Shown: positions 1 to 64,000 of the stretch, piece by piece
Numbering within the stretch: the first letter of the stretch is position 1
Layout of the letters: the number at the start of each line of letters is the position of its first letter
Assembly: GCA_016183065.1 (NCBI GenBank)
Contig: JACPFF010000004.1
Span: 1-64,000, forward strand
Source: Deltaproteobacteria bacterium
GTDB lineage: Bacteria; UBA10199; GCA-002796325; JACPFF01
Reading direction: 5' to 3'
DNA length: 64,000 nucleotides
The notes under the pieces: generated by a model
Databases searched by the model: none
Told to the model about the DNA's origin: nothing
What the model saw: only the letters and a program-made list of their open reading frames with translations
Position numbers and translations under genes: made by a program

Positions 1-454
1 AGAGAGGACTCATTCATGGATCACCAAATTCCGGAGGCTTTTGATTCGATGGGAGAAGAAGGCGGAAAACTATTTGGCCCTGCTGCAGTTCGCTGCATCT
101 CACATCGTTTTCAAAATGTCAGGGGTTTTGGGATAGGCTCTTATGCGATGGTTTGACCCACGGATGTTGGCTGAGTCAGGCCAAGAATTGGTGGATAAGA
201 ATATTCCTGAATCGACCTGGCGACTGGATGAGTCGTCACCCACCTCAAAGCCTGCGGCGTGAAGAAGGTGCTCGTCGCCAGCGGTGAATCGGCCCGTGCG
301 CTCATGAGCGATCCCCAGTGCGCACTCGCTGATGGGGTCATTCCGATGATGATTCCGCAGAAGTTACCCGCCGAATCAATTGGAGTTTTGCTACCTCTAG
401 CGGCGGGCACGCCCTGGTTTGACCATAGCCGGAGTGTGACAGCGCCACTATTAC
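1..454. other. Left-edge stretch without a convincing gene
   Basis: No recognisable coding sequence lies here. A 46-codon open frame on the plus strand begins with ATG at 16, and a longer minus-strand open frame covers 141-464, but neither resembles a known protein and neither has a good ribosome binding site. The right edge runs directly into structured repeat copy A. The stretch may hold decayed sequence or the end of a gene cut by the window border. Confidence 0.4.
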
Positions 455-760
455 AGGGGCTCACGTCCCCTCCGGCTCACGCCTCCGGGGACTTCCTCGT
501 CCACCCAGTTTCGCCCCGGTCCCCGGACTCGGTCGTCGCCACACCCCCCTCCAGCGGCACAGCCGGGTCAAGGCCCAGCTCTGCTGGGCCGCAAAGCAAA
601 GTCGAAGACTGTGCGGAGTATGATGGAGCCTCCCCCTTGAGCGCCGCAGTGCGGCTGGGCGGTTGGGCGGTTGGGCCCAGGACATCAGTCCGGGGGAGTG
701 TCGTGCTCAGGCGGAGCCTTCCCCCAGGGTGCCACGGGCGTGATCCACTTGGGCTCCACA
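455..760 (-). repeat. Structured GC-rich repeat, copy A (candidate ncRNA/mobile element)
   Basis: Read on the minus strand, this about 300-nt element matches copy C almost along its whole length. Shared parts are the 5' block ending in CCCGTGGNACCCTGG, the GAGCACGACACTCCC block, a GGAC/GTCC hairpin, a GCCGC-ACT-GCGGC hairpin, a hairpin base CTCCA/TGGAG (here enlarged by an extra stem-loop insertion), the linker GGCGACGACCGAGTCCGG, GGACGAGGAAG, and a 3' hairpin with stem GTCCCC/GGGGAC and a GTGA loop, ending ACGTGAGCCCC. The 3' hairpin stem is GTACCC/GGGTAC in copies B and C, so the pairing is kept by paired changes. Its 5' end overlaps the last codons of the LOG gene. Family identity is unknown to me. 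Confidence 0.75.
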
Positions 761-1311
761 CATGGTGGTACGTACGTCGCAATATGCGCGAACACTTCAT
801 CGAGAGCCGTTGTGACAAAAAAGAGTTCCCGTGCCGACGATGTGAGAAAATGGCGTTCGACCATGTGATCAAACAATTCCAGAAGGGGCCGGTAGAAGTG
901 GTCAATATCGAGAAAGACGATCGGTCGGGTATGATAGTGTAACTGCTTGAGCGTGATGATCTCGATCACCTCTTCGAGCGTGCCAATCCCGCCGGGGAGG
1001 GCGATGAAGGCATCGGCCCGCTGGTCCATGATCCCCTTCCGTTCGCGCAGGTCTTTGGTGACAATCAACTCGTCGGCCTGTTCGTAACAGACGCCGGCAT
1101 GACGTAACGCCTCGGGAATGACGGCCACCACCCGGCCACCATGCATATGGACGGCCGTGGCCACGGCCCCCATGAGCCCGACGTTGCCGCCGCCGTAAAT
1201 GAGGGTGTCTCGCGCCCGGCCAATGGCGGTGCCCAGCGCGATCGCTGCATCAAAGAAATGCGGCTCAATACTGTTGCTCGACGAGCAGAAGAGAGAGAGC
1301 TGACGATTCAC
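685..1311 (-). CDS. LOG family protein (putative nucleoside 5'-monophosphate phosphoribohydrolase)
   Basis: The 208-residue protein has the Rossmann-like LOG fold signatures: a glycine-rich segment YGGGNVGLMG near residue 40 and the catalytic/binding pair of LOG enzymes, ERKGIMDQRADAF followed by PGGIGTLEE around residues 90-112. Known relatives release free base from cytokinin nucleotides or AMP-like nucleotides; the bacterial substrate is usually unproven. The start is a GTG overlapping the stop of the upstream coiled-coil gene by 4 nt, which suggests translational coupling. The last 20-25 residues, from about VEPKW onward, are encoded by structured repeat copy A and are not typical of the family, so the natural C-terminus was probably replaced when the repeat arrived. 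Confidence 0.9.
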   Translation of the reverse strand: MNRQLSLFCSSSNSIEPHFFDAAIALGTAIGRARDTLIYGGGNVGLMGAVATAVHMHGGRVVAVIPEALRHAGVCYEQADELIVTKDLRERKGIMDQRADAFIALPGGIGTLEEVIEIITLKQLHYHTRPIVFLDIDHFYRPLLELFDHMVERHFLTSSARELFFVTTALDEVFAHIATYVPPCVEPKWITPVAPWGKAPPEHDTPPD

Positions 1312-1817
1312 AATGCCCTACGATGGTCAATGGATTGCAGCTCGGCGATGGCGCGGTCATGCAGATCGAGCCGTTCGGTGTGCCACCCGATTTTTTCTCC
1401 CAGCCGTTGCTCCATGGCGGACATCTCACTCTTCAACTCCGTCCGGACACTGGCAATCTCCGCTTTCAGCTCCGTGCGGACGTTGGTAATCTCTGTGGTC
1501 AAATCCGTTCGGACACTGGCAATCTCTGTGGTCAAATCCGTTCGGACACTGGCAATCTCTGTGGTCAAATCCGTCCGGACACTGGCAATCTCTGTGGTCA
1601 AATCCGTCCGGACGGTCTCCAGTCGATCGCGCGTATCACGCACGGCGAACTGGGTCATCCGGATCTCTCCGAGCAGCTCTGTACGTGTCTCGCGGATCTG
1701 TCGTTCGAGCTCCGTGCGCATGGTCATCATCCCTTCGGCCAATATCTCCACTTTGGTGCCGAAGTCCTCCGCCAAAATCCCAAGATATCGCTTGATTTCC
1801 TCTGTCGGACTCTCCAT
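1308..1817 (-). CDS. Coiled-coil protein with 11-residue (hendecad) repeats
   Basis: This protein of about 169 residues is almost wholly predicted coiled coil. The core repeats the 11-residue unit SVRTDLTTEIA four times, with more diverged copies on either side, and this matches an exact 33-bp DNA tandem repeat. The hendecad periodicity favours a right-handed coiled coil. I chose the ATG at 1817 because GGAAG lies a few bases upstream; a GTG at 1844 would add nine residues. No signal peptide or membrane segment is visible. The gene is coupled by a 4-nt overlap to the LOG gene. It resembles small DUF1640/apolipoprotein-like coiled-coil proteins in composition only, and I cannot assign a function. 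Confidence 0.75.
   Translation of the reverse strand: MESPTEEIKRYLGILAEDFGTKVEILAEGMMTMRTELERQIRETRTELLGEIRMTQFAVRDTRDRLETVRTDLTTEIASVRTDLTTEIASVRTDLTTEIASVRTDLTTEITNVRTELKAEIASVRTELKSEMSAMEQRLGEKIGWHTERLDLHDRAIAELQSIDHRRAL
1455..1619. repeat. 33-bp tandem repeat inside coiled-coil gene
   Basis: Four nearly identical 33-bp units start at 1488, 1521, 1554 and 1587, each beginning AATCTCTGTGGTCAAATCCG, with a diverged unit at 1455. The unit length is a multiple of three, so gain or loss of copies would keep the frame and lengthen or shorten the coil by 11 residues. Confidence 0.9.
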
Positions 1818-2035
1818 CCCTTCTTCCAAACCTTTCTCCCCCACGTGGTCTCTCTATGCGGTGAATTGCCGGGGTCGGCAAGTGAAAAACAGAACCCCCT
1901 GCGGACCACGTGTCATCCGTGTCTTAAGCCATCCCTTCCGCGCGAAGCTTGTGCCAGAAAGCGCCTTGTGAGGAAGAGCCATTGCCCTTTTTTTCCGCTT
2001 CTGATAGGGACCGCAGGATTTTCATCAAGGAGTGA

Positions 2036-3073
<1,038 letters not shown>

Positions 3074-3107
3074 CCTGACCAGCAGACGCTCTGAGCAGCG
3101 CGATCGC

Positions 3108-3983
3108 ATGTTACCACTGCATACAGAAGAGACGCAGACGTCCTGGCGGTCCCCATATGTCTGGGGGCTCGTGGTCGCGGTCATCGTCATCGGACTGGTC
3201 GTTGCCACCGAACCGCCCCACCGCGTGCCGTGGTTTCAGCGTGGCGTCTTGGCCGTCACAACCCCGATGGCCACTGTGGCCACGGCCACGCGGCGCTGGT
3301 TCCACCGCTGGTGGCAGGGCGATGCGTCCCGTCGCCTCGAAGCGCTGGAGCAACAACTCCGGATACAGGACGCCGCGCTCATTGCCGCAGAGCAGTGGCG
3401 CCGGGAGCGCGACGAATTGCGCGCCCTGCTGTCGCTCAGTGATGCCACATCAGCGCCCCGTTTGGGCGCGGAGGTCATTCACCGTGATTTGTCTGCACCG
3501 TATCAGACCGCAATGATCAACCGTGGCCGTGCGGACGGCGTGGAACCGGGCATGATTGCCGTGGCGGGTGGTGGTTTGGCAGGGCGTGTGGAACGTGTGG
3601 CACCGCATCATGCCGTGATTTTGCTCCTCAACGATCCGACGCACGCCGTCGATGTCCTGGTGCAGGGGACGCATCGCCGGGGCATCCTGATGGGCGCAGG
3701 TGATCGGGGAGATGGTCCTGCGCATGGAGCTGCCACGGTGATCTCCTATCTTGTGGGGGAGGGAGCGATCGCCATTGGGAGTGGCGTGGTCACCTCCGGT
3801 CTCGATGGGCGATATCCCGCCGGGATTCCCGTGGGGCGCGTGATGACGGTGATGACCACTGATGACGGTGTCGAGCGTTCAGCGGTCGTGGTGCCATTCG
3901 TCGAGATGCACCGACTCGACAGGGTCGGCTTACTCCCCCCGCTCGCCACGGCGGAACACCTCTTCCATGAAGGGGAACCGTGA
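3108..3983 (+). CDS. mreC: Rod shape-determining protein MreC
   Basis: This 291-residue protein has a short cytoplasmic tail, one membrane segment at about residues 17-37, a coiled-coil stretch at about 70-110 rich in Glu/Gln/Arg, and the periplasmic two-beta-barrel MreC domain. In the family MreC links MreB filaments and MreD to the PBP2/RodA wall synthase. The stop overlaps the start of mreD by 4 nt (GTGA), as expected for coupled subunits. Confidence 0.95.
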   Translation: MLPLHTEETQTSWRSPYVWGLVVAVIVIGLVVATEPPHRVPWFQRGVLAVTTPMATVATATRRWFHRWWQGDASRRLEALEQQLRIQDAALIAAEQWRRERDELRALLSLSDATSAPRLGAEVIHRDLSAPYQTAMINRGRADGVEPGMIAVAGGGLAGRVERVAPHHAVILLLNDPTHAVDVLVQGTHRRGILMGAGDRGDGPAHGAATVISYLVGEGAIAIGSGVVTSGLDGRYPAGIPVGRVMTVMTTDDGVERSAVVVPFVEMHRLDRVGLLPPLATAEHLFHEGEP

Positions 3984-4468
3984 TTGCCACTCTCCGTGTC
4001 ATCCTGGTTGCGGGCCTGCTCTGGTGGTTGGAACTCTTCATTCCACTGCCGATCATCCCGTGGTATCTGCTTCTCCTCCTGGTGACGCTGTCGCACCTCC
4101 CTCCAGGTGTCGCGCTCTCTCTCGCTGTGCTGTTGGGGGGGATTGCCGAGGCCATACACGTCCGTGAGCCTGGGTCGTTGATCAGTGTTTCTCTCGCGGT
4201 CGTGGTGCTGGCCCGATTGGTGCGGCAATACCTGATCGCCGATACCTGGAAGACGCGGTTGCCGCTTGTGATGGTCGTGACCTGTTTCGCCATCTGGCTC
4301 GAGACCTTTCTCTATCATCCCCCCAGTGCCACGATAGCGGGGTTGTTTGGGTCGGCGCATCGCGTGTTTCCCTGGGTCTGCACGCTCCTCGCGGCCATTG
4401 GTCTGGCAGATTCATTCGATGAGTGGGTCCGGCGGCCGCTCGTGCGACGTGCGCGAGGGCTCCTATGA
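3980..4468 (+). CDS. mreD: Rod shape-determining protein MreD
   Basis: This 162-residue, very hydrophobic protein has about five predicted membrane helices. It is recognised mainly by size, hydropathy and its position between mreC and the PBP2 gene. MreD is the poorly conserved inner-membrane partner of MreC in the elongasome. The start is GTG, overlapping the mreC stop. The TGA stop overlaps the ATG of mrdA. Confidence 0.88.
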   Translation: MIATLRVILVAGLLWWLELFIPLPIIPWYLLLLLVTLSHLPPGVALSLAVLLGGIAEAIHVREPGSLISVSLAVVVLARLVRQYLIADTWKTRLPLVMVVTCFAIWLETFLYHPPSATIAGLFGSAHRVFPWVCTLLAAIGLADSFDEWVRRPLVRRARGLL

Positions 4469-6318
4469 CCCTGGAGAGGCACTTTCAGGACGATTTGGCC
4501 CCGCGCGTCACGATCGTGGCCGTCGCGATCGGCTGTTTTTTTGCGCTCCTCGCCGTCCGGCTCTTTTATCTCCAGATTGTCCAGCGTGAGGTCTATGCGA
4601 GTTTTGCGGGATCCCGCGGCATTCGCACGGAGCGGATTCGGCCCGAACGCGGGATGGTGATCGATCGGTCAGGGCGCCACCTGATGTGGAACAATGCTTC
4701 GTTCGCCATCGTCGCTGTTCCCCAATATCTTGGCGATGCGGCCATGGTGAGTCATTCGGTGGCCTCGCTTCTGGAGATCGATACCGCACAGATTGCACAA
4801 CGATTGAAGCGCCACGCGCAGCAACCGAGATATCGCTCCATTCCACTGGTCTTCCCGGCCTCACACGATGCCATTGCCCGATTACTTGCCTGGCAAACGC
4901 CGTGGCATCGCGCAGATGCCGTCTACGACCTCCGTGGGGTGACCGTGGAAAAGACCTACACCCGCGAATACCGCGACGGCACGCTGGCCCCTCATCTGCT
5001 CGGATATGTGAAGGAGATCGATGCCGCCGAATTGGAACGGTCTGCCGCACAATATCCGGGTCAATATGTTCGCGGCGATGATATTGGTGCCACCGGGATT
5101 GAGGGCGCATGGGATCCCGTGCTCCGCGGAACTCCCGGATATCGCGAACGGCTGGTCGATGCCCGTGGTTATGAAATTACGTCGCCTCCCTGGTTTTCCC
5201 TCCACACCGAGCAGGCGATGCCGGGAGCGACACTGCAATTGGCGATCGACCTGCCACTGCAGGAGGCCGCCCATCGGGCCCTGGGCGAGCAACATGGCGC
5301 CGTGGTCGCCATCGAACCGAAGACGGGTGCCATCCTGGCCATGGTCAGTCATCCGGGGTTTGATCTCGCGCGTCTGCAACAGGAAGACCGGCAGGCCTAT
5401 TGGCGGACCTTGACGAGCGATGTGACGAAGCCGCTCTATCATCGGGCAGTCTTGGGAACCTATCCGCCGGGATCGATCTACAAAATGGTCGTCGCCATGG
5501 CAGCGCTCTCCGAGGGGGTGGTGACACCACAGGAGCGCGTTACCTGCCGGGGGGCGCTCCATTATGGGGGACGGTCCTTTCGCTGTTGGCGCCGCGGGGG
5601 ACATGGGGCGGTCGATCTCCGTCATGCCATTGCCGGGTCGTGCGATGTTTTTTTTTACACCATGGGCCTGCGGCTCGGCCCGGATCGACTTGCCAAGTAT
5701 GCTCGACGTTTTGGACTCGGTCTGCCAACCGGCATCGATCTGCCGCATGAATCGAGCGGCCTGATTCCAACCACGGCGTGGAAGGAACGCGTTCGGCATG
5801 AACCATGGCAGGGCGGGGAGACACTCTCCATCGCCATTGGCCAGGGATATGATACGATCACGCCGATCCAGGCCGCGGTCATGGTCTCGGCCATTGCCAA
5901 CGGCGGTCATCGTGTTGTCCCCTATATCGTCGAACGGGCCGTGACCGCCCGCGCCGTGTCACCGATCAACGGATGGCGCGTGGTGCGACAGCATCTCCCT
6001 CTCCTTCGTCCAGCGTATGTCCAGCAGATTCACGAAGGCCTCATCGATGTGGTCAATGCCCCGTACGGCACGGCGCGGCGTCTGGTCGCCCTCAAGCGCA
6101 AGATCGCGGGAAAGACGGGGACGGCGCAGGTCGTGAGTCTTTTGCGGGCGCAGGGGATTCGGAGCCATCATGATCATGCCTGGTTTGTCGCCTATGCCCC
6201 CTACGATGACCCGAAAATTGCCGTGGCCGTCCTTGTCGAACATGGCGGATCCGGGAGTCGCACGGCCTCGCCGATTGCCGGTGCCGTGATTGCGGCCTAT
6301 CTGGAGGGACAACCGTGA
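4465..6318 (+). CDS. mrdA: Penicillin-binding protein 2 (peptidoglycan DD-transpeptidase)
   Basis: This 617-residue class B PBP cross-links lateral wall peptidoglycan. It has an N-terminal membrane anchor at about residues 16-37, the dimerisation domain, and a transpeptidase domain with the three penicillin-binding motifs: SIYK (nucleophile Ser337, Lys340), SCD at about 392-394 (the SxD form usual in PBP2) and KTG at about 550-552. The ATG at 4465 overlaps the mreD stop; an in-frame upstream start inside mreD is less likely. The next gene, rodA, encodes its glycosyltransferase partner, and the stop overlaps it. Confidence 0.97.
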   Translation: MTLERHFQDDLAPRVTIVAVAIGCFFALLAVRLFYLQIVQREVYASFAGSRGIRTERIRPERGMVIDRSGRHLMWNNASFAIVAVPQYLGDAAMVSHSVASLLEIDTAQIAQRLKRHAQQPRYRSIPLVFPASHDAIARLLAWQTPWHRADAVYDLRGVTVEKTYTREYRDGTLAPHLLGYVKEIDAAELERSAAQYPGQYVRGDDIGATGIEGAWDPVLRGTPGYRERLVDARGYEITSPPWFSLHTEQAMPGATLQLAIDLPLQEAAHRALGEQHGAVVAIEPKTGAILAMVSHPGFDLARLQQEDRQAYWRTLTSDVTKPLYHRAVLGTYPPGSIYKMVVAMAALSEGVVTPQERVTCRGALHYGGRSFRCWRRGGHGAVDLRHAIAGSCDVFFYTMGLRLGPDRLAKYARRFGLGLPTGIDLPHESSGLIPTTAWKERVRHEPWQGGETLSIAIGQGYDTITPIQAAVMVSAIANGGHRVVPYIVERAVTARAVSPINGWRVVRQHLPLLRPAYVQQIHEGLIDVVNAPYGTARRLVALKRKIAGKTGTAQVVSLLRAQGIRSHHDHAWFVAYAPYDDPKIAVAVLVEHGGSGSRTASPIAGAVIAAYLEGQP

Positions 6319-7409
6319 ATGGTCTGCCGTTTGAAGAACGGATGTTGTTCGGGACGATGGTGCTCTTGGTGCTGATCGGTCTCAGCAATCTCTACAGTGC
6401 CCTCCATCTCTGGGGCGGCGGTGGCCATATGGCGCTCTTTTGGTTGCAGCTGGCATGGATTGCGGTTGGCAGCGGCATCGGTTGGTTACTCGGGCACTAT
6501 GACTATCGTCTCCTCCATCGCTCCTGCGGACGCTGGCATCTCATAGCCACGACGTTGCTGGTCCTCGTCTTGTTCGTGGGTCGCGATATCAGCGGCCATC
6601 GAAGCTGGTTTGCCATTGGGGGGTTCGGGATTCAGCCGTCGGAGTTTGTCAAGATCACCACGATTTTTGTCCTCGCGAGATTCTTTACTGATCACCTTCA
6701 ACCGCACGGTTTTGGTCTGCGCGATCTGTGGGAGCCCCTCGTTGCCGCAGGCGGTCCGGCCCTCCTGATTCTGCTGCAGGGGGATCTGGGGACGACCCTC
6801 TTTATGCTTTTGGTGACGGCCTCGATGATCCTCTTTGCCAAACTGCGGCGCGGGACCTTCATCCTTTTTCTGGTCGTTTTTCTCACGGGGGGTGGTTTTG
6901 CGTATCAGAAGGTCTTGACCCCGGCGCAACGCGGGCGCATTGTCACCTTTCTCAATCCCGAGGAGGATCCCCAGGGCCGCGGATATCATCTCCTCCAATC
7001 GAAAATCGCGGTCGGTTCCGGGGGGTGGTTGGGGCGTGGTTATTTAAAGGGACAAGTGAATAAACTTCGATATCTTCCTGAAAAACATACTGATTTTATA
7101 TTTCCAGTCCTGGCTGAAGAATGGGGATTTTTTGGAAGTCTTTTCACCATCGTCCTCTTTTTTACGCTCATCACCTTGGGGCTCACCGTGGCCAGACAGG
7201 CCCGGGATCGTTTTGGGGGCCTCCTCGCCATGGGAATGACCTTTTGGCTCTTCTGGCAGGTGGCGATCAATCTCGGCGGTGTGTTGGGACTCATGCCGCT
7301 CACGGGCGTGACCCTGCCGTTCTTAAGCTACGGCGGTTCCAGTATGGTCGTTGCCTTTGTCGCCATGGGATTGCTGATCAGTATCTCCCGGCGCCGGTTT
7401 CTCTTTTGA
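6315..7409 (+). CDS. rodA: Rod shape-determining protein RodA (SEDS peptidoglycan polymerase)
   Basis: This 364-residue polytopic membrane protein of the SEDS family polymerises lipid II into glycan strands together with PBP2. The family region W-E-GFxGS and the conserved end LPFLSYGGSS near residue 335 are present, along with a periplasmic segment HTDFIFPVLAEEWG. The GTG start overlaps the mrdA stop by 4 nt. It is the last gene of the elongasome operon and meets trxA convergently with only 15 nt between the stops. Confidence 0.96.
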   Translation: MNGLPFEERMLFGTMVLLVLIGLSNLYSALHLWGGGGHMALFWLQLAWIAVGSGIGWLLGHYDYRLLHRSCGRWHLIATTLLVLVLFVGRDISGHRSWFAIGGFGIQPSEFVKITTIFVLARFFTDHLQPHGFGLRDLWEPLVAAGGPALLILLQGDLGTTLFMLLVTASMILFAKLRRGTFILFLVVFLTGGGFAYQKVLTPAQRGRIVTFLNPEEDPQGRGYHLLQSKIAVGSGGWLGRGYLKGQVNKLRYLPEKHTDFIFPVLAEEWGFFGSLFTIVLFFTLITLGLTVARQARDRFGGLLAMGMTFWLFWQVAINLGGVLGLMPLTGVTLPFLSYGGSSMVVAFVAMGLLISISRRRFLF

Positions 7410-7424
7410 GCTGGCGAGAGAGGA

Positions 7425-7739
7425 TTACGCGAACATGGCGGCGATCTGCTGTTTGGGGACTGCTCCGACCTGTTGTTGGACGATCTGGCCGCCTTTAAAG
7501 AAGAGGAGGGCTGGAATGCCGCGGACGCCATAGCGTGCCGCGAGATTGGGATTGTCGTCGACATTGACCTTGGCAAACTTGACCTTCCCCGCATGTTCCT
7601 CTGCCAGGGCATCGATAACCGGCGCAATCTGTTTGCACGGCCCACACCACGGGGCCCAGAAATCGACTAACACAGGCGTTGCGGATTGGATCACTTCTTG
7701 ATCGAAATTTGATTCGCTTACTGTCACAATGTCACTCAC
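7425..7739 (-). CDS. trxA: Thioredoxin
   Basis: This 104-residue protein matches thioredoxin throughout: the active-site motif WCGPC near residues 31-35, the preceding VDFWAPWC strand, and the cis-Pro segment GIPALLFF near residue 75. It is a cytoplasmic disulfide reductase. It could also regenerate the ArsC-type arsenate reductase encoded at 14.2-14.6 kb. It is the last gene of the ruvA-ruvB-ftsB-like-trxA strand and overlaps the FtsB-like gene by 4 nt. Confidence 0.96.
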   Translation of the reverse strand: MSDIVTVSESNFDQEVIQSATPVLVDFWAPWCGPCKQIAPVIDALAEEHAGKVKFAKVNVDDNPNLAARYGVRGIPALLFFKGGQIVQQQVGAVPKQQIAAMFA

Positions 7740-8086
7740 GGGTGTTCCTCCTTTGGTTCGGCGTCAAATTGATAGACGGTCTCGCCGGGTCTGACATATC
7801 CCAATTCCTTCCGCAAGAGGATCTCGAGGTATCCCGGATCTTGCAGACGCCCTGTTTCCTCATGCAATGCCTCCAGCCGGTGCGTCAAGGCCTGTTCGGT
7901 CTGTAACATTGATTGTTTGGTGCCGCGCAGGCGGCGGAGGGTCAGGAGACCCTGATCGCCGAAGATGATGTACCATCCAAAGAGGGCCATGAGCGCGAGC
8001 GCGGCCAACGGGATAGGGTTGATCCATTCGCGCCACGATCGGAGCAGGCCCCAGGGGCATATGTATCGTCGCCACTGCATGCGCAC
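7736..8086 (-). CDS. FtsB/DivIC-like septum formation initiator
   Basis: This 116-residue bitopic protein has one membrane helix at about residues 25-45 followed by a coiled coil (LRGTKQ to HEETGRL) and a C-terminal segment ILLRKELGYVRPGETVY, which matches the conserved end of FtsB/DivIC proteins. In the family these proteins form a complex with FtsL and FtsQ at the division site. The GTG start abuts the ruvB stop (TAGTG). Confidence 0.85.
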   Translation of the reverse strand: MRMQWRRYICPWGLLRSWREWINPIPLAALALMALFGWYIIFGDQGLLTLRRLRGTKQSMLQTEQALTHRLEALHEETGRLQDPGYLEILLRKELGYVRPGETVYQFDAEPKEEHP

Positions 8087-9105
8087 TATAACAATGACTC
8101 TTGGTTCATCTGCAGGGGAACGGGATGACCAAAATGTTCATAGGTTTTCGACGTGACCACGCGTCCGCGGGAGGTCCGCGCCAGATATCCGGCTTGAATC
8201 AGAAACGGTTCATACACCTCTTCCACGGTGTCGCGTTCTTCACTTACGGCCGTGGCAATGGTATCGACGCCGACCGGACCGCCGTGAAATTTTTCGAGAA
8301 TCGTCAGCAAAATTTTCCGATCCATGTCGTCGAAACCGGCCTGATCGACGGCCAAAAGATCGAGGGCACGGAGGGCGGTCTCCTCCCCGATGGTCCCATC
8401 GGCGCGCACCTGGGCAAAATCGCGGATACGGCGGAGGAGGCGGTTCGCAATGCGTGGAGTGCCGCGCGAGCGCCGCGAGACTTCCAGTGCCGCGGGTTCG
8501 CTGATCTGTACCTGCAGGATCGATGCTGCGCGCCGCACAATATCGGCGAGTTCTGTGGCCTGGTAAAATTCGAGGCGACCGACAATCCCGAACCGGTCAC
8601 GCAGCGGCGCACTCAACAAACCGGCCCGTGTTGTCGCGCCGATCAACGTGAATGGCGGAAGATCAATCCGCACGGTTTTGGCCGCCGGACCCTGGCCGAT
8701 CACGAGATCGAGGCGGAAATCTTCCATGGCCGGATAGAGGATTTCTTCGACAATCCGCGGGAGGCGGTGGATTTCGTCAATGAACAAGATCTGGCGCGGC
8801 TCCAGATTCGTGAGAATCGCCGCCAAATCGCCCGCCCGCTCCAGCGTCGGGCCGGAGGTGATTTGCATCGGCACCTGCAGGCTGGCGGCAATGATATGCG
8901 CGAGCGTGGTCTTCCCGAGTCCGGGCGGACCGCAGAAGAGGGCATGATCGAGCGCCTCGCCGCGACTGCACGCCGCCTCGATAAAGATCTGGAGGCTCTC
9001 CTTGAGTGGGGTCTGTCCGGTAAATTCGTCGAAGTGTCGCGGACGTAATGACCCATCAAACTGTTGATCATCACTCTCGAGTTGCATGAGGTCGTGCGAT
9101 GTCAT
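8086..9105 (-). CDS. ruvB: Holliday junction branch migration ATPase RuvB
   Basis: This 339-residue AAA+ motor has Walker [12 protein letters not shown] near residue 60, Walker B FIDEIHRL near 110, sensor 1 IGATTRAG near 155, an arginine finger region LRDRFG, and the C-terminal winged helix ending near [13 protein letters not shown]. It drives branch migration with RuvA, whose gene overlaps it by 4 nt upstream. No ruvC is adjacent in this window. Confidence 0.98.
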
Positions 9106-9701
9106 GGCTGTGCCAATACCTTCAATGCCTCGCGAATCACGATCCCGAGGGTCTGTGCTTCTTCCACGGGGATCTGTCGCAAGGCCTCCATGGCCGTCTG
9201 TTGTGGATAGCCAAGATTGACCAAGGCCGACAAGGCATCCTGATGGATCGCACCCTTCATGGTCCCGCCCGCGGGGAATTGCAAGAGCTTTGCATGATCT
9301 TTCAGCAATCGATCCCGCAGGTCGATAATAATCCGTTCCGCGGTTTTTTTGCCAATGCCGGGAATGGCAGAAAGTTGCGCCGCATCTTCGACCGCCACGG
9401 CCTGGACAAGATCGGCCGGGGCAAGGCCCGAGAGAATGGCGAGGGCAGTGCGTGGTCCGATGCCCGAGACGCTCAAGAGTCGTCGAAAGAGGGCCCGTTC
9501 CTCCCCGGTCGAAAATCCGTAGAGCGTGAGCTGATCTTCCCGCACATGTGTATGGATGTGGAGCGTAACCGTCGTCCCCAAGTGCGGGAGTTGACTCGCC
9601 GTGCGCTGGGAGATCAGAACTTCATATCCGATACCATGGACATCAAGGATGAGGTTCTCCGGGGTGATCGCGGCGATCGTGCCGCGCAAGAGCGCAATCA
9701 T
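9102..9701 (-). CDS. ruvA: Holliday junction DNA helicase subunit RuvA
   Basis: This 199-residue protein starts with [12 protein letters not shown], the usual RuvA N-terminus, so I place the start at 9701 rather than at upstream in-frame codons. The OB-fold is followed by tandem helix-hairpin-helix motifs ([16 protein letters not shown] and [16 protein letters not shown]) and the C-terminal domain III that contacts RuvB. It binds the four-way junction as a tetramer. It is the first gene of its operon and diverges from the pilin gene. Confidence 0.96.
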
Positions 9702-9770
9702 GGGCAACATTGTACGAGGGGGGCGGGAGGAGGGCAATAGCAATCGCGCGGGCGATGCGTTTCTTCGGAC

Positions 9771-9800
9771 TTGAAAGGGGGGCGGTGAAAAGTGTATACT
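9771..9800 (+). promoter_or_regulatory. Sigma70-type promoter for the pilin gene
   Basis: TTGAAA at 9771-9776 and TATACT at 9795-9800 are separated by 18 nt, close to the sigma70 consensus. Transcription would start near 9807, just upstream of the pilin ATG at 9824. This argues against any translation start before about 9807. Confidence 0.65.
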
Positions 9801-9823
9801 ATTCGATGAGTTGCGAGGTCCCG

Positions 9824-10243
9824 ATGCGGCAGCGGCTGCAAAGATTGCACAGACAAGGGTTTACCATGGTCGAGGTCATTTTGACGATCGTGGTCTTGGG
9901 CATCCTGGCCACAGTCGCCCTCCCCAATTTTGTCGCCGTGAGCGATGAGGCGCAAGAGGCCGCGCGCGATAACGTCGTGGCAGTGGTCCAGACGTCGATC
10001 GATCTCTGGAGAGTGGAGGATATTGTCTCCAATGGACCGCCGGGGAACTACCCCGCGGGGCTCGACGCCCAGCCAGACAATACCGTGTGTGGGCCGGCCA
10101 CTCCCTGCTTTGGGACCGTCCTCATGTCGCCCGTGACCGATGGTCGCTGGAGCAAACAGTCGGCGACGCAATATCGCTATACCGGTGGCAACGGATCGGT
10201 CGATTTTACCTACAGCGCAGTCAATGGGACGTTCGGCCCGTAG
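9824..10243 (+). CDS. Type IV pilin-like protein with class III signal peptide
   Basis: This 139-residue protein begins with a short basic leader and a prepilin peptidase site, RQG|FTMVEVILTIVVLGILA, with Glu at mature position 5 and the hydrophobic N-terminal helix of pilins and pseudopilins. The C-terminal part has two Cys residues (VCGPATPCF) that could form a disulfide, and a Gly/Thr-rich beta end. It could be a major pilin, minor pilin or type II secretion pseudopilin; no assembly genes are nearby to decide. I chose 9824 from the promoter and a GAGG ribosome site. The stop lies at the 5' edge of structured repeat copy B. Confidence 0.88.
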   Translation: MRQRLQRLHRQGFTMVEVILTIVVLGILATVALPNFVAVSDEAQEAARDNVVAVVQTSIDLWRVEDIVSNGPPGNYPAGLDAQPDNTVCGPATPCFGTVLMSPVTDGRWSKQSATQYRYTGGNGSVDFTYSAVNGTFGP

Positions 10244-10244
10244 T

Positions 10245-10490
10245 GGGTCCCACGGCCCAGCCGCACTGCGGTGCTCAAGGGGGTGTGGCGACGACCGAGT
10301 CCGGGGACCCAGCGCGGCTGGGTGGACGAGGAAGCCCCCAGCGCGCCCCGCGCGCGAGAGGGGGGGACCCAACGGGCTTTGCCCGTTGGGGGGTCAGTGG
10401 CGACGACCGAGTCCGGGGACCCAGCGCAGCTGGATGGACGAGGAAGTACCCGAAGGCGGAGCCGCAGGGTACGTGAGCCCCTCCAATAGT
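10245..10490 (+). repeat. Structured GC-rich repeat, copy B (internally duplicated)
   Basis: This element follows the pilin stop. It has the GCCGC-ACT-GCGGT hairpin, then two successive copies of the module GGCGACGACCGAGTCCGGGGAC + ACCCAGC/GCTGG hairpin + GGAYGAGGAAG, separated by a GC run and a perfect 10-bp hairpin CCCAACGGGC-TTT-GCCCGTTGGG that is shared with copy D. It ends with the GTACCC/GGGTAC hairpin, ACGTGAGCCCCT and CCAATAGT. It lacks the first two hairpins of copy C. Confidence 0.75.
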
Positions 10491-10559
10491 CGCGTGAAAT
10501 TTTCTCTGACTTGCCTTTCGTGGAGAGTCCGTCTACAGCCGTGCACAAAAGGAGATCGC

Positions 10560-10997
10560 ATGCATCCATTACCGCATCGTTATCATGTGGCGCTGACCTA
10601 TCGCGGCGACAAGACCGGGGCACTGACGACCGACGGACAGCCGACCATCGGGTTCTCTGCGCCCAAGGAGTTTGACGGACCAGGGAGTGGGTGGAGTCCG
10701 GAGACCCTGTTGCTCAATGCCGTGGCCGCCTGTGTCACACTGACATTTGGGGCCATCGCCGCCATGATGCAGGTCGAATATCGGGACCTGACAATCGAAG
10801 CGACCGGTACGGTGGATAAAATAGAGGGTGGCAAGCAGATGCACTTTTCAGAGATCACCCTGCGACCGACACTGCGGCTCGCAAACCCCGCGGACGAGAG
10901 CAAGCTGCCGAAGATGTGGGAAAGCACCGAGAAGCACTGCCTCGTCTCGAACTCGCTCAAGACACCGGTTCATATTGCAGCACCGACCTTGCGATAA
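10560..10997 (+). CDS. OsmC/Ohr family protein
   Basis: This 145-residue protein is of the OsmC/OhrA fold, thiol peroxidases acting on organic hydroperoxides. The two redox Cys are visible: AACVTLTF near residue 60 and KHCLVSNSL near residue 125. The SPETLLLNAVAACV segment is the usual lead-in to the first Cys. The ATG at 10560 has AAGGAG eight bases upstream. Upstream in-frame codons run back through repeat copy B and are not used. Whether it is OsmC-like or a DUF-type relative such as YhfA is open. Confidence 0.9.
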   Translation: MHPLPHRYHVALTYRGDKTGALTTDGQPTIGFSAPKEFDGPGSGWSPETLLLNAVAACVTLTFGAIAAMMQVEYRDLTIEATGTVDKIEGGKQMHFSEITLRPTLRLANPADESKLPKMWESTEKHCLVSNSLKTPVHIAAPTLR

Positions 10998-11001
10998 GAG
11001 G

Positions 11002-11193
11002 CTCCGCGCGCATTTGAGCGGATCAATGTCGTGTTTGAAGAGCGATTCCTCAAAGAAAGTGCGGAACGGGACGATGTATCGCCGTCAATGAAGGGACGCG
11101 ACCTGATCCGCGAAGTCCTCGAAATCCACGAGGACATCTATTGGAATCGCGAAGGGACGGCACGACGTCAGTGCTGGAAATTTTCGATGTGAA
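11002..11193 (+). pseudogene. Possible protein-coding fragment of unknown family
   Basis: An open frame of about 63 codons without a start codon gives a plausible, charged, helical peptide containing FERINVVFEERFLKES and IREVLEIHEDIYW before a TGA. It may be the decayed C-terminal end of a gene whose front was lost. I do not recognise the family. The rest of the gap to tRNA-Glu shows nothing except the tRNA fragment and repeat copy E. Confidence 0.25.
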
Positions 11194-11435
11194 TCTTGTG
11201 CAACCGACTGGGCATTCCACAGAACCGTGGTAAGGCATCCATATGTGCGTCCACCTCAGCCGATCCAAGGATCGGGAAGGGATCTGCAACTTGGTCCAGT
11301 CATAAATCCCGATGGGGAATGTTGAAACCGAGTGGGGGGTGCATGGGGCGTTGTCCCATACCGCCATGCGTAGGAGACTTGCACTTGGGCAGGGCCTATG
11401 CTACGGGAGCGACCGTTTTTGCAACACGACAACAT

Positions 11436-11454
11436 GTCCCCATCGTCTAGCCCG
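11436..11454 (+). pseudogene. Duplicated 5' fragment of tRNA-Glu
   Basis: Nineteen bases, GTCCCCATCGTCTAGCCCG, are identical to positions 1-19 of the complete tRNA-Glu gene 129 bp downstream and then diverge at once into repeat copy E. It cannot encode a tRNA. It marks either an insertion into an older tRNA-Glu copy or target duplication. Confidence 0.8.
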
Positions 11455-11516
11455 CGCCCGAGCCCGGGTGCCCACCCGGAGGGTGGGCGGGCGAGGAAGT
11501 CCCCGAAGGTGTGAGC
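11455..11516 (+). repeat. Structured GC-rich repeat, truncated copy E
   Basis: This is the 3' third of the repeat family: CCCGAGCCCGGG, a perfect hairpin GCCCACCC-GGA-GGGTGGGC, GGCGAGGAAG, and the terminal hairpin with stem GTCCCC/GGGGA and inner GGT-GTGA-GCC. The sequence of the first stem differs from copies B and C but still pairs completely, which supports RNA structure. It lies directly after the tRNA-Glu fragment. Confidence 0.7.
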
Positions 11517-11564
11517 CGGAGGGGAGTCCAGACAGGTGGGGTGAGTGCAGGAGCGATGAAAATC

Positions 11565-11639
11565 GTCCCCATCGTCTAGCCCGGTCCAGGACATCGCCCT
11601 TTCACGGCGGTAACAGGGGTTCGAATCCCCTTGGGGACG
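11565..11639 (+). tRNA. tRNA-Glu(TTC)
   Basis: Full cloverleaf: acceptor GTCCCCA/TGGGGAC, anticodon stem TCGCC/GGCGG with loop CTTTCAC (anticodon TTC), and T arm GGGGTTCGAATCCCC. The discriminator is G and the CCA end is not encoded. A strong terminator follows. Confidence 0.97.
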
Positions 11640-11642
11640 CAT

Positions 11643-11680
11643 CAAAGAAGCCCTTGATTTTCAAGGGCTTCTTTTTTTTG
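11643..11680 (+). terminator. Rho-independent terminator after tRNA-Glu
   Basis: The stem AAGAAGCCCTTGA pairs with TCAAGGGCTTCTT across a 3-nt loop and is followed by a T run. Confidence 0.9.
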
Positions 11681-11796
11681 AGGTGATCACTAGTCGTACC
11701 CTTTGTTTGTTTCTTGTTCTTTTTCTGCGCTTTTGATGCGCGATTTTTTGCTTCTAAAGTGTTCATGTCCTCCGCGAATATTTCAGCAACAAGTAG

Positions 11797-12327
11797 GCAA
11801 GTATCGCGGAATTTGAAAAGGAGAAAGCAAAATGCGCCCAAGCCGAAAGCTCTTTCGCTCAAAATGCGAGAAATGAGTTTGTGGAGATAGAAACAAAACT
11901 TGATCGTTTGCTCGACTTACAACTAGACGGTAGTTTGTCGCAAACTGAATATGCCACCAAAAAGAACAAGCTCATTCTCGCTAAAAAGGATTTGGAGGAA
12001 AAAATTCACCTTTTTGAGCGAAAGAGCAATAATCGGTTCGAACTTATAATTGCCTTTCTAAAAGAGGCCAACCAAGCCGAAAATATCGCTGTACAAGAAA
12101 ATCCCGAAGGGATTCGGGATTTTCTCAAAAAGATTGGTTCGAACTTCCAAATCCAAAACCAAAACATTTTCTTTTCGCCACGCGGAGCGTGGCAAATCGT
12201 TGCAAAATCAGCCTTTTCAGCCTCGCCCGCAGGCGAGGCGACCGCACCGCAGGTGCGTAAAACTTCCGAAAACTCTGAAATTGTAAATTGGCGGAGAGGG
12301 AGGGATTCGAACCCCCGGTACCGGTAA
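11797..12327 (+). pseudogene. C-terminal remnant of a large serine recombinase
   Basis: The open frame has no start codon; it opens after a TAG at 11794 and encodes only the coiled-coil and C-terminal end of a serine recombinase: FVEIETKLDRLLD, LDGSLSQTEYATKKNKL and NPEGIRDFLKKIGSNF are typical of the family. The N-terminal resolvase domain and zinc ribbon are missing. The sequence is much more AT-rich than its surroundings. It also contains small coding palindromes (around 12179-12194 and 12225-12240) of the sort seen in some Patescibacteria and related genomes. The frame runs into the 3' half of tRNA-Ser on the other strand, so the recombinase gene once ended inside the tRNA. Confidence 0.8.
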
Positions 12328-12378
12328 AGGTACAACGGTTTTCAAGACCGCCGCTTTCGACCACTCAGCCACCTCTCC
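12289..12378 (-). tRNA. tRNA-Ser(TGA)
   Basis: Acceptor GGAGAGG/CCTCTCC, discriminator G and encoded CCA. The anticodon loop is CTTGAAA (anticodon TGA), and a long variable arm with stem GTACCTTTACCGGTAC marks a class II tRNA. The T arm is GGGGGTTCGAATCCCTC. Confidence 0.96.
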
Positions 12379-12462
12379 GATGAGCGAATGGACCATACTC
12401 GGAGACGAGGTGTCGTTGCAAGGCCGCCTTTTGGTAACACCGGTAACGGCGCGATTGTGATC

Positions 12463-12490
12463 TTGCCGGGCCATGGCATCCTGTTATAGG
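12463..12490 (+). promoter_or_regulatory. Possible promoter upstream of the 12532 gene
   Basis: TTGCCG at 12463-12468 and TATAGG at 12485-12490 are 16 nt apart, placed about 40 nt before the ATG at 12532, which itself has AGGAGG upstream. Confidence 0.35.
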
Positions 12491-12531
12491 GATTCTGCAC
12501 GCCGGGGGATATACAACAGGAGGGGCGAGCG

Positions 12532-12906
12532 ATGGCGGATTTCACGGAGTTGGTTGGGCGGTGTTTCCCATCAGCATGGGTGACTCCGGGTGCCATGCGT
12601 GTGAATGGCACGTGTCGTGACGGTGTGGCGATTGATCACGATCGAAATCAGACCATCGATCTCTTTGGCATGAGCCATCCGGACGATGCGACGAGCGTTG
12701 TGGTGACACCATGGCCACGACGCGCCAAATGGGCGCCTCATGGTACCTGTACCGTCCCCCCTCCGGCGGCCACACCGGCGCAACAGCCGTCGACGTCTCA
12801 ACCGCAGGCGCATGCACAACAATCGCAACCGCTCCCTTCCCCGCCGGTCCCGATCGGGCTTCCGCCATATGCGGACCGATCGACCTGTGAGATTCCGTCT
12901 TTATGA
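12532..12906 (+). CDS. Hypothetical protein with Pro/Gln-rich tail (possible 5' part of the next gene)
   Basis: This 124-residue frame starts with ATG behind a good AGGAGG site. Residues 1-75 look like a folded domain (FTELVGRCFPSAW, GTCRDGVAIDHD) and residues 76-124 are a Pro/Gln/Ser-rich linker (QPSTSQPQAHAQQSQP). The frame stops at 12904 inside the beginning of the next reading frame. A linker that leads straight into a second domain in another frame suggests one gene broken by a frameshift near 12.87-12.90 kb. Two overlapping genes remain possible. I do not recognise the family. Confidence 0.55.
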   Translation: MADFTELVGRCFPSAWVTPGAMRVNGTCRDGVAIDHDRNQTIDLFGMSHPDDATSVVVTPWPRRAKWAPHGTCTVPPPAATPAQQPSTSQPQAHAQQSQPLPSPPVPIGLPPYADRSTCEIPSL

Positions 12907-14191
12907 TACACCACTGCCAACCACGTGTGGAGAGACGCCGGTGTTCATCGATGCGACCATCACGCCGGCAGAGCGGACGGCCCTTGCCGTGGCGTTCCAA
13001 CGTGCGTTGGACGGATCGGACGAGATGTTCGACATCGTCGATGCGGGGGTGATTACGCGTGAAGATCTTGAGGCGGTTGCGCCACAACTCCAAGTGGCTG
13101 GAGCGTACACGAGTCGCGCATTGCTCTGTAGTCTCCACCGATTTATTGGTGGCGATGGTGTCCTCCATCCTGACGATCTGGCGAATGTCGTGCGGCGTTT
13201 GGGGTCCCGCGTCTGGCCGGTGATGCATCCCGGTGTGCATCCCGCGCAATCCGCGCTGGTGTTCAGCGCCGATCTGATGCCAGATGATCGTCAAAAGATT
13301 GTCTCTGTCTTGGAGAAGACGTTTGGCCAGGGCCCCAATTATCGGTCGATGATTGATAGTGGTCGGATCACGGCCACGACACTCGGTCCTCTTGTTGCGG
13401 CACGCCTGCAGACGTTGTCAACACAACAGCAGAAACGGACACGCGTCGGAACAACAATGCCTCCTCTCCAGGTCGATCTGCTCCTTGGCGGATTGAACCG
13501 AACGATCGGTTATGATGGGACGGTTGACCCGGTGGATGTCGATCCATTCGTGGGGACCTGTACAATGCTGGTCAGCCCATTTCTCGAAGATCTTGCGGAT
13601 GGTCGTTCGGAGTTTGATCTTGGTCAGCCAACATTTGTTGGTGATGAGGATGGTACCTATGTGGGGCGGTTCAGCGGTGGTACCGCGCATTATTGGATGA
13701 GTGAGACGCCGTTTTTTACGGACACGGGATTTGGAGATGCATGGGCGGCACTGTTCGACAGTGCGGCGGGTGTGGAACAACTGAACACAAGGGCGGTCTC
13801 CTTCGACATGGCAACACGGCGTTTGACATTGACCACCTATGCCTACGATCTGCTTCTCTCAGCCACGGTTGAGCGGTTGCCATCTGAACTGGCATCGACG
13901 GCCGTGCGTTGGGTCTTCCATCCCTACGATCATGAACGACCTGAAAAGAGTAAAGAGCGGCGGTTTCAGGATCTTGATATGGTGTGGCGTCTGGGGATGG
14001 TTGCGGAGATTGGGGGAACTTACCTCTATACGGCAGCATGGAGTGGGTGCGCCGAATATGGACCGTCAGAGCGATATTGGTTGCAAAATTGGGAGGAGTC
14101 GAATGCAGGTCTCGGAGAGAGAGTGATTAACGGCGCTCTCCTGTCGGCGAAAAAGGCTCTTTTACAGAAGATCTCTCGGTCGAATCCCTAG
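12866..14191 (+). CDS. Hypothetical protein with internal duplication and EF-hand-like loops
   Basis: About 441 residues if started at the ATG at 12866; the frame extends further upstream, but there the codons read as an Arg-rich shadow. Two related halves are visible: LTPAER-like ITPAERTALAVAFQ ... IVDAGVITREDLEAVAPQL and LMPDDRQKIVSVLE ... MIDSGRITATTLGPLVAARL. Each is followed by a Gly-Asp loop (IGGDGVLHPDDL, IGYDGTVDPVDV) that resembles a calcium-binding loop but lacks the full EF-hand pattern. The C-terminal 200 residues are unrelated and Trp/Tyr-rich. No signal peptide is seen in this frame. The stop overlaps the arsC stop from the other strand by three bases (CTAG). Confidence 0.6.
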   Translation, partial: HMRTDRPVRFRLYDTPLPTTCGETPVFIDATITPAERTALAVAFQRALDGSDEMFDIVDAGVITREDLEAVAPQLQVAGAYTSRALLCSLHRFIGGDGVLHPDDLANVVRRLGSRVWPVMHPGVHPAQSALVFSADLMPDDRQKIVSVLEKTFGQGPNYRSMIDSGRITATTLGPLVAARLQTLSTQQQKRTRVGTTMPPLQVDLLLGGLNRTIGYDGTVDPVDVDPFVGTCTMLVSPFLEDLADGRSEFDLGQPTFVGDEDGTYVGRFSGGTAHYWMSETPFFTDTGFGDAWAALFDSAAGVEQLNTRAVSFDMATRRLTLTTYAYDLLLSATVERLPSELASTAVRWVFHPYDHERPEKSKERRFQDLDMVWRLGMVAEIGGTYLYTAAWSGCAEYGPSERYWLQNWEESNAGLGERVINGALLSAKKALLQKISRSNP

Positions 14192-14610
14192 AGATGCGCC
14201 CGCGACCGATTTGACAGCCGCGGGATCAACTCTCGCTCAATCCGCTCCCGGAGCATCTCCCGCACATGGCGGAAGCTGTCGGCGGGGCCGCCATAGGGGT
14301 CGGGGATCGACCAATGGAGGGTCTCCACGGTACCACGCAGTGTTGGGCAACTCTCGGCCGCATGGTCACAGACAGTCACCACCAGGTCGATCTCTGCCGG
14401 GACGTCAGAGAGTCCTTTGGACCAGAGGGCTGCGCCGTCGATCCCCACTTCCTGCAGGACGGCGAGGGCCTCGGGACTGACACGCCCGAGGGGACGACTG
14501 CCGGCGCTGTAGACATCGACCGACGGGGGGAGGGAAGCACGTGCCAGACCTTCCGCGATCTGTGAGCGGCAGGAATTGCCCGTGCAGAGAAACAAGATGG
14601 AGTGAATCAT
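14188..14610 (-). CDS. arsC: Arsenate reductase, thioredoxin-coupled (low-Mr phosphatase fold)
   Basis: This 140-residue protein has the P-loop CTGNSCRSQ at residues 9-17 with nucleophile Cys, and the two further Cys of Trx-dependent arsenate reductases in VCDHAAESCP near residues 80-90. The DPYGG segment is the general-acid loop of the low-molecular-weight phosphatase fold. These enzymes reduce arsenate to arsenite for export. No arsenite exporter or ArsR is adjacent. I chose the ATG at 14610 because MIHSILFLCTGNSC matches the family start. Confidence 0.88.
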   Translation of the reverse strand: MIHSILFLCTGNSCRSQIAEGLARASLPPSVDVYSAGSRPLGRVSPEALAVLQEVGIDGAALWSKGLSDVPAEIDLVVTVCDHAAESCPTLRGTVETLHWSIPDPYGGPADSFRHVREMLRERIERELIPRLSNRSRAHL

Positions 14611-14735
14611 TTCGTGGCTCCTTGGAGAATGCCCCCTTGTGTAGCAGAGCCTGACCGTGTGGCAAGCCCCCATCTCGAATCCCGCGGTGTTCGGCCCTTT
14701 ACAGCCCATATCCCTTCTGCTACGCACGCAAAGTC

Positions 14736-17318
14736 ATGGGCAACCGCGCGGGTGCCACACCAATGCTGGAGCAGTATTGGCGGATCAAGGCCGAGCATCC
14801 CGATCCCGACACCATCCTCTTTTTTCGACTCGGCGATTTCTATGAGATGTTCTTCGATGACGCCCAGATCGCGTCAAAGATCCTCGATATTACCCTCACG
14901 ACGCGCAACAAGCACGATCCGCATCCCGTCCCGCTCTGCGGCGTGCCGTACCATGCGGCAGAAGGATACATCGCCCGTTTGATCCAGGCCGGGAAAAAGG
15001 TGGCGATCTGCGAACAGGTCGAAGATCCCAAAACCGCCAAGGGTGTGGTGAAACGCGATGTCTTGCGCGTAGTGACGCCCGGGGCCGTATTGGCGCCGGA
15101 AAGCCTCCAGGGGACGGAGCACAACTATCTCGTGGCCGCGCATGGAGCGACCGGACCGTTCGGCCTGGCGGTGATCGATATCTCCACGGGCGACTTTCGC
15201 GCGACAACGCTTGGGAGTCTGCGGGCCCTGACCGACGAAGTGGAACGCCTGGAACCCCGCGAGGTCTTGGTGACTGCGCAGGGCCCAAGGCTTACACGGG
15301 ACGGCATGACCACGACGCAGTTGCCGGATGATCATTTTGCGATTGATGCCCTCCCGACATTGGCCGGTCTAGCGCACGTCGAGCGCTGCGCGCCTGCAGC
15401 GCTTCCGGCCGTGGCGGCGATCTGGCGCTATCTCCAATACACCAACATTGTTGGGGCCCGGTGCGCGCACCATGTGGCAGCGGTGGAGCCCTATCAGACG
15501 ACCGATTATCTCATCATCGACGACGTGACCAAGCGGAATCTGGAACTCTGCCGGACCATGACTACGGGCCAACGCCACGGCTCGCTCCTCTGGCATCTCG
15601 ATCGCACCATGACCCCGATGGGGGCGCGGTTGCTGAAAGAATGGCTCTGTTATCCCCTGCGGCATTGTGCCGGGATCGAGGCACGCCAGGACGCCATCGC
15701 ACAATGGCTGGCGGATGTGGGGCGGCAGCAGGCCTGTCAGCAGGCCCTGGCGGGGATTGCCGACCTCGCACGCATTGCCGGACGGCTCATGACGCAGCAG
15801 GGGAATGCCCGTGATTTGATCGGTCTTCGCAATTCGCTGGCCATGATTCCCGCGTTGCAGGCGGCGCTGGCCGGCACCACCGGACTCTTGGGCGAGATCG
15901 CGGCCATGCTCGACCCCTGTGACGATGTGGTGACGCGGATTACAGACACCCTGGTGGATGATCCTCCGTTCGGGGTGCACGACGGGCGATTGATTCGTGA
16001 TCGATTCGATCCGGCGCTCGACGCACTGCGAACCGTGCGTAGTGAAGGGAAGGGGTTTATCGCGCGCCTCGAGGCACAGGAACGACAACGGACAGGGATC
16101 AGTTCCCTGAAGGTCCGTTTCAATAAAGTCTTTGGCTATTACATTGAAGTCACGCACGCGCACCGCGAGAAAGTGCCCGCCGACTATCTGCGAAAGCAGA
16201 CGCTCACGAATGCGGAGCGGTTCATGACCCCCGAATTAAAGCAATATGAGGAAACAGTCGTGACCGCCGAGGAGCGGATCAAGGCGATCGAATATGCCCA
16301 TCTGGTGGCGCTCCGCGACGCGGTGATGACCGAATTGGCGCGGATCAAACGGAACACGTCCGGCATTGCGCAGTGCGACGTGTTGCTGTCGCTCGCCCTT
16401 GTGGCACAGGAGGGGCGTTACTGTCGTCCGGCCCTCGTCGATGCCCCGGTGACCGTGATCCGCGAGGGCCGGCACCCGGTAATCGAGCGGCTTGTTGCTG
16501 GCGAGGCCTTTGTCCCCAACGATTGCACGATCGATGCCCGCCTTGCAGCCGAAGCCCCGCGTCTGTTGATCATCACCGGCCCGAACATGGCGGGGAAGTC
16601 GACGCTCATGCGGCAGGTCGGCGTGATGACGCTCATGGCGCAGATGGGAGGTTTTGTGCCGGCGACCGAGGCGACGGTGGGCCTCGTCGACCGCATTTTC
16701 ACACGCGTCGGGGCCAGCGACAACCTCGGTCGCGGGCAATCGACCTTCATGGTCGAGATGGCTGAGGCCGCAACCATTTTGCGGGAGGCCACGGCGCAGA
16801 GTCTCATCCTGATCGATGAACTGGGGCGGGGGACCTCCACCTATGACGGGATTTCGATTGCCTGGGCCGTGGCAGAATATCTCAACCACCACGTGAAAGG
16901 GCGAACGTTGTTTGCGACGCATTATCATGAGCTCGCGGCACTGGCGGACAATAGTTCAACCATGGCGAATTGGACGATGGCCGTCAAAGAATGGAACGAT
17001 CAAATCATTTTTCTCCGCACACTTGTCCCGGGCGCCGCCAACCGGAGTTATGGCATCCAGGTCGCAGAGCTGGCGGGCCTCCCGTCGGAGGTCACGGCGC
17101 GGGCTAAGGCGGTGTTGGCGGATCTGGAAGCAGAGGGCCTGCGCGAACACCATCAGGGGGCGTCAGGAGCGGGTGGGGAACAATATGCGTTGTTTCAACC
17201 GATGGACCCCGTCGGGCAGGTGCTCCGTGAACGATTGCGCGGGCTCGATCCGGAACAGATGACGCCGATGGCGGCGTTACAATGCCTTGCCGAACTGGTG
17301 GCCTACGCGCGATCATGA
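14736..17318 (+). CDS. mutS: DNA mismatch repair ATPase MutS
   Basis: This 860-residue protein is a complete MutS. The mismatch-reading Phe-X-Glu is present in FFRLGDFYEMFF near residue 33. The connector, lever and clamp domains follow. The ATPase has Walker A GPNMAGKST near residue 615, Walker B LILIDELGRGTS near 690, and the composite-site signature around ATHYHEL. It binds mismatches and recruits MutL. An ATG nine codons downstream is an alternative start. It stands alone, with no mutL in the window. Confidence 0.98.
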   Translation: MGNRAGATPMLEQYWRIKAEHPDPDTILFFRLGDFYEMFFDDAQIASKILDITLTTRNKHDPHPVPLCGVPYHAAEGYIARLIQAGKKVAICEQVEDPKTAKGVVKRDVLRVVTPGAVLAPESLQGTEHNYLVAAHGATGPFGLAVIDISTGDFRATTLGSLRALTDEVERLEPREVLVTAQGPRLTRDGMTTTQLPDDHFAIDALPTLAGLAHVERCAPAALPAVAAIWRYLQYTNIVGARCAHHVAAVEPYQTTDYLIIDDVTKRNLELCRTMTTGQRHGSLLWHLDRTMTPMGARLLKEWLCYPLRHCAGIEARQDAIAQWLADVGRQQACQQALAGIADLARIAGRLMTQQGNARDLIGLRNSLAMIPALQAALAGTTGLLGEIAAMLDPCDDVVTRITDTLVDDPPFGVHDGRLIRDRFDPALDALRTVRSEGKGFIARLEAQERQRTGISSLKVRFNKVFGYYIEVTHAHREKVPADYLRKQTLTNAERFMTPELKQYEETVVTAEERIKAIEYAHLVALRDAVMTELARIKRNTSGIAQCDVLLSLALVAQEGRYCRPALVDAPVTVIREGRHPVIERLVAGEAFVPNDCTIDARLAAEAPRLLIITGPNMAGKSTLMRQVGVMTLMAQMGGFVPATEATVGLVDRIFTRVGASDNLGRGQSTFMVEMAEAATILREATAQSLILIDELGRGTSTYDGISIAWAVAEYLNHHVKGRTLFATHYHELAALADNSSTMANWTMAVKEWNDQIIFLRTLVPGAANRSYGIQVAELAGLPSEVTARAKAVLADLEAEGLREHHQGASGAGGEQYALFQPMDPVGQVLRERLRGLDPEQMTPMAALQCLAELVAYARS

Positions 17319-17752
17319 GTGTGGTGTGGAGTGATGATGGTCCTGCGTACCGTGCAGCGATTGCCCCAGAACATGCTTGCCAGGCGTGACTGCTGCCGGC
17401 AATGCGGCCGGGCGGCATCTCCATCTTGTACCACCGGACGATGTGACCGAGCCGTCGACAGGCGATTCGTGAAGGGGAAGAGTCCTTGCAAGGCGGCAAC
17501 GGTGCGGACCTCGTGTATGGATCACCAGACAGTTGTGGGTCCCCCGCGCAACAATCTGCGCAAGCCGCCGATGATATCCGTATGCTCTCTTGGACAAAGC
17601 CACGGATAGTGAAGATGCAGGCATGGACGATCCCCCGGAAGGCGGTGGCTATGAGGCCGTCCAGCCCTGAAGGGAGGGCCGTCCAGCCATTACCGATGGC
17701 AGCAAGATCAGCACCACCCACGGAGTGGGTGGCGACGGGCCTGTTTCGATTC
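17319..17752 (+). other. Gap after mutS without a convincing gene
   Basis: Open frames exist on both strands but none resembles a protein. A direct repeat of GGCCGTCCAGCC occurs near 17655-17695. A promoter for the following small membrane-protein gene may lie here, but I see no clear one. Confidence 0.4.
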
Positions 17753-18277
17753 ATGCGCGGTTCCTATGAGAACGCCATGCGGTTCTCACGATTGCTGCTG
17801 CTTGGGGCCCTCACTCCCTGGTGTGGTTTTTTGGGTTTGTATGGAACATTCCACTCGCCGTTGTTCCTCTCATTCTCTGGAATTCTGGCCTTTTCGGCCT
17901 TTGCGATCACAGTGTTGCCACCAGCTGCAGTGACGCTCTTGGTCAAGTGTGGCACGCTCCCGACGCGGCGCGAGTCGTGCTGGTATGAAGAGGCAGTTGG
18001 CGCGCGTGATTGCGGTAATTTCCAGAGAGCGGCGCGTCTGTATGAACGACTGGCACACTCACTCGCCTTCGCAACGTTGACGATCGGTGCTCAGGCCGAG
18101 CGCGATGCGTGGTTGATCGCGGCCTCGTGCTACCTCGATTGTGACGCCACATTGCCAGCGGAGCATTGTGTCCGTCACGCGGTCGATGCCATGCTCGCCC
18201 GTGATAATGCCGCGCTTGCCGAAGAGACTGAGCAGATTGGCGCAGCCACTCTCGGGCGTTCGCGCCACCGCGTGTAA
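17753..18277 (+). CDS. Hypothetical membrane protein with two N-terminal helices
   Basis: About 174 residues from the ATG at 17753. Two hydrophobic segments (about residues 10-30, LLLLGALTPWCGFLGLYG, and 35-60, ILAFSAFAITVLPPAAVTLL) are followed by a soluble helical domain whose pattern ARDCGNFQRAARLYERLA resembles a tetratricopeptide-like helix pair. I do not recognise the family. The start is uncertain because the frame is open further upstream. Confidence 0.5.
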   Translation: MRGSYENAMRFSRLLLLGALTPWCGFLGLYGTFHSPLFLSFSGILAFSAFAITVLPPAAVTLLVKCGTLPTRRESCWYEEAVGARDCGNFQRAARLYERLAHSLAFATLTIGAQAERDAWLIAASCYLDCDATLPAEHCVRHAVDAMLARDNAALAEETEQIGAATLGRSRHRV

Positions 18278-18560
18278 TGTGACAGCAGTCCGGCCCTAGC
18301 GCTTTTGTGGAGCCTTCCACAACTGTGGTCAAGGGTTCCGAAATGTCTCACCATTCGGACACGTGACCGCGGAAAACGAGTCGAGTTGTGCGTTGCAGAG
18401 GCCGATCGTGTGACGCGTCGATTCATAAAGCCCATAGAACCTCCTTTTTATTGCAGAGCACACTATACATACGCTGTATCGTTCCATGAACAAAGAAGTT
18501 GCTTCCCTTTACAATTCCCCGCCGTTTCAGTAGGGACACGGTGCGGAAGAGGGGTTGGTG
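18278..18560. other. Intergenic region with a minus-strand promoter-like and SD-like signal
   Basis: On the minus strand an extended -10-like TGTATAGT (about 18466-18473) precedes AAGGAGG and an ATG at 18435. The open frame that follows would run antisense into the membrane-protein gene and encodes nothing recognisable, so I do not call a gene. A short peptide gene is possible. Confidence 0.3.
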
Positions 18561-19742
18561 ATGGTCGAGAGCGTGATTGTGAGTGGCATGCGGACGCCGA
18601 TCGGGTCGTTTCAAGGGGGCCTGTCGTTGCGGACGGCCCCCCAACTGGGGAGTGTGGCGATTGCAGGAGCCGTGGAGGCCGCAAAAATCGACCCTGCCGT
18701 GGTGGCCGAGGTCTACATGGGCTGCGTGCTGACAGCAGGGCTGGGGCAGGCACCGGCGCGGCAGGCGGCTATTGGGGCGGGAATCCCGGTGCAGGCTGGT
18801 GCCATGACGCTCAACAAGGTCTGCGGGTCCGGCCTCAAGGCCGTGGCCCTGGCCGATCAGGCGATTCGCTGTGGCGATGTCGAGGTGGCCGTCGCCGGAG
18901 GGATGGAATCGATGAGCAACGCCCCCTATCTCCTCCCCAAGGCCCGTAGTGGCTATCGCTTGGGGCATGGCCATATCATCGACAGCATGATCTGTGATGG
19001 ACTGTGGGATCCGTATCACGACTTTCACATGGGAGCCGCCGGGGAACGGTGTGCCACGGAGTTTCAGTATACGCGCGAGGCCCAGGACGACTTTGCCCTT
19101 GAGAGTTATCGTCGGGCCCAAGCCGCGATGGCGACCGGGGCATTCACGACAGAAATTGTGCCGGTGGCCATCCCGCAGCGGACGGGGGAACCCGTGCAGG
19201 TCACGACCGATGAGGAACCCGGGCGCATTGATGCGGTGAAATTTCGCACCGTGCGTCCGGCCTTTGCGACCAATGGGACGATTACCGCCGGCAATGCCTC
19301 GAGCTTAAGCGACGGCGCGGCCGCGCTTCTCCTCATGTCGGCGGCGCGTGCCACGACACTGGGCTGTCGTCCCCTGGCCCGCATTCTGGCGCAGGCCTGT
19401 GTCTCGCAGGCGCCGGAGTGGTTTACCACCGCACCGGCGGCGGTGATTCCCGTGGTCTGTGCCAAGGCCGGCCTCCGTGTGGCCGAGATCGACCTCTTCG
19501 AGATCAACGAGGCCTTCTCGTGCGTCACCATGCATGCCATGCGGACGTGTGCGCTCGACCCGCAGCAGGTCAATGTCCATGGCGGGGCCGTGGCCCTGGG
19601 GCATCCGATTGGGGCGAGCGGGGCCCGTATTCTTGTGACGCTCCTCCACGCCCTGGAGCGGCACCACAAACGCCTTGGGCTCGCCACACTCTGCAACGGT
19701 GGCGGTGAGGCCCTGGCAATCATTATCGAACGCTGCACATAA
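18561..19742 (+). CDS. Acetyl-CoA acetyltransferase (thiolase)
   Basis: This 393-residue protein has all thiolase active-site elements: the acyl-accepting Cys88 in NKVCGSGLKAV, GHPIGASGAR with the catalytic His near residue 347, and CNGGGEAL with the second Cys near 378. It condenses two acetyl-CoA or cleaves 3-ketoacyl-CoA. The first gene of a six-gene operon with dehydrogenase, hydratase, acyl-CoA dehydrogenase and acyl-CoA mutase, it most likely acts in C4 acyl-CoA interconversion or short-chain fatty and amino acid degradation. The ATG at 18561 has AGAGGGG upstream. Confidence 0.95.
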   Translation: MVESVIVSGMRTPIGSFQGGLSLRTAPQLGSVAIAGAVEAAKIDPAVVAEVYMGCVLTAGLGQAPARQAAIGAGIPVQAGAMTLNKVCGSGLKAVALADQAIRCGDVEVAVAGGMESMSNAPYLLPKARSGYRLGHGHIIDSMICDGLWDPYHDFHMGAAGERCATEFQYTREAQDDFALESYRRAQAAMATGAFTTEIVPVAIPQRTGEPVQVTTDEEPGRIDAVKFRTVRPAFATNGTITAGNASSLSDGAAALLLMSAARATTLGCRPLARILAQACVSQAPEWFTTAPAAVIPVVCAKAGLRVAEIDLFEINEAFSCVTMHAMRTCALDPQQVNVHGGAVALGHPIGASGARILVTLLHALERHHKRLGLATLCNGGGEALAIIIERCT

Positions 19743-19757
19743 GCGGGAGGGGAGACC

Positions 19758-20651
19758 GTGGAGATCACAACCGTGGGAGTGACAGGGGCCGGTCAAATGG
19801 GCGGAGGGATTGCACAGGTCTTTGCGCAGGTGGGATTGACGGTCCACCTGCACGATGTCTCGGAAGCGGCACTCCAGCGCGCGCAGAGGGGGATCCGACA
19901 GTCCCTGGACACATTGGCCGAGAAGGGGAAATTGCAGGGATCTCCCGACGCGGTCATCTCTCGCATTCACTTGACCACGTCACTCGATCCGTTCCAGGCG
20001 GCCGCGTGTGTGGTGGAGGCTGCACCGGAGCAGGTGGAGCTCAAACGATCGATCTTCACCTCACTCGACGCCGTCACGCTGCCATCGGCGATTCTGGCCA
20101 GTAATACCTCGTCGATTGCGATTGCAACATTGGCCGATGCCACGCGCCGTCCGGCACAGGTGATCGGGATGCACTTCATGAATCCGGTGCCGCGCATGCC
20201 GTGTGTGGAAGTCATTCGCGCACGCGCCACAAGCGACGCCACATTTGCGATCACGAGTGCGCTCGTGGCGCGCCTTGGCAAGACCATGGTCGTGTCGCAG
20301 GATCGTGCGGGCTTCATCGTCAATCGCATATTGATGCCGATGATCAATGAGGCGGCCCATGCCTTTGCGGAAGGAGTGGCCACGCGCGACGACATTGATA
20401 CGGCCATGAAGCTCTCCTGCAACTTTCCCATGGGTCCACTGGCCCTGGCAGATTTCATCGGGCTCGATACCGTGGTCGCGATTCTCGAGGTGATGCAGGA
20501 AGGGCTGGCCGGTGCGCACTATGCACCGTCTCCTCTCCTGCGTGAATACGTCGCCAAGGGATGGACGGGACGGAAGGGACAACGCGGTTTTTATGAATAC
20601 GCCTCAGCGCGGACGCCCCCATTCCGGGCAGCAAAAGGAGCCATCTCATGA
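19758..20651 (+). CDS. 3-hydroxybutyryl-CoA dehydrogenase
   Basis: This 297-residue protein has the NAD-binding GAGQMGGGIAQVFA at residues 8-21. It also has the catalytic His-Glu pair in IGMHFMNPVP and a conserved Asn/Ser in the FIVNRILMPMINEA region near 190, plus the C-terminal domain TAMKLSCNFPMGPLALADFIGLD. It oxidises 3-hydroxyacyl-CoA to 3-ketoacyl-CoA. It starts with GTG, and its stop overlaps the following enoyl-CoA hydratase ATG by 4 nt. Confidence 0.95.
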   Translation: MEITTVGVTGAGQMGGGIAQVFAQVGLTVHLHDVSEAALQRAQRGIRQSLDTLAEKGKLQGSPDAVISRIHLTTSLDPFQAAACVVEAAPEQVELKRSIFTSLDAVTLPSAILASNTSSIAIATLADATRRPAQVIGMHFMNPVPRMPCVEVIRARATSDATFAITSALVARLGKTMVVSQDRAGFIVNRILMPMINEAAHAFAEGVATRDDIDTAMKLSCNFPMGPLALADFIGLDTVVAILEVMQEGLAGAHYAPSPLLREYVAKGWTGRKGQRGFYEYASARTPPFRAAKGAIS

Positions 20652-21430
20652 ATGATCCCCATCTCCTCATCGACATCCATGACGGGATCGGCTGGATCAC
20701 GGTGAACCGTCCCGTCCAGCTCAATGCCCTCAATGCCGAGATCCTCCATGCCCTCCGTGCGGCCATGGAGTCGCTCGGGGCCAATGCAGAGGTGCGCGTC
20801 GTGGTGCTGACGGGTGCCGGAGAGAAGGCCTTTATTGCCGGGGCCGATATCCGGGCCATGCAGGCAATGGATGCCGAGGCCGCCAGAGCCTTCTGTCGGC
20901 TCGGGCATGCCTGCATGAGCAATATTGCCGCGCTTCCCAAACCGGTGATCGCCATGGTAAACGGCTTTGCGCTCGGCGGCGGTCTGGAAACGGCACTGGC
21001 GTGTGATTGGATCGTGGCGGTCGAGCACGCGCAGTTCGGGCTGCCGGAAGTGACGCTCGGCCTCTTCCCCGGTTTTGGCGGGACGCAGCGTTTGCGGCAT
21101 GCCGTGGGAAAGGCGCGTGCCATGGAGCTCATCTTCACCGGCCGACGCCTGACGGCGCGCGAGGCCCATGCGTGGGGTCTGGTCAACACCGTGGTCCCGG
21201 CAGCGGAGCTCCGCAACACCGTCCTCGATGTGGCACGGGCCATCATGGCCAATTCACCCGCCGCGATCCGACTGGCCAAACGCGCTCTGTTGCAGGGATT
21301 GAATATGGGATTGAGCGATGGCCTCCATTACGAGGAAGAACAGTTTCCCAAGTGTTTCGAGAGAGACGATTGTGTTGAAGGCCTGACGGCGTTTGTGGAA
21401 AAGCGGCGCCCGGTCTTTACGGGAAAGTAG
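20648..21430 (+). CDS. Enoyl-CoA hydratase
   Basis: This 260-residue crotonase-fold enzyme has the oxyanion-hole regions AGADIRAM near residue 67 and NGFALGGGLETALACD near 105. The two catalytic glutamates of hydratases occur as expected, in GGLETALACD and in FGLPEVTLGLFPGFGGTQRL near 130-145. Having both Glu supports a true hydratase rather than another crotonase-family activity. It hydrates 2-enoyl-CoA. It is translationally coupled to the dehydrogenase upstream. Confidence 0.94.
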   Translation: MNDPHLLIDIHDGIGWITVNRPVQLNALNAEILHALRAAMESLGANAEVRVVVLTGAGEKAFIAGADIRAMQAMDAEAARAFCRLGHACMSNIAALPKPVIAMVNGFALGGGLETALACDWIVAVEHAQFGLPEVTLGLFPGFGGTQRLRHAVGKARAMELIFTGRRLTAREAHAWGLVNTVVPAAELRNTVLDVARAIMANSPAAIRLAKRALLQGLNMGLSDGLHYEEEQFPKCFERDDCVEGLTAFVEKRRPVFTGK

Positions 21431-21449
21431 AAAAAATCGTTCATGCCTG

Positions 21450-21473
21450 TCATCCCCGCGAACGCGGGGATCC
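21450..21473. repeat. REP-like palindrome
   Basis: TCATCCCCGCGAACGCGGGGATCC has a perfect 7-bp stem CCCCGCG/CGCGGGG with an AA loop, the common extragenic palindrome type with a CCCGCG-xx-CGCGGG core. It lies in the 61-bp gap between the hydratase and the acyl-CoA dehydrogenase start and could tune their relative expression. Confidence 0.7.
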
Positions 21474-21491
21474 TACGTAAAGGAGCGACGG

Positions 21492-22643
21492 ATGGATTTT
21501 GCCCTCAGTGATGATCAACGCATGCTCCAGGCCGCGGTCCGCGATTTTTGTCTCAAGGAGATCGCCCCGACTGCGGAACGACTCGACAGCACGAGCACAT
21601 TTCCGGGTGAGCATCTTCCGAAACTCGCCGCTATGGGATTGATGGGGATGACCGTGCCGAGCGAGTGGGGCGGTGCCGGGAGCGACATGCTCTCGTATGT
21701 CCTGGCACTGGAAGAACTCTCGGCCGCCTGTGCATCGACGGCGGTGACGATGTCGGTGAATAATTCGCTCTATTGCGGTCCGCTCTGTCGATTCGCCACC
21801 GAGGCCCAGAAGGCGCGGTATCTGACATCCTTTGCGCGTGGCGAACAGTTGGGGGCCTACGCCTTGTCGGAGCCGAGTTGCGGATCGGATCCGGCCGCGC
21901 TGGAGACCATTGCCCAGCGCGAGGGGGACGTCTATTACCTGACCGGCCGGAAAAATTTTATCACCAACGGTCCGCACGCGGATGCCATGATTATTTTTAC
22001 CACGGTCGACAAAACCAGGAAGCACAAGGGGATCACGGCCTTTATTGTGGAAAAGGGCTTTGAAGGCTTTGCCATCGGCAAGATCGAGAAAAAATTGGGC
22101 ATCCGGGCCTCGTCGACCTCCGAGGTCGTGCTCGATCGCTGCCGCGTCCCGGTCGCAAACCGTCTGGGCAACGAAGGCGATGGCTTCACCATCGCGATGC
22201 ATACGCTCGATGATGGACGGATCGGGATAGCCACGCAGGCCCTGGGGATTGGGCGTGCGGCGTACACGGTTGCCCGCCAGTATGCCACGGAGCGGTACGC
22301 GTTTGGCCAGCCCATTGCCACCTTTCAGGCGATCCAGTGGAAGCTGGCCGACATGGCGATGAAGCTGGAGGCCGGAAGGCTTCTGGTCCATCAAGCGGCC
22401 TGGCTGGCCGACCAGGGGCACCCGTTTGTCAAGGAGGCCGCGATGGCAAAGCTCTTTAATTCCGAGGCGGCCAACTGGATTGCCAAGGAGGCGGTGCAGG
22501 TCCTCGGCGGTTTTGGCTATCTCTGCGACTTCCCGGTCGAACGGTATTTCCGGGATGCGAAGATCACGGAGATTTACGAGGGGACGAGTGAAATCCAACG
22601 CCTGGTGATTGCCAGACAGGTGCTGAAGGAGCTCGGCGGGTAA
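21492..22643 (+). CDS. Acyl-CoA dehydrogenase (short-chain type)
   Basis: This 383-residue FAD flavoprotein has the family motifs [14 protein letters not shown] near residues 120-133, the [14 protein letters not shown] strand, and the C-terminal region [40 protein letters not shown]. In that region the Glu of YEGT is the catalytic base of butyryl/short-chain dehydrogenases. It introduces the 2,3 double bond and passes electrons to ETF. The start at 21492 has AAGGAG upstream; no etfAB is nearby. Confidence 0.95.
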
Positions 22644-22644
22644 C

Positions 22645-24300
22645 ATGGTGCACCGATCAAAAAAAGGATGGGAGCGTGAAACGCGGGGTCCCTCGCTGTT
22701 GCGCTTTCCCGATCGGGCCGCCAGTTTCACGACCACCTCGGATGCCCCGGTCGAGCCTCTCTATACGGCGGACGATCTGGCCGGATTCGACCCCGACCTG
22801 GCTCTGGGCTATCCCGGCGAATATCCGTTCACGCGGGGCATCCATCCCACCATGTATCGCGGGCGCCTCTGGACGCACCGGCTCTTTTCCGGGTTCGGAA
22901 CGCCCACCGAGACAAATGCGCGGTACAAATATCTCCTGAAGCATGGACAGACGGGCCTCTCCGTCGCCTTCGATTTCCCCACGCTCATGGGCTACGATGC
23001 CGATGCCGATCGTGCCATCGGCGAAGTGGGGAAGTGCGGCGTTAATATCTCCTCGCTGAAGGATATGGAGGTCCTGTTCGACGGTATTCCCCTCGATCGC
23101 GTGACGACCTCGATGACCATCAATGGACCGGCAGCGGTCCTGTTGGCCTTCTATCTGGCGGCCGCGCAGAAACAGGGTGTGCCGCTCTCCCGCGTGGGCG
23201 GGACCGTGCAGAACGATTGCTTCAAGGAATATATTGCGCAGAATTCCTATGCCTTTCCGCCGCGACCCTCCGTGCGCATTACCGTCGACATGATGGCCTA
23301 TTGTGCGAAGGACGTCCCGCTGTGGAATACGATCTCCATTTCCGGGTACCACATCCGCGAGGCCGGTTCGACCGCGGTACAAGAACTCGCCTTCACGCTG
23401 GCCGACGGCATCGGATATGTCCAGGCCGGTATCGAGCGCGGATTGCCGGTGGATGATTTTGCCCCGCGCCTGTCGTTCTTCTTCAATGCGCACAATGATT
23501 TTCTCGAGGAGATTGCCAAATATCGCGCGGCGCGGCGCATGTGGGCCACGATCATGCGCGAACGCTTTCACGCGCAGTCCCCGCGGTCGTGGATGTTGCG
23601 GTTTCATACCCAGACCGCCGGATGTTCGCTCACCGCACAACAACCGTACAATAATGTCGTCCGGACCACGATCCAGGCGCTGGCCGCGGTACTCGGCGGG
23701 ACGCAGTCGCTCCACACCAATGCCCTCGACGAAACGCTCGCCCTCCCCACCGAATCGAGCGCGCGGATCGCCTTGCGGACACAACAGATCATCGCACATG
23801 AAAGCGGGGTGGTGAACACCATCGATCCTCTGGCCGGATCCTACTGTGTGGAATCGCTGACACACCAGATGGAACGGGAGGCCTCTGCCTACATCGACAA
23901 GATCGATGCCATGGGGGGGATCATTGCCGCGATCGAAGCCGGCTATCCCCAGCGGGAGATTGCCAATGCCGCATTCCGGTATCAGCAACAGATCGACCAG
24001 AGGGAAAAAATCATCGTGGGCGTCAATGACTATGTCACTGACGACAGCGAAACACTCCAGATCCTGCGCATCGGCGACGAGGCCCGCGCACAGCAGGTCG
24101 AACGCCTTGCCAGCGTGCGGGCCGCGCGCAATCCCGGGCAGGTGGCTGCCACACGCGCCGCGTTGCAGTCCGCATGTGCCAGTGATGCCAACGTGATGCC
24201 ACGGCTCCTCGATTGCGCCCATGCCTATTGCACGCTCGGGGAAATCATCGAGACCATGAAGTCGGTCTTTGGCGAATACCACGATCCCGGAATTTTCTGA
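22645..24300 (+). CDS. B12-dependent acyl-CoA mutase, large (catalytic) subunit
   Basis: This 551-residue TIM-barrel subunit matches stand-alone methylmalonyl-CoA mutase alpha proteins: [21 protein letters not shown] (58-76), the QND segment near 189-191, catalytic-site His236 in [11 protein letters not shown], and [12 protein letters not shown] near 280. By comparison with the known enzymes, Phe81 (RLFSGFG) replaces the tyrosine of methylmalonyl-CoA mutase while Arg211 (PSVRI) keeps the carboxylate-binding arginine. Isobutyryl-CoA mutase has Phe and Gln at these places. The substrate is therefore uncertain. The B12-binding subunit is encoded by the next gene, and no G-protein chaperone (MeaB) is present. 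Confidence 0.92.
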
Positions 24301-24340
24301 GCGATTGCAAAAGAGACGTATTCATGCTCGGGTCACCGTC

Positions 24341-24766
24341 ATGATGGCGGGGAAGCGTTACCGGATTCTCGTGGGAAAGCCAGGGCTCGATGGTCATGAT
24401 CGTGGTGCCAAGGTCATTGCACGGGCACTCCGCGACGCCGGCTTTGAAGTCATCTATACCGGGCTGCATCAGACCCCGGAGATGATCGTCTCCGCGGCCC
24501 TGCAGGAAGATGTCGACGCGATCGGCCTCTCGATCCTTTCCGGTGCCCATATGACCCTTTTTCAGCGCGTGCTCGACCTTCTCCGGTCGAAGCAGGCCGC
24601 AGATATCCTCATTTTTGGCGGTGGTATTATCCCCGAGGAAGATATCGTGGCACTCAAGACACTGGGAGTGGCCGAGCTCTTTACCCCCGGGACACGGATG
24701 GAGGAGGTGGTGACCTGGTTGCAGGGAGCGCTCGCTGCGCGGGAAAATTGCCAAAAAAGTGATTAA
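24341..24766 (+). CDS. B12-binding small subunit of acyl-CoA mutase
   Basis: This protein of about 141 residues is a complete cobalamin-binding domain: [10 protein letters not shown] with the DxHxxG motif that supplies the cobalt-ligating His, SILSGAH near residue 70, and [10 protein letters not shown] near 100. It pairs with the large subunit upstream to form the active mutase. I place the start at 24341 because the domain always begins close to [15 protein letters not shown]; a TTG at 24269 inside the upstream gene would add 24 atypical residues. Confidence 0.93.
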
Positions 24767-24843
24767 TTGCGGATAGTTATAGATGTTCTCTCCATGACCT
24801 GTACACAACAGTAGTGTCATATGGTCCGATAATATATAATAGA

Positions 24844-26181
24844 ATGCAGATGTGGCGCCGATTAGCGGGTTGTCTCTTGATTGCCCTCCTAGGAGTGGCC
24901 TGTAAACCCTCGGTTTCAGGACAGGTCTATTTTGCCGGAAACGCGGCCACTGCCGAGGGGGAACCGCTCGGCATTCTCGGGATTCCGATCGAGCTCTATC
25001 TCGTGAAATCGTATGTCGCCGACAAAAACAGTGGAGGGAATGGGACGTCAAAGGCCGCAACGTTCGGCGGGGCGATGAAGGGGGCGCAGGTCGAGGAAGG
25101 GGAGGGAGCCCCGCCAACCGACGAGGATCCCTCAGCCGATGACGCAGAGGAGAAGGAAGCGCCTGCTGGTGATGCCCCGCCTGACGACTCGCTCGCGCCC
25201 GGATCGACAGAAACGGACGGAGGCCCGCAGTCGCCCTCTGCCACGGGGACGCTCGTGACGACCCTCAAGACCGATAGTGCCGGGCGCTACTATTTTGGCG
25301 ACCTTGATCCCGGCGAATACGAGGTGCGGCTCGGCGATGAGACCTGGCAACAGGGCTATCGCCTCATGACCGAAAAAAATCCGATTGCGGTGAAGACTGC
25401 GTTTCGAGGGGCACGGGCCTATTTTGGGCTCTATCGCCAGGGAATGGAACTCGTCACCTCCGCATCCAACTGTCCGGCGATCATCACCTTTCCCCAGTCG
25501 GTCTATTGTGAACAGACCTATCGCAACACCGGTCCGGCACCGATGGTGAACGTCCAGTTGACCGTGAGTGTGCCGGAGACGATCGAGATGATCCCCAAAT
25601 TTGGCGGGACGGTGGATCAAGCGGCCCGTCTCGTCACGTGGTCCTACCCCAGCATTGCCCCGCAGGAGATGGTGAAGGTCGGTGCGGTCCTCGTCCCCCA
25701 CCTGCCGGCAAGCGAGGTCGTCATCGTGGAACTGCACTGGCAGGTCGCGAGCGCCAGCGACCCAACACCCGTGGCATTGGGCGGCATCAGCACGAGCATC
25801 AATTCGGTGGCCAAGGCCATGGTCTCTGTCGAAGGGGCTGCCAAGGCGGTGCCGGGGATCATCGAAACCTATAAAGTCTACGTGGATAATACCGGGACGC
25901 AACTCCTCACAGACGTGGTGCTCCACGTGACCGTTCCTGAAGGGATCACCTACCAGCTCAGCGATGGCGGTCAATATGATGCCACAAGTCGTCAGGTCAC
26001 ATGGACCCTGAAAACGCTCATGCTCGACGCCCATCTCGTTCATGCCATTGCCGTGCAGATTCCCGAGGATGCCAAGGTCGGGAGTTCCTTGCTCTGGAAG
26101 GCGGAAGTCGTCAGTCCAAAATTGTCCGAACCGGTGATGGCAAAACCGTTCACGACCGTCATCATTGCCCCCAAAGATTGA
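24844..26181 (+). CDS. Secreted lipoprotein with DUF11-like beta domains
   Basis: This protein of about 445 residues has a signal peptide and lipobox LLGVAC near residue 20. Then come an acidic low-complexity segment (EEGEGAPPTDEDPSADD) and a Cna B-type-like segment GRYYFGDLDPGEYEV near residue 155. Two tandem DUF11-type domains end it (about 215-320, YRNTGPAPMVNVQLTVSVP; about 325-440, YVDNTGTQLLTDVVLHVTVP). Such domains are common in extracellular surface proteins. No partner genes help to define its role; it separates the acyl-CoA operon from hut genes on the same strand. Confidence 0.8.
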   Translation: MQMWRRLAGCLLIALLGVACKPSVSGQVYFAGNAATAEGEPLGILGIPIELYLVKSYVADKNSGGNGTSKAATFGGAMKGAQVEEGEGAPPTDEDPSADDAEEKEAPAGDAPPDDSLAPGSTETDGGPQSPSATGTLVTTLKTDSAGRYYFGDLDPGEYEVRLGDETWQQGYRLMTEKNPIAVKTAFRGARAYFGLYRQGMELVTSASNCPAIITFPQSVYCEQTYRNTGPAPMVNVQLTVSVPETIEMIPKFGGTVDQAARLVTWSYPSIAPQEMVKVGAVLVPHLPASEVVIVELHWQVASASDPTPVALGGISTSINSVAKAMVSVEGAAKAVPGIIETYKVYVDNTGTQLLTDVVLHVTVPEGITYQLSDGGQYDATSRQVTWTLKTLMLDAHLVHAIAVQIPEDAKVGSSLLWKAEVVSPKLSEPVMAKPFTTVIIAPKD

Positions 26182-26214
26182 CCTCTCGTCGGCTTTCCGG
26201 TACGACCTGCGGTC

Positions 26215-27864
26215 ATGCAACGGATCATCCGTGCCCCGCGGGGGACGCAGCGGCAGTGTCGGGGGTGGGCGCAGGAGGCGGCGCTGCGGATGCTGATGAA
26301 CAATCTCGATCCCGACGTGGCAGAGCGGCCGGAGGACCTTGTGGTCTATGGCGGTCGGGGGAAGGCCGCGCGCAACTGGGCGGCATTCGACCAGATTGTG
26401 GCCTCCCTGCAAACGCTGACCGATGACGAAACGCTCCTGGTCCAGTCCGGAAAGCCGGTGGGGATCTGCCGGACGCACCCCGATGCGCCGCGGGTCCTGA
26501 TTGCGAACAGCAATCTCGTCGGGCGCTGGGCCACGTGGGAGCACTTTTGGGAGCTCGAGCGGAAGGGTCTGATGATGTATGGGCAGATGACCGCCGGCTC
26601 CTGGATCTACATCGGGACGCAGGGGATTATCCAGGGCACCTATCAGACCTTTCTCTCCGCGGCAGAGCGGCATTTTGGGGGTCATCTCTCGGGTCGATGG
26701 ATTCTCTCAGGCGGTCTCGGAGGGATGGGGGGTGCGCAGCCATTGGCCGCGACCATGGCGGGTGCCAGTTTTCTCGGCGTGGAGGTGGATCGCGTGCGCA
26801 TCGAGAAACGCCTGGCCACCGGGTATCTCGACGAGATGGCCGAGACGCTCGACGATGCGCTGGCGCGGATTGCTGAGGCCGGGCGGACCGGAAGACCGCG
26901 ATCGATTGGCCTCTGTGCCAATGCGGCCGATCTCTTTGCCGAGTTGGTGCGCCGCGGCGTACATCCCGATCTCGTGACCGACCAGACCTCCGCGCACGAT
27001 CCGTTGCACGGCTATGTCCCGAACCAGATGACCTACGCCGCCGCGCTCGCGCTGCGACGCGAGGATCCCGCGCAATATCAACGCGAGGCGCGGCGGACCA
27101 TTGTTGCACAGGTAGAAGCGATGCTCGCCTTTCATCGGGCGGGTGTGCCGACGTTTGATTATGGCAACAACATTCGGGCCATTGCGGCTGAAGAGGGGGT
27201 GGCCGAGGCCTTTGCCTTCCCCGGGTTTGTCCCGGCCTATATTCGCCCCCTCTTTTGCCAGGGGATGGGGCCCTTCCGCTGGGTCGCCCTCTCCGGCGAT
27301 CCGCGCGACATTGCCGTCATCGATCAGGCGTTATTGCAACTCTTTCCGGACGATACCGTCTTGCAGCGCTGGATCCCGATGGCCGCGCAGCGGATTCATT
27401 TCCAGGGCCTGCCGGCGCGCATCTGCTGGTTCGGATATGGTGCGCGTGCCAAGGCCGGACTCTGCATGAACGATCTGGTGGCCTCGGGAGCGGTGCAGGC
27501 CCCGATCGTGATCGGGCGCGACCATCTCGACTGCGGTTCGGTGGCCTCACCGTACCGTGAAACCGAGGCCATGCGGGATGGGAGTGATGCCGTGGCCGAT
27601 TGGCCGATCCTCAACGCCTTGGTGAATGCCGTCAATGGGGCGAGTTGGGTCTCGTTTCATCACGGCGGAGGGGTCGGGATGGGCTACAGTCTCCATGCCG
27701 GTCAGGTGATTGTGGCCGATGGGACTCCTGAAGCGGCACGGCGTATCGAACGGGTCCTCACGTCGGATCCGGCGGTGGGGGTCATGCGGCATGCTGATGC
27801 CGGATACCCGGACGCCGTGGCCGTGGCCAGGGCGTCCGGGGTGCGTATCCCGGGGGTGACGTAA
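26215..27864 (+). CDS. hutU: Urocanate hydratase
   Basis: This 549-residue cytosolic enzyme converts urocanate to imidazolonepropionate with NAD+ as an electrophile. Family segments include [20 protein letters not shown] near residue 25 and [19 protein letters not shown] near 165, which contacts NAD. Others are [14 protein letters not shown] near 260 and [22 protein letters not shown] near 480. It is the first gene of hutU-hutI-hutG; the histidase gene hutH is not in the window. Confidence 0.97.
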
Positions 27865-27865
27865 C

Positions 27866-29095
27866 ATGCTCATTACCAATATCGGACGGCTGGTCACCAT
27901 GGAACCGGCGGTGCAGCGGGAGGGGACTCTCGGTGTGATCGTGCATGGTGCCGTGGTCATGGATGGCGATCGGATTGCCTGGATCGGACCGGAAAAGGCG
28001 CTGCCGGCGGACGCTGTGCACGGAGCAGCGACCGCGATCGATGCCGAGGGGGGTGTCGTCATGCCCGGCCTGGTCGATCCCCACACCCATCTGGTCTTTG
28101 CCGGGTCGCGCGAAGGGGAATTTGTCGCGCGCGCACGCGGCGAAAGTTATCACACGATTGCCGCAGCAGGCGGTGGCATCTTGTCGACGGTGGCTGCGAC
28201 CCGGGCGGCAACGGAAGAGGCGCTCCTGGCCACCGCCGAGTCGCGGGCCTGGGAAGCGCTCCGCAGTGGCACAACGACGATCGAGATCAAGAGTGGTTAC
28301 GGACTGACCGTCGATGATGAGCGCAAAATCCTCCGCGTGGTCCGTCGACTGGACCAGACGCACCCCATCCACACGGTCGGGACATTTCTGGGGGCGCACA
28401 CGGTGCCGATAGAATTTCGGGACCGTCGGGGACGCTACGTGGCGCTCATCTGCGACGAAATGATCCCCCAGGTTGCGCGCGAAGGATTGGCGCAATTTTG
28501 CGACATCTTTGTCGAAGAGGGGGCCTTCACGCCCGAGGAGGCGCGTCGCATCCTGGCCGTTGGACGTGCGCACGGGTTGCGTCCGCGGCTCCACGTCGAT
28601 CAGTTTCACGATGTCGGTGGCGGTGCGTTGGCCGCGGAGGTCGGGGCCCTCTCTGCCGATCATCTCGATCTCGTCACCCGGGAGGGGATGACCGCCATGG
28701 CGCGTGCCGGTGTGGTGGCAGGGCTGTTGCCGGCGGCGAGTTTCTTTACCGGGCGTGGTCACTATCCACCGGCCAAGGCCCTGGTGGATGCCGGTGTGCC
28801 GATTGCCCTGGCCACCGATTGTAACCCGGGGACCTCACCAACGCTCGACCTCTTTCTCTGCGGGACGATCGCGGTCACCCAGATGGGGCTGGATCCCGAC
28901 CTGGCACTGCTCGGCATGACCCGTGTTGCCGCACAGTCCCTTGGCCGCGCAGAGCGGATCGGCACTCTCGGTGTCGGCAAGCAGGCCGATCTTCTCCTCC
29001 TGCGGTGTCAGAGCGAATATTTCCCCTTGTACCGGTTCGGGAGTTCTGCCGTTCGTGTCGTGATCTGCGATGGTGAGGTCGTATGGGGCGAGTGA
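27866..29095 (+). CDS. hutI: Imidazolonepropionase
   Basis: This 409-residue amidohydrolase opens the imidazolone ring to give formiminoglutamate. Metal and substrate residues are visible in DPHTHLVFAGSREGEF near residue 72, GSGTTTIEIKSGYGL, HVDQFHDVGGGALAAEVGALSADHLD near 245, and ATDCNPGTSPT near 318. It begins one base after the hutU stop region and overlaps hutG by 13 nt. Confidence 0.97.
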   Translation: MLITNIGRLVTMEPAVQREGTLGVIVHGAVVMDGDRIAWIGPEKALPADAVHGAATAIDAEGGVVMPGLVDPHTHLVFAGSREGEFVARARGESYHTIAAAGGGILSTVAATRAATEEALLATAESRAWEALRSGTTTIEIKSGYGLTVDDERKILRVVRRLDQTHPIHTVGTFLGAHTVPIEFRDRRGRYVALICDEMIPQVAREGLAQFCDIFVEEGAFTPEEARRILAVGRAHGLRPRLHVDQFHDVGGGALAAEVGALSADHLDLVTREGMTAMARAGVVAGLLPAASFFTGRGHYPPAKALVDAGVPIALATDCNPGTSPTLDLFLCGTIAVTQMGLDPDLALLGMTRVAAQSLGRAERIGTLGVGKQADLLLLRCQSEYFPLYRFGSSAVRVVICDGEVVWGE

Positions 29096-30009
29096 GTGAT
29101 ACGGATCGGCTGGCCACCATGTTGTGCAGCCACCTGCAGGCGCTCGACGACCCGCAACAATGTCCTGCAGGGGCCGTGGTGTTGATCGGCGTCCCGGACG
29201 ATAGGGGTGTGGCCATCAATCATGGGCGCGTGGGGGCCGCGCAGGGACCGGGGGCCTTTCGCGAGGCATTCCTCCGGTTACCCTGCGGACGAGACGACGC
29301 CCTCCGGCGCCTTCCGTTGTACGATGCGGGCGATGTCGTATTGGGTGAGACAAATGCCGAGACCCATGAACATCTGGCCGAGGTGGTGGCCGCGGTGGTG
29401 GCACGACAGGCCTTGCCGATCGTGATCGGCGGGGGCCACGATCACACCTTCGGGGGCATCAAGGGCACAGTCCACGCCGCGAAGCATGTGGGGGTCATCA
29501 ATATCGACGCGCACCTCGATCTCCGCGAGCCAGAACCCGATGGATCGTATGGATCCGGGACACCGTTTCGGCGTCTCATCGATGCGCAGCATATTGCCGG
29601 TCCCCAACTCGTGGAATTCGGATACCAGTCGCATGCAAATCATCGTGCGCTCTTTGACTATGCGGTCGCGCACCAGATACGACTCTGGAGTTGGGCCGAT
29701 GGTCGTGGCCGGAGTCCCGAGACCTTCCTGCACCTCTGTCACGATCTGCAGCAGCGATATCAGCAGATTGCCGTCAGTCTCGACCTCGATGCCATCGCTG
29801 CCGCAGAAGCCCCGGGGGTGAGTGCGCCCGCCGCGATCGGCCTTTCCGCACGAGAGGTCCTGGAGCTGCTGCAGATCACGGCACAGCAGCCGGGGCTCTC
29901 TTATCTCGACATCATGGAACTCAATCCCACCTATGACCCCGACGGTCGGACTGCGCGATTGGCCGCCGTCTTGCTGTGGCAATTTCTCAGTGCATGGGAG
30001 GCCCGATGA
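29083..30009 (+). CDS. hutG: Formimidoylglutamase (arginase superfamily)
   Basis: This 308-residue protein has the binuclear Mn site of ureohydrolases: GGGHDHTFGG near residue 116, NIDAHLDLR near 140, and SLDLDAIAAAEAPGVSAP near 225. In the hut context it hydrolyses formiminoglutamate to glutamate and formamide. The ATG at 29083 overlaps hutI, and the stop overlaps the next gene (ATGA). Confidence 0.93.
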   Translation: MGRVSDTDRLATMLCSHLQALDDPQQCPAGAVVLIGVPDDRGVAINHGRVGAAQGPGAFREAFLRLPCGRDDALRRLPLYDAGDVVLGETNAETHEHLAEVVAAVVARQALPIVIGGGHDHTFGGIKGTVHAAKHVGVINIDAHLDLREPEPDGSYGSGTPFRRLIDAQHIAGPQLVEFGYQSHANHRALFDYAVAHQIRLWSWADGRGRSPETFLHLCHDLQQRYQQIAVSLDLDAIAAAEAPGVSAPAAIGLSAREVLELLQITAQQPGLSYLDIMELNPTYDPDGRTARLAAVLLWQFLSAWEAR

Positions 30010-30707
30010 TGCGCGGACGGGTGAAACGGTCGTTGTCTATCGGCCTTTGTGCAACGGTGTTGCTGTGTGGACGTGTCGGTTTCTCGGGCGGGAGCGGGGT
30101 GGCCGATCCGGTGGCACACAGCCTTGCGCGGGCGATCGTCTATGCCCTCTATGCGGGGATGCTCGCGGCCTACAGTCAGAGCCTCTCGGCCAAGGAATTT
30201 CACGCGACCCTGCGGCGCGAGTTTCATCCGGCCCTGCCAACCTTGCGTTTCGAGGGGGGATACCATCGTGATCTCAAGAATCGTCACCACGCGTATACGC
30301 TCAATGTGACCGGCGGCTATCTCTTTTTGGCGGGCCAGGTCGATTGGGCCACCTATTTTCAAAACCCCTTGAATGACCTGCGGGTTTTGAGTCCACGTCT
30401 CCTCTTTCGTGCAGCCCCGAACCGTTTTATGGAGATCGATCTTGCCTTGGGGGCAAAGGTGGTCCGCGGCGTGCAGCACTATACGGGCTTCGAGACCGGG
30501 TTGCCCCTCTATTTCTTCCTGGGGAAACATGCCATCATCGATCTGCAGTCCTATTGGACCTTTGTCGGTGGGACACCGCTCATCGACGGCTCGATCGGGA
30601 TCACGGGCAAGTGGAAACCGATCGGCCTTCGCGCCGGATATCGCGTCCTCGACATCAAGAACACGACCCTGCACGGGCCGACGGTGGGCCTTGTGACCCA
30701 GTGGTAA
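30006..30707 (+). CDS. Hypothetical envelope protein, beta-rich
   Basis: About 233 residues, with an N-terminal hydrophobic segment (SIGLCATVLLCGRVGF) that may be a signal peptide. A helical stretch is followed by about 150 residues of alternating aromatic strands (TLNVTGGYLFLAGQVDW, RFMEIDLALGAKVVRG) ending in W, a pattern seen in small outer-membrane barrels. The 4-nt overlap with hutG implies co-expression, but the link to histidine breakdown is unclear. Family not recognised. Confidence 0.6.
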   Translation: MMRGRVKRSLSIGLCATVLLCGRVGFSGGSGVADPVAHSLARAIVYALYAGMLAAYSQSLSAKEFHATLRREFHPALPTLRFEGGYHRDLKNRHHAYTLNVTGGYLFLAGQVDWATYFQNPLNDLRVLSPRLLFRAAPNRFMEIDLALGAKVVRGVQHYTGFETGLPLYFFLGKHAIIDLQSYWTFVGGTPLIDGSIGITGKWKPIGLRAGYRVLDIKNTTLHGPTVGLVTQW

Positions 30708-30742
30708 TGTGCTTGCTGATGGGACGTGTCGTATGCGCCCGG

Positions 30743-30815
30743 TGGAGCGGAAGGGGATCGAACCCTCGACCTCCACAATGCCATTGTGGCGCTCTCCCAA
30801 CTGAGCTACCGCCCC
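30743..30815 (-). tRNA. tRNA-Ala(GGC)
   Basis: Acceptor GGGGCGG/CCGCTCC with one G-U pair, D arm AGCTCAGTTGGGAGAGC, anticodon stem CCACA/TGTGG with loop ATGGCAT (anticodon GGC), T arm GAGGGTTCGATCCCCTT, discriminator A. CCA is not encoded. Confidence 0.95.
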
Positions 30816-30890
30816 ACAAGGCGCACACGCGCAGGCTGTTTCCCCACGCGGCTCGGACGAGTAGCGGGTTCATCCGCAAATGTCAATTAC

Positions 30891-31035
30891 AGGGGCTCAC
30901 GTCTACAGGGGCTCACGTCTACAGGGGCTCACGTCGCCCCCCCAACGGGCAAAGCCCGTTGGGTCCCCCCCCCTCGCGCGCGCGGTGCGCGCTGGATAGC
31001 TTCCCACGGACGACGCGCTTGCCCGTGGGAAGCTA
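30891..31035 (-). repeat. Structured GC-rich repeat, rearranged copy D with triplicated 3' end
   Basis: Read on the minus strand it begins with a 13-bp hairpin TAGCTTCCCACGG/CCGTGGGAAGCTA and continues with a GCGCGC tract. It also has the 10-bp hairpin CCCAACGGGC-TTT-GCCCGTTGGG shared with copy B, and ends with three head-to-tail copies of a 16-bp unit containing ACGTGAGCCCCT. The central modules of copies A-C are missing. It is divergent from copy C and only about 50 bp away. Confidence 0.65.
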
Positions 31036-31069
31036 TTTGTTCAAGCGTGAACAGAGGTCACCCGCGTGA

Positions 31070-31987
31070 CTATCGCACCGCAGGTGGGGCCCCACGGGCT
31101 CCCGCCCGTGGTACCCTGGAAGGAGGATTCGCCTGAGCACGACACTCCCCGGACTGACGTCCGGGGCCCCACGACCCAGCCGCACCGCGGCGTTGAAGGG
31201 GAGGCTCCAGCGGCTTTGCCGCTGGAGGGGGATGTGGCGACGACCGAGTCCGGGCACCCGCGAAGCGGGTGGACGAGGAAGTACCCGGAGGCGGAGCCGC
31301 AGGGTACGTGAGCCCCTCCAATAGTGGGCTGGCACGCAAACGGATGAGCACCGGACGTCCGGCGAATCGGCGGTCGATCGACAGAACGCCGATCTCGGGC
31401 ATTGGCACGCTGCCGACCAGGGTGACCCTCTGTCGGGCGATATCAATCTTCCCTCGTACCGTCTGACCGGCAACCTGCAGCGAGCCGGTTGTGAGGGGAA
31501 TGCCCTCTTGTGTGACCGTCGCGATCGTCTCCTTCCCCTGCGAGATCGTGCCGACGAGACTCAGACCACGGACCGTGATGTCCCGTCCCTCTCCCCAGCT
31601 GATTTCGATGACTGATGTGGGGACACCGCGAACAGTGATGGTATAGGGACGCGCTGACGTCTCGGGCTCTCCCGGCTTTTGCCACGTGCCGGAGAAGGGG
31701 GGAAGATCCTCTCCGCGGACCCGTGCCACGGGGCCGCTCAAGGCGTATCGTACCGTCCCCTCTGCACGGAGTTTGACTGGCACAACCGCCTCCTCATCGG
31801 GAAGGCTGAGCTCCAGGTCAAGGGCAATATCCGCGGATTTTTCCGTTCCGGGGAGGCCCCCCAACGCACGAGTCATCAGATCTGCGGTGGAATGCGGGGA
31901 TGCGGTCGCAGAACCCCCTCCAATACCGCTGCAGGGGATGAGGCATGCCATCGTGAGAAGTGCTCTGCCGCTGAAAGGCCATTGCAT
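31070..31987 (-). CDS. Putative lipoprotein with C-terminus replaced by repeat copy C
   Basis: A protein of about 305 residues whose N-terminus reads as a signal peptide with lipobox-like CLIPC|SG near residue 20. Residues 30-215 form a beta-rich domain (TITVRGVPTSVIEISW, GKIDIARQRVTLVGSVPMPEIGVLSID). From about residue 221 onward (LLEGLTYPAAPPPG...) the sequence is Pro/Arg-rich and encoded antisense to repeat copy C, so it is not native. The original stop was probably lost when the element inserted. The function is unknown. Confidence 0.6.
   Translation of the reverse strand: MQWPFSGRALLTMACLIPCSGIGGGSATASPHSTADLMTRALGGLPGTEKSADIALDLELSLPDEEAVVPVKLRAEGTVRYALSGPVARVRGEDLPPFSGTWQKPGEPETSARPYTITVRGVPTSVIEISWGEGRDITVRGLSLVGTISQGKETIATVTQEGIPLTTGSLQVAGQTVRGKIDIARQRVTLVGSVPMPEIGVLSIDRRFAGRPVLIRLRASPLLEGLTYPAAPPPGTSSSTRFAGARTRSSPHPPPAAKPLEPPLQRRGAAGSWGPGRQSGECRAQANPPSRVPRAGARGAPPAVR
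31083..31325 (+). repeat. Structured GC-rich repeat, copy C (best preserved)
   Basis: Read on the plus strand, this 243-nt element holds six hairpins in order: CCACGGGC/GCCCGTGG, CCCCGGAC-TGAC-GTCCGGGG, GCCGC-ACC-GCGGC, CTCCAGCGGC-TTT-GCCGCTGGAG, CACCCGC-GAA-GCGGGTG and GTACCC...GGGTAC with an inner GGC-GGA-GCC. Linkers GGCGACGACCGAGTCCGGG and GGACGAGGAAG and the end ACGTGAGCCCCT are conserved in the other copies. The stems differ in sequence between copies but keep pairing. The 3' end of the lipoprotein gene on the other strand runs through the whole element. Confidence 0.78.
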
Positions 31988-32176
31988 GACCACGATGCCT
32001 ACTGTGGCATGGGGGATCGGCCAAGGCAGAGCGCGTTGGCACAGTGCGGCGGACGCATAACATGGGTACGTCATTCGCTTGCTAATCGCCTGATATCAAT
32101 CACCATTCTGTCACCACTGGCGGAGGCATTTTTTCGTGACAACAAAAACCTCGGGCAACCGATACTCTATGTAACC

Positions 32177-35100
32177 ATGCGTATCGTCCCTCGATCAACG
32201 ACTGCCATCCGGCAGGAGCTTGGAAGTGCCCGTTTAGGCGTTGGATTTCCGTATGGGCGGTCACTCGACGAGGCAACGGGTCACTCCCTGCAGCGGTTGG
32301 CGGGTGGGCCAGCCGGGGATCCTCGGGCTTTGCGTCTGAGTGCCCGATGGCGCGATGAGCACCCCGTCGCAGCCGGAGACCATCCCTTACTGGGATGCCT
32401 CCCGACGCAACAACCCCTCTACGACTATCAATCCGCAGGGTTTGCCTCGGTGATGGAGGCCTATCGGGCGGGGCGCGATCGCGGCCTTGTGGTGATTCCC
32501 ACCGGGGGAGGAAAGACGCGGACCTTTTGCGCGGTGGTTGCGGATTTCATGATTGAGCAACTCCTCGACCGACAACTGACCAAGGGGATTGCGGAGACCG
32601 CATTGCAGACGATGAGCCCGTCGTTGCGCAATCTCCCGGCGTTTCTCGCGCCGTGGCAGCGGCCGCCGCAGATCCTGATCATCGCGCATACGGACGAAAT
32701 CGTGCAACAGATCCGAAAGAACATGCGGGAGGTGCTGGACGGCGTACAGATGAGCGAGGGTCTTCTCGGTATCGTCCAGCGTGCGCACAAGCAGTGGAAC
32801 CGACTCGTGGTGGTTGCCTCTGCGCAGACCATTTGCAGATCGAAGGAGGAGTTTGCTCTCCATGCCCATCGCTATGGCACAGTCATTGTCGATGAGGCAC
32901 ATCACTATGTGTCTGACAATGAGTGGTTCTTTCCGCTCCAGGCGTGTCGGTTTTTTACTGCCGACGGAATCCCGCAGTGGAACTATCCGCGATTTTTGCT
33001 CGGCGTGACCGCCACACCGGATCGAGGAGACGGCAGACATTTGAGTACGGTCTATGGCCCGGATGGTCTCCTCTATGCCATTGATCTCGATACACTCATC
33101 AAAAAGGGGCGTCTCCTCATTCCGGAAGGGATTGCGGTGCGGTTGCATCTGGAAGGCCCGGAACCTCCCACCGCCCAGGAGGCCATACGGCGGGCCTCGC
33201 CGGACGCGATTGCCGAGGCGATCGATCGTGTGGCGCGCGACGTGCTGTGGGTGCCGGAAGAGGGACGCTATCGGCGGACACGTTTCTTTGTCCGATCGCG
33301 TGACGACATCGAACGGACAGTGACGCTGCTACAATCTCACGGCATACAGGTGGAAGGGCTGCGACATGACCTCGATCCCGTCGAACGCCGTCGGATTATC
33401 GAGGGGCATCGTACAGGTGCCGTGGACATCACGGTGTCGCAACGGATCGGGATGGAAGGCGATGACAACGAGGCACTGGAGGCTGTCGGACTCTTTCTCT
33501 CCACAGATTCTCGCGCGTTTGTTGTGCAGATGGTCGGGCGGGCGCTCCGTGTCGACAAGCAACACCCTGAGCGCCGACGGGCGTGGATTCTCGATGCCGG
33601 CGGAAATCTGGTGCGCCACGATCTTGGGATCGACATTTCGGCCTGGTATGATGCGGCAGTGGCAAATGGCGGAGGGACAGGTGGCGGCGCACTGACACGG
33701 ACGCCACCGTCGCGGAACGGGGCGATCCGGGACATCTCCATTGAGTACACAGGGCCGTTGTGCGATCTCACGCTGGTTGAGAGTGCCGAATTGCGCGCGG
33801 CCTTTCGCCAGACCATGCATGCACTCCTGCCCACGCCGGAAGATGTCCAGCAAGTCGCATTCATGCACGGCATGCAGGGCGATCAGCTCTTTGCCTATTG
33901 GAACGGCCTGATGATTCCACAAGAGTGGAAAGAATTGGATGAACTCCGTTCCATCGTCGGTGATCCCAGGGAAAGTCTTGTGGAGATTTGGGCCATGATG
34001 CGTGTCGCACAGATGGAGTATTCCCATCCACTGGTCGCGGATTTGCCTCTGCCACAACAACAGTTGGCCCGCCGTTTTCGGTATGGCCTCTTTCGATGGC
34101 ATCGGGGACTTCGCGAATCGGCATATACGGAAAGCCGTGTGCTCGAATGCTTTGAGACAGACGGGACGTTGCCGCTCAATAATCAGCCACGACAGCCGCT
34201 GGCATCGGTCTATGCACATATTCGTCGCATCGCCACGGGTGGCGGGGTCGAAGACGTCGAGGCCGTGGCGCATTTATGCCGGCAGACGATTTTTTCGCAA
34301 CGAGCCTGGCCTGAGATTGGTGATCGAGAAGCTGACGGGGCAAGTGTTCTTCAGTCCTGGATTCGGTTCGTGACCGCCGAGGTCTTTGGTGGGGATATTC
34401 CGCATGCCGTGGTGGGGCAATACAGCGCGTTGCGGCGGTTTTTGGCCGATTGCTCAGCCGTGCGACCGAGCCTCGGTGAGGCAGCGACGACATTTTTGCT
34501 GACACACGATCCCACCATTGTGTGCAAATTTGGCACGCGGGAGGCTGGATCCCGTTCGATAGCGATGTTATTAATGCTCGCGCACGTCTCTCCGCCGAGA
34601 GCCCGAGAGGAGATCGAAAAAGAGACCGAAGATCGTCCTGTCACAGTGGAGCTTTCCACCTGGTGCGACAGACATGTTGCCAAGCAGCGAGGAACGGTTG
34701 TTGGTAGATCACCGGTCCAACAATTTTTCGATTGGTTGGCGCCCCGATGGATAGGTGTATGTCGTGGAACAGTCCCTTCGCAATTGGCGGGAAAACACGT
34801 ACGGCGTGAGATACGTACCACCGTGGCGGCATTTCTCGAGCAAGGCGATGTGGCAGTGTTGCGGGCGTTATCGCCGGAAGGACTTCGCATTGCTGGTCCG
34901 CTCTTGCTCGCGATTGGCGCTGGCGATGCTGCAGAGGCTCGAACCGACGGGCGCCGACTTTATGAAGCAGTGCTCTACGATGTCCATGGATGGGGTGCAC
35001 CGCCAATGCACTATGAAGATTTCGATGCCCTCCTTCTCTGGTGGGCCCGTTGGACGGCCATTACCGAATATGATGGGTGTGTGCCAACAACTGGCGAGGG

Positions 35101-35839
35101 CCATCTATCATATTTTCTACGACAGTGGCTGAAAAACGGGGCATCGCTCGATTCTGTTCGGTCGTATGAATCGCTCAGACGTTTCCTCGGCAATGGAGAC
35201 CCCCGTCGCGCAGCCAATGCCGAAACCGTGTTGATTGCGGCCATCATGCGTGACCGGCACTGGGATCAACCAACGGCCGGTCTTTCGCCCGTGCGTCAAT
35301 CGTTACTGACATGGATGCGCCAGATGCGCTTTCGGCGTAATCGGTGCTTGAAGACGCCGTTTGGGACCATCGATCGGTTTCTCGAGAATGGCGAGATCCA
35401 GCAGATGAATAAAGGGCAGGGGTCTGTGCTCGATTTTTGGCGCAATCTCATTGCCGAATGCGTGGGTGACGATCCCGCACTCTGTGCCGAGGCCTGGCGC
35501 CGGATCTACGCGGTAATTGACGATGCACTGGGATTGGATGTCGCATTGGCGACCATGCCGGAGGGCATGCGGCCTGCGGTGCGGGCCATTTTTGACATTG
35601 CCATGTATACGGAAGCGGGTGTTCCGACAGGCTCGTCGGCCAACTTTCCGCGCGGGTCCGCGCTCCTCAAATTTCTGACACACAAGGGAGCATGGCCGGT
35701 CTATCGTAGCGGAACACACATCGACAGTGTTCGCCAGCGCTTTAACGACTCCGTCATCGCGCTCCTCGTGCGTCACGGTATGGAACACTCCCACGCAGAG
35801 ACCATGGTTTCTGCAGCTGACACAGCAGCCTACGTGTAA
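32177..35839 (+). CDS. Large SF2 DEAD/DEAH-type helicase with about 750-residue unknown C-terminal region
   Basis: About 1220 residues from the ATG at 32177; the frame is open upstream but overlaps the lipoprotein gene and a short AT-rich gap. The motor has a Q-motif-like LYDYQSAGF, Walker A VIPTGGGKT, DEAH box VIVDEAHHY, motif III GVTATPDRGD, and motif VI QMVGRALRVDKQ, covering about residues 75-485. It resembles ERCC3/restriction-type helicase subunits. The remaining C-terminal part is helical, Trp/Arg-rich and matches no family I know. Restriction or DNA repair are possible roles. No methylase or nuclease gene is adjacent. Confidence 0.85.
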   Translation: MRIVPRSTTAIRQELGSARLGVGFPYGRSLDEATGHSLQRLAGGPAGDPRALRLSARWRDEHPVAAGDHPLLGCLPTQQPLYDYQSAGFASVMEAYRAGRDRGLVVIPTGGGKTRTFCAVVADFMIEQLLDRQLTKGIAETALQTMSPSLRNLPAFLAPWQRPPQILIIAHTDEIVQQIRKNMREVLDGVQMSEGLLGIVQRAHKQWNRLVVVASAQTICRSKEEFALHAHRYGTVIVDEAHHYVSDNEWFFPLQACRFFTADGIPQWNYPRFLLGVTATPDRGDGRHLSTVYGPDGLLYAIDLDTLIKKGRLLIPEGIAVRLHLEGPEPPTAQEAIRRASPDAIAEAIDRVARDVLWVPEEGRYRRTRFFVRSRDDIERTVTLLQSHGIQVEGLRHDLDPVERRRIIEGHRTGAVDITVSQRIGMEGDDNEALEAVGLFLSTDSRAFVVQMVGRALRVDKQHPERRRAWILDAGGNLVRHDLGIDISAWYDAAVANGGGTGGGALTRTPPSRNGAIRDISIEYTGPLCDLTLVESAELRAAFRQTMHALLPTPEDVQQVAFMHGMQGDQLFAYWNGLMIPQEWKELDELRSIVGDPRESLVEIWAMMRVAQMEYSHPLVADLPLPQQQLARRFRYGLFRWHRGLRESAYTESRVLECFETDGTLPLNNQPRQPLASVYAHIRRIATGGGVEDVEAVAHLCRQTIFSQRAWPEIGDREADGASVLQSWIRFVTAEVFGGDIPHAVVGQYSALRRFLADCSAVRPSLGEAATTFLLTHDPTIVCKFGTREAGSRSIAMLLMLAHVSPPRAREEIEKETEDRPVTVELSTWCDRHVAKQRGTVVGRSPVQQFFDWLAPRWIGVCRGTVPSQLAGKHVRREIRTTVAAFLEQGDVAVLRALSPEGLRIAGPLLLAIGAGDAAEARTDGRRLYEAVLYDVHGWGAPPMHYEDFDALLLWWARWTAITEYDGCVPTTGEGHLSYFLRQWLKNGASLDSVRSYESLRRFLGNGDPRRAANAETVLIAAIMRDRHWDQPTAGLSPVRQSLLTWMRQMRFRRNRCLKTPFGTIDRFLENGEIQQMNKGQGSVLDFWRNLIAECVGDDPALCAEAWRRIYAVIDDALGLDVALATMPEGMRPAVRAIFDIAMYTEAGVPTGSSANFPRGSALLKFLTHKGAWPVYRSGTHIDSVRQRFNDSVIALLVRHGMEHSHAETMVSAADTAAYV

Positions 35840-35854
35840 CAGGTCAGTACGCGG

Positions 35855-37615
35855 CTATTTTCCGCACGTGGCATTGATGATCGCCTGATCGACGTGGTAC
35901 TTTTGCAGGAAGGCGCGGCGTTCGGTGTGCATCTGCGTGACCCATGTTGCGTATTCCGCTTCGCGACCGGTCTTGGCAAAGAACCGGCGCGGCTCCAGAA
36001 TTTCGGCTGGAACGACCGCCAGCAAGGCCGCATTGGCCTTGGCATCCGGGTCGGGGATTTCGTAGCCAAAATCCGGGTCTTTTTTCCAGACCACGGTTCC
36101 GCTGAAGAGGGCCTCCAACAATGCCGAAGAATGGCGGATCTTGACCTTCAGGGCCTTGCCCGCATCTACCTCACGCTCCGTACCGCCGATATAGCCGGTG
36201 TTCATCATCCACATCTGGCAGGCGGGCATGGTCGCGGCCAATTCCTTGAAGCGCTGGGCCTGCAGGTCGTGTGAGAGCGGGAAGAAGGGTTGTGTAAAGG
36301 GGGATCGGGTCTTGCCGCGCTCTTTCCCGGCAGCAGACGTCTTTGACGTCTCTCCGAGCATGAAGAACCCCGCGGCCTGCTCCGGACTGGTAAACCGCAC
36401 CAATCCTGGCGTTGCCGCCAGTGGCCCCTCGTCACGGTTGAGCGTCCCCATCGAGCGGATCGGCGGAAGCGGTGTGGTCAGGTCTGCCGCGCCATGCACC
36501 GCGCTCAACGGGATGATCGAGCGGCCGTTCTGTGTCCACACCACAAAGTCCCAGCCATCCTTTGGAATCCCCTGCGCATCGAGGATCTCTGCCGTCGTGT
36601 TCTTCCCCGTGATGTAGGCCTCGACATGCTCTGCCGGTGCACCGGTGGCGATCAGTGTCTCTTTCCACTTCGCCACTTCTTGTGGTGTCAAGATCCCCTT
36701 GGAGAAATCGTATTTCCCATCGGCTCCCACAAAGACATTTTCCACCCACGCCGTGGGGTCGACGGTGCCGTTGTAGATGACCGGTTCCGATGCTGGCGTG
36801 AGCCCGAAGGTTTTGGCAAAACAGCCATTTTCCGTGACCGTATAGTCACCGCCCGGCCAGAGTGTGATCATGTCGTCCTGGACCGGCTGTGTCCCGGTCC
36901 CCTGCTTGCTAAAGGTTGTTGTGGTCTTTCCGGTCCCGGAGAGCCCCATAATCCCGACCGAGATCCGTTTTCCGCCGAGCTCGACCACTTTCGCGCCGGC
37001 GTGCATGACGAGGGCGCCCTCGTCATACATCGAGGCACAGAGCATCCGGAGGACCCCTTTCTTACTCTCGCCGAAATAGTCCGGGCCCATGATATAGGTC
37101 ACTCCACGGTCGAGATCGACGATGATCGCCTGTTTGCCAGGGAGGCCTTCTGCAGAACAGCCGGGTGTGAAGACAATCTGGAATGTCGGCGCAAAGGGGG
37201 CTTGTTGTTGCGCGGGCGATTCGACGTGTGCGCGCTCAAAGGCGAGGACCTGTTGCATCCCCGCAATGTTGGCGCCTTCGAGGGTGTAGAGCCACTCCAC
37301 GCCCACGGCATGCTTCCCCAGCCCATAGTAGCCTTCAATGGCAATCAATTGACCCTCTGTTTCAATGTATTCCCGCTGGCGTTCGATCAACCGCGCCGCC
37401 TCTGTGGGGCTGATGACCTTGTGGGAAAAGGTCGCGGCAGCACTCTCTTCGGCAATCACGTACGTATATGCCGCCATGCGGGCCTTGTTGCGACTGATCT
37501 TGTTGAGGTTATCGTGTGCGGTTTTGACAATGGGACCACTATGCCGGAGGGCGAGCTGTCGCAGGGTCGATTGGTCGGGGTTGCGCAGATATTCAACGGT
37601 GTAGGTCGTCGTCAT
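35855..37615 (-). CDS. pckA: Phosphoenolpyruvate carboxykinase (ATP)-type, divergent
   Basis: This 586-residue protein carries the PEPCK kinase-1a loop GLSGTGKTTT near residue 255, followed by VQDDMITLWPGG and ENGCFAKT, which align with the metal-binding DD and EGGCYAKT of ATP-dependent PEPCK. IPLSAVHGAADL, PEQAAGFFMLGETSKTSAAG and MMNTGYIGG also fit. The usual DDEHGW kinase-2 string is replaced, and the protein is about 45 residues longer than E. coli PckA, so it belongs to a divergent branch. Expected reaction: oxaloacetate + ATP to PEP + CO2. The start at 37615 is preceded by GGAGG. Confidence 0.8.
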   Translation of the reverse strand: MTTTYTVEYLRNPDQSTLRQLALRHSGPIVKTAHDNLNKISRNKARMAAYTYVIAEESAAATFSHKVISPTEAARLIERQREYIETEGQLIAIEGYYGLGKHAVGVEWLYTLEGANIAGMQQVLAFERAHVESPAQQQAPFAPTFQIVFTPGCSAEGLPGKQAIIVDLDRGVTYIMGPDYFGESKKGVLRMLCASMYDEGALVMHAGAKVVELGGKRISVGIMGLSGTGKTTTTFSKQGTGTQPVQDDMITLWPGGDYTVTENGCFAKTFGLTPASEPVIYNGTVDPTAWVENVFVGADGKYDFSKGILTPQEVAKWKETLIATGAPAEHVEAYITGKNTTAEILDAQGIPKDGWDFVVWTQNGRSIIPLSAVHGAADLTTPLPPIRSMGTLNRDEGPLAATPGLVRFTSPEQAAGFFMLGETSKTSAAGKERGKTRSPFTQPFFPLSHDLQAQRFKELAATMPACQMWMMNTGYIGGTEREVDAGKALKVKIRHSSALLEALFSGTVVWKKDPDFGYEIPDPDAKANAALLAVVPAEILEPRRFFAKTGREAEYATWVTQMHTERRAFLQKYHVDQAIINATCGK

Positions 37616-37733
37616 GGTCGCTTCCTCCAGACACGATGTTGCATGCCCCATGGTCTTCTCCTTTGCATCAGATACGCCGAAATGGCGCCCGAGAGCCGTC
37701 TAGTGGGACGAAACGAAGAATGCAAGGGGGAGA

Positions 37734-38471
37734 TTATTTGCAGATGACCGTGTCACCAGCGGTCGTGCAGACCATGACGCCCAAGGAGCGCAAGAGATGG
37801 ACATGGCGGGAGAGGGCCCCGATCTTCCCGAGATGGATGGTCATACTCTCCGGGTGCGCGTGTGCTTTGGCCAGCGTGACGAGCGGTTGCAGCGTGGTCA
37901 CCGGATTGCCGATCAATGCGATCGTCCGTAATTTTGGGAGCGATGCGAGCGGTGCCAGATCGGTGACCTTGTGACCGTTGATCCCGAGCTTTTCCAGTGA
38001 CGGGAAACAGTGGAGACCGACCAGACTGGTGATTGTCTCCGCGGACGAGGTCTTGGGGGTTTCAAGGATCGACAACGCGGACGCCTGTGCGAGTGGAATG
38101 TTGATCTGATTTCCGCCAAGGGCTGCGGAGATGGCGCTGCGCAAGGCGGCGTCTTCAATATTATTGGCAAGATCGCCGTCCCCATCGGGATCGCAGGGAG
38201 CCGGTGGTATGTCCGCACGACTGGTGCCGAGCGCCGCGATGGCCTGAATCCGTGAGGGGCCAAGGGCGGCAACAACGCCCAACAACGCCTCCTGTTGGGC
38301 GGTCGGTTGCTGCAGGGCCGTGATATTTCCCACTGTTGTGCAGAAACCGCCGAGATAAGATTGGCCGAGAGCGCATGGGCCTTGTGCCAGGGGCGACCCA
38401 TCGCCGCAGGCGACAGCGCTCAAGAGGAGTGCGATGACGAGCAGATGCCGTGTAGAAGAGACGATCCCCAT
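37734..38471 (-). CDS. Lipoprotein with short leucine-rich repeat segment
   Basis: About 245 residues from the ATG at 38471, with signal peptide and lipobox LLSAVAC. A Cys-bounded segment and a calcium-loop-like DPDGDGDLANN come next, then three leucine-rich units (FPSLEKLGINGHKVTDLAPL, SLPKLRTIALIGNPVTTLQPL). The C-terminal pair of Cys may form a disulfide. Probably membrane-anchored on the periplasmic or outer face; role unknown. It diverges from the E1 alpha gene. Confidence 0.75.
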   Translation of the reverse strand: MGIVSSTRHLLVIALLLSAVACGDGSPLAQGPCALGQSYLGGFCTTVGNITALQQPTAQQEALLGVVAALGPSRIQAIAALGTSRADIPPAPCDPDGDGDLANNIEDAALRSAISAALGGNQINIPLAQASALSILETPKTSSAETITSLVGLHCFPSLEKLGINGHKVTDLAPLASLPKLRTIALIGNPVTTLQPLVTLAKAHAHPESMTIHLGKIGALSRHVHLLRSLGVMVCTTAGDTVICK

Positions 38472-38665
38472 CACAATGGTTATCGGCAGCATACGGGGCA
38501 GGAGTTGCGCCGAAGTCTGCGGCACTCTTCTAACACATTGAAAATCAATGATGTTTTAGTCCTTCATCCCTCGCGATTCTCCCAAGATCTGCTCGATCGC
38601 AGTTGACGTTGCCTGGAGCGACAGTTATGGAAGGCCGCGCAATCATGCGAGAGAAGGGGGACGTG

Positions 38666-39688
38666 ATGAGTCCATGGAGTCTGCAAGTCCCTGAGAAAAA
38701 GATCTCCCAACACGACGCCTGTGCCATGTATACTTTGCTGTTGCGGACGCGTCTCTTCGAAGATGAAATCTACTACATCTGTGCGAATCAGACGCCGCAG
38801 CATCCCTTCATCGTCGGCAAAGGATACTTGAGTACGGGGCAGGAGGCGATCTCCGTGGGCTGTGCCTATGCGCTTGCCCCGGACGACTGGTTTGCGCAGA
38901 GCCATCGCGACATGGCCGCACATTTCCATCGCGGCCTCACGTTTGTCGAGGCGCTCTATCAATATCGCTGTACCACCAGCTCGCCGACCCACGGTCGCGA
39001 TGGCAACGTCCATTTTGCCAAAGAGGGGACCCACATGGTCGGATTCACGTCGCACATGGGGCAGAATGTCGCGGTGGCACTGGGCCTCGCCTGGGCACAG
39101 CGCTATCGCAAGACCGATCGGGTGGCACTGGCCACCTTTGGCGAAGGGGCGGCGCAACAGGGGATCATCCACGAGTCGATGAATTATGCCGCGACGTTTC
39201 AGCTCCCCATGATTTTTGTCATCAACAACAATCGCTGGGCGATCTCGGTCCCCGTCCAGGAGCAGACCTCGATCGAGGATCTGGCGATACGCGGTGCCGC
39301 CTATCACATACCGGCGACCGTGGTCGATGGGAACGATACCGTTGCGGTCTACCGGGCCGCGACTGCAGCCGTAGCGCTGGCACGGGCAGGGAGGGGGCCG
39401 TCGCTCATCGAGTGCAAGACCATGCGGGTCATGGGCCACGGGACGCACGATCCCGCCACCTATGTCCCGGCGGATGAGAAAACGGCATGGCGCGCGCGCG
39501 ATCCGGTCGTGCTGCTCAAGCGCGTCCTCTGTGAACGCGGATGGTGGTCCGACGAACGTGATACGGCGCTCCGTGCGGAGATTCGCGCGGAGCTTGACAC
39601 GGCGGTAGATGTGGCCGGCAACGATCCGCCCCCGGATCCTCGGATGGCGGTCCAGGACGTTTTTTCGACCCCGGTCCCCGTGGAATAG
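38666..39688 (+). CDS. 2-oxoacid dehydrogenase E1 component, alpha subunit
   Basis: This protein of about 340 residues has the thiamine diphosphate motif GEGAAQQG ... NNNRWAIS near residues 145-175 and the phosphorylation-loop region MGHGTHDP near 265, and resembles the alpha subunit of pyruvate or branched-chain 2-oxoacid dehydrogenase. It decarboxylates the 2-oxoacid together with the beta subunit. I prefer the ATG at 38666 behind GAAGGGGG; two ATGs 7 and 13 codons upstream are possible. It heads the E1a-E1b-E2 operon. Confidence 0.92.
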   Translation: MSPWSLQVPEKKISQHDACAMYTLLLRTRLFEDEIYYICANQTPQHPFIVGKGYLSTGQEAISVGCAYALAPDDWFAQSHRDMAAHFHRGLTFVEALYQYRCTTSSPTHGRDGNVHFAKEGTHMVGFTSHMGQNVAVALGLAWAQRYRKTDRVALATFGEGAAQQGIIHESMNYAATFQLPMIFVINNNRWAISVPVQEQTSIEDLAIRGAAYHIPATVVDGNDTVAVYRAATAAVALARAGRGPSLIECKTMRVMGHGTHDPATYVPADEKTAWRARDPVVLLKRVLCERGWWSDERDTALRAEIRAELDTAVDVAGNDPPPDPRMAVQDVFSTPVPVE

Positions 39689-39698
39689 GAGAACGATC

Positions 39699-40679
39699 AT
39701 GTCGGAGATGAATTACATGGAGGCCATTCGGGACGGGCTTCGGGTGGCCATGAAGGCCGATGAACGGGTCTACATTTTTGGCGAAGATCTCGGACCATAT
39801 GGGGGGGTCTTTGGTGTCACCAAGGGCCTCTTCGAAGAGTTCGGTGGCCCGCCGCGGGTCCGCAATACGCCGCTTTCCGAGGGGGCGATCATCGGGGAGG
39901 CGATCGGGGCGGCGTTGGCGGGACTGCGGCCGGTGCCAGAGATCCAGTTTTCCGATTTCATTACCTGCGCCATGACCCCACTCATCGATGTGATGGGGAC
40001 CTATCGCTATCGCTTTGGGACGAATATTCCCGTCACGATTCGGATGCCGTCGGGCGGGGGGATGAGCATCGGCCCCTTTCACTCCAAGTCGCTCGAGGCG
40101 TGGTTTGTCCATTCGCCGGGGTTCAAGGTGGTGATGCCATCGACCCCGCGAGATGCCAAAGGCCTCTTATTGGCGGCCATTGAAGATCCAGATCCCGTCC
40201 TCTATCTTGAACACAAACGACTCTATAATCGCGTCCACGGAGAGGTCGAGGACGGTTACTTTACGGTGCCGCTCGGCGAGGGCCTTGTGAAACGCGAGGG
40301 GAAGGATCTGACCGTGGTGACCTATGGCGACATGGTCTACACGGTGCTCGAGGCGGCGACACAATTGGAGGGCGAGGGTTACGACATTGAAGTCATCGAC
40401 TTGCGCACCATCTGGCCGTATGACGAGGCCCTGGTGAATGCCTCCATCGCCAAGACGAACCGCGTCATTGTTGTCCATGAGGCGGCCAAGATTGGTGGCT
40501 TTGGCGGCGAGATTGTGGCGCGAATCAACGAACAGTGTTTTGCATCGCTTGCCGCGCCGCCGTTACGGGTTGCGGCCAAACATACGCCGCCTCCCTCGCA
40601 TCCGGTGTTGGAGCGCATCTTTCTGCCGCAGGTCGAGGATGTGGTGGCCGCCGCCCGGAAATTGTTGACCGAATATTGA
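39699..40679 (+). CDS. 2-oxoacid dehydrogenase E1 component, beta subunit
   Basis: This 326-residue protein matches E1 beta along its length: MSEMNYMEAIRDGLRVAM, FGEDLGPYGGVFGVTKGL with the ThDP-activating Glu near residue 58-60, SEGAIIGEAIGAALAG, and the C-terminal VIDLRTIWPYDEA. The ATG at 39699 has GGAG upstream. It forms the alpha2beta2 E1 with the previous gene. Confidence 0.95.
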   Translation: MSEMNYMEAIRDGLRVAMKADERVYIFGEDLGPYGGVFGVTKGLFEEFGGPPRVRNTPLSEGAIIGEAIGAALAGLRPVPEIQFSDFITCAMTPLIDVMGTYRYRFGTNIPVTIRMPSGGGMSIGPFHSKSLEAWFVHSPGFKVVMPSTPRDAKGLLLAAIEDPDPVLYLEHKRLYNRVHGEVEDGYFTVPLGEGLVKREGKDLTVVTYGDMVYTVLEAATQLEGEGYDIEVIDLRTIWPYDEALVNASIAKTNRVIVVHEAAKIGGFGGEIVARINEQCFASLAAPPLRVAAKHTPPPSHPVLERIFLPQVEDVVAAARKLLTEY

Positions 40680-40698
40680 ATGGGAAAGGAGTGGTCCG

Positions 40699-42006
40699 GT
40701 GGGGACATTCGTGGGACTGCCCATGCCGCAACCTGGCGAGACGATCACCGAAGGGACCGTGGTCCGGTGGATCAAGGAGGTCGGGGATACCGTGGCCGAA
40801 CAGGAACCGGTTGTGGAACTGGAGACCGCCAAGGCCGTGTATGAATATGGCTCCCCTATTGCCGGGACGCTCGTCAAGATTCTCGTCGACGCCGGAGGCG
40901 AACAACAGGTCGGGGAGCCGTTGGCGGTTTTGGAGTGCCAGGAGAGCGCGGCCAAAAAATATTTCCGGCTCGGGGTTGGGATTCCTCTCGATGCCGAAGG
41001 CCGGACAGTGGCGCCAGCGGCGCCACCGATGACGAAGGCATCGCGCGCGACGACACCGGAGTCGCGCACGGCAACCACAGCCGGAGAGGAACGGACCTTT
41101 CTTCCCCCCTTCATTCGCACGCTTGCGGCAGAGCATGGGATTGGAGAGGTGATGCTCCGTACGATCCCCGGGACTGGTGCCGACGGCCGGTTGACCAAGG
41201 GGGATCTGCTCCGCTATGTCGCACAGCAGCGCCCGGGGGAGGGAACACCGGCGAAAGGGACGGCACGCGCCAATCTCCCGCCACCACTCCAGGGAAGTCA
41301 GCGTGTCGAACCGACACCGCTCCGGCGTCGTATTGCGGGGAACATGATCCTGGCCACACAGCAGATTCCGCACGCCGGGTCGGCGGTGGACGTGGATATG
41401 ACCGATCTCCTCGCCCTGCGCGAACGCGGCAAGGCCGGCTTTGCCAAGCGGCATGGCGCGAATTTACGTCTCGCACCATTCTTTCTCTTTGCCGTGCGGG
41501 AGGGGCTGCATCGTTACCCGGTCTGCAACAATTTTTATTTCATCGGGGCCGACGGGCGACACTGGATCGAAGAACATCCCTTTATCAATCTTGGCATGGC
41601 GGTTGGTACTGACAAAGGCCTGATCGTGCCCGTGTTGAAGGGCGCTGAGGCCAAGGACTTCCTCACCATCGCGAAAGAGAGCGACGCCCTCATGCAAAAG
41701 GCCATGGCCGGCAAACTTACGCCCGATGAGCTCTCCGGCGCGACCGTCACGGTGAACAACCCCGGGGCCTTGGGGAGTATTCACGGTCACCAGATCTTGC
41801 CCTATCCACAGGCGGTGATCCTCGGCTTCCAGGCCATTTGTGAACTGCCGCGATATGTCGCAGGCCACTGTGTGCCCCGTCAGATCATGGAACTCTCGAT
41901 CAGCTTCGATCACCGCCTGGTCGATGGTGTTGAGGCGGTTGGACTCATCACAACCTGTAAGGCGATCCTGGAGCATCCGGGGGAGTCCTTCACGGAAGCG
42001 GCTTAG
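40699..42006 (+). CDS. Dihydrolipoamide acyltransferase (E2) of a 2-oxoacid dehydrogenase
   Basis: This 435-residue protein has one lipoyl domain (about residues 1-78, lipoylated Lys in ETAKAVYE near 47), a linker, and a peripheral subunit-binding domain (PFIRTLAAEHGI ... GADGRLTKGDLLRYV, about 133-175). The catalytic domain, beginning at TPLRRRIAGNM, ends with SFDHRLVDGVEAV, which holds the HxxxDG motif. It transfers the acyl group to CoA. It starts with GTG behind GGAG. No E3 gene follows, so lipoamide dehydrogenase must be encoded elsewhere. Confidence 0.95.
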   Translation: MGTFVGLPMPQPGETITEGTVVRWIKEVGDTVAEQEPVVELETAKAVYEYGSPIAGTLVKILVDAGGEQQVGEPLAVLECQESAAKKYFRLGVGIPLDAEGRTVAPAAPPMTKASRATTPESRTATTAGEERTFLPPFIRTLAAEHGIGEVMLRTIPGTGADGRLTKGDLLRYVAQQRPGEGTPAKGTARANLPPPLQGSQRVEPTPLRRRIAGNMILATQQIPHAGSAVDVDMTDLLALRERGKAGFAKRHGANLRLAPFFLFAVREGLHRYPVCNNFYFIGADGRHWIEEHPFINLGMAVGTDKGLIVPVLKGAEAKDFLTIAKESDALMQKAMAGKLTPDELSGATVTVNNPGALGSIHGHQILPYPQAVILGFQAICELPRYVAGHCVPRQIMELSISFDHRLVDGVEAVGLITTCKAILEHPGESFTEAA

Positions 42007-43907
42007 TTGTCGATGAGCATCGGATCATACCAGAATTTTATCTCCTTCTCCGCGGTCTGATTGCCGGATGTTGCCGTGATGGTGCACTTTCCAGCATCCG
42101 ATTGATAGGCGATCGGTTTGGTGGCATATTTGACAGTCAGCCAGTATTGGTCTTGGACGCTGGCCTTCAGTGTCTGTGCCATTTTCAGTTCTGATGCGCT
42201 CCCGCCGAACCCGTTAACGCTGGGGCCTGCACCATAATGCTCGGGGCAATCCACTGTGACTTGGATATCGTTCTCCAGCCCACCAGTGATCTTGACCTTC
42301 GGGAATTCGTACTTGCTCGGGAGACTCAAATCGAGGGTCTTGCAATACTCAAATGACTGACACTTGAACGGTGTTGCTCCCGTCAGTTCCAGCGTATTCG
42401 CCCAGGCAAAATTGACCGGGGTGATGGTGAGGGGGGATGATGGTGGTGGTTGTGTGATCAATGCCGGATCGAGCCCAATCGTCATGGTGATTGATTGGCT
42501 TTCAGGAAAGGCCTTGACGACCAGTGTGCAGGTGACAGGATCTGGTACATCGGTCATTGTGTAGCCCTCGCCATAGTTATATTGAATATGGACCCGATAG
42601 AGGTTTTCTCCATCCTCGTTGGTGACTTTGCTGCCACCGGGATAGAAAGCAAATTTTGGAAAACCATCACAATTCTGGAAATAAAAGTCGTAGGCAAACG
42701 ATGTGCCTCCAGTGATCTTGATCAAGGGTTGCGTGGATGACCCGGTGACCATGGCCTCCAGCACCGAGAACGGCCCGGTCGATTTCTTGGCAGTCAGCGG
42801 TTCTCCAGAGGCGAAGGGCGATACCGCTTCGACCTTCAACGGCGATGGTGGCGGCGGTGGTTCTGGCAGTGGCTCGGGCTCAATATACCACTTCATCTTC
42901 AATTTCAGTGTACTGGTCAGTCCTCCTTTGCCGGTCGCCACGAGGTCACAGGTCTCGAGATCGTCTGCTTGCGGCGGGGGTGTGAGTTCAGAATATGCAT
43001 ACGTGATGTTCAAGGTGTAATGGTCGATCACGGGATCGGGCGTGAGTGGTACGACAAATGTTGGGACAATCACGACGTTCGGGGCGTGTGGCGAGCAGTT
43101 TTTCACGGTCGGTAATATCATCGGATCGACAAATGTGATTTTCACCTGCGGTGGTTCCACGTTCCAGGCCTCTGATGCAGTTGCGAAGACCACGCCATCT
43201 GGCGATGACACGGATTTCACAATCGAGAATGTGGCAGTGGCCACGCCATTCTGCGCGGTGATCCCGAAATTCCACCCGCCAAAGAGCGGTTTCTTCAGAT
43301 CCTCCGGTGGTGGCGGTTGTGGGGCATCTGTGGCCGTGACGCCCCACGGAATCGTCAGCGTGAGGATCCCGGTTCCGGCAGTAATGGTGATGGTCTCGGT
43401 CGTGCCATCGGCCGGTACGGTGCCATACGCATAGTGGGCCTTGATCTGATACTGCCCGCTCGGACCGTGTGCATCGAGGACGCACGCAATGTTCTCGGCC
43501 TGCTGTGCGGAACAGATGATCTGCGGCGGCACCGTGGGAGGGGCGATGGCGATGATTGGCCATGTGCCGTCCGCCGTGAGTGCCACCGCCTTGCCTGGGT
43601 CATACCCAACGATTGTGAGAGCATCTGCCGTGCCGGCCATGAGCGTGACGGTCGCTTCCGGGATTGGGAGCGGTGTCTCCGGCGGCGGAGGGATTGGCGG
43701 TAGCGGTTCCTGACCGGGCGGTACGACGACCGTCGGTGTCGTCGTCCCCGGGAGCATGATATCGAGTGCAGACGGGATCTCCATCGGTCCGGTGGGTGGC
43801 GGCTCGTGATAGCCAGGCCCGCTGCAGCCCAAGAGAAGGAGCACGCAGAAGGGGCCAACCCAGGTTGGGCGAAACGAGCGCATATTTCGTGTGAATGCAA
43901 AGGACAT
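42003..43907 (-). CDS. Large surface lipoprotein with four Ig-like repeats and Pro-rich linkers
   Basis: This 634-residue protein has a signal peptide and lipobox LLLLGC near residue 28, a Pro-rich stalk, and four beta-sandwich-like repeats of about 130 residues. Each contains a pair of Cys and the pattern VKITGG/F...Y.L.I.YAY...C.L..., and Pro-rich linkers such as PPPPPSPL separate them. It is a likely extracellular display protein. The stop overlaps the E2 stop by 4 nt in convergent orientation. Family unknown. Confidence 0.75.
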   Translation of the reverse strand: MSFAFTRNMRSFRPTWVGPFCVLLLLGCSGPGYHEPPPTGPMEIPSALDIMLPGTTTPTVVVPPGQEPLPPIPPPPETPLPIPEATVTLMAGTADALTIVGYDPGKAVALTADGTWPIIAIAPPTVPPQIICSAQQAENIACVLDAHGPSGQYQIKAHYAYGTVPADGTTETITITAGTGILTLTIPWGVTATDAPQPPPPEDLKKPLFGGWNFGITAQNGVATATFSIVKSVSSPDGVVFATASEAWNVEPPQVKITFVDPMILPTVKNCSPHAPNVVIVPTFVVPLTPDPVIDHYTLNITYAYSELTPPPQADDLETCDLVATGKGGLTSTLKLKMKWYIEPEPLPEPPPPPSPLKVEAVSPFASGEPLTAKKSTGPFSVLEAMVTGSSTQPLIKITGGTSFAYDFYFQNCDGFPKFAFYPGGSKVTNEDGENLYRVHIQYNYGEGYTMTDVPDPVTCTLVVKAFPESQSITMTIGLDPALITQPPPSSPLTITPVNFAWANTLELTGATPFKCQSFEYCKTLDLSLPSKYEFPKVKITGGLENDIQVTVDCPEHYGAGPSVNGFGGSASELKMAQTLKASVQDQYWLTVKYATKPIAYQSDAGKCTITATSGNQTAEKEIKFWYDPMLIDN

Positions 43908-44130
43908 GCCAAACTGACACGTCTGAAATTCTAGCGGTTATTGCGGCTCTCCCGCCAAAATCTGCCATTTCATTGACGTTTCTTCTCAGAATGAGGCGGG
44001 CGCGAATGCGGCATGATCCTCGCCCTGTAGACACCAGTCTCCAGCACGACAACATCCTGGTACCGATCATCGGCACTTTTTCTATCTTGCAGCGACGACC
44101 AAACTCCATTAACGGAGCGAGCGGATTATG

Positions 44131-44207
44131 GTGGCTGTAGCTCAGCCGGTTAGAGCGCCAGGTTGTGGCCCTGGAGGCCGTGGGTTCGAATCCCATCAGC
44201 CACCCCA
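44131..44207 (+). tRNA. tRNA-His(GTG)
   Basis: Acceptor GTGGCTG/CAGCCAC, discriminator C with the extra G(-1) available at 44130, anticodon stem CCAGG/CCTGG with loop TTGTGGC (anticodon GTG), T arm GTGGGTTCGAATCCCAT, and encoded CCA. Its 3' end overlaps the last codons of the serine recombinase on the other strand, marking the left end of the island. Confidence 0.97.
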
Positions 44208-45710
44208 ATGACAAGAAGAGGCCATTTCGGCGACGAGTCGGAATGGCCTTTTCAATTCATATCGCACACTTAGACCGTCCAAGATCGGGTTCGAAAGTAT
44301 CGTAGTCAGCAACCCCCTCCTTTCTTCGTGGGTCGCCCTCAAATACAAGTCTGGAGCCTTCTGCGCGAGTTCGAAAATCTTTTTGGCGGTTACGAGAACC
44401 GCGCCTGTCACTTCTTGTTGGGCCTCGCCAAGGATGGCGGTCAAGTTGTGGCGTTCCTTCCGCACTCGCTCAATCTGACGCTTATAGGCCACTTCATCAA
44501 GAACGCCTTTCCGAAAATCGTCGTAAACAAGGTCCTCGGCACTTTCCATTTCCTTGAGTCGGGCCTGCATGGCTTCAATGTTGCGGTCATGAGCACGTCG
44601 AGCCTTTTCCTCGGTTTCATTGAGGACATGCATCACCTCATCGGCACGCTTTTCGGTGATATGGATTGAATCCAATGCCGGTTTGAACTCTTGAAAGATA
44701 TGCCCTTCGGAGACGTAACGGAGCTTGGCGTGTTGTTTCTTGCCGTTGCTACAGCGATAGTAATCGTAATGCCGCCCCGAAGGTTTGTCCTTTGGGTCAT
44801 ACGTAACCGAGCATCCACACGCGCATTTCATAAAGCCGGAAAGGCTCCCATTCTTATGTCTGGCCCGAAACCCCGGCCTAAAATGCGCCCAAAACGTCTC
44901 CTGAACAGTCTTCCACAGAGACTTGGATACTAACGGGGTATGCTTGCCTTGGTGGCGTTCGCCACTCCAATCAAATTCTCCCATGTAGAAGGGGTTTTTC
45001 AGAATCTTTTCGACTGTGCTCTTGTGAAACGTTGGTCGCTTATCAACGGGAACAAGCCCCTCTTCCAAAACGGCCCCGCGCACCCGATCAAAACTGAACC
45101 CTTGAGATCGGAGATCGTACATCCGGGGGATGAGAGCCTCTCCCCAAGTAAGCGGCTTAATGATCCCCCGGCGACGGTTTTTATCTTCGCGGAGTTCCGG
45201 GTGGGCGTTGATATAACCGAAGGGAGCCTTGCCGGGGAACCAGCCGTCTCGTGCCTTGCCCAACAATCCCTTTTTGGTTTCACGACCGATATTTCGGGAG
45301 GTAAATGCGTTGACCGAAGTCATCATGTCATCAACCAAGAAATCGCTTGGTGGACTATCCTTCGTGATTGTTTTTCTCTCTTTGTAGAGGTGGATTTCGA
45401 TTTTTCCTTCTTCGATAAAAAGTTGAAGCTGGGCCTTGTTGGTGTGATTACGGTAGAGTCGGTCATGCTTTTCGGCAACGACGGCAAGGGCCTTTTGCTT
45501 CCCGCTCGTATGGGCCGCGATAAAGGCCACAATCTCGTCGAATTTCTTACGCTGATGCACCTTAGAGGCTGTCTCTTGAAACGTGAAGGCCCGGAGGACC
45601 CGAAACCCTTGGTCGTCGGCGTATTGCTTCCCTAAGCGCTCCTGCTCGTCGAGGGAATAGCCTTCTTTCTGGTGGGCATCACTAACTCGGTTGATGATGA
45701 TCGCTTCCAT
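44196..45710 (-). CDS. Large serine recombinase (site-specific integrase)
   Basis: This 504-residue protein has an N-terminal resolvase catalytic domain with nucleophile Ser10 in INRVSDAHQKEGYS and arginines near 70-85 (KHDRLYRNH). A recombinase domain lies at about 165-270 (PFGYINA, ILKNPFYMGEF), with a zinc ribbon at about 305-340 (KCACGCSVTY ... YYRC) and a coiled coil at about 370-440. Such enzymes integrate and excise mobile elements. It ends inside the tRNA-His 3' end, which implies attachment there. Base composition is more AT-rich than the core genes. Confidence 0.93.
   Translation of the reverse strand: MEAIIINRVSDAHQKEGYSLDEQERLGKQYADDQGFRVLRAFTFQETASKVHQRKKFDEIVAFIAAHTSGKQKALAVVAEKHDRLYRNHTNKAQLQLFIEEGKIEIHLYKERKTITKDSPPSDFLVDDMMTSVNAFTSRNIGRETKKGLLGKARDGWFPGKAPFGYINAHPELREDKNRRRGIIKPLTWGEALIPRMYDLRSQGFSFDRVRGAVLEEGLVPVDKRPTFHKSTVEKILKNPFYMGEFDWSGERHQGKHTPLVSKSLWKTVQETFWAHFRPGFRARHKNGSLSGFMKCACGCSVTYDPKDKPSGRHYDYYRCSNGKKQHAKLRYVSEGHIFQEFKPALDSIHITEKRADEVMHVLNETEEKARRAHDRNIEAMQARLKEMESAEDLVYDDFRKGVLDEVAYKRQIERVRKERHNLTAILGEAQQEVTGAVLVTAKKIFELAQKAPDLYLRATHEERRGLLTTILSNPILDGLSVRYELKRPFRLVAEMASSCHWGG
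44219..44254 (+). terminator. Hairpin with T run after tRNA-His
   Basis: GGCCATT pairs with AATGGCC and a T run follows. It is placed to end tRNA-His transcription. On the other strand the same bases encode the C-terminal residues of the recombinase (RPFRLVAEMASSC). Confidence 0.7.
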
Positions 45711-45915
45711 GTGATTTCTTCTTTTCTATATCACCGCCGTATTTTCGATCCAACTCCAAAAGGGTTCGAAAAACGTCCACGAGGGTTCTACGTTCCTCAT
45801 CGCTCATTGACTCTTCTTCGTTGTTTTGGATAATGGGAGGGCGTTCCCCGCCCCCCGCCTGCACAGCAGGGGACGGAGAATTGATCGAATTGGTCGATTG
45901 ATCGCGCCCACTCAT
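45682..45915 (-). CDS. Small hypothetical protein upstream of recombinase
   Basis: This 77-residue acidic and polar peptide has a disordered first half and a short helix EERRTLVDVFRTLLELDRKYG. It overlaps the recombinase start by 29 nt and the gene upstream by 4 nt, so it is probably translated in the same operon. It may be a small DNA-binding or excision accessory, but nothing in the sequence shows that. Confidence 0.5.
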   Translation of the reverse strand: MSGRDQSTNSINSPSPAVQAGGGERPPIIQNNEEESMSDEERRTLVDVFRTLLELDRKYGGDIEKKKSHGSDHHQPS

Positions 45916-46463
45916 TTTCCAACTTCTCCTCTCTTTTTTCTCTTCCCAGAGATGGAGGGAGTAGTTGGTAATCGGTAATTGGTTGTCGGTGATTGGTAAC
46001 CAGTAATACAGGAAGCGTGATTGTCTTGAACTAACCCGATGATCTTGGCGACCGAATATTGTAATTCTGGAGGATACGGATCGCGGTCTTGATCCTCCTC
46101 AACGGTTCTCGTTTTTATCCGATAGATTTTTCCACAAAGGTCATCGGGTTTGATCTTCCGACCTGCGGGTTTTCTTCCGTGGGCTATGACCCAAGCCTTG
46201 TAGAAGTTAGAACCAGCTGGGTAGCGTTGCTTGTATTCTTGGTAGGGAATCCATATCTGACCTTCAAAACATGGTCCCGGAGTGACAATCTTGAGCTTCA
46301 GATATATCTTGGTGGTATTTTTGAAAGGCCCGACCTTATAATTTACCGCTTGAGCGTCATATTCAGCATCAGGAATAAGGATTCGGTCTGGACCTGCCTT
46401 TACCCCTTTTCCCTCATCGGATGAAAAATCATCGGGTTGCTTGAGAGAAAGAACGGTACTCAT
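45912..46463 (-). CDS. Phage-like hypothetical protein
   Basis: This 183-residue protein has a conserved-looking core (LIPDAEYDAQAVNYKVGPF, IYLKLKIVTPG, GSNFYKAWVIAHGRKP) resembling small proteins of phages and mobile elements, perhaps of the single-strand binding DUF669/OB type; this is only a resemblance. The C-terminal 30 residues are encoded by a heptanucleotide repeat and are unlikely to be native. Start overlaps the neighbouring gene by 4 nt. Confidence 0.55.
   Translation of the reverse strand: MSTVLSLKQPDDFSSDEGKGVKAGPDRILIPDAEYDAQAVNYKVGPFKNTTKIYLKLKIVTPGPCFEGQIWIPYQEYKQRYPAGSNFYKAWVIAHGRKPAGRKIKPDDLCGKIYRIKTRTVEEDQDRDPYPPELQYSVAKIIGLVQDNHASCITGYQSPTTNYRLPTTPSISGKRKKRGEVGK
45964..46006. 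repeat. Degenerate 7-bp tandem repeat (GGTAATT-type)
   Basis: Six consecutive units of the pattern GGTAATC, GGTAATT, GGTTGTC, GGTGATT, GGTAACC, AGTAATA. Heptamer repeats of this kind are known from cyanobacteria and some other genomes. Here they encode the tail of the 45912 gene. Confidence 0.75.
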
Positions 46464-46738
46464 GAGACCCCCCTGTCGGGTAGTGACTCATGTGCCATAA
46501 TCTCCTTGATGCGGTTTACGAGCCCTCTGTCCCCAAAGGCCTTGAGAAGCCTAGACCTCAGGCGAAACCAAACGGGCAACTCACCGCACTCCTGTTCAAC
46601 GCTGTCTAAGACAATCCCTCGATAGTAATCGAGAGCGTCCAAGAGCAGGACAAGACGTGGATCGCTTTGATTGTTTTGCATTTTGCCTCCAATGGGAGGC
46701 TGGGAGGAGATAGAAAAGGCCAAACCCTTCCGCTCCAA
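46460..46738 (-). CDS. Small hypothetical protein
   Basis: This 92-residue frame contains RLVLLLDALDYYRGIVLDSVEQECGELPVWFRLRSRLL and is probably helical. An ATG at residue 20 is an alternative start. It is coupled by a 4-nt overlap to the 45912 gene on the same strand. No family recognised. Confidence 0.5.
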   Translation of the reverse strand: MERKGLAFSISSQPPIGGKMQNNQSDPRLVLLLDALDYYRGIVLDSVEQECGELPVWFRLRSRLLKAFGDRGLVNRIKEIMAHESLPDRGVS

Positions 46739-46838
46739 ACCAGTCCCTCAATTGGATGCCATTCTCTGAGAAAAAAAGAAGGAAGTCCCGAAACGGAACC
46801 AAAGAGGAAAAAACGAGTCCGGTTACCTATTGATATAA

Positions 46839-47501
46839 TTACTTTTTTACTGCTGGTTTTATTTTTGTAACTCTACCCTTGATTTGGTCAGGTGTGAGAA
46901 AAATCTGCCGGTTGATTGTGCTAAACGCTTTCAGAACGTGACTTGCCAGTTCAAACGTCTCCTTATTGTGCGTTGGCCCGCGCGGCCTGTTAGGATTGTC
47001 CGGGTTCACGGCATCGTTGATACAGTCCACGATACCTTCGAGAAACTTTGTATAACCCGCTACGTCAGAGAGGCGGCGTATCGCCCTTGTCTTGGGACGA
47101 TAAAACTCTCTGGTTCTCTCGTAAAGCCGCCGACCTTTGACGATCTCCTCAATCATGTTCAAGGCGTTCTTCCAGTCCGCAGGGGTGTGGGGCGAAGGAT
47201 TTTTGGTACGCATCTTCGCGTAGGCGACAAACTTCTGCAACTCTTTGTCCGTAAGGGTCGTTTTTCTCCCATTGTGATTGAACGCTAAACCGAGTTGTAC
47301 CTTGTCAGAATCAAAGTGATGTACTCGAAGCGAATAGGCCAAGATGAGGGGATTCAGATCCCGTGTCACAATCCGGGCCAATTGTTTTCGGGTGCGGTCG
47401 TTCAAGCAACTTAATGGTCTAGCCTTTTTGAGTAGCGTGTAGTTGCCCTTTGCGCGCTCTGAAAAAGGCCTAGGCTTTACGTATATCTTCTTTGCTTCCA
47501 C
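46839..47501 (-). CDS. Hypothetical protein on the island
   Basis: This 220-residue, basic, helical protein has no signal peptide or membrane segment. It includes LARIVTRDLNPLILAYSLRVHHF and VAGYTKFLEGIVDCINDAVNPDNP. The order (GGKRPGAGRKPG protein, this gene, small genes, recombinase) looks like a phage or satellite module. Function unknown. Confidence 0.55.
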   Translation of the reverse strand: MEAKKIYVKPRPFSERAKGNYTLLKKARPLSCLNDRTRKQLARIVTRDLNPLILAYSLRVHHFDSDKVQLGLAFNHNGRKTTLTDKELQKFVAYAKMRTKNPSPHTPADWKNALNMIEEIVKGRRLYERTREFYRPKTRAIRRLSDVAGYTKFLEGIVDCINDAVNPDNPNRPRGPTHNKETFELASHVLKAFSTINRQIFLTPDQIKGRVTKIKPAVKK

Positions 47502-47540
47502 CCCATCCCATCCCTTCCCTAAAAACCCCAGCCGATTGAT

Positions 47541-47915
47541 TTATTGATTCTTTTTCAAAGCGGGATTTTGTTGAACTTGAATTGCCCGCCTCGCCTCAAT
47601 GGTCTTTATGGCCGCTTGAGCGATTTTGAGAGCATGGTCATCGCTTAATCTGTTCGACGAAAAATCAAGATTCTCTTCCTTGACCTCTTCTATCTCCACA
47701 CGCTGTATATCCGGTATCACCTTATTCAGCAAAAATTTGATGACGTTGATCTTCTCGCCAGTGGACGGTGCCCCTTTGTTCTTGAAGACAAGGGCCTGCA
47801 ATTCCTGAAGGAGTTTTTCCGCTTGGATTTTATCCCGCAGGGTTTGGGTAACGATATTGGGAATCCCCGGTTTTCGCCCCGCCCCCGGACGCTTTCCTCC
47901 GCGTTGATTCGACAT
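47541..47915 (-). CDS. Small protein with GGKRPGAGRKPG motif
   Basis: This 124-residue protein opens with GGKRPGAGRKPGIPN, a basic motif found at the N-terminus of phage terminase small subunits and DUF5681-like proteins. A helical stretch follows (LLQELQALVFKNKG) and the middle is acidic. It may bind DNA. The motif supports phage or mobile-element ancestry only; no terminase large subunit is present. Confidence 0.55.
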   Translation of the reverse strand: MSNQRGGKRPGAGRKPGIPNIVTQTLRDKIQAEKLLQELQALVFKNKGAPSTGEKINVIKFLLNKVIPDIQRVEIEEVKEENLDFSSNRLSDDHALKIAQAAIKTIEARRAIQVQQNPALKKNQ

Positions 47916-47954
47916 AATCCACTTTTAGCATGATGGGGGTGAGAGTCAAAGAGC

Positions 47955-48479
47955 CTACGGACATGAAAGTTTCGGCCATAAGCCACGTTTTTGAGCACGA
48001 GCCTCGGACTCCACGCTGATGAAGCGTTCCTTGTAGATAAAATCAAATTTCCGATAAGCGCACCCGAATCCTTCCCGGATGATGGTTTCATTTAAGAGGG
48101 AACCATCCGAAAAGCGGAGGTAGGCCAACGTCCGGCCATATTTGTCTTTCCGCTCGTGGTCATACTCCACCTTGACAGCTTGGTGGAGAGCCTTTTGCTT
48201 GGTGAAAGCGGATGCTCGGCTCCCCAAGAAAAGGATAGTCTTGAGTTTCACCATCCCCTTTTTCGAGTCATGGATGGCCTTGCCGTTCGGTCTGCTCTCC
48301 GGGGTATCAACTCCGATGAGACGCACCTTTCTTCCGTCACTCAGGGTCACGGTATCGCCGTCGATGACTTTCTTGACCGTCAATGTATGGGCAGCACAGG
48401 AGGAAAGGAAGGTGGCGAGGATAGCAATGGAAAGTAGGTGCCTCGCCAAATCACTTTTTTTCGTAATTGTTGATCGCAT
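47955..48479 (-). CDS. Thermonuclease (SNase) family lipoprotein/secreted nuclease
   Basis: This 174-residue protein has a signal peptide with lipobox-like LSSC near residue 28 and the staphylococcal nuclease fold: VIDGDTVTL, VRLIGVDTPESRPNG near residue 53 (catalytic Arg and Asp), and KYGRTLAYLRFSDGSLLNETIIREGFG near 113-140 (second Arg). It degrades DNA or RNA outside the cytoplasm with Ca2+. It overlaps the TerB-like gene by 29 nt. Confidence 0.88.
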   Translation of the reverse strand: MRSTITKKSDLARHLLSIAILATFLSSCAAHTLTVKKVIDGDTVTLSDGRKVRLIGVDTPESRPNGKAIHDSKKGMVKLKTILFLGSRASAFTKQKALHQAVKVEYDHERKDKYGRTLAYLRFSDGSLLNETIIREGFGCAYRKFDFIYKERFISVESEARAQKRGLWPKLSCP

Positions 48480-49257
48480 AAGTCAAGATGGCGCCGATAA
48501 TGTCATCGTTCCCCGTTCGTGAGAATCTCACCATTTTTGGTTTTGATTTGTTGGTCTCTGAAAATTGCAGGCCATTGTTGAAAAGCTGGATATTCAGCAC
48601 CTTATCCAGCTTGGTGCCAAAGGACTTTCCATTGCCTTGAAAAATGATTCGTTTGTTCGTCAGAACCAAATCGCCGTGGCTGACGGGAACCAAGTCTGTT
48701 TCGCTCACGAGGGTCCCTTTATGTGCACCTACCCGATAGCTAACCCCCTTCATAATGCGAAAACTGACACCGGATGATCCCCCTTGATAGCGGCGACTCA
48801 CGACCTTTTCCTCAATCAACGCGCCCGGTTCGATCCAATGCTCTTGCTCCCCATTTTGCAGAATCAAGTTGGGCGCCCGGACCACAGGCAAATTACCGTT
48901 CTGTATTTCATTGAGCAACCGAAGGCGCTCCAACTCTTTTTTGGTAGGTGCAATTTGTTGATCGGCAAGGCCGAGATACCCCTGAATTGCTTTCAGCTCT
49001 TTCTCTTCTTCCTGCGTCACCTGCCGGTCTGATTTGGTCGCCAAAAAGGCGGCGGCAAAGGCCCCGGCCTTCATCCCTGCAATATCAATCTCGGTTAACC
49101 CAAGCTCCACTTTCTTTTTTTCTAGCTCCGCCATCTCATCCGGCGTTAATTTTCCATCGCTGACGGCCTGCATGAGCGCCTGCTTAAACTCCGTCTTGTT
49201 CAGCGATTTTTGTTTTGCACTTTTGTATTTATGGACGAGCGTTTGAAAAATCCCCAT
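48451..49257 (-). CDS. TerB-like plus bacterial PH-like domain protein
   Basis: In this 268-residue protein, residues 15-110 form a helical region with EFKQALMQAVSDGKLTPDEMAEL, similar to the TerB tellurite-resistance fold. Residues 120-265 contain the pattern LVLTNKRIIFQGNGKSFGTKLDKVLNI, typical of bacterial PH-like/GRAM domains. Such proteins are often linked to membrane stress or defence-related islands. It starts at an ATG behind AAGGAG. The function on this island is unknown. Confidence 0.7.
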   Translation of the reverse strand: MGIFQTLVHKYKSAKQKSLNKTEFKQALMQAVSDGKLTPDEMAELEKKKVELGLTEIDIAGMKAGAFAAAFLATKSDRQVTQEEEKELKAIQGYLGLADQQIAPTKKELERLRLLNEIQNGNLPVVRAPNLILQNGEQEHWIEPGALIEEKVVSRRYQGGSSGVSFRIMKGVSYRVGAHKGTLVSETDLVPVSHGDLVLTNKRIIFQGNGKSFGTKLDKVLNIQLFNNGLQFSETNKSKPKMVRFSRTGNDDIIGAILTYAINNYEKK

Positions 49258-49279
49258 TTGTATTCTCCTTTCTGGAACA

Positions 49280-49495
49280 TCAGCGTAACGACAACACCGG
49301 GACAGGCTTTCCGCATCGGGAACACCGCCACCTACCGCCTGAAAAGAACCAAATGAAAATCCAGACGGGAATCCATAAGCCCATCGTGATGACCGTCATA
49401 AAGACATGGAAGAGAGTATTGGTCCCGACCACTCTTCGAGTCAGGACTTGCTCGTTGCATCGCTTACAGAAACCGCTTCCCTCTTGGGTTTTCAT
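49280..49495 (-). CDS. Small zinc-ribbon membrane protein
   Basis: This 71-residue protein has two CxxC knuckles (FCKRCNEQV near residue 10 and RCSRCGKPV near 60) on either side of one hydrophobic segment (VFMTVITMGLWIPVWIFIWFF). This LITAF-like arrangement would place a zinc ribbon at the membrane surface. The ATG has GAAGGGAG upstream. Confidence 0.65.
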   Translation of the reverse strand: MKTQEGSGFCKRCNEQVLTRRVVGTNTLFHVFMTVITMGLWIPVWIFIWFFSGGRWRCSRCGKPVPVLSLR

Positions 49496-49505
49496 AATTC
49501 TCCCT

Positions 49506-49790
49506 TCATTGACGAATGAACACCCACTGGCATCCGGTGTCGTCGCACTGACAAGCCGCCTGATCCGAAGTTAGGCCCGGAGGGGGTGCAGGTTTGACCG
49601 GACACCGATAAGAAAATCGTCGCGTCCAGACCCAGCGGGCCATTCCATCCTTAACAACACACTGAGCATCACGGGAACCATATCCAATGGGCGGAGCAGG
49701 TTTCGGAGGACAGTAGGTACTGGCATAGGCAAGAGGGCGACCGGCTGATAAGGCATAAATCAAAACGGCAAGCGCCATAAGGACTTTCAT
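49506..49790 (-). CDS. Small secreted Cys/Pro-rich protein
   Basis: This protein of about 94 residues has a signal peptide (MKVLMALAVLIYALSAGRPLAYAS) and two related halves with YCPPKPAPPIG...AQCVVKDGMARWVW and RCPVKPAPPPG...ACQCDDTGCQWVF, suggesting an internal duplication with paired disulfides. I chose the ATG at 49790 because the signal peptide starts there. Family not recognised. Confidence 0.6.
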   Translation of the reverse strand: MKVLMALAVLIYALSAGRPLAYASTYCPPKPAPPIGYGSRDAQCVVKDGMARWVWTRRFSYRCPVKPAPPPGLTSDQAACQCDDTGCQWVFIRQ

Positions 49791-49872
49791 CTTTGCTTTC
49801 CTCCCAAAATGGGATAGGGGGTGGTCTATCATACCATATCCCTAAAGACCAGAGGTACTTATATGTTGATCC

Positions 49873-50103
49873 GTGAAGCAAAATTACAAGGAATCATACG
49901 AAATCTTTTTAAGGCGTTTTTGTGGGAATTTGAGAAAGGCCCTTTCAGAATCGGGACTGACCCAACGGAAGCAACTTTTGGCCGGATTGGACCCTCGTTA
50001 TATCGCACGCATCAAAAAGGGCGAAGGCAACCCAACCCTCATGACGATTTGGAGGATTTGTAAGACAACGGGAATTGATCCAGAGAGTTTGTTTAAGAAG
50101 TAA
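49873..50103 (+). CDS. Xre-family helix-turn-helix regulator
   Basis: This 76-residue protein has the Cro/CI fold: FLRRFCGNLRKALSESGLTQRKQLLAGLDPRYIARIKKGEGNPTLMTIWRICKTTGIDPESLF. The helix-turn-helix lies at about residues 27-48. It starts with GTG. It lies 26 nt upstream of the ATPase gene on the same strand and may regulate the ATPase-DUF4145 pair. Confidence 0.85.
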   Translation: MKQNYKESYEIFLRRFCGNLRKALSESGLTQRKQLLAGLDPRYIARIKKGEGNPTLMTIWRICKTTGIDPESLFKK

Positions 50104-50129
50104 ATCCGCCATCCGTCCAAGGTCAAGCG

Positions 50130-51806
50130 ATGATAAATGAAATCCAATTGAAATTCGTATCAGACGCTAGTGAAAGGAATCTCAAATTTTCTCCGGATCA
50201 TGTAACAATTTTTCTTGGCCCCAATAACGGCGGGAAAAGCCTGCTACTTCGAGAGGTCGAAAAATGGTGTGCAAACGGACCTCTTTCTGATGGCAAAATT
50301 CTCTCTGATTTGAAGATCGCCTTTCCAAGCCCGGATCAAATTATCGAAGAGGTCAAAAAGTTTTCTTTACCACCGGAGCCCGGAGAAACCATTGAAAGCA
50401 CCCGAATCAAGTATGGCAAGCTCGATGCGGCGACAAATCAGCGCACAACCCATTCAGCTACCATTGAGCACCTGAAACAATGGGCGAAGGGTTCAGACCA
50501 AAGAGGGTTTACCCAATATGTTGTTCTCTACATATTAAGACTCGATGCTCTCACGAGGCTCCATTTGGTCGGTCAACAAGAAACAAATGACCTTCAGAGA
50601 CCATCAAACAACATATTGAACGAGTTGTTTCGTGATGACGAAAAAAGAGGGCATTTACGTAGGATCGTGAAGGAGGCTTTCGGAAGAATCTTTGTTATTG
50701 ATCCCACCGCAATCAAACAGTTGAGAATCCGACTTGCCGATAGAGAACCTCAACCATCGGAAGAAAAATCACTGGGGAAACCAGCCATAGATTTCTATGC
50801 TGCCCAACCTCTCATCGAAGAATTTAGCGATGGGGTAAGAGCCTTTACTGGCCTGTTGATGGCAATCATAGCGAGTTCGGCAAAAATCCTTCTTCTGGAT
50901 GAGCCCGAAGCGTTTTTGCATCCTTCCTTGGTTTCAAGGCTGGGTACTGAAATCTCGAATATAATGAGCAATCGTGAAGGGAATTTGTTTGTTGCCACCC
51001 ACAGCCAAAAATTTCTCATGGGCTGTATTGAGTCCGGCAAAAACGTCAACATCATCAGGCTGACTTACGATGAAAACAAAAGGTCCACTGCGCGGATGCT
51101 TTCAAACGAAAAAGTTCGAGTCCTCATGCAGAATCCGCTTTTGAGGTCCGTGGGAGTTTTGGAGGCACTTTTCTACAACTATGTCATCGTTACCGAGGCG
51201 GATGCAGACAGGGCCTTTTATCAGGAAATTAACCAACGCCTAATGGCCTTTAAGAAAGAATGGGGGATTCAAGATTGTTTGTTTCTCAACGTGCACGGGA
51301 AGCAGGAAATGTGGGATGTCGTGAAACCGTTACGTGAACTTGGGATACCTGTTGCGGCCATTGCCGACATAGACCTGATTAAGAATGGCGGTGCGGAGTG
51401 GAAAAAAGTTCTCGAAGCAAGTTTTATCCCCGATGCAAGTCATACAGCGTTTCAAGATCATCGAAAGTCCATATTGGATAAGTTTGAAGCCACCGGAAAG
51501 AATATGAAGAGGGAAGGCGGCGTTCAACTCTTGGCAAATGGAGATCGTCAGGCGGCTCTTGATCTTTTTGGTCAACTTCAGGACTACGGGATTTTCATTG
51601 TTCCCGGCGGAGAAATCGAAGGTTGGCTCTCAGGGCTTGAGGTTTCGAGAGATAAAGGGACATGGTTAAGAACGATTTTTGAAAAACTTGGAAGTGATCC
51701 GGGCGATTCGAGGTACGTAAAACCAACCGACGGTGATGTATGGGAATTTCTAAGCAAGGTTAAGAAATGGCTTACTGATTCTGGCAGGAAAGGTGTTCCA
51801 AGTTAA
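50130..51806 (+). CDS. OLD-like AAA ATPase with C-terminal TOPRIM-like domain
   Basis: The N-terminal half of this 558-residue protein is an ABC-type ATPase: Walker A FLGPNNGGKS near residue 30, a signature-like segment EFSDGVRAFTGLLMAI near 230, Walker B ILLLDEPEAFLHPS near 255, and H-loop VATHSQKFL near 288. The C-terminal half has VIVTEADADRAFYQEI near 355 and AAIADIDL near 410, matching the acidic motifs of TOPRIM nucleases. This is the architecture of OLD family and Gabija-type defence proteins. With the following DUF4145 gene it forms a candidate anti-phage module. Confidence 0.85.
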   Translation: MINEIQLKFVSDASERNLKFSPDHVTIFLGPNNGGKSLLLREVEKWCANGPLSDGKILSDLKIAFPSPDQIIEEVKKFSLPPEPGETIESTRIKYGKLDAATNQRTTHSATIEHLKQWAKGSDQRGFTQYVVLYILRLDALTRLHLVGQQETNDLQRPSNNILNELFRDDEKRGHLRRIVKEAFGRIFVIDPTAIKQLRIRLADREPQPSEEKSLGKPAIDFYAAQPLIEEFSDGVRAFTGLLMAIIASSAKILLLDEPEAFLHPSLVSRLGTEISNIMSNREGNLFVATHSQKFLMGCIESGKNVNIIRLTYDENKRSTARMLSNEKVRVLMQNPLLRSVGVLEALFYNYVIVTEADADRAFYQEINQRLMAFKKEWGIQDCLFLNVHGKQEMWDVVKPLRELGIPVAAIADIDLIKNGGAEWKKVLEASFIPDASHTAFQDHRKSILDKFEATGKNMKREGGVQLLANGDRQAALDLFGQLQDYGIFIVPGGEIEGWLSGLEVSRDKGTWLRTIFEKLGSDPGDSRYVKPTDGDVWEFLSKVKKWLTDSGRKGVPS

Positions 51807-51850
51807 TCTCTGAATACAGAAAAGGTGATTTTTTATAGAAAGGGATTGCG

Positions 51851-52525
51851 ATGCGAAGTTGGTGGTCACTTGGTGAAGGTTCTGGTCAGCCGGGCAGTGA
51901 ACTCGCCCTCTATCAAATTGAATGTCCGTTCTGTACTGAAAAGGGGAATTTCAAACTTGCCTTCCATGCAGAAAAAAAGAAACCGAATGGATCAAAAAAG
52001 CTGAATTTTGATACCTACGAGTGCGGTAGCTGTGCGGGATACGTACAGGTTTTATGGTCAGGAAGTGGTTTTTCGGGTTCTCATGGACTACACAGTTACC
52101 GCGTACAACCATTCCCAATAGGCAAACCGGAGCCATCAGAGAAGTGGCCGGAGACCATAAGCCGTTTTTGGGTTCAAGCGCACGAAAATGAAACCAATGA
52201 GAATTGGGATGCCGCCGCTGTCATGGCTCGTTCTGCCTTGCAAGCGGCACTGCGGAATCAAGAAGCCGAGGGGAAAAATCTCAAAGAGGAAATTGATGAC
52301 TTGCTCCATAAGGGGATACTTCCAAAGGTGATGAAGGAATGGGCCGACGAATTAAGATTGCTTGGTAATGAGTCAGCTCATCCCCGTGACATCTCAAATC
52401 CACCGGCTGAAAAAGATGTTCACGCTGTAATCAATTTCTTGGATTACTTGCTTCTGTATCTTTTCGATCTTCCAACACAAATTCAAGAGTATCGTAAAAG
52501 GAAGGCAGCAAAGGAGAAGGAATAG
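51851..52525 (+). CDS. Zinc-ribbon and DUF4145-domain protein
   Basis: This 224-residue protein has an N-terminal CxxC pair (IECPFCTEKG near residue 23 and YECGSCAGY near 56) forming a zinc ribbon. A C-terminal helical domain (about 115-215) matches DUF4145: WDAAAVMARSALQAALR, LKEEIDDLLHKGILPK and RLLGNESAHPRD. DUF4145 is often found in restriction enzymes and other defence proteins. It follows the ATPase gene by 45 nt on the same strand and is likely co-transcribed. Confidence 0.75.
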   Translation: MRSWWSLGEGSGQPGSELALYQIECPFCTEKGNFKLAFHAEKKKPNGSKKLNFDTYECGSCAGYVQVLWSGSGFSGSHGLHSYRVQPFPIGKPEPSEKWPETISRFWVQAHENETNENWDAAAVMARSALQAALRNQEAEGKNLKEEIDDLLHKGILPKVMKEWADELRLLGNESAHPRDISNPPAEKDVHAVINFLDYLLLYLFDLPTQIQEYRKRKAAKEKE

Positions 52526-52592
52526 GCCGTTTTTTGTGGTTTAAGCCACTAAGGCAAACTTCTTGCCGACGGTCCGAAAATCGTCTTCACGT

Positions 52593-53435
52593 TCAGCTCT
52601 TCCCAATCTGCTTCCTCTGCGGTTTTTCGGGGAGATAGTTTTCCCTTGAAACTACCCGTCGGCTGGTCTCGATTTCCAACTTCTTTCGGGCATCCCCGGC
52701 GATCTTTCCGCCGCGCTGGGCGGCATCCTTGTTTTCGTCAAAACCTTGGGCGTCTTTGTTGCGGGCGATCTCGGTCGTCGAGGCTTCTCCCAACATAGAG
52801 AAAATCAACTCAAGATCGTTCATGTGGTCGCGTAGATTTTCGCGCTTGAGTCCCTTGTACTCTTGGTACTCGCTTGGAGTCATTCCGAAGGTCGCCTTGC
52901 TGATCTCCGCAGTCAGGATCGAAAACTCCCTGTCTTCTTTGACCCCTCGTTTCTGCCACTCGTCGGTTAATTCCTCCCGGATCGCAATCCCCCGCATCCG
53001 TTTTTCAATCCATTCTTCGGGGTATCCCTTCGCCTTGTACAAGGCGCGGGTCCGTTTGGTGGCAAGCTCCGGGTTCTCGATCTCCTGCACCCGTTCGTAG
53101 CCAACCTTGGCCAGCCACCGTTTGAACGGCTCCGCCTTGGGAGAGGGGATAGACTGAATTACTCGGAAGAGGGTTTCGGCATTGGCCGCATCGGTTTCCC
53201 TCATCTTGCCGTCGGGGGCCTCCATTTTCAACTGTACGATTTTCTCGTACAGTTCAGAAAATCCTTCTTCTTCCGCTAAGTTACGCTTGAGGTCTGACCA
53301 GTACCGGCGCGGGTTTTCGCTGTCGGTTAAGGCGGCCACCACGTCAATGACCGAGAAGTGCCAGTCATTGTTGTGGAGGACCCGCCGGATGTTCTTTCCC
53401 TTGAAGACGACGAGTTTGTTTTCGGAGGCAGTCAT
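52593..53435 (-). CDS. Bro-N / DinD-like protein
   Basis: In this 280-residue protein, residues 6-105 are a Bro-N domain (VVFKGKNIRRVLHNNDWHFSVIDVVAAL). Residues 165-280 match the DinD-type C-terminal region (ISKATFGMTPSEYQEYKGLKRENLRDHM, MLGEASTTEIARNKDAQGFDENK, GGKIAGDARKKLE). DinD is a DNA damage-inducible protein reported to inhibit RecA filaments, and Bro-N proteins are common in phages. A second, frameshifted copy lies immediately downstream on the map, with about 950 bp duplicated. Confidence 0.85.
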   Translation of the reverse strand: MTASENKLVVFKGKNIRRVLHNNDWHFSVIDVVAALTDSENPRRYWSDLKRNLAEEEGFSELYEKIVQLKMEAPDGKMRETDAANAETLFRVIQSIPSPKAEPFKRWLAKVGYERVQEIENPELATKRTRALYKAKGYPEEWIEKRMRGIAIREELTDEWQKRGVKEDREFSILTAEISKATFGMTPSEYQEYKGLKRENLRDHMNDLELIFSMLGEASTTEIARNKDAQGFDENKDAAQRGGKIAGDARKKLEIETSRRVVSRENYLPEKPQRKQIGKS

Positions 53436-53545
53436 TCAACGACTCATAATCATATTCCTCTCAAACCTTCAAGCAGGGATCACGCCGCGATCGAAAACTG
53501 CTGGCACGCGGTTCTAAAATCGTCTATGTATTCACCCCAAGAAGA

Positions 53546-53580
53546 ATGGCCGACCCTGAGTTTGTCGAAGGGGAGGCCAT
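53546..53580. repeat. Palindromic repeat CCCTGAGTTTGTCGAAGGG
   Basis: The 19-bp motif CCCTGAGTTTGTCGAAGGG (53554-53572) is flanked by inverted GGCC/GGCC bases. Near-identical palindromes (CCCTGAGCTTGTCGAAGGG type) are widespread extragenic repeats in many bacterial genomes. Confidence 0.65.
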
Positions 53581-53685
53581 TTTTCTGGAAAATAGAAAAT
53601 GGAGAATAGAAAGTGGAGGTAAAGGTCCCAAGGTCTGATGGTGAAGCCGTGAGGCGGAGGGGTTTTTTGCTGATCCAAGTAGGGT

Positions 53686-54539
53686 TTAGAACTTCTTCCC
53701 AATCTGCTTCCTCTGCGGTTTTTCGGGAAGGTAATTTTCTTTTGTAACGACGCGACGACCGCTCTCAATCTCCAACTTTCTCCGCGCATCACCGGCGATC
53801 TTTCCGTCCCTGTGAGCGGCATCCTTGTTTTCGTCAAAACCCTGGGTGTCTTTATTGCGGGCGATCTCGGTCGTCGATGCCTCCCCCAACATGGAGAAGA
53901 TTAACTTCAGATCGTTCATGTGGTCACGCAGGTTTTCGCGTTTGAGTCCCTTGTGTTCTGGTACTCACTTGGGGTCATCCCAAAGGTCGCCTTGCTGATC
54001 TCTGCCGTGAGGATCGAAAACTCCCGGTCTTCCTTAATCCCTCGTTTCTGCCACTCGTCGGTCAACTCTTCCCGGATGGCGATGCCGCGCATCCGTTTCT
54101 CGATCCAATCGTCGGGGTATCTCTTCGCCTTGTAGAGGGCGCGGGTTCGTTTGGTCGCCAGTTCCGGGTCTTCGATTTCCTGCACCCGTTCGTAGCCGAC
54201 CTTGGCCAGCCAGCGTTTGAACGGTTCCGCCTTGGGGGAGGGGATCGACTGGATGATGCGGAAAACCCCCTCAGTGTTGGCACAATTGAGTTTTTGCGGC
54301 CCCCCTGTGGTCTCCACCGAAAGGGGGGTGACAATTTGTCCCCACCCTTTGGCTAACTCCTCGTCCCGACTACGTATTTTCTTGATATAGTCCGAAGCGT
54401 TTGGGGTATCGGTAAGGGCTTCCACGACATCGGCCACAACGAACCACCATTCATTTTGGTGAAGGGTGCGCCGGATATTCTTTCCCTTGAAGACGACGAG
54501 TTTGTTTTCAGGTGTGGTCATTCGAAGACTCATAACCAC
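53686..54539 (-). pseudogene. Frameshifted Bro-N / DinD-like paralogue
   Basis: This copy aligns with the 52593-53435 gene along nearly its whole length. The frame is intact from the ATG at 54539 (RBS and VVFKGKNIRRTLHQNEWWFVVADVVEAL) to SKATFGMTPSEYQ, then shifts near 53.95 kb. There one base is missing relative to the intact copy (CTTGTACTCTTGG versus CTTGTGTTCTGG). The DinD-like end continues in another frame from 53919 to 53686. The Bro-N part is more diverged between copies than the C-terminal part. Confidence 0.85.
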
Positions 54540-54651
54540 AGTTCGATCACATCCTCAAGCGCGGATCACGCCGCCATCGAAAACTGCTGGCAAGCGGTCC
54601 GAAAATCGTCTATGTGCCCACCCCAAGCTGTGATCATAACAAAGGGGTTCC

Positions 54652-55020
54652 CTAATTTCCCTTCTTGATTTTTTTCGAAACAAGCTTCAGCACACTGGGA
54701 GCCATCTCATGAATGGGCACTGGAATGTCGAGACATAAACGACGCATTTGCCCTGACAGATAAGCCAGATCGAGCGGTTGTTCCGCCAAAAAAATAGACT
54801 GAAGATCGTCCAAATCATTAAAACGGGTTTTGTCATTCGCAAACAAAAATAGCTTTGAGAGAATGAGATCCTCAACCGTCAAACAGGGTAGTTTTCCAAA
54901 TCCAAAGTCGACATTATTTTGTTCAGCGCGACTTAAGCCGCAGGCAAACCACGGCATGTCCGGCAGAATGAAGTCGAGACCAATGGCCGATTTATTCTTT
55001 TCTTCCCTGCCAACAATCAT
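54652..55020 (-). pseudogene. 3' part of nucleotidyltransferase, cut off by an in-frame TGA
   Basis: This 122-codon frame directly continues, in the same reading frame, the open frame that ends at the TGA at 55021-55023. It encodes LDFILPDMPWF, LPCLTVEDLILSKLFLFANDKTRFNDLDDLQSIF, the usual C-terminal part of AbiEii-like or DUF6036-like nucleotidyltransferases. An ATG follows the TGA immediately, so re-initiation is possible, but this half has no catalytic residues of its own. Confidence 0.7.
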
Positions 55021-55683
55021 TCATGGGGGTCTGTTTTTTCTCTTAATGGCAAATAGGGGTCCACCTTCCAGATCGGCTTTTCGAATCACATGTGACTTAA
55101 GCCCAAGAGAACGTATGATTTGCGTCGCCTTTTCTAGAGATTTGGATTCTGAGAAAATGAGAAAATCAAGATCTTTGGTGAGGCGTTCCTCCCTGCGATA
55201 GAGGGAGGCGACCAGACCGCCAGCCAATGCGTAGCGAACCTTTTCTCTCTGCAAAATCTTTACGACTTTGATGAAGAATTTTTTAAAGTCCATGCCTTGG
55301 CTCCTTTGATAACAGCTTGTGCCGAATGAAAAAAAGTGGAGAGTGCTCTTCGCCCTCCGGTGATAATCGTTCGACATAGAGGCAATCTGAGTTTTCATTT
55401 CCAATTCGAACAATTGAGCAAGAAAGGGAGCATGCGTGTTCTGCCAGTTTGGAAAAAATAGAACATAGGAACCCTTTATCTTCCTGATCAGTAATTTCTC
55501 ATGGACCAACTGCTGGAGCACTCTTTGCGCCGAATAAAGCGGCACCCCGGATAGATAAGCAATGTGCCTGAGACAGAGCGGAACTGTCTGATGATGCAAG
55601 GTTCTTAAAACCCTGAAACGAGCCCTTGATGAAAAAATGGTAGAGAAATCGAGCACGATAAAAGTGTACAAATTATTGTACAT
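55021..55683 (-). CDS. Winged-helix segment fused in frame to nucleotidyltransferase N-terminal part
   Basis: The frame runs from ATG 55683 through a winged-helix-like region (RARFRVLRTLHHQTVPLCLRHIAYLSGVPLYSAQRVLQQLVHEKLL). It continues into a nucleotidyltransferase start at ATG 55293, which has its own AAGGAG site: VRYALAGGLVASLYRREERLTKDLDFLIF carries the G-G and D-L-D metal motifs. The frame stops at a TGA before the rest of the fold. The natural layout was probably two genes (regulator and transferase, as in AbiE-like or MNT-type toxin-antitoxin loci), now decayed. Confidence 0.6.
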   Translation of the reverse strand: MYNNLYTFIVLDFSTIFSSRARFRVLRTLHHQTVPLCLRHIAYLSGVPLYSAQRVLQQLVHEKLLIRKIKGSYVLFFPNWQNTHAPFLAQLFELEMKTQIASMSNDYHRRAKSTLHFFSFGTSCYQRSQGMDFKKFFIKVVKILQREKVRYALAGGLVASLYRREERLTKDLDFLIFSESKSLEKATQIIRSLGLKSHVIRKADLEGGPLFAIKRKNRPP

Positions 55684-56228
55684 AATATCAACAGCTAATT
55701 GTGGATTCCGTAGATGGCAGGATGAGAAATCGTCAGCTCGATGCCACGAAAAGTGCACGGAATCGTCGCCATGACCATTGTGGTGACCGTCGGAGCTCCG
55801 ATGATGGGACTGCCGAAGATGGATATCCCCGGCATGCTCGCAAGGGTGATTGTGTTGGGATGGATGGCCCACTTCATGGTCGGAACGGTGCTCGCTTTCG
55901 ACCATACGTCTGTGCAGGGGCGACGATGGGAGGCTGCGTTGGCGAAATGTGGGCTCGGGAAAAACGGCCGAGGATCTCCTTCGCCGCCAGCAGTTCCACG
56001 GCCTGCGATGCCACGATCAATTTTTGTTTCTCTTTGGATACGCCTTGACACCGCCTGGTGGAGCGCATAGTGAACACGCCCATGCATTGCCAGCCTTTCC
56101 CATGTACCGACGTGTTTTGTTTTTTTTGTTTTTACGGCGCGTAAGCGCCTATCACACTGCTATCCCCAACATGATGTGTACCCTTTGAACCCCGGCGCTG
56201 GATGGTGGTGGAGGAGTGAGTAGAGACG
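55684..56228 (+). pseudogene. Right junction of island with DUF6789-like membrane protein remnant
   Basis: Composition returns to GC-rich here. A frame from ATG 55741 encodes GIVAMTIVVTVGAPMMGLPKMDIPGMLARVIVLGWMAHFMVGTVLAF, which resembles the conserved core of DUF6789 membrane proteins, but it departs from the family at about residue 55 (55.9 kb). The stretch 55.9-56.2 kb holds no recognisable gene. This looks like a core gene damaged near the island boundary. Confidence 0.5.
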
Positions 56229-57053
56229 ATGACAAATCTGAAATTAACGGCATTAGCCGGGCGTGCAAGGACGATCGTTGTTGTGGGGAATGCCCGCATT
56301 GGCGAAGGCTTTACGGTCATTGCCGGGCCCTGTTCTGTCGAGAGTGAAGCGCAGATCATGAGTGTCGCCAACGCCGTGAAGGCTGCGGGGGCCCAACTGT
56401 TGCGGGGCGGGGCCTTTAAGCCGCGGACGTCTCCCTATGCGTTTCAAGGCCTCGGTCTGCAGGGCCTCCAATTCCTCGAAAAGGCCCGCAATGAAACGGG
56501 GCTGGCGATTGTGACCGAAGTGGTCGATCCGCGTGATGTCTCATGGGTGAGCGAGTATGTGGATGTGCTCCAGATTGGCGCGCGGAACATGCAGAGTTTC
56601 TCGTTGCTCAAAGAGGTGGGGAAATCGCCGCGACCGGTGCTCTTGAAGCGGGGCATGTATGCCACGATCGACGAGTGGCTCAATTGTGCGGAATATATCT
56701 TGAACGAAGGGAATCCGAACGTCATTCTCTGCGAACGGGGCATTCGCACGCACGAGACCTACACACGAAATACGCTCGACTTGAGTGCCGTGGCGGCGTT
56801 GCGGGAGCTGACGCATCTCCCGGTGATTACCGATCCGAGTCATGCCACAGGACGCCCCTCGCTGATTGAGCCGATGAGCCTTGCCTCCGTGGCCTGTGGG
56901 GCCGATGGGATGATCGTCGAAGTCCATTGCCATCCAGAAGAGGCCTTGAGCGACAAGGAACAGCAGTTAACCCCGGAACACTTTGCGCGGATCATGCGAC
57001 GTGTGCGCGCAATGGAACGGACGATGCATGCCCTCAATCACGATACAGACTGA
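56229..57053 (+). CDS. aroF: 3-deoxy-7-phosphoheptulonate (DAHP) synthase, type I-beta
   Basis: This 274-residue TIM-barrel enzyme condenses PEP and erythrose 4-phosphate. It has AGPCSVE near residue 32, [16 protein letters not shown] near 58, [10 protein letters not shown] near 115, [13 protein letters not shown] near 138, [18 protein letters not shown] near 168, and the metal ligands in DPSHATG and [12 protein letters not shown]. There is no N-terminal ferredoxin-like or fused chorismate mutase domain, so feedback control through such a domain is not expected. It is the first gene of the aromatic operon, with GGAGG upstream. Confidence 0.95.
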
Positions 57054-58065
57054 GACCGTGCAGAGTATCATTCATGTGGGGGCGTGCCTGGAACGCCTTG
57101 AGCATTTGGTTCCAGCGCGTGACCGCATCTGCATTGTCGATCGTGTGGTGGCCGATGCGCATGCCGCACTCTTGCCGCCGGGCGACCATCTATATCTCGA
57201 AGGCGGCGAGGGGGCCAAAACGCTTGCGCGCGTCGAGCAACTCTATCAGACATTTCTGGAGCGCCGGTGCGATCGCGATACGCTCGTTGTCGGCATTGGC
57301 GGCGGGGCCCTGTGTGACCTCATCGCCTTTGCGGCCGCAACCTACCTGCGGGGGATGCGGGTGACGCTCGTCCCCACGACGCTGCTGGCACAAGTCGATG
57401 CGAGTCTTGGTGGGAAGAACGGGGTCAATTTTGGTGGATATAAAAATCTCGTCGGGGTCATTCGCCAACCCGAATGCGTGATCTGTGACCCGCGGTTTCT
57501 GGGGTCGCTCACACCACAGATTTTCCGGCACGGGATGGCCGAGGTGATCAAGCATGCAGCCATTGGCGATCGACACCTTTTTGCACAGCTCGAAACGGAT
57601 CGTGAACGCCTGCTGGCACTTGAGATGGCGACGCTCGAACAGGTGGTCACGGCGGCCATCCAGGTGAAGGCGCACGTGGTCTCTGCCGATGAAATGGAGC
57701 GCGGGGCGCGAGTGACGCTCAATTTTGGGCACACGCTTGGCCATGCGATTGAGAGTACGTGTGCGCTGCCGCATGGAGAGGCCGTGAGTATTGGGATGAT
57801 GGCCGATGCCCGACTTTCCGTGGTGCACGCCGGACTCGCGGTGTCGGCGGTGTCGCGATTGCAGGGTCTGCTGACCGCCTATGGCCTGCCGACGACGCCA
57901 TGCGGTGAATGGCCGAAACTCCGAGAGGCCGTGCGGCAGGATAAAAAACGCCACCACGATGCCATACGATTGGGAGTGTTGACGGACATTGGAACCTCGA
58001 CGGTCATGGAGTTGCCGCTCGACACGGTGGAACAATTTTTCGCACGGGAGTGGTCCGATGCGTAA
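57028..58065 (+). CDS. aroB: 3-dehydroquinate synthase
   Basis: This protein of about 345 residues has the NAD-binding [21 protein letters not shown] near residue 90, [28 protein letters not shown] near 115-140, and metal-binding residues in [22 protein letters not shown] and [10 protein letters not shown]. It cyclises DAHP. The ATG at 57028 lies inside the end of aroF (26-nt overlap), and its stop overlaps the next start by 8 nt. Confidence 0.95.
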
Positions 58066-59377
58066 GACCCTCTACGCCGTGATGGGCAATCCGGTGCTCC
58101 AAAGTCGCAGTCCCGCCATGCAGCAGGCGGCCTTTGCGGCCACGCAGGTCCCGGCAGCGTACCTTCGATTGCATGCCGAGAGTGCGGCAGAGGGCCTGCG
58201 GGTGGCGCAGGCCATGGGGATTCGGGGGTTGAATGTCACGGCGCCGTTCAAAGAGTCGATCGTCCCGTTCGTGACCCAACTGGACCGGCAGGCGCTGAGC
58301 CTGCGCGCGGTCAATACCATCCGTTTTGACGATGAGCATATCGCAGGATTCAATACCGATGTGGAGGGACTGCGGCAGTCACTGAGCGCAGAGGGCATCG
58401 ACGTGCATGATCAGCGTGTTGTCGTGCTCGGGACGGGCGGCGCAGCGCGGGCCGCGATTTCCGCATTGCGTGCGCAGGGTGCCGCTGTGGTGGTGGCTGG
58501 GCGGTCGCTGCAGCACGCGACCGCGCTGGCCAAAACCTTCCGTGTCACCGCGCTGTCGCTCGACGCGCAGGAGCTTGCGGGGGTCGTGTGCGATGCGGTG
58601 CTACTCGTCTCCTGCCTGAGTACCATCGATCGCGTCGTGCCACCGCAATGGCTTCATCGCGACCTGACCGTGTTTGACATCCACTATGGTCGGCCGACCA
58701 GGCTCCTGACTGATGCACGTGCCCGTGGGTGTCGCACGCTCGATGGGCGCGAATGGCTGTTGCATCAGGGGGGAGAGGCTTTTGAATGTTTCACCGGCAA
58801 GGAGGCTCCCACCGCATGTATGCGTCAGGCAGTGTTTGCAGAGGATGCGTGTCCGTCGGTTTCGCGCCCGATTGCCCTGATCGGCATGATGGGGGCAGGC
58901 AAGTCGGTGATTGCCGCGGCTGTGGCCTCACGGAGCGGTCGGCAATATCTCGATATGGATACGGCGATTGCCGCGACCGCGGGATGTTCCATTGCGGAAC
59001 TTTTTGCCACGAAGGGCGAGGGAGACTTTCGTGCCCTGGAGCGGCAACAGTTGACGGCATATGTTGAAACGTCGGGGAGTGTCATTGCCTGTGGTGGTGG
59101 TGTGGTGCTGGAGGCCGCGAATCGTGCCCTCTTGCGCGCACACTGTCACACGATCTGGCTCTGGGCCGCACCGGAAGTCCTGGCGCACCGCACGCGTGAT
59201 GACACCCGTCCGTTGCTCGCCGGTCAGGATCGGTCCACAGCGTTGCGTACGCTGTTGCACGCACGCATGGAATATTATGTAGAGGTGGCTGACATGGTCA
59301 TCAGCACGGAAGAGGAATCTCCTGAACACGTTGCGGAGGCGATCGATGCAGAAGTCTGTTGCGTCAGCGGCTGTTAA
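58058..59377 (+). CDS. aroE-aroK: Fused shikimate dehydrogenase and shikimate kinase
   Basis: In this 439-residue protein, residues 1-265 are shikimate dehydrogenase with the catalytic Lys in NVTAPFKESI near residue 66, NTDVEG near 100 and the NADP site LGTGGAARAA near 127. Residues 270-439 are shikimate kinase with Walker A GMMGAGKS near 275, DMDTAI, the substrate Arg in GEGDFRALE, CGGGVV and the lid DDTRPLLAG. The protein would carry out consecutive steps 3-dehydroshikimate to shikimate to shikimate 3-phosphate. No stop or start site separates the domains. The 3-dehydroquinate dehydratase step is missing from the operon. Confidence 0.93.
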   Translation: MRKTLYAVMGNPVLQSRSPAMQQAAFAATQVPAAYLRLHAESAAEGLRVAQAMGIRGLNVTAPFKESIVPFVTQLDRQALSLRAVNTIRFDDEHIAGFNTDVEGLRQSLSAEGIDVHDQRVVVLGTGGAARAAISALRAQGAAVVVAGRSLQHATALAKTFRVTALSLDAQELAGVVCDAVLLVSCLSTIDRVVPPQWLHRDLTVFDIHYGRPTRLLTDARARGCRTLDGREWLLHQGGEAFECFTGKEAPTACMRQAVFAEDACPSVSRPIALIGMMGAGKSVIAAAVASRSGRQYLDMDTAIAATAGCSIAELFATKGEGDFRALERQQLTAYVETSGSVIACGGGVVLEAANRALLRAHCHTIWLWAAPEVLAHRTRDDTRPLLAGQDRSTALRTLLHARMEYYVEVADMVISTEEESPEHVAEAIDAEVCCVSGC

Positions 59378-60602
59378 TGGCCGTGTGGTGGCACCTTCCT
59401 CCAAAAGTCTTCTGCAACGCGCCATTATGGTGGCTGCACTGACGCGAGGGACGACCACATTGCGGGTGGAATCTGGATCATACTGCGATGATGTCCGCGC
59501 CGCCCTCGCGGTCGCGTCCGCATTGGGCGCCGAGGTCATCGAAGGGGGACGCGCGCTCGTTATTCGCGGAGGTCATCCGCCGCGGGCAACGACGCTGCAT
59601 TGTGGTGAATCAGGCCTCTCTCTTCGCATGACCTGTGCGGTTTCGGCGCTTTTTGATCAGGCTTTCACGATCACGGGATCGGGCTCACTCACGACGCGGC
59701 CGATCGGCGACATTGGGCAACCGCTGGCTCTGCTCGGTGTGGCATGTCACACAACGGCGGGGCACCTGCCAGTGTGCGTGCAAGGGCCGCTGCACGGTGG
59801 AGTGCTTACGCTGGATGGATCGCTCAGTTCACAATTTCTCACGGGTCTGCTGATCGCGCTCCCGTTGGCAAAAGAGGAATCGATGCTGATCGTGACATCG
59901 CTGGCGAGCCGGCCCTATGTGGCGATGACCTGTCAGGTCTTGCGCGATTGTGGGATCCGGCTCGATTATTCGGCAGCATTCGATCGGTTTACGATTCCCG
60001 GGGGGCAACACTATGTGCCCCGAACATATACGGTGGAAGGCGACTGGTCGGGTGCGGCACCGCTCTTGGTGGCTGGGGCGCTGGCCGGTGCCGTCGAGGT
60101 GGCAGGGCTTTCGTCCGACTCGCTGCAGGCCGATGCAGCCGTATTGACGGTGCTCCGCGCGGTAGGAGCAGCCGTGACCGTGCAGGACGATACGGTTGCC
60201 GTACAGAGATCTCGTCTTCGCCCATTTACCTTTGATGCCACCGATGCGCCGGATCTCTTTCCACCGCTGGTGGCGTTGGCCGTGTTTTGCGAGGGAGAAA
60301 GCCGCATTGGCGGGGTCGGTCGCCTGGTCCACAAGGAAAGCAATCGCGGGCGCGTTCTGGTCGAAGAATTCGGGAAACTCGGCGCGCGGGTACGACTTGC
60401 CGATGATGAGCTCTGTATTGCGGGAGGGCATATCGTGCATGGCGGATGTGTGGCATCGCACGGGGATCACCGCATTGCCATGGCGCTGGCGGTCGCGGCC
60501 TTGCGTGCCGATGGACCAGTGACCATTGTCGGGGCCGAGTCGGTCGCTAAATCCTATCCCACGTTTTTTGAAGATCTTGCCACCTTGCAGGAGCGCATAT
60601 GA
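59346..60602 (+). CDS. aroA: 3-phosphoshikimate 1-carboxyvinyltransferase (EPSP synthase)
   Basis: This 418-residue enzyme has APSSKSLLQRA near residue 20 (the S-K-S shikimate phosphate site), GESGLSLRM near 93 (PEP and glyphosate loop), LDGSLSSQFLTGLL near 158, the catalytic Asp in DATDAPDLFPPL near 300, and HGDHRIAMA near 375. It is diverged at the PEP loop from the GNAGTAMRP class, which suggests a class II-like or otherwise atypical enzyme. It overlaps the aroEK gene by 32 nt and aroC by 4 nt. Confidence 0.93.
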   Translation: MQKSVASAAVNGRVVAPSSKSLLQRAIMVAALTRGTTTLRVESGSYCDDVRAALAVASALGAEVIEGGRALVIRGGHPPRATTLHCGESGLSLRMTCAVSALFDQAFTITGSGSLTTRPIGDIGQPLALLGVACHTTAGHLPVCVQGPLHGGVLTLDGSLSSQFLTGLLIALPLAKEESMLIVTSLASRPYVAMTCQVLRDCGIRLDYSAAFDRFTIPGGQHYVPRTYTVEGDWSGAAPLLVAGALAGAVEVAGLSSDSLQADAAVLTVLRAVGAAVTVQDDTVAVQRSRLRPFTFDATDAPDLFPPLVALAVFCEGESRIGGVGRLVHKESNRGRVLVEEFGKLGARVRLADDELCIAGGHIVHGGCVASHGDHRIAMALAVAALRADGPVTIVGAESVAKSYPTFFEDLATLQERI

Positions 60603-61603
60603 ATCGTTTCGGCGAACAATTTCGGGTGACGATCCTCGGGGAATCGCACGGCGACGGGGTTGGTATCATCATTGACGGTTGTCCCGCGGGACTCCCCCTC
60701 GACGTCCCCGATTTCCATGGCGACCTCGAACGGCGGCGTGGCGGGCGTGTCAAGGGGACCACACCACGCAAAGAGGATGATATCCCGCAGCTATTGACCG
60801 GATATTTTCAGGGGAAGAGCACGGGGGCGCCGCTGACGATTTTTTTTGCCAACAGCGATGTGAAGGCCGCAGATTATGCACAGCGCCGCTTCACACCGCG
60901 ACCGGGGCATGCCGACTTCGTGGCGCACGAGAAGTTTGGCGGTTTTCACGACTATCGCGGTGGCGGACATTTTTCTGGCCGTTTGACGGCGGCAGTGGTG
61001 GCCGCGGGGGTGGTGGCCAAAAAACTGCTCGCACCGAGCACCGTCAACGCGCAACTCCTCTCGGTGGGCGGATCGACCAATGTGGACGAGACCGTCTCCA
61101 CAGCCATGCAGGATGGCGATTCCGTGGGTGGACTGGTGGAATGTGTGGTCGACGGCCTTCCCGTTGGTCTCGGAGAACCGTTTTTTGATTCGATCGAGTC
61201 GGTGTTGAGTCACGGTCTCTTTGCCATTCCGGCGATCAAGGGCGTTGAGTTCGGTCTCGGTTTTGCGTCGGCACAGAAGCGGGGGAGCGAGGTCAACGAT
61301 GCCGTACTCAGACGTGATGGGCGGACGAAGACCAACCATGCCGGTGGGGTGAATGGGGGGATCACCAACGGGAATCCGCTGGTCTTTCGTGTGGCCGTCA
61401 AACCGACGGCAAGCATCCGTCAGCAACAAGAGACAGTCGATTTGCGGAGCGGGGAACCAGCGACCCTTGCGATCCAAGGCCGACACGATGCCTGTATTGC
61501 CCTCCGCGTGCCGGTGGTGGTGGAAGCGGTGGCTGCAATCGTTTTGGTCGATTTCATGTGCCGGGAGAAGAGGATTCCACGTGTCCTCGGGAGGAACGTA
61601 TGA
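60599..61603 (+). CDS. aroC: Chorismate synthase
   Basis: This 334-residue FMN enzyme makes chorismate from EPSP. GESHGDGVGIIIDG near residue 14, RPGHADFVAHEKFGGFHDYRGGGHFSGRLTA near 100-130, and HAGGVNGGITNGNPL near 245 are the three family signatures. It is slightly shorter than the usual 350-360 residues because of compact loops, not truncation. It is coupled by ATGA overlaps on both sides. Confidence 0.97.
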   Translation: MNRFGEQFRVTILGESHGDGVGIIIDGCPAGLPLDVPDFHGDLERRRGGRVKGTTPRKEDDIPQLLTGYFQGKSTGAPLTIFFANSDVKAADYAQRRFTPRPGHADFVAHEKFGGFHDYRGGGHFSGRLTAAVVAAGVVAKKLLAPSTVNAQLLSVGGSTNVDETVSTAMQDGDSVGGLVECVVDGLPVGLGEPFFDSIESVLSHGLFAIPAIKGVEFGLGFASAQKRGSEVNDAVLRRDGRTKTNHAGGVNGGITNGNPLVFRVAVKPTASIRQQQETVDLRSGEPATLAIQGRHDACIALRVPVVVEAVAAIVLVDFMCREKRIPRVLGRNV

Positions 61604-62661
61604 GTCTGGATTATATCCGGAAGAAGGTCGATGCACTCGATGCGGAATTGTTGGCGCTGCTCAACCGGCGCATGGAGATGACGATCCGGACAAAAAACCT
61701 CAAACAGCAGGCGGAGGATGCTGGGCGGGAAAAAGAGGTGATGGCGCATATCACGTCGGAGTCTCGGGCGTTGGTGACGACTGCCTTTGCGCAGACGCTT
61801 TTTCGGGAGATCATGGCCGAGTCGAAGCGCTTGCAGAAAGAGGATCGCCGCCTCATCGGCTTTCAGGGGGAGCATGGGGCCTACAGCGAGATCGCGTCGG
61901 GGATCCATGATGCGACCGCCGTGGCCATCCCGCATCGGGAATTTGTCGACATCTTCGAGGGAGTGGACGCCGGCATTTTGGATTATGGCGTTGTCCCAAT
62001 CGAGAATTCCCTCGGCGGCAATGTCGCACAGATTGACGACCTCTTGATCGAGCACGATCTGTCGATCATTGCCGAGGTGAACGTGCCAATCAGTCATTGC
62101 CTGATTACCCTGCCCGATACACATTACCGCGATGTCCGTGCAGTCTATTCACATCCCCAGGCCTTGTCACAGTGTCGCGGTTTTATTGCGCGCAACCAGC
62201 TTGAACCGCGTCCCTACTATGACACGGCAGGATCTGCGCTGATGTTGGCGCGGGAAAAGCCAAAAGCGACTGCCGTGATTGCCAGCGCGCTCTCTGCCGA
62301 GCTCTACAATCTCCAGATTCTGAAAGAGCATATTGAAGATGTCCACACGAATTGCACGCGATTTGTCGTCTTGGCCAAAGAACCGACGCGTGACCGTGGT
62401 GATAAATGCTCGATCATCTTTTCAGCGGTTGAAGACCGTCCTGGCACGCTCTTTCGACTCTTGAGCGCATTTTCGGAGGCGGAGATCAATCTGACACGGA
62501 TCGAATCTCGGCCATTGCGAAATGGGCCCGGCAAATACGCATTTTTGGTCGATTTCCTCGGGTCGGAGGACGAGGCCCATGTCAAGGCGGCGCTCGCGAA
62601 AGTCCGCCAGGAAGGGGCATTGTTCAAATTCCTCGGCTGTTACCGGAAGGCGGATGTATGA
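61600..62661 (+). CDS. pheA: Bifunctional chorismate mutase / prephenate dehydratase
   Basis: In this 353-residue protein, residues 1-85 are an AroQ chorismate mutase (MSLDYIRKKVDALDAELLALLNRRMEM). Residues 90-270 are prephenate dehydratase (FQGEHGAYSE, VPIENSLGG, and the catalytic Thr-Arg-Phe in NCTRFVVL near 262). Residues 280-353 are an ACT domain with IESRP, the phenylalanine-sensing motif, so feedback inhibition by Phe is expected. The start ATG overlaps the aroC stop. Confidence 0.96.
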   Translation: MSLDYIRKKVDALDAELLALLNRRMEMTIRTKNLKQQAEDAGREKEVMAHITSESRALVTTAFAQTLFREIMAESKRLQKEDRRLIGFQGEHGAYSEIASGIHDATAVAIPHREFVDIFEGVDAGILDYGVVPIENSLGGNVAQIDDLLIEHDLSIIAEVNVPISHCLITLPDTHYRDVRAVYSHPQALSQCRGFIARNQLEPRPYYDTAGSALMLAREKPKATAVIASALSAELYNLQILKEHIEDVHTNCTRFVVLAKEPTRDRGDKCSIIFSAVEDRPGTLFRLLSAFSEAEINLTRIESRPLRNGPGKYAFLVDFLGSEDEAHVKAALAKVRQEGALFKFLGCYRKADV

Positions 62662-63437
62662 AAATCGGGGTCGTGGGTGCGGGACATATGGGACAGTGGG
62701 TCATCCGGCAACTGGCCGCCGACCACGAGATCGTGGCGTATGATATGGCGCCGGTGGATCATATCTGTCGGGATCGGGTGGAGTGGGTGGCGACACTCGC
62801 CGATGTCGCGGGTGCCGGGCCGGAAGTGCTGGTCAACGCGGTGAGCCTCCAGAAGACGCTCGCCCTCTTTCACGCGCTCGTTCCGTTATTGCCGAAGGCG
62901 TGTGTGATCGGGGATCTGGCATCGGTCAAGCACGAGGTCGTCGGGTATTATGCCACAACGGGGCGTCCTTTTTTCTCCATCCATCCGCTCTTTGGTCCCA
63001 CGTTCGCGAATCTTGAGGCCCTGAGTCGCGAGAACGCCATCGTGATCGCCGAGTCGGATCCCAGGGCCAAGGCGCTCTTTGTCCATCTCTTTGCCCGGTT
63101 GGGAGTCAAAGTCTTTGAGTGTACGTTCCAAGAGCACGACGCCATGATGGCCTATTCCCTGACCACACCGTTCGTGGCCACACTCGTTTTTGCGAGTTGC
63201 GTGGACCAGACGGCGGTGCCGGGGACGACTTTTGGACGGCACATGAAGATCGCGAAGGGCCTGTTGGCCGAAGACGACCACTTGTTGTCCGAGATCCTCT
63301 TCAATCCCCATTCCCTCAGGCAGCTCGAGCAGATGACATCAAAGCTCGAATTTCTCAAGCACGTCATCCGTGCGCGAGATACCGGCGAAATGCAGCGACT
63401 CTTTGCCAAACTGCGGGCCAATATTGTGGAGAGTTGA
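62658..63437 (+). CDS. tyrA: Prephenate dehydrogenase
   Basis: This 259-residue NAD(P)-dependent enzyme has the nucleotide site GVVGAGHMGQWV at residues 4-15, IGDLASVKHEV near 93, the catalytic His in SIHPLFGPT near 115, and FQEHDAMMAYSLTTPFVA near 155. It leads to tyrosine. It has no ACT domain and is at the short end of the family. It is the last gene of the operon, coupled to pheA by ATGA. Confidence 0.93.
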   Translation: MKIGVVGAGHMGQWVIRQLAADHEIVAYDMAPVDHICRDRVEWVATLADVAGAGPEVLVNAVSLQKTLALFHALVPLLPKACVIGDLASVKHEVVGYYATTGRPFFSIHPLFGPTFANLEALSRENAIVIAESDPRAKALFVHLFARLGVKVFECTFQEHDAMMAYSLTTPFVATLVFASCVDQTAVPGTTFGRHMKIAKGLLAEDDHLLSEILFNPHSLRQLEQMTSKLEFLKHVIRARDTGEMQRLFAKLRANIVES

Positions 63438-63515
63438 GTCTCCATTGTTTTCTCTCGCGTGATGGGGCCCATACTGTTGCAGATTCAGCCGGCGACAGTG
63501 GCCGCCGATGATTGT

Positions 63516-63971
63516 CTACGACCGGCCGAGTTTCATCCAGATCGTCCCGGTGCCGAGCGTGTCGCTGGTGGTCGAATAGATGATCCAGACATTGTCGATG
63601 ACGCCGGTCGGCTCGTCGATCGGCCCCTTTGAGGTATCGCTATTCCAGTTATCGAGGGTCAGTTTTCGGGTCGCACCATAATCGTCAATGGCCCAGCTGG
63701 TCCAATCGGTGGTTTCAATGGTGGAGACGGACCACGCGCCGCTCGATGAACCGAATTGCCACGTCCCAGCCGCATCAAGGACGACGAGCATTGTGACCGG
63801 TGTAATTTGCTGCGTCAATCCAGAATCGTAATAGACGGTCTCTGTCAGGATCCGCCAGTCGCCGACCAAATCCGTGTCGACGGTTCCGCCTCCGCCCGTG
63901 GTGCCCGAAGAGCCGCAGGCCACGAGACACATCAGCCCGATCATGACGACCCACCCACGTACTGTTTTCAT
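63516..63971 (-). CDS. Small lipoprotein
   Basis: This 151-residue protein has a signal peptide and lipobox CLVAC|GSS near residue 19, a Gly/Thr-rich spacer, and a beta-rich domain (LVGDWRILTETVYYDSG, AAGTWQFGSSSGAWSV). That pattern is like the small lipocalin-like lipoproteins that begin with GDW/GTW. Convergent to the aromatic operon. The specific function is unknown. Confidence 0.75.
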   Translation of the reverse strand: MKTVRGWVVMIGLMCLVACGSSGTTGGGGTVDTDLVGDWRILTETVYYDSGLTQQITPVTMLVVLDAAGTWQFGSSSGAWSVSTIETTDWTSWAIDDYGATRKLTLDNWNSDTSKGPIDEPTGVIDNVWIIYSTTSDTLGTGTIWMKLGRS

Positions 63972-64000
63972 GGTGCATTCCCCCCTGTTTGTCTCAACGG

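Follow-up and report, generated by a model that had tools for sequence, protein, structure and literature searches.

The element at positions 31083 to 31325 (+) of the 64-kb stretch of DNA analysed here (the window), which we call copy C, is very probably made up of several short mobile repeats, non-autonomous and hairpin-forming, from a phylum-wide set of protein-coding palindromic elements, similar in kind to the RPE of Rickettsia. Copies of this family are found in intergenic positions, downstream of tRNAs, and, in frame, within conserved protein genes. Our working model is that the hairpins would be recognised in single-stranded DNA or RNA by a trans-acting machinery, that insertions into genes would survive only if the frame is kept and a tolerant loop is hit, and that an in-gene insert would then be translated as an extra peptide.

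Modular make-up and fold of the repeat family

Copy C (243 nt) carries the six hairpins and constant linkers described in the original prediction. What that prediction missed is that copy C is a mosaic of three separable palindromic modules, T3-T1-T2, followed by the T1 tail, and that the family to which it belongs also occurs inside protein genes. T3 (31086 to 31172, +) comprises the hairpins CCACGGGC/GCCCGTGG and CCCCGGAC/GTCCGGGG, with the direct repeat GGGGCCCCACG at its borders. T1 without its tail (31176 to 31231, +; 98% to the T1 query) reads CCAGCCGC..GAAGGGGAGG-CTCCAGCGGC/GCCGCTGGAG, T2 (31232 to 31308, +) is inserted in the T1 tail hairpin, and the T1 tail itself (31306 to 31325, +) is ACGTGAGCCCCTCCAATAGT. 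Within T2, the segment GACCGAG precedes a stem TCC/GGA that encloses CACCCGC/GCGGGTG, and CGAGGAAGT and a stem ACCC/GGGT follow. An ORF with no assigned function and no Pfam match (31070 to 32074, -) has its C-terminal part read antisense through copy C.

A BLAST search with copy C found 56 places in its own genome, a 1.97-Mb draft, and the matches broke recurrently at query positions near 65, 93, 127-129, 149, and 204, the pattern expected from a mosaic of modules. In relatives, the modules occur separately, T1 as a unit of ~75 bp (CCAGCCGCAAAGCGGCGTTGAGGGGGAGGCTCCAGCGGCTTTGCCGCTGGAGGGGGCGACGCGAGCCCCTGTAAT) and T2 as one of ~70 bp (GACCGAG-stem-CGAGGAAGT-stem). In the genome of copy C, T2 usually lies within the T1 tail hairpin and T3 within the T1 head; another unit often splits T2 in turn. 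Pattern counts, which are approximate because the fetched loci overlap somewhat, gave 48 intact T1 tails versus 78 split by T2, 54 complete T2 modules versus 29 split after GAGGAAGT, and 26 T1 heads with T3 versus 23 without. Within the window there are 4 occurrences of the linker GGCGACGACCGAGTCCGG, where 0.12 are expected, and the genome as a whole has 95 with at most two mismatches (77 exact), against none for the reversed control pattern; the two shorter linkers were individually non-significant within the window. The five copies reported earlier in the window, A to E, are real, and the total of about 100 copies in the genome had been underestimated.

Copies A, B, and D are further combinations of modules. 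Copy A (447 to 757, -) is a composite of T3, the T1 head, T4, and T2 that overlaps the 3' end of an ORF at 685-1311 (-), whose last residues are supplied by T3; judged by eye, this ORF looks like a LOG-type protein. Copy B (10246 to 10490, +), a nested composite of the T1 head, T2, hpA, T1b, and T2, follows a pilin-like ORF directly after its stop codon. Copy D (30886 to 31036, -), located ~70 bp from a tRNA-Ala, consists of a T5 hairpin, hpA, and T1b, then three tandem T1 tails; the three tandem units of the tail GACGTGAGCCCCTGTA occupy positions 30886-30934. Copy E (11455 to 11525, +) is a diverged T2 on its own, and an intact tRNA-Glu (11565 to 11639, +) lies behind it; the first 19 nt of this tRNA are duplicated directly in front of copy E (11436 to 11454, +). 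The window also contains a 33-bp coding repeat (TEIASVRTDLT type) within a coiled-coil-like ORF at 1423-1646, and related stretches ~1.09 kb apart at 52538-54627 that are probably tandem duplicated genes.

The 243-nt strand of copy C folds at -132.7 kcal/mol, compared with -115.4 ± 5.3 kcal/mol for dinucleotide shuffles (z = -3.3), none of 200 shuffles being as good. In an alignment of 24 T2 sequences, 95.5% of the cells are paired and two-sided change is seen at 14 of the 16 pairs; T1 (70 sequences) reaches 94.5% and 11 of 20 pairs. No shuffle out of 500 matched the T1 or T2 values, and none of the slid versions of T2 used as a control came near the real value. The covariation claimed in the original prediction therefore holds: the two-sided stem changes in its list are genuine and reach across genera. 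The stems of each module are kept through compensatory change and the linkers are fixed, the unpaired GACCGAG and CGAGGAAGT ranking with the best-conserved parts of T2. A closing stem formed by the flanks of T2 was rejected, as complementary flanks were found in some copies only and mostly within chance. Rfam contained no family matching copy C at gathering thresholds, and searches at E values up to 10 returned only chance-level scores. RNase P and introns were among the classes without a match to copy C, and a hammerhead-like reading of CGAGUCC...GGACGAGGAA, made by eye, was likewise dropped after Rfam gave no match at E values up to 10.

Spread through the phylum and inserts within protein genes

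We compared 46 genomes of the phylum, own genome included, all of them drafts of a single class that represent 43 genera. T1 is present in 23 genomes and 22 genera, and T2 in 14 genomes (13 of the 45 others). The search for homologues elsewhere, set as a check by the original prediction, thus found them both genome-wide and in 22 of the 45 other genomes of the phylum. Copy number ranges from 0 to ~100 per genome. The T1 tail loop comes in genome-specific variants, such as TTTGCCT in G024 and GACGCTA in G018, which suggests recent spread within lineages. The family had no match in the viral contigs, phages, and plasmids searched, and a 21-mer scan of named genomes gave a single match, in Rugosimonospora, that is unrelated.

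In relatives, T1 lies in frame in the genes for LeuS, BipA, Mfd, ArfB, NadB, NadC, ArsS, and YbeY, and T2 in that for PanE, with family models or solved homologues flanking the insert on both sides in each case; SpeA of relatives also carries an in-frame insert, and its family model begins close behind it. In the genome of copy C, T2 is found in frame in CarA and PyrE, again with flanking models or solved homologues on both sides, and a T3-T1 composite of 165 bp lies in frame in MurF, close behind the GKST loop and with both sides matched. HpnD and NrdJ likewise carry an insert in frame, and family models or solved homologues match on either side of it. The nrdJ region holds two composites, L009:1503-1742 and L022:1504-1663, of which L009 is apparently in or beside an intein. 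Empty sites were seen for BipA in at least eight relatives and for LeuS in several, and the E. coli BipA-type homologue has an alignment gap at the position of the insert; an empty RimP site is present in the same genus, its junction being unreadable through divergence. In the AlphaFold model of BipA, the insert is an unstructured stretch, predicted with low confidence, between two strands. Judging from these sequences, the host proteins are probably made with an extra foreign loop. The peptide predicted for the T1 insert, approximately QPxxGVEGEAPAALPLEGATRAPVI, found no mention in the literature collection searched.

The reading frame was examined for 74 non-redundant T1 copies of relatives, with ORFs of at least 100 codons required on each side. 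Through 17 of them, long ORFs are joined in frame, in the sense orientation in 16 cases, and sense copies end in the one open sense frame. Another 6 of the 74 copies are flanked on either side by long ORFs that are not joined. Reading the translations by eye, we found that 4 of these 6 separate two different genes, such as a 2'-5' RNA ligase-like ORF and RecA or a GalU-like and an asparaginyl-tRNA synthetase-like ORF, and that the remaining ones have at least one side that is not gene-like. No frame-broken gene was found among the T1 copies with long ORFs on both sides. Since the in-frame examples were picked by an ORF criterion, this result rests on the smaller two-sided test, and the frame test as a whole is suggestive rather than complete. 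In G024, 20 of the 51 matches to the T1 peptide lie within uninterrupted frames of at least 250 codons. In contrast to the sense T1 copies of relatives, the composites that lie in ORFs of the own genome are mostly antisense.

Mobility, tRNA genes, and alternative explanations

The original prediction had offered two readings, a non-autonomous mobile element and a dispersed non-coding RNA. The former is borne out by the many copies, the lineage-specific variants, the empty sites in relatives, and the strong covariation, whereas the latter is only a possibility, as many copies occur in frame within protein genes, where they are presumably translated. With respect to the machinery, Y1 transposases are equally frequent in genomes with T1 (19 of 23) and without T1 (19 of 23) and are therefore not convincing partners; mobilisation by a RAYT/Y1 enzyme was rejected on this lack of co-occurrence with T1. 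The 98% complete genome G016 contains T1 and has no Y1 match. At one locus of the own genome (L214; G000 C8:65820-65984), the ORF of a fragmentary Y1 transposase continues into a T1/T2 composite. T1 showed no clean target-site duplication. As for T3, its bounding direct repeat GGGGCCCCACG stands as a single copy in the heads that have no T3 and could be a target duplication or a recombination product.

Some copies in relatives are closely associated with tRNA genes. At five loci and for five isotypes, L229 (Glu; 1345-1587), L231 (Arg), L235 (Ser), L236 (Gln), and L249 (Pro), T2 runs straight into an exact copy of the last 18-20 nt of the upstream tRNA, and at L205 (Lys), T1 and a few bases are followed by such an exact 3'-end copy. 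The upstream tRNA genes are intact at all six loci. Several of the T2 modules that trail tRNAs are preceded by an extra hairpin (GATGAGAACC-hairpin-GGTTC). Attempts to recover a split tRNA by joining the flanks of T2 were abandoned, as they gave one weak tRNA-Arg case only, at L248. This arrangement raises the possibility, which we consider somewhat doubtful, that T2 started out as a unit tied to tRNA genes, integrating at or copying the segment from the T loop to the 3' end, in the manner of rtT repeats, and that T1/T2 composites spread later. Such an origin would account for the 3'-end copies and for the presence of a tRNA within 400 bp of 13 of 25 T2 copies and 11 of 74 T1 copies in relatives, but only 3 of the 96 composites of the own genome are near a tRNA, and the Rfam RtT model gave no match. 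It concerns the source and movement of T2 and is compatible with our explanation of copy C as a composite of mobile palindromes. A bolder proposal, which we consider unlikely, is that T2, as a structured mobile element, travels via tRNA genes, capturing or copying the 18-20 nt from the T loop to the 3' end of any tRNA behind which it lands, regardless of isotype and possibly by an RNA-level step, and that its fusion with other palindromes has given rise to a combinatorial family adding peptides to essential enzymes across the phylum.

An RNA-level role for the family is possible. The repeats might have been selected as regulatory or processing RNAs (BOX-, NEMIS-, or REP-like), with hairpins that serve mRNA stability, termination, or processing and with dispersal as a secondary effect. 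The strong covariation, the conserved unpaired linkers, the many intergenic copies, and the location of T2 beside tRNA genes with a conserved preceding hairpin all agree with this proposal, yet the enzymes that carry in-frame copies are unrelated, which suggests that the family dispersed without any shared regulatory target, and the variation from no copies to ~100 between genomes and the empty Rfam search also speak against it; we find it improbable as the primary explanation. The original prediction would have tested HEARO/omega RNA first among known classes, and the family does share with it a multi-hairpin form, a comparable size, and a dispersed distribution; the wider reading is that of a known guide RNA, of this or another type, belonging to an IscB/TnpB element. 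This identification can hardly be correct given that no HEARO match appeared in Rfam at E values up to 10, that the modules vary independently and nest in one another, and that ORFs run through the in-gene copies. A further alternative is that the in-gene inserts are skipped by translational bypassing or removed by splicing, as byps or introns, so that no peptide is added. Stable hairpins do lie in coding sequence, and byps-like palindromes occur in yeast mitochondria (cited in PMC6649704). However, skipping needs no retention of frame, whereas the 17 joined T1 copies were accompanied by no frame-broken gene, and several in-gene copies with loop-length variants still end in the open frame. Joined frames and the lack of broken genes favour translation over skipping or splicing, and we judge the latter very unlikely.

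Implications and comparison with known systems

To our knowledge, palindromic mobile elements that insert in frame have been described chiefly in Rickettsia and Wolbachia, both intracellular. If our interpretation of the family as protein-coding palindromic elements is correct, mobile repeats can supply new protein loops far beyond these two genera, including in essential proteins such as LeuS, BipA, CarA, and MurF. The family would then provide a large natural data set of insertion-tolerant protein positions, the copies of tRNA 3' ends would give a handle on how such elements move, and annotators should be warned that the inserts are real parts of gene models.

Several known systems share parts of this organisation. 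Mosaic modules with variable internal copy number are found in the BOX elements of Streptococcus pneumoniae and in the BIMEs of E. coli; the likeness to our family concerns this layout, and BOX elements and BIMEs are mainly intergenic. Dispersed hairpins also characterise the REP/RAYT system, but the Y1 transposases common in the phylum occur just as often in genomes without T1. The rtT repeats of the E. coli tyrT operon are units located behind a tRNA gene and terminated by a duplicate of the 3' end of that tRNA, a layout seen in some T2 and T1 copies of relatives but not in copy C; our family differs in using several tRNA isotypes and in having the module elsewhere in the genome as well. The RPE are short palindromic repeats of ~100-150 bp that occur between genes and in frame inside conserved genes, where the protein tolerates them (PMC2229807), and the protein-coding palindromes of Wolbachia are likewise found both in intergenic regions and in frame in conserved genes (PMC10969869). 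Our family has in common with both that it is multi-copy, palindromic, ~100-150 bp in size, and in frame inside conserved, unrelated genes, a likeness claimed by kind only; it differs in its hosts, which are other bacteria from 22 genera of one phylum, in its separable nested modules with composites of up to ~330 bp, and in its copies of tRNA 3' ends. The best match in kind is thus the protein-coding palindromic element exemplified by the RPE of Rickettsia, to which this family adds a new spread, the nesting of modules, and an association with tRNA genes.

Follow-up and report, generated by a model that had tools for sequence, protein, structure and literature searches.

An OLD-family ATPase-nuclease gene, followed at close range by a gene for a zinc-ribbon/DUF4145 protein, raises the question of whether the two genes form a defence system of their own or merely lie side by side. 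The two genes are found in a stretch of 64,000 nucleotides of a Deltaproteobacteria bacterium contig (JACPFF010000004.1), which is referred to here as the window. An earlier note on this DNA had read them as a candidate two-gene defence module, for which it knew of no described counterpart.

Gene order and island context

Genes encoding an Xre/Cro-type regulator, the OLD protein and the DUF4145 protein follow each other in this order, separated by 26 bp and 44 bp, respectively (Table 1). Their positions, strand and domain content agree with the earlier note, which had recognized an OLD-type ATPase-TOPRIM protein and a zinc ribbon joined to DUF4145, with an Xre regulator ahead of both; Pfam matches and a CxxC...CxxC pattern led to the same assignments. 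A consensus scan found no promoter-like or terminator-like match in the 44-bp OLD/DUF4145 gap, so co-transcription of the OLD and DUF4145 genes is possible, and the two may be carried by one transcript under the Xre regulator. A phmmer search of the OLD loci described below, made with the window's Xre protein at E<=1e-3, revealed no other copy of the regulator as a conserved partner; short divergent HTH proteins could escape such a search.

The genes are located on an island of low GC content, about 12 kb in length (approximately 44 to 56 kb), in which GC values range from 0.45 to 0.53 per kb, compared with 0.53 to 0.64 in the flanks. The island is located beside a tRNA-His gene, the end of which is overlapped by a serine recombinase gene. 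No second copy of the tRNA-His 3' end, a direct repeat indicative of the far att site, was found in the window. The island therefore has no defined boundary on that side.

Table 1. Features of the window and of three loci from other sequences.
Feature	Sequence	Position	Strand	Evidence and remarks
tRNA-His	window	44131-44207		ARAGORN; overlapped by the end of the recombinase gene
Island serine recombinase	window	44196-45710	-	Pfam Resolvase, Recombinase and Zn_ribbon_recom
Staphylococcal-nuclease-like (SNase) protein	window	47955-48479	-	E 5.9e-19; on the island
Xre/Cro-type HTH regulator, 76 aa	window	49873-50103	+	Pfam HTH_3, E 9.5e-8; PADLOC control-protein model, E 3.2e-6
OLD-family ABC-ATPase-TOPRIM protein, 558 aa	window	50130-51806	+	Pfam AAA_21, E 6.6e-14; Pfam OLD-like_TOPRIM, E 4.2e-7; PADLOC Old, E 2.5e-24
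OLD/DUF4145 intergenic gap, 44 bp	window	51807-51850	+	sequence; consensus scan
Zinc-ribbon and DUF4145 (predicted HEPN-fold) protein, 224 aa, PD-T7-4-like	window	51851-52525	+	Pfam DUF4145, E 6.3e-18; PADLOC PD-T7-4, E 9.8e-15 (judged by E value, not by PADLOC's reporting threshold)
BRO-N gene, intact	window	52593-53435	-	PADLOC candidate model PDC-S13, E 3.3e-121
BRO-N gene, second copy, split into two ORFs	window	53686-54539	-	BRO-N repeats 77-86% identical
Possible AbiEii-like nucleotidyltransferase, across two abutting ORFs	window	54652-55905	-	weak Pfam match, E 0.0033
Gene row with OLD relative and DUF4145 gene	L184 (viral)	3438-10690
Zinc-ribbon DUF4145 gene and AAA_15 ATPase gene	L283 (viral)	183-2982
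OLD homologue, in two overlapping ORFs	L003 (Paracoccus versutus plasmid)	5947-7625

The zinc-ribbon/DUF4145 protein

The DUF4145 protein was aligned with 33 viral sequences. The zinc ribbon consists of C25, C28, C58 and C61; C25 and C61 are present in all 34 aligned members, C28 and C58 in 33. The PADLOC PD-T7-4 model matches residues 22-213 of the window protein (positions 13-190 of the 211 in the model) and, over the whole alignment, matches 28 of the 34 proteins, with an E value of 2e-84 at best. The phrog_1305 family matches residues 22-222 (E 4.7e-31). A search of PDB sequences returned one DUF4145 entry, 9y9c. Zinc-ribbon DUF4145 genes of the PD-T7-4 type are common as lone genes in viral contigs. 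At viral loci of this type (L219-L377), the most recurrent neighbour families are located on the opposite strand, and several of them read as phage structural proteins.

DUF4145 has been placed in the HEPN superfamily (PMC3710099). A structural model built from the 34 sequences had a pLDDT of 83.1. For residues 96-210 of this model, the best VIA match was the HEPN structure 2hsb (Z 14.4, rmsd 2.7, 113 residues). Judging from their titles, the matches down to Z 7.9 are mostly HEPN or HEPN-clan structures, and the first hemerythrin match occurs at Z 7.8. Foldseek concurs with HEPN at weak E values (0.017 at best). In the model, the C-terminal domain of the DUF4145 protein is a HEPN four-helix fold.

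HEPN domains carrying an Rx4-6H motif are predicted or shown to be RNases, and the motif has been described where a helix ends and a loop begins. In the DUF4145 proteins, R127, R169, G172, N173 and H177 are kept in all 34 members, and R169-x7-H177 extends from the end of helix 159-176, the fourth in the model, into the loop. RNase activity is plausible on the grounds of this HEPN-like position and conservation, yet the spacer is seven residues long, instead of the four to six found in Rx4-6H. The departure from the spacing of active HEPN domains, along with the label "DNA binding protein" attached to phrog_1305, would fit a protein that acts as a regulator or binds DNA and is no RNase. We consider this rather unlikely, as R169, G172, N173 and H177 are invariant and are found where the HEPN RNase motif is expected, at the end of the fourth helix before the loop, and as the protein matches a defence model. 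We prefer to regard it as a PD-T7-4-like candidate RNase, in which R169, N173 and H177 would make up the active site; nucleic acid or a phage cue is the probable ligand of the zinc ribbon.

The OLD protein and its clade

The OLD protein was analysed in an alignment of 57 sequences, comprising the window protein and proteins from 56 of 80 loci that carry OLD relatives; the other loci, mostly featuring broken, truncated or similar ORFs, were dropped by hand. Old, the best PADLOC model for the window protein, matches all 57 sequences, as several weaker ATPase models do. No NCBIfam model matches the window protein at its cut-off. In searches of PDB sequences, a profile query retrieved 6p74, the structure of the Thermus scotoductus OLD protein (TsOLD), and a query with the single OLD protein gave no OLD match.

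The AlphaFold2 model of the protein had a pLDDT of 91.2. The top Foldseek matches include the OLD protein of retron Eco8 (E 2.4e-12), TsOLD (E 3.9e-11) and GajA. VIA aligned the model with 6p74 over 333 residues spanning positions 1-550 (Z 14.2, rmsd 5.5), and the two-domain fold is present in it. The structures ranked above 6p74, which are heads of SMC, cohesin, condensin, Rad50 and PtuA proteins, match the ATPase half only.

Residues K36 (Walker A), D257 and E258 (Walker B) and H291 (H-loop) are found in all 57 sequences. The same holds true for D360, D413, D415, E495 and E497 of the TOPRIM metal site, while E356 is found in 56. When the window protein was aligned by profile to P2 Old (Prob 96.5, E 1e-9), its residues E356, D360, D413, D415, E495 and E497 fell on E398, E402, D453, D455, D541 and E543, respectively, residues of P2 Old whose mutation reportedly abolishes or impairs killing (PMC7049728). 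By sequence, the window protein has the full catalytic set of the OLD family and is a predicted nuclease.

In a tree of 44 rows, which include 15 of the 56 aligned loci and 23 of loci L139-L169, the OLD protein falls in a clade of 19 rows (support 100/100), along with family members and with Lactococcus and Streptomyces homologues. P2 Old, GajA and YbjD fall outside this clade. The midpoint root serves for drawing only, and several long branches make the deeper joins unsure. Class 2 OLD proteins are reported to be nested within Class 1, and eleven uncharacterised OLD clades are described in the same paper, which deals with Cran1 (PMC12796447). The clade of the window protein is widespread, and none of the model libraries searched includes one dedicated to it.

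A pattern scan of 84,980 species, each represented by one genome, identified 431 relatives of the OLD protein. The 80 that were examined are 38-50% identical and mostly full length. OLD relatives were also identified in 47 viral contigs; viral relatives surfaced when alignments (OLD, DUF4145) were used as queries, and none surfaced with single-protein queries. Among 46 genomes of the phylum, matches at E<=1e-10 were restricted to the window's own protein and one other, which is partial and 26% identical.

These data bear on the possibility that the OLD gene encodes a domesticated or housekeeping ATPase-nuclease with no role in phage defence. A cell-cycle role is reported for the archaeal Cran1, along with several OLD clades that await characterisation (PMC12796447), and our literature search gave no defence assay for the present clade. 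Patchy presence in the phylum and carriage by the island, plasmids and viral contigs point instead to cargo spread by horizontal transfer rather than to a core gene, and we regard a housekeeping role as improbable.

The OLD gene behaves as a stand-alone gene in variable neighbourhoods, and no neighbour recurs across the 80 loci. The largest cluster of neighbours is represented in 5 of the 80, and its longest member resembles a generic ABC-transporter ATPase. Among the families listed, the commonest Pfam family beside OLD genes is an endolysin-type peptidase, found in 3 of 118 adjacent ORFs; these are mechanical ORFs of 78-900 aa, not gene calls. We read the three matches as coming from L013, L067 and L068, loci that share neighbours at positions -1 and +2 (endolysin-like and tyrosine-integrase-like) and that we read as a prophage setting, comparable to that of P2 old. 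The homologue on the P. versutus plasmid is split into two overlapping ORFs, and is therefore probably broken.

Pairing of the two genes and comparison with known systems

The pairing of OLD and DUF4145 genes is not conserved among the loci examined. A DUF4145 gene was looked for within 4 kb of the OLD relative, or up to the contig end, with phmmer and an iterated DUF4145 profile, and was found in none of the 80 genomic loci, which had at least 1 kb of downstream flank in 68 cases (less than 1 kb in 12) and at least 1 kb upstream in 77. No DUF4145 gene is annotated next to the OLD homologues carried by plasmids of Paracoccus, Lactococcus, Streptomyces (three) and Arthrobacter. Of the 80 OLD genomes, 50 were screened for PF13643. 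Eight contain any DUF4145 and, in all eight, it is located on a contig that differs in length from the OLD contig. Among viral OLD loci, one of 47 (L184) features a DUF4145 gene. In the reverse direction, the OLD family scored above 25 bits in 0 of 197 overlapping DUF4145 locus records (10 + 21 + 7 + 159). After removal of identical DUF sequences, 131 distinct loci were left. A search of these for OLD/SMC-type Walker A motifs up to three genes away, which can miss divergent ATPases, picked out a single locus, L283, and the neighbour there belongs to another family. Excerpts of papers naming DUF4145, gathered in a limited literature search, make no mention of its pairing with OLD.

In L184, a umuC-like gene (read from the sequence), the OLD relative, the DUF4145 gene and a NACHT gene are arranged in a row that is probably a cargo hotspot, with the DUF4145 gene on the same strand as the OLD relative and 931 bp downstream of it. 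In L283, a zinc-ribbon DUF4145 gene is found about 35 bp before the gene for a 626-aa AAA_15 ATPase, whose match to the OLD profile is weak, at E 0.00056 and prob 29.7.

These counts weigh against a true two-component system, in which the OLD protein would sense phage nucleic acid or process it, with the zinc-ribbon/HEPN protein as its effector or sensor. Such a system would be in keeping with two genes on the same strand, 44 bp apart and with no terminator-like site between them, with the membership of both in nuclease-type defence families and with the further co-locations in L184 and L283. Since DUF4145 accompanies none of the 80 genomic OLD relatives and one of the 47 viral ones, and this OLD family is missing from the 197 DUF4145 records, we consider it very improbable. 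Also very improbable is a rare, recently assembled cooperation, in which OLD would introduce a lesion into DNA or tRNA that the zinc-ribbon/HEPN protein would sense or complete, with the window, L184 and L283 as separate ATPase and DUF4145 instances.

In our view, each of the two genes is likely to be a phage-exclusion gene in its own right that functions independently of its neighbour, both being stacked on the recombinase-borne island. We infer this because both genes behave as stand-alone cargo: their pairing is not conserved, and each is found repeatedly where the other is missing, viral contigs included. The defence role put forward in the earlier note is still plausible. The two-gene module is not supported, as the pairing is unconserved in the loci examined and each gene matches a model (Old, PD-T7-4) for a single-gene kind that PADLOC already includes. 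The candidate two-gene system is accordingly struck off, and on this evidence the adjacency of the two genes on the island reflects stacking and not partnership. The tandem order, the 44-bp gap and the absence of a terminator-like site leave room for a functional operon.

Nuclease activity, trigger and anti-phage effect are predicted, for each gene, from what is known of its family. The ABC ATPase head of the OLD protein probably senses an infection cue and then licenses cleavage of nucleic acid at the two-metal TOPRIM site; cutting would in turn arrest or kill the infected cell. In OLD proteins, an ABC ATPase is linked to a TOPRIM nuclease that employs two metals (PMC7049728). P2 Old is reported to respond to RecBC inhibition and to cleave a tRNA (PMC13261556; tRNA cleavage, Govande et al.), and to act both as a DNA exonuclease and as a nuclease on ssRNA (PMC12409363). 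For YbjD, another Class 1 OLD protein, the TOPRIM domain is reported not to be needed for the anti-phage effect (PMC13261556), and the nuclease step is thus not safe to assume for the window protein. If tested, the OLD gene would provide a functional view of a widespread stand-alone clade, and the DUF4145 gene would reveal if the R-x7-H spacing goes together with RNase activity in a zinc-ribbon HEPN protein.

Among known systems, Gabija, which includes a Class 2 OLD protein, shares the OLD-type ATPase-TOPRIM chain. It was rejected, as there is no UvrD/PcrA/Rep-like helicase next door; the OLD gene is followed by the DUF4145 gene and then by BRO-N on the other strand. Scores of the GajA models listed are 31-41 bits for the window protein, and GajA forms a distinct clade. 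Retron Eco8 (Class 3 OLD) was likewise rejected, its NCBIfam model scoring 26.1 bits against a curated cut-off of 250.

The Class 1 proteins P2 Old and TsOLD share with the window protein the ABC ATPase and TOPRIM domains in one chain, the stand-alone gene and carriage by mobile elements. In P2 Old, all six metal-site positions tested by mutation align with the window protein. In contrast, the window protein belongs to a separate clade from P2 Old, and identity is limited to 23% over 240 columns with P2 Old and 18% over 333 residues with TsOLD. PD-T7-4, represented in PADLOC by model PDLC04109, is a defence encoded by one gene (Vassallo et al. 2022) and shares with the second window protein the zinc ribbon, DUF4145, a similar length and a match over most of the chain. 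The window protein is a divergent member, with an E value of 9.8e-15 versus 2e-84 for the best viral member. The closest parallel in arrangement is provided by old and tin of P2, two neighbouring genes that the record places on a single "old-tin mRNA" and describes as blocking different phages. The likeness is one of arrangement, as two adjacent exclusion genes would be present in both cases, with co-transcription annotated in P2 and possible in the window.
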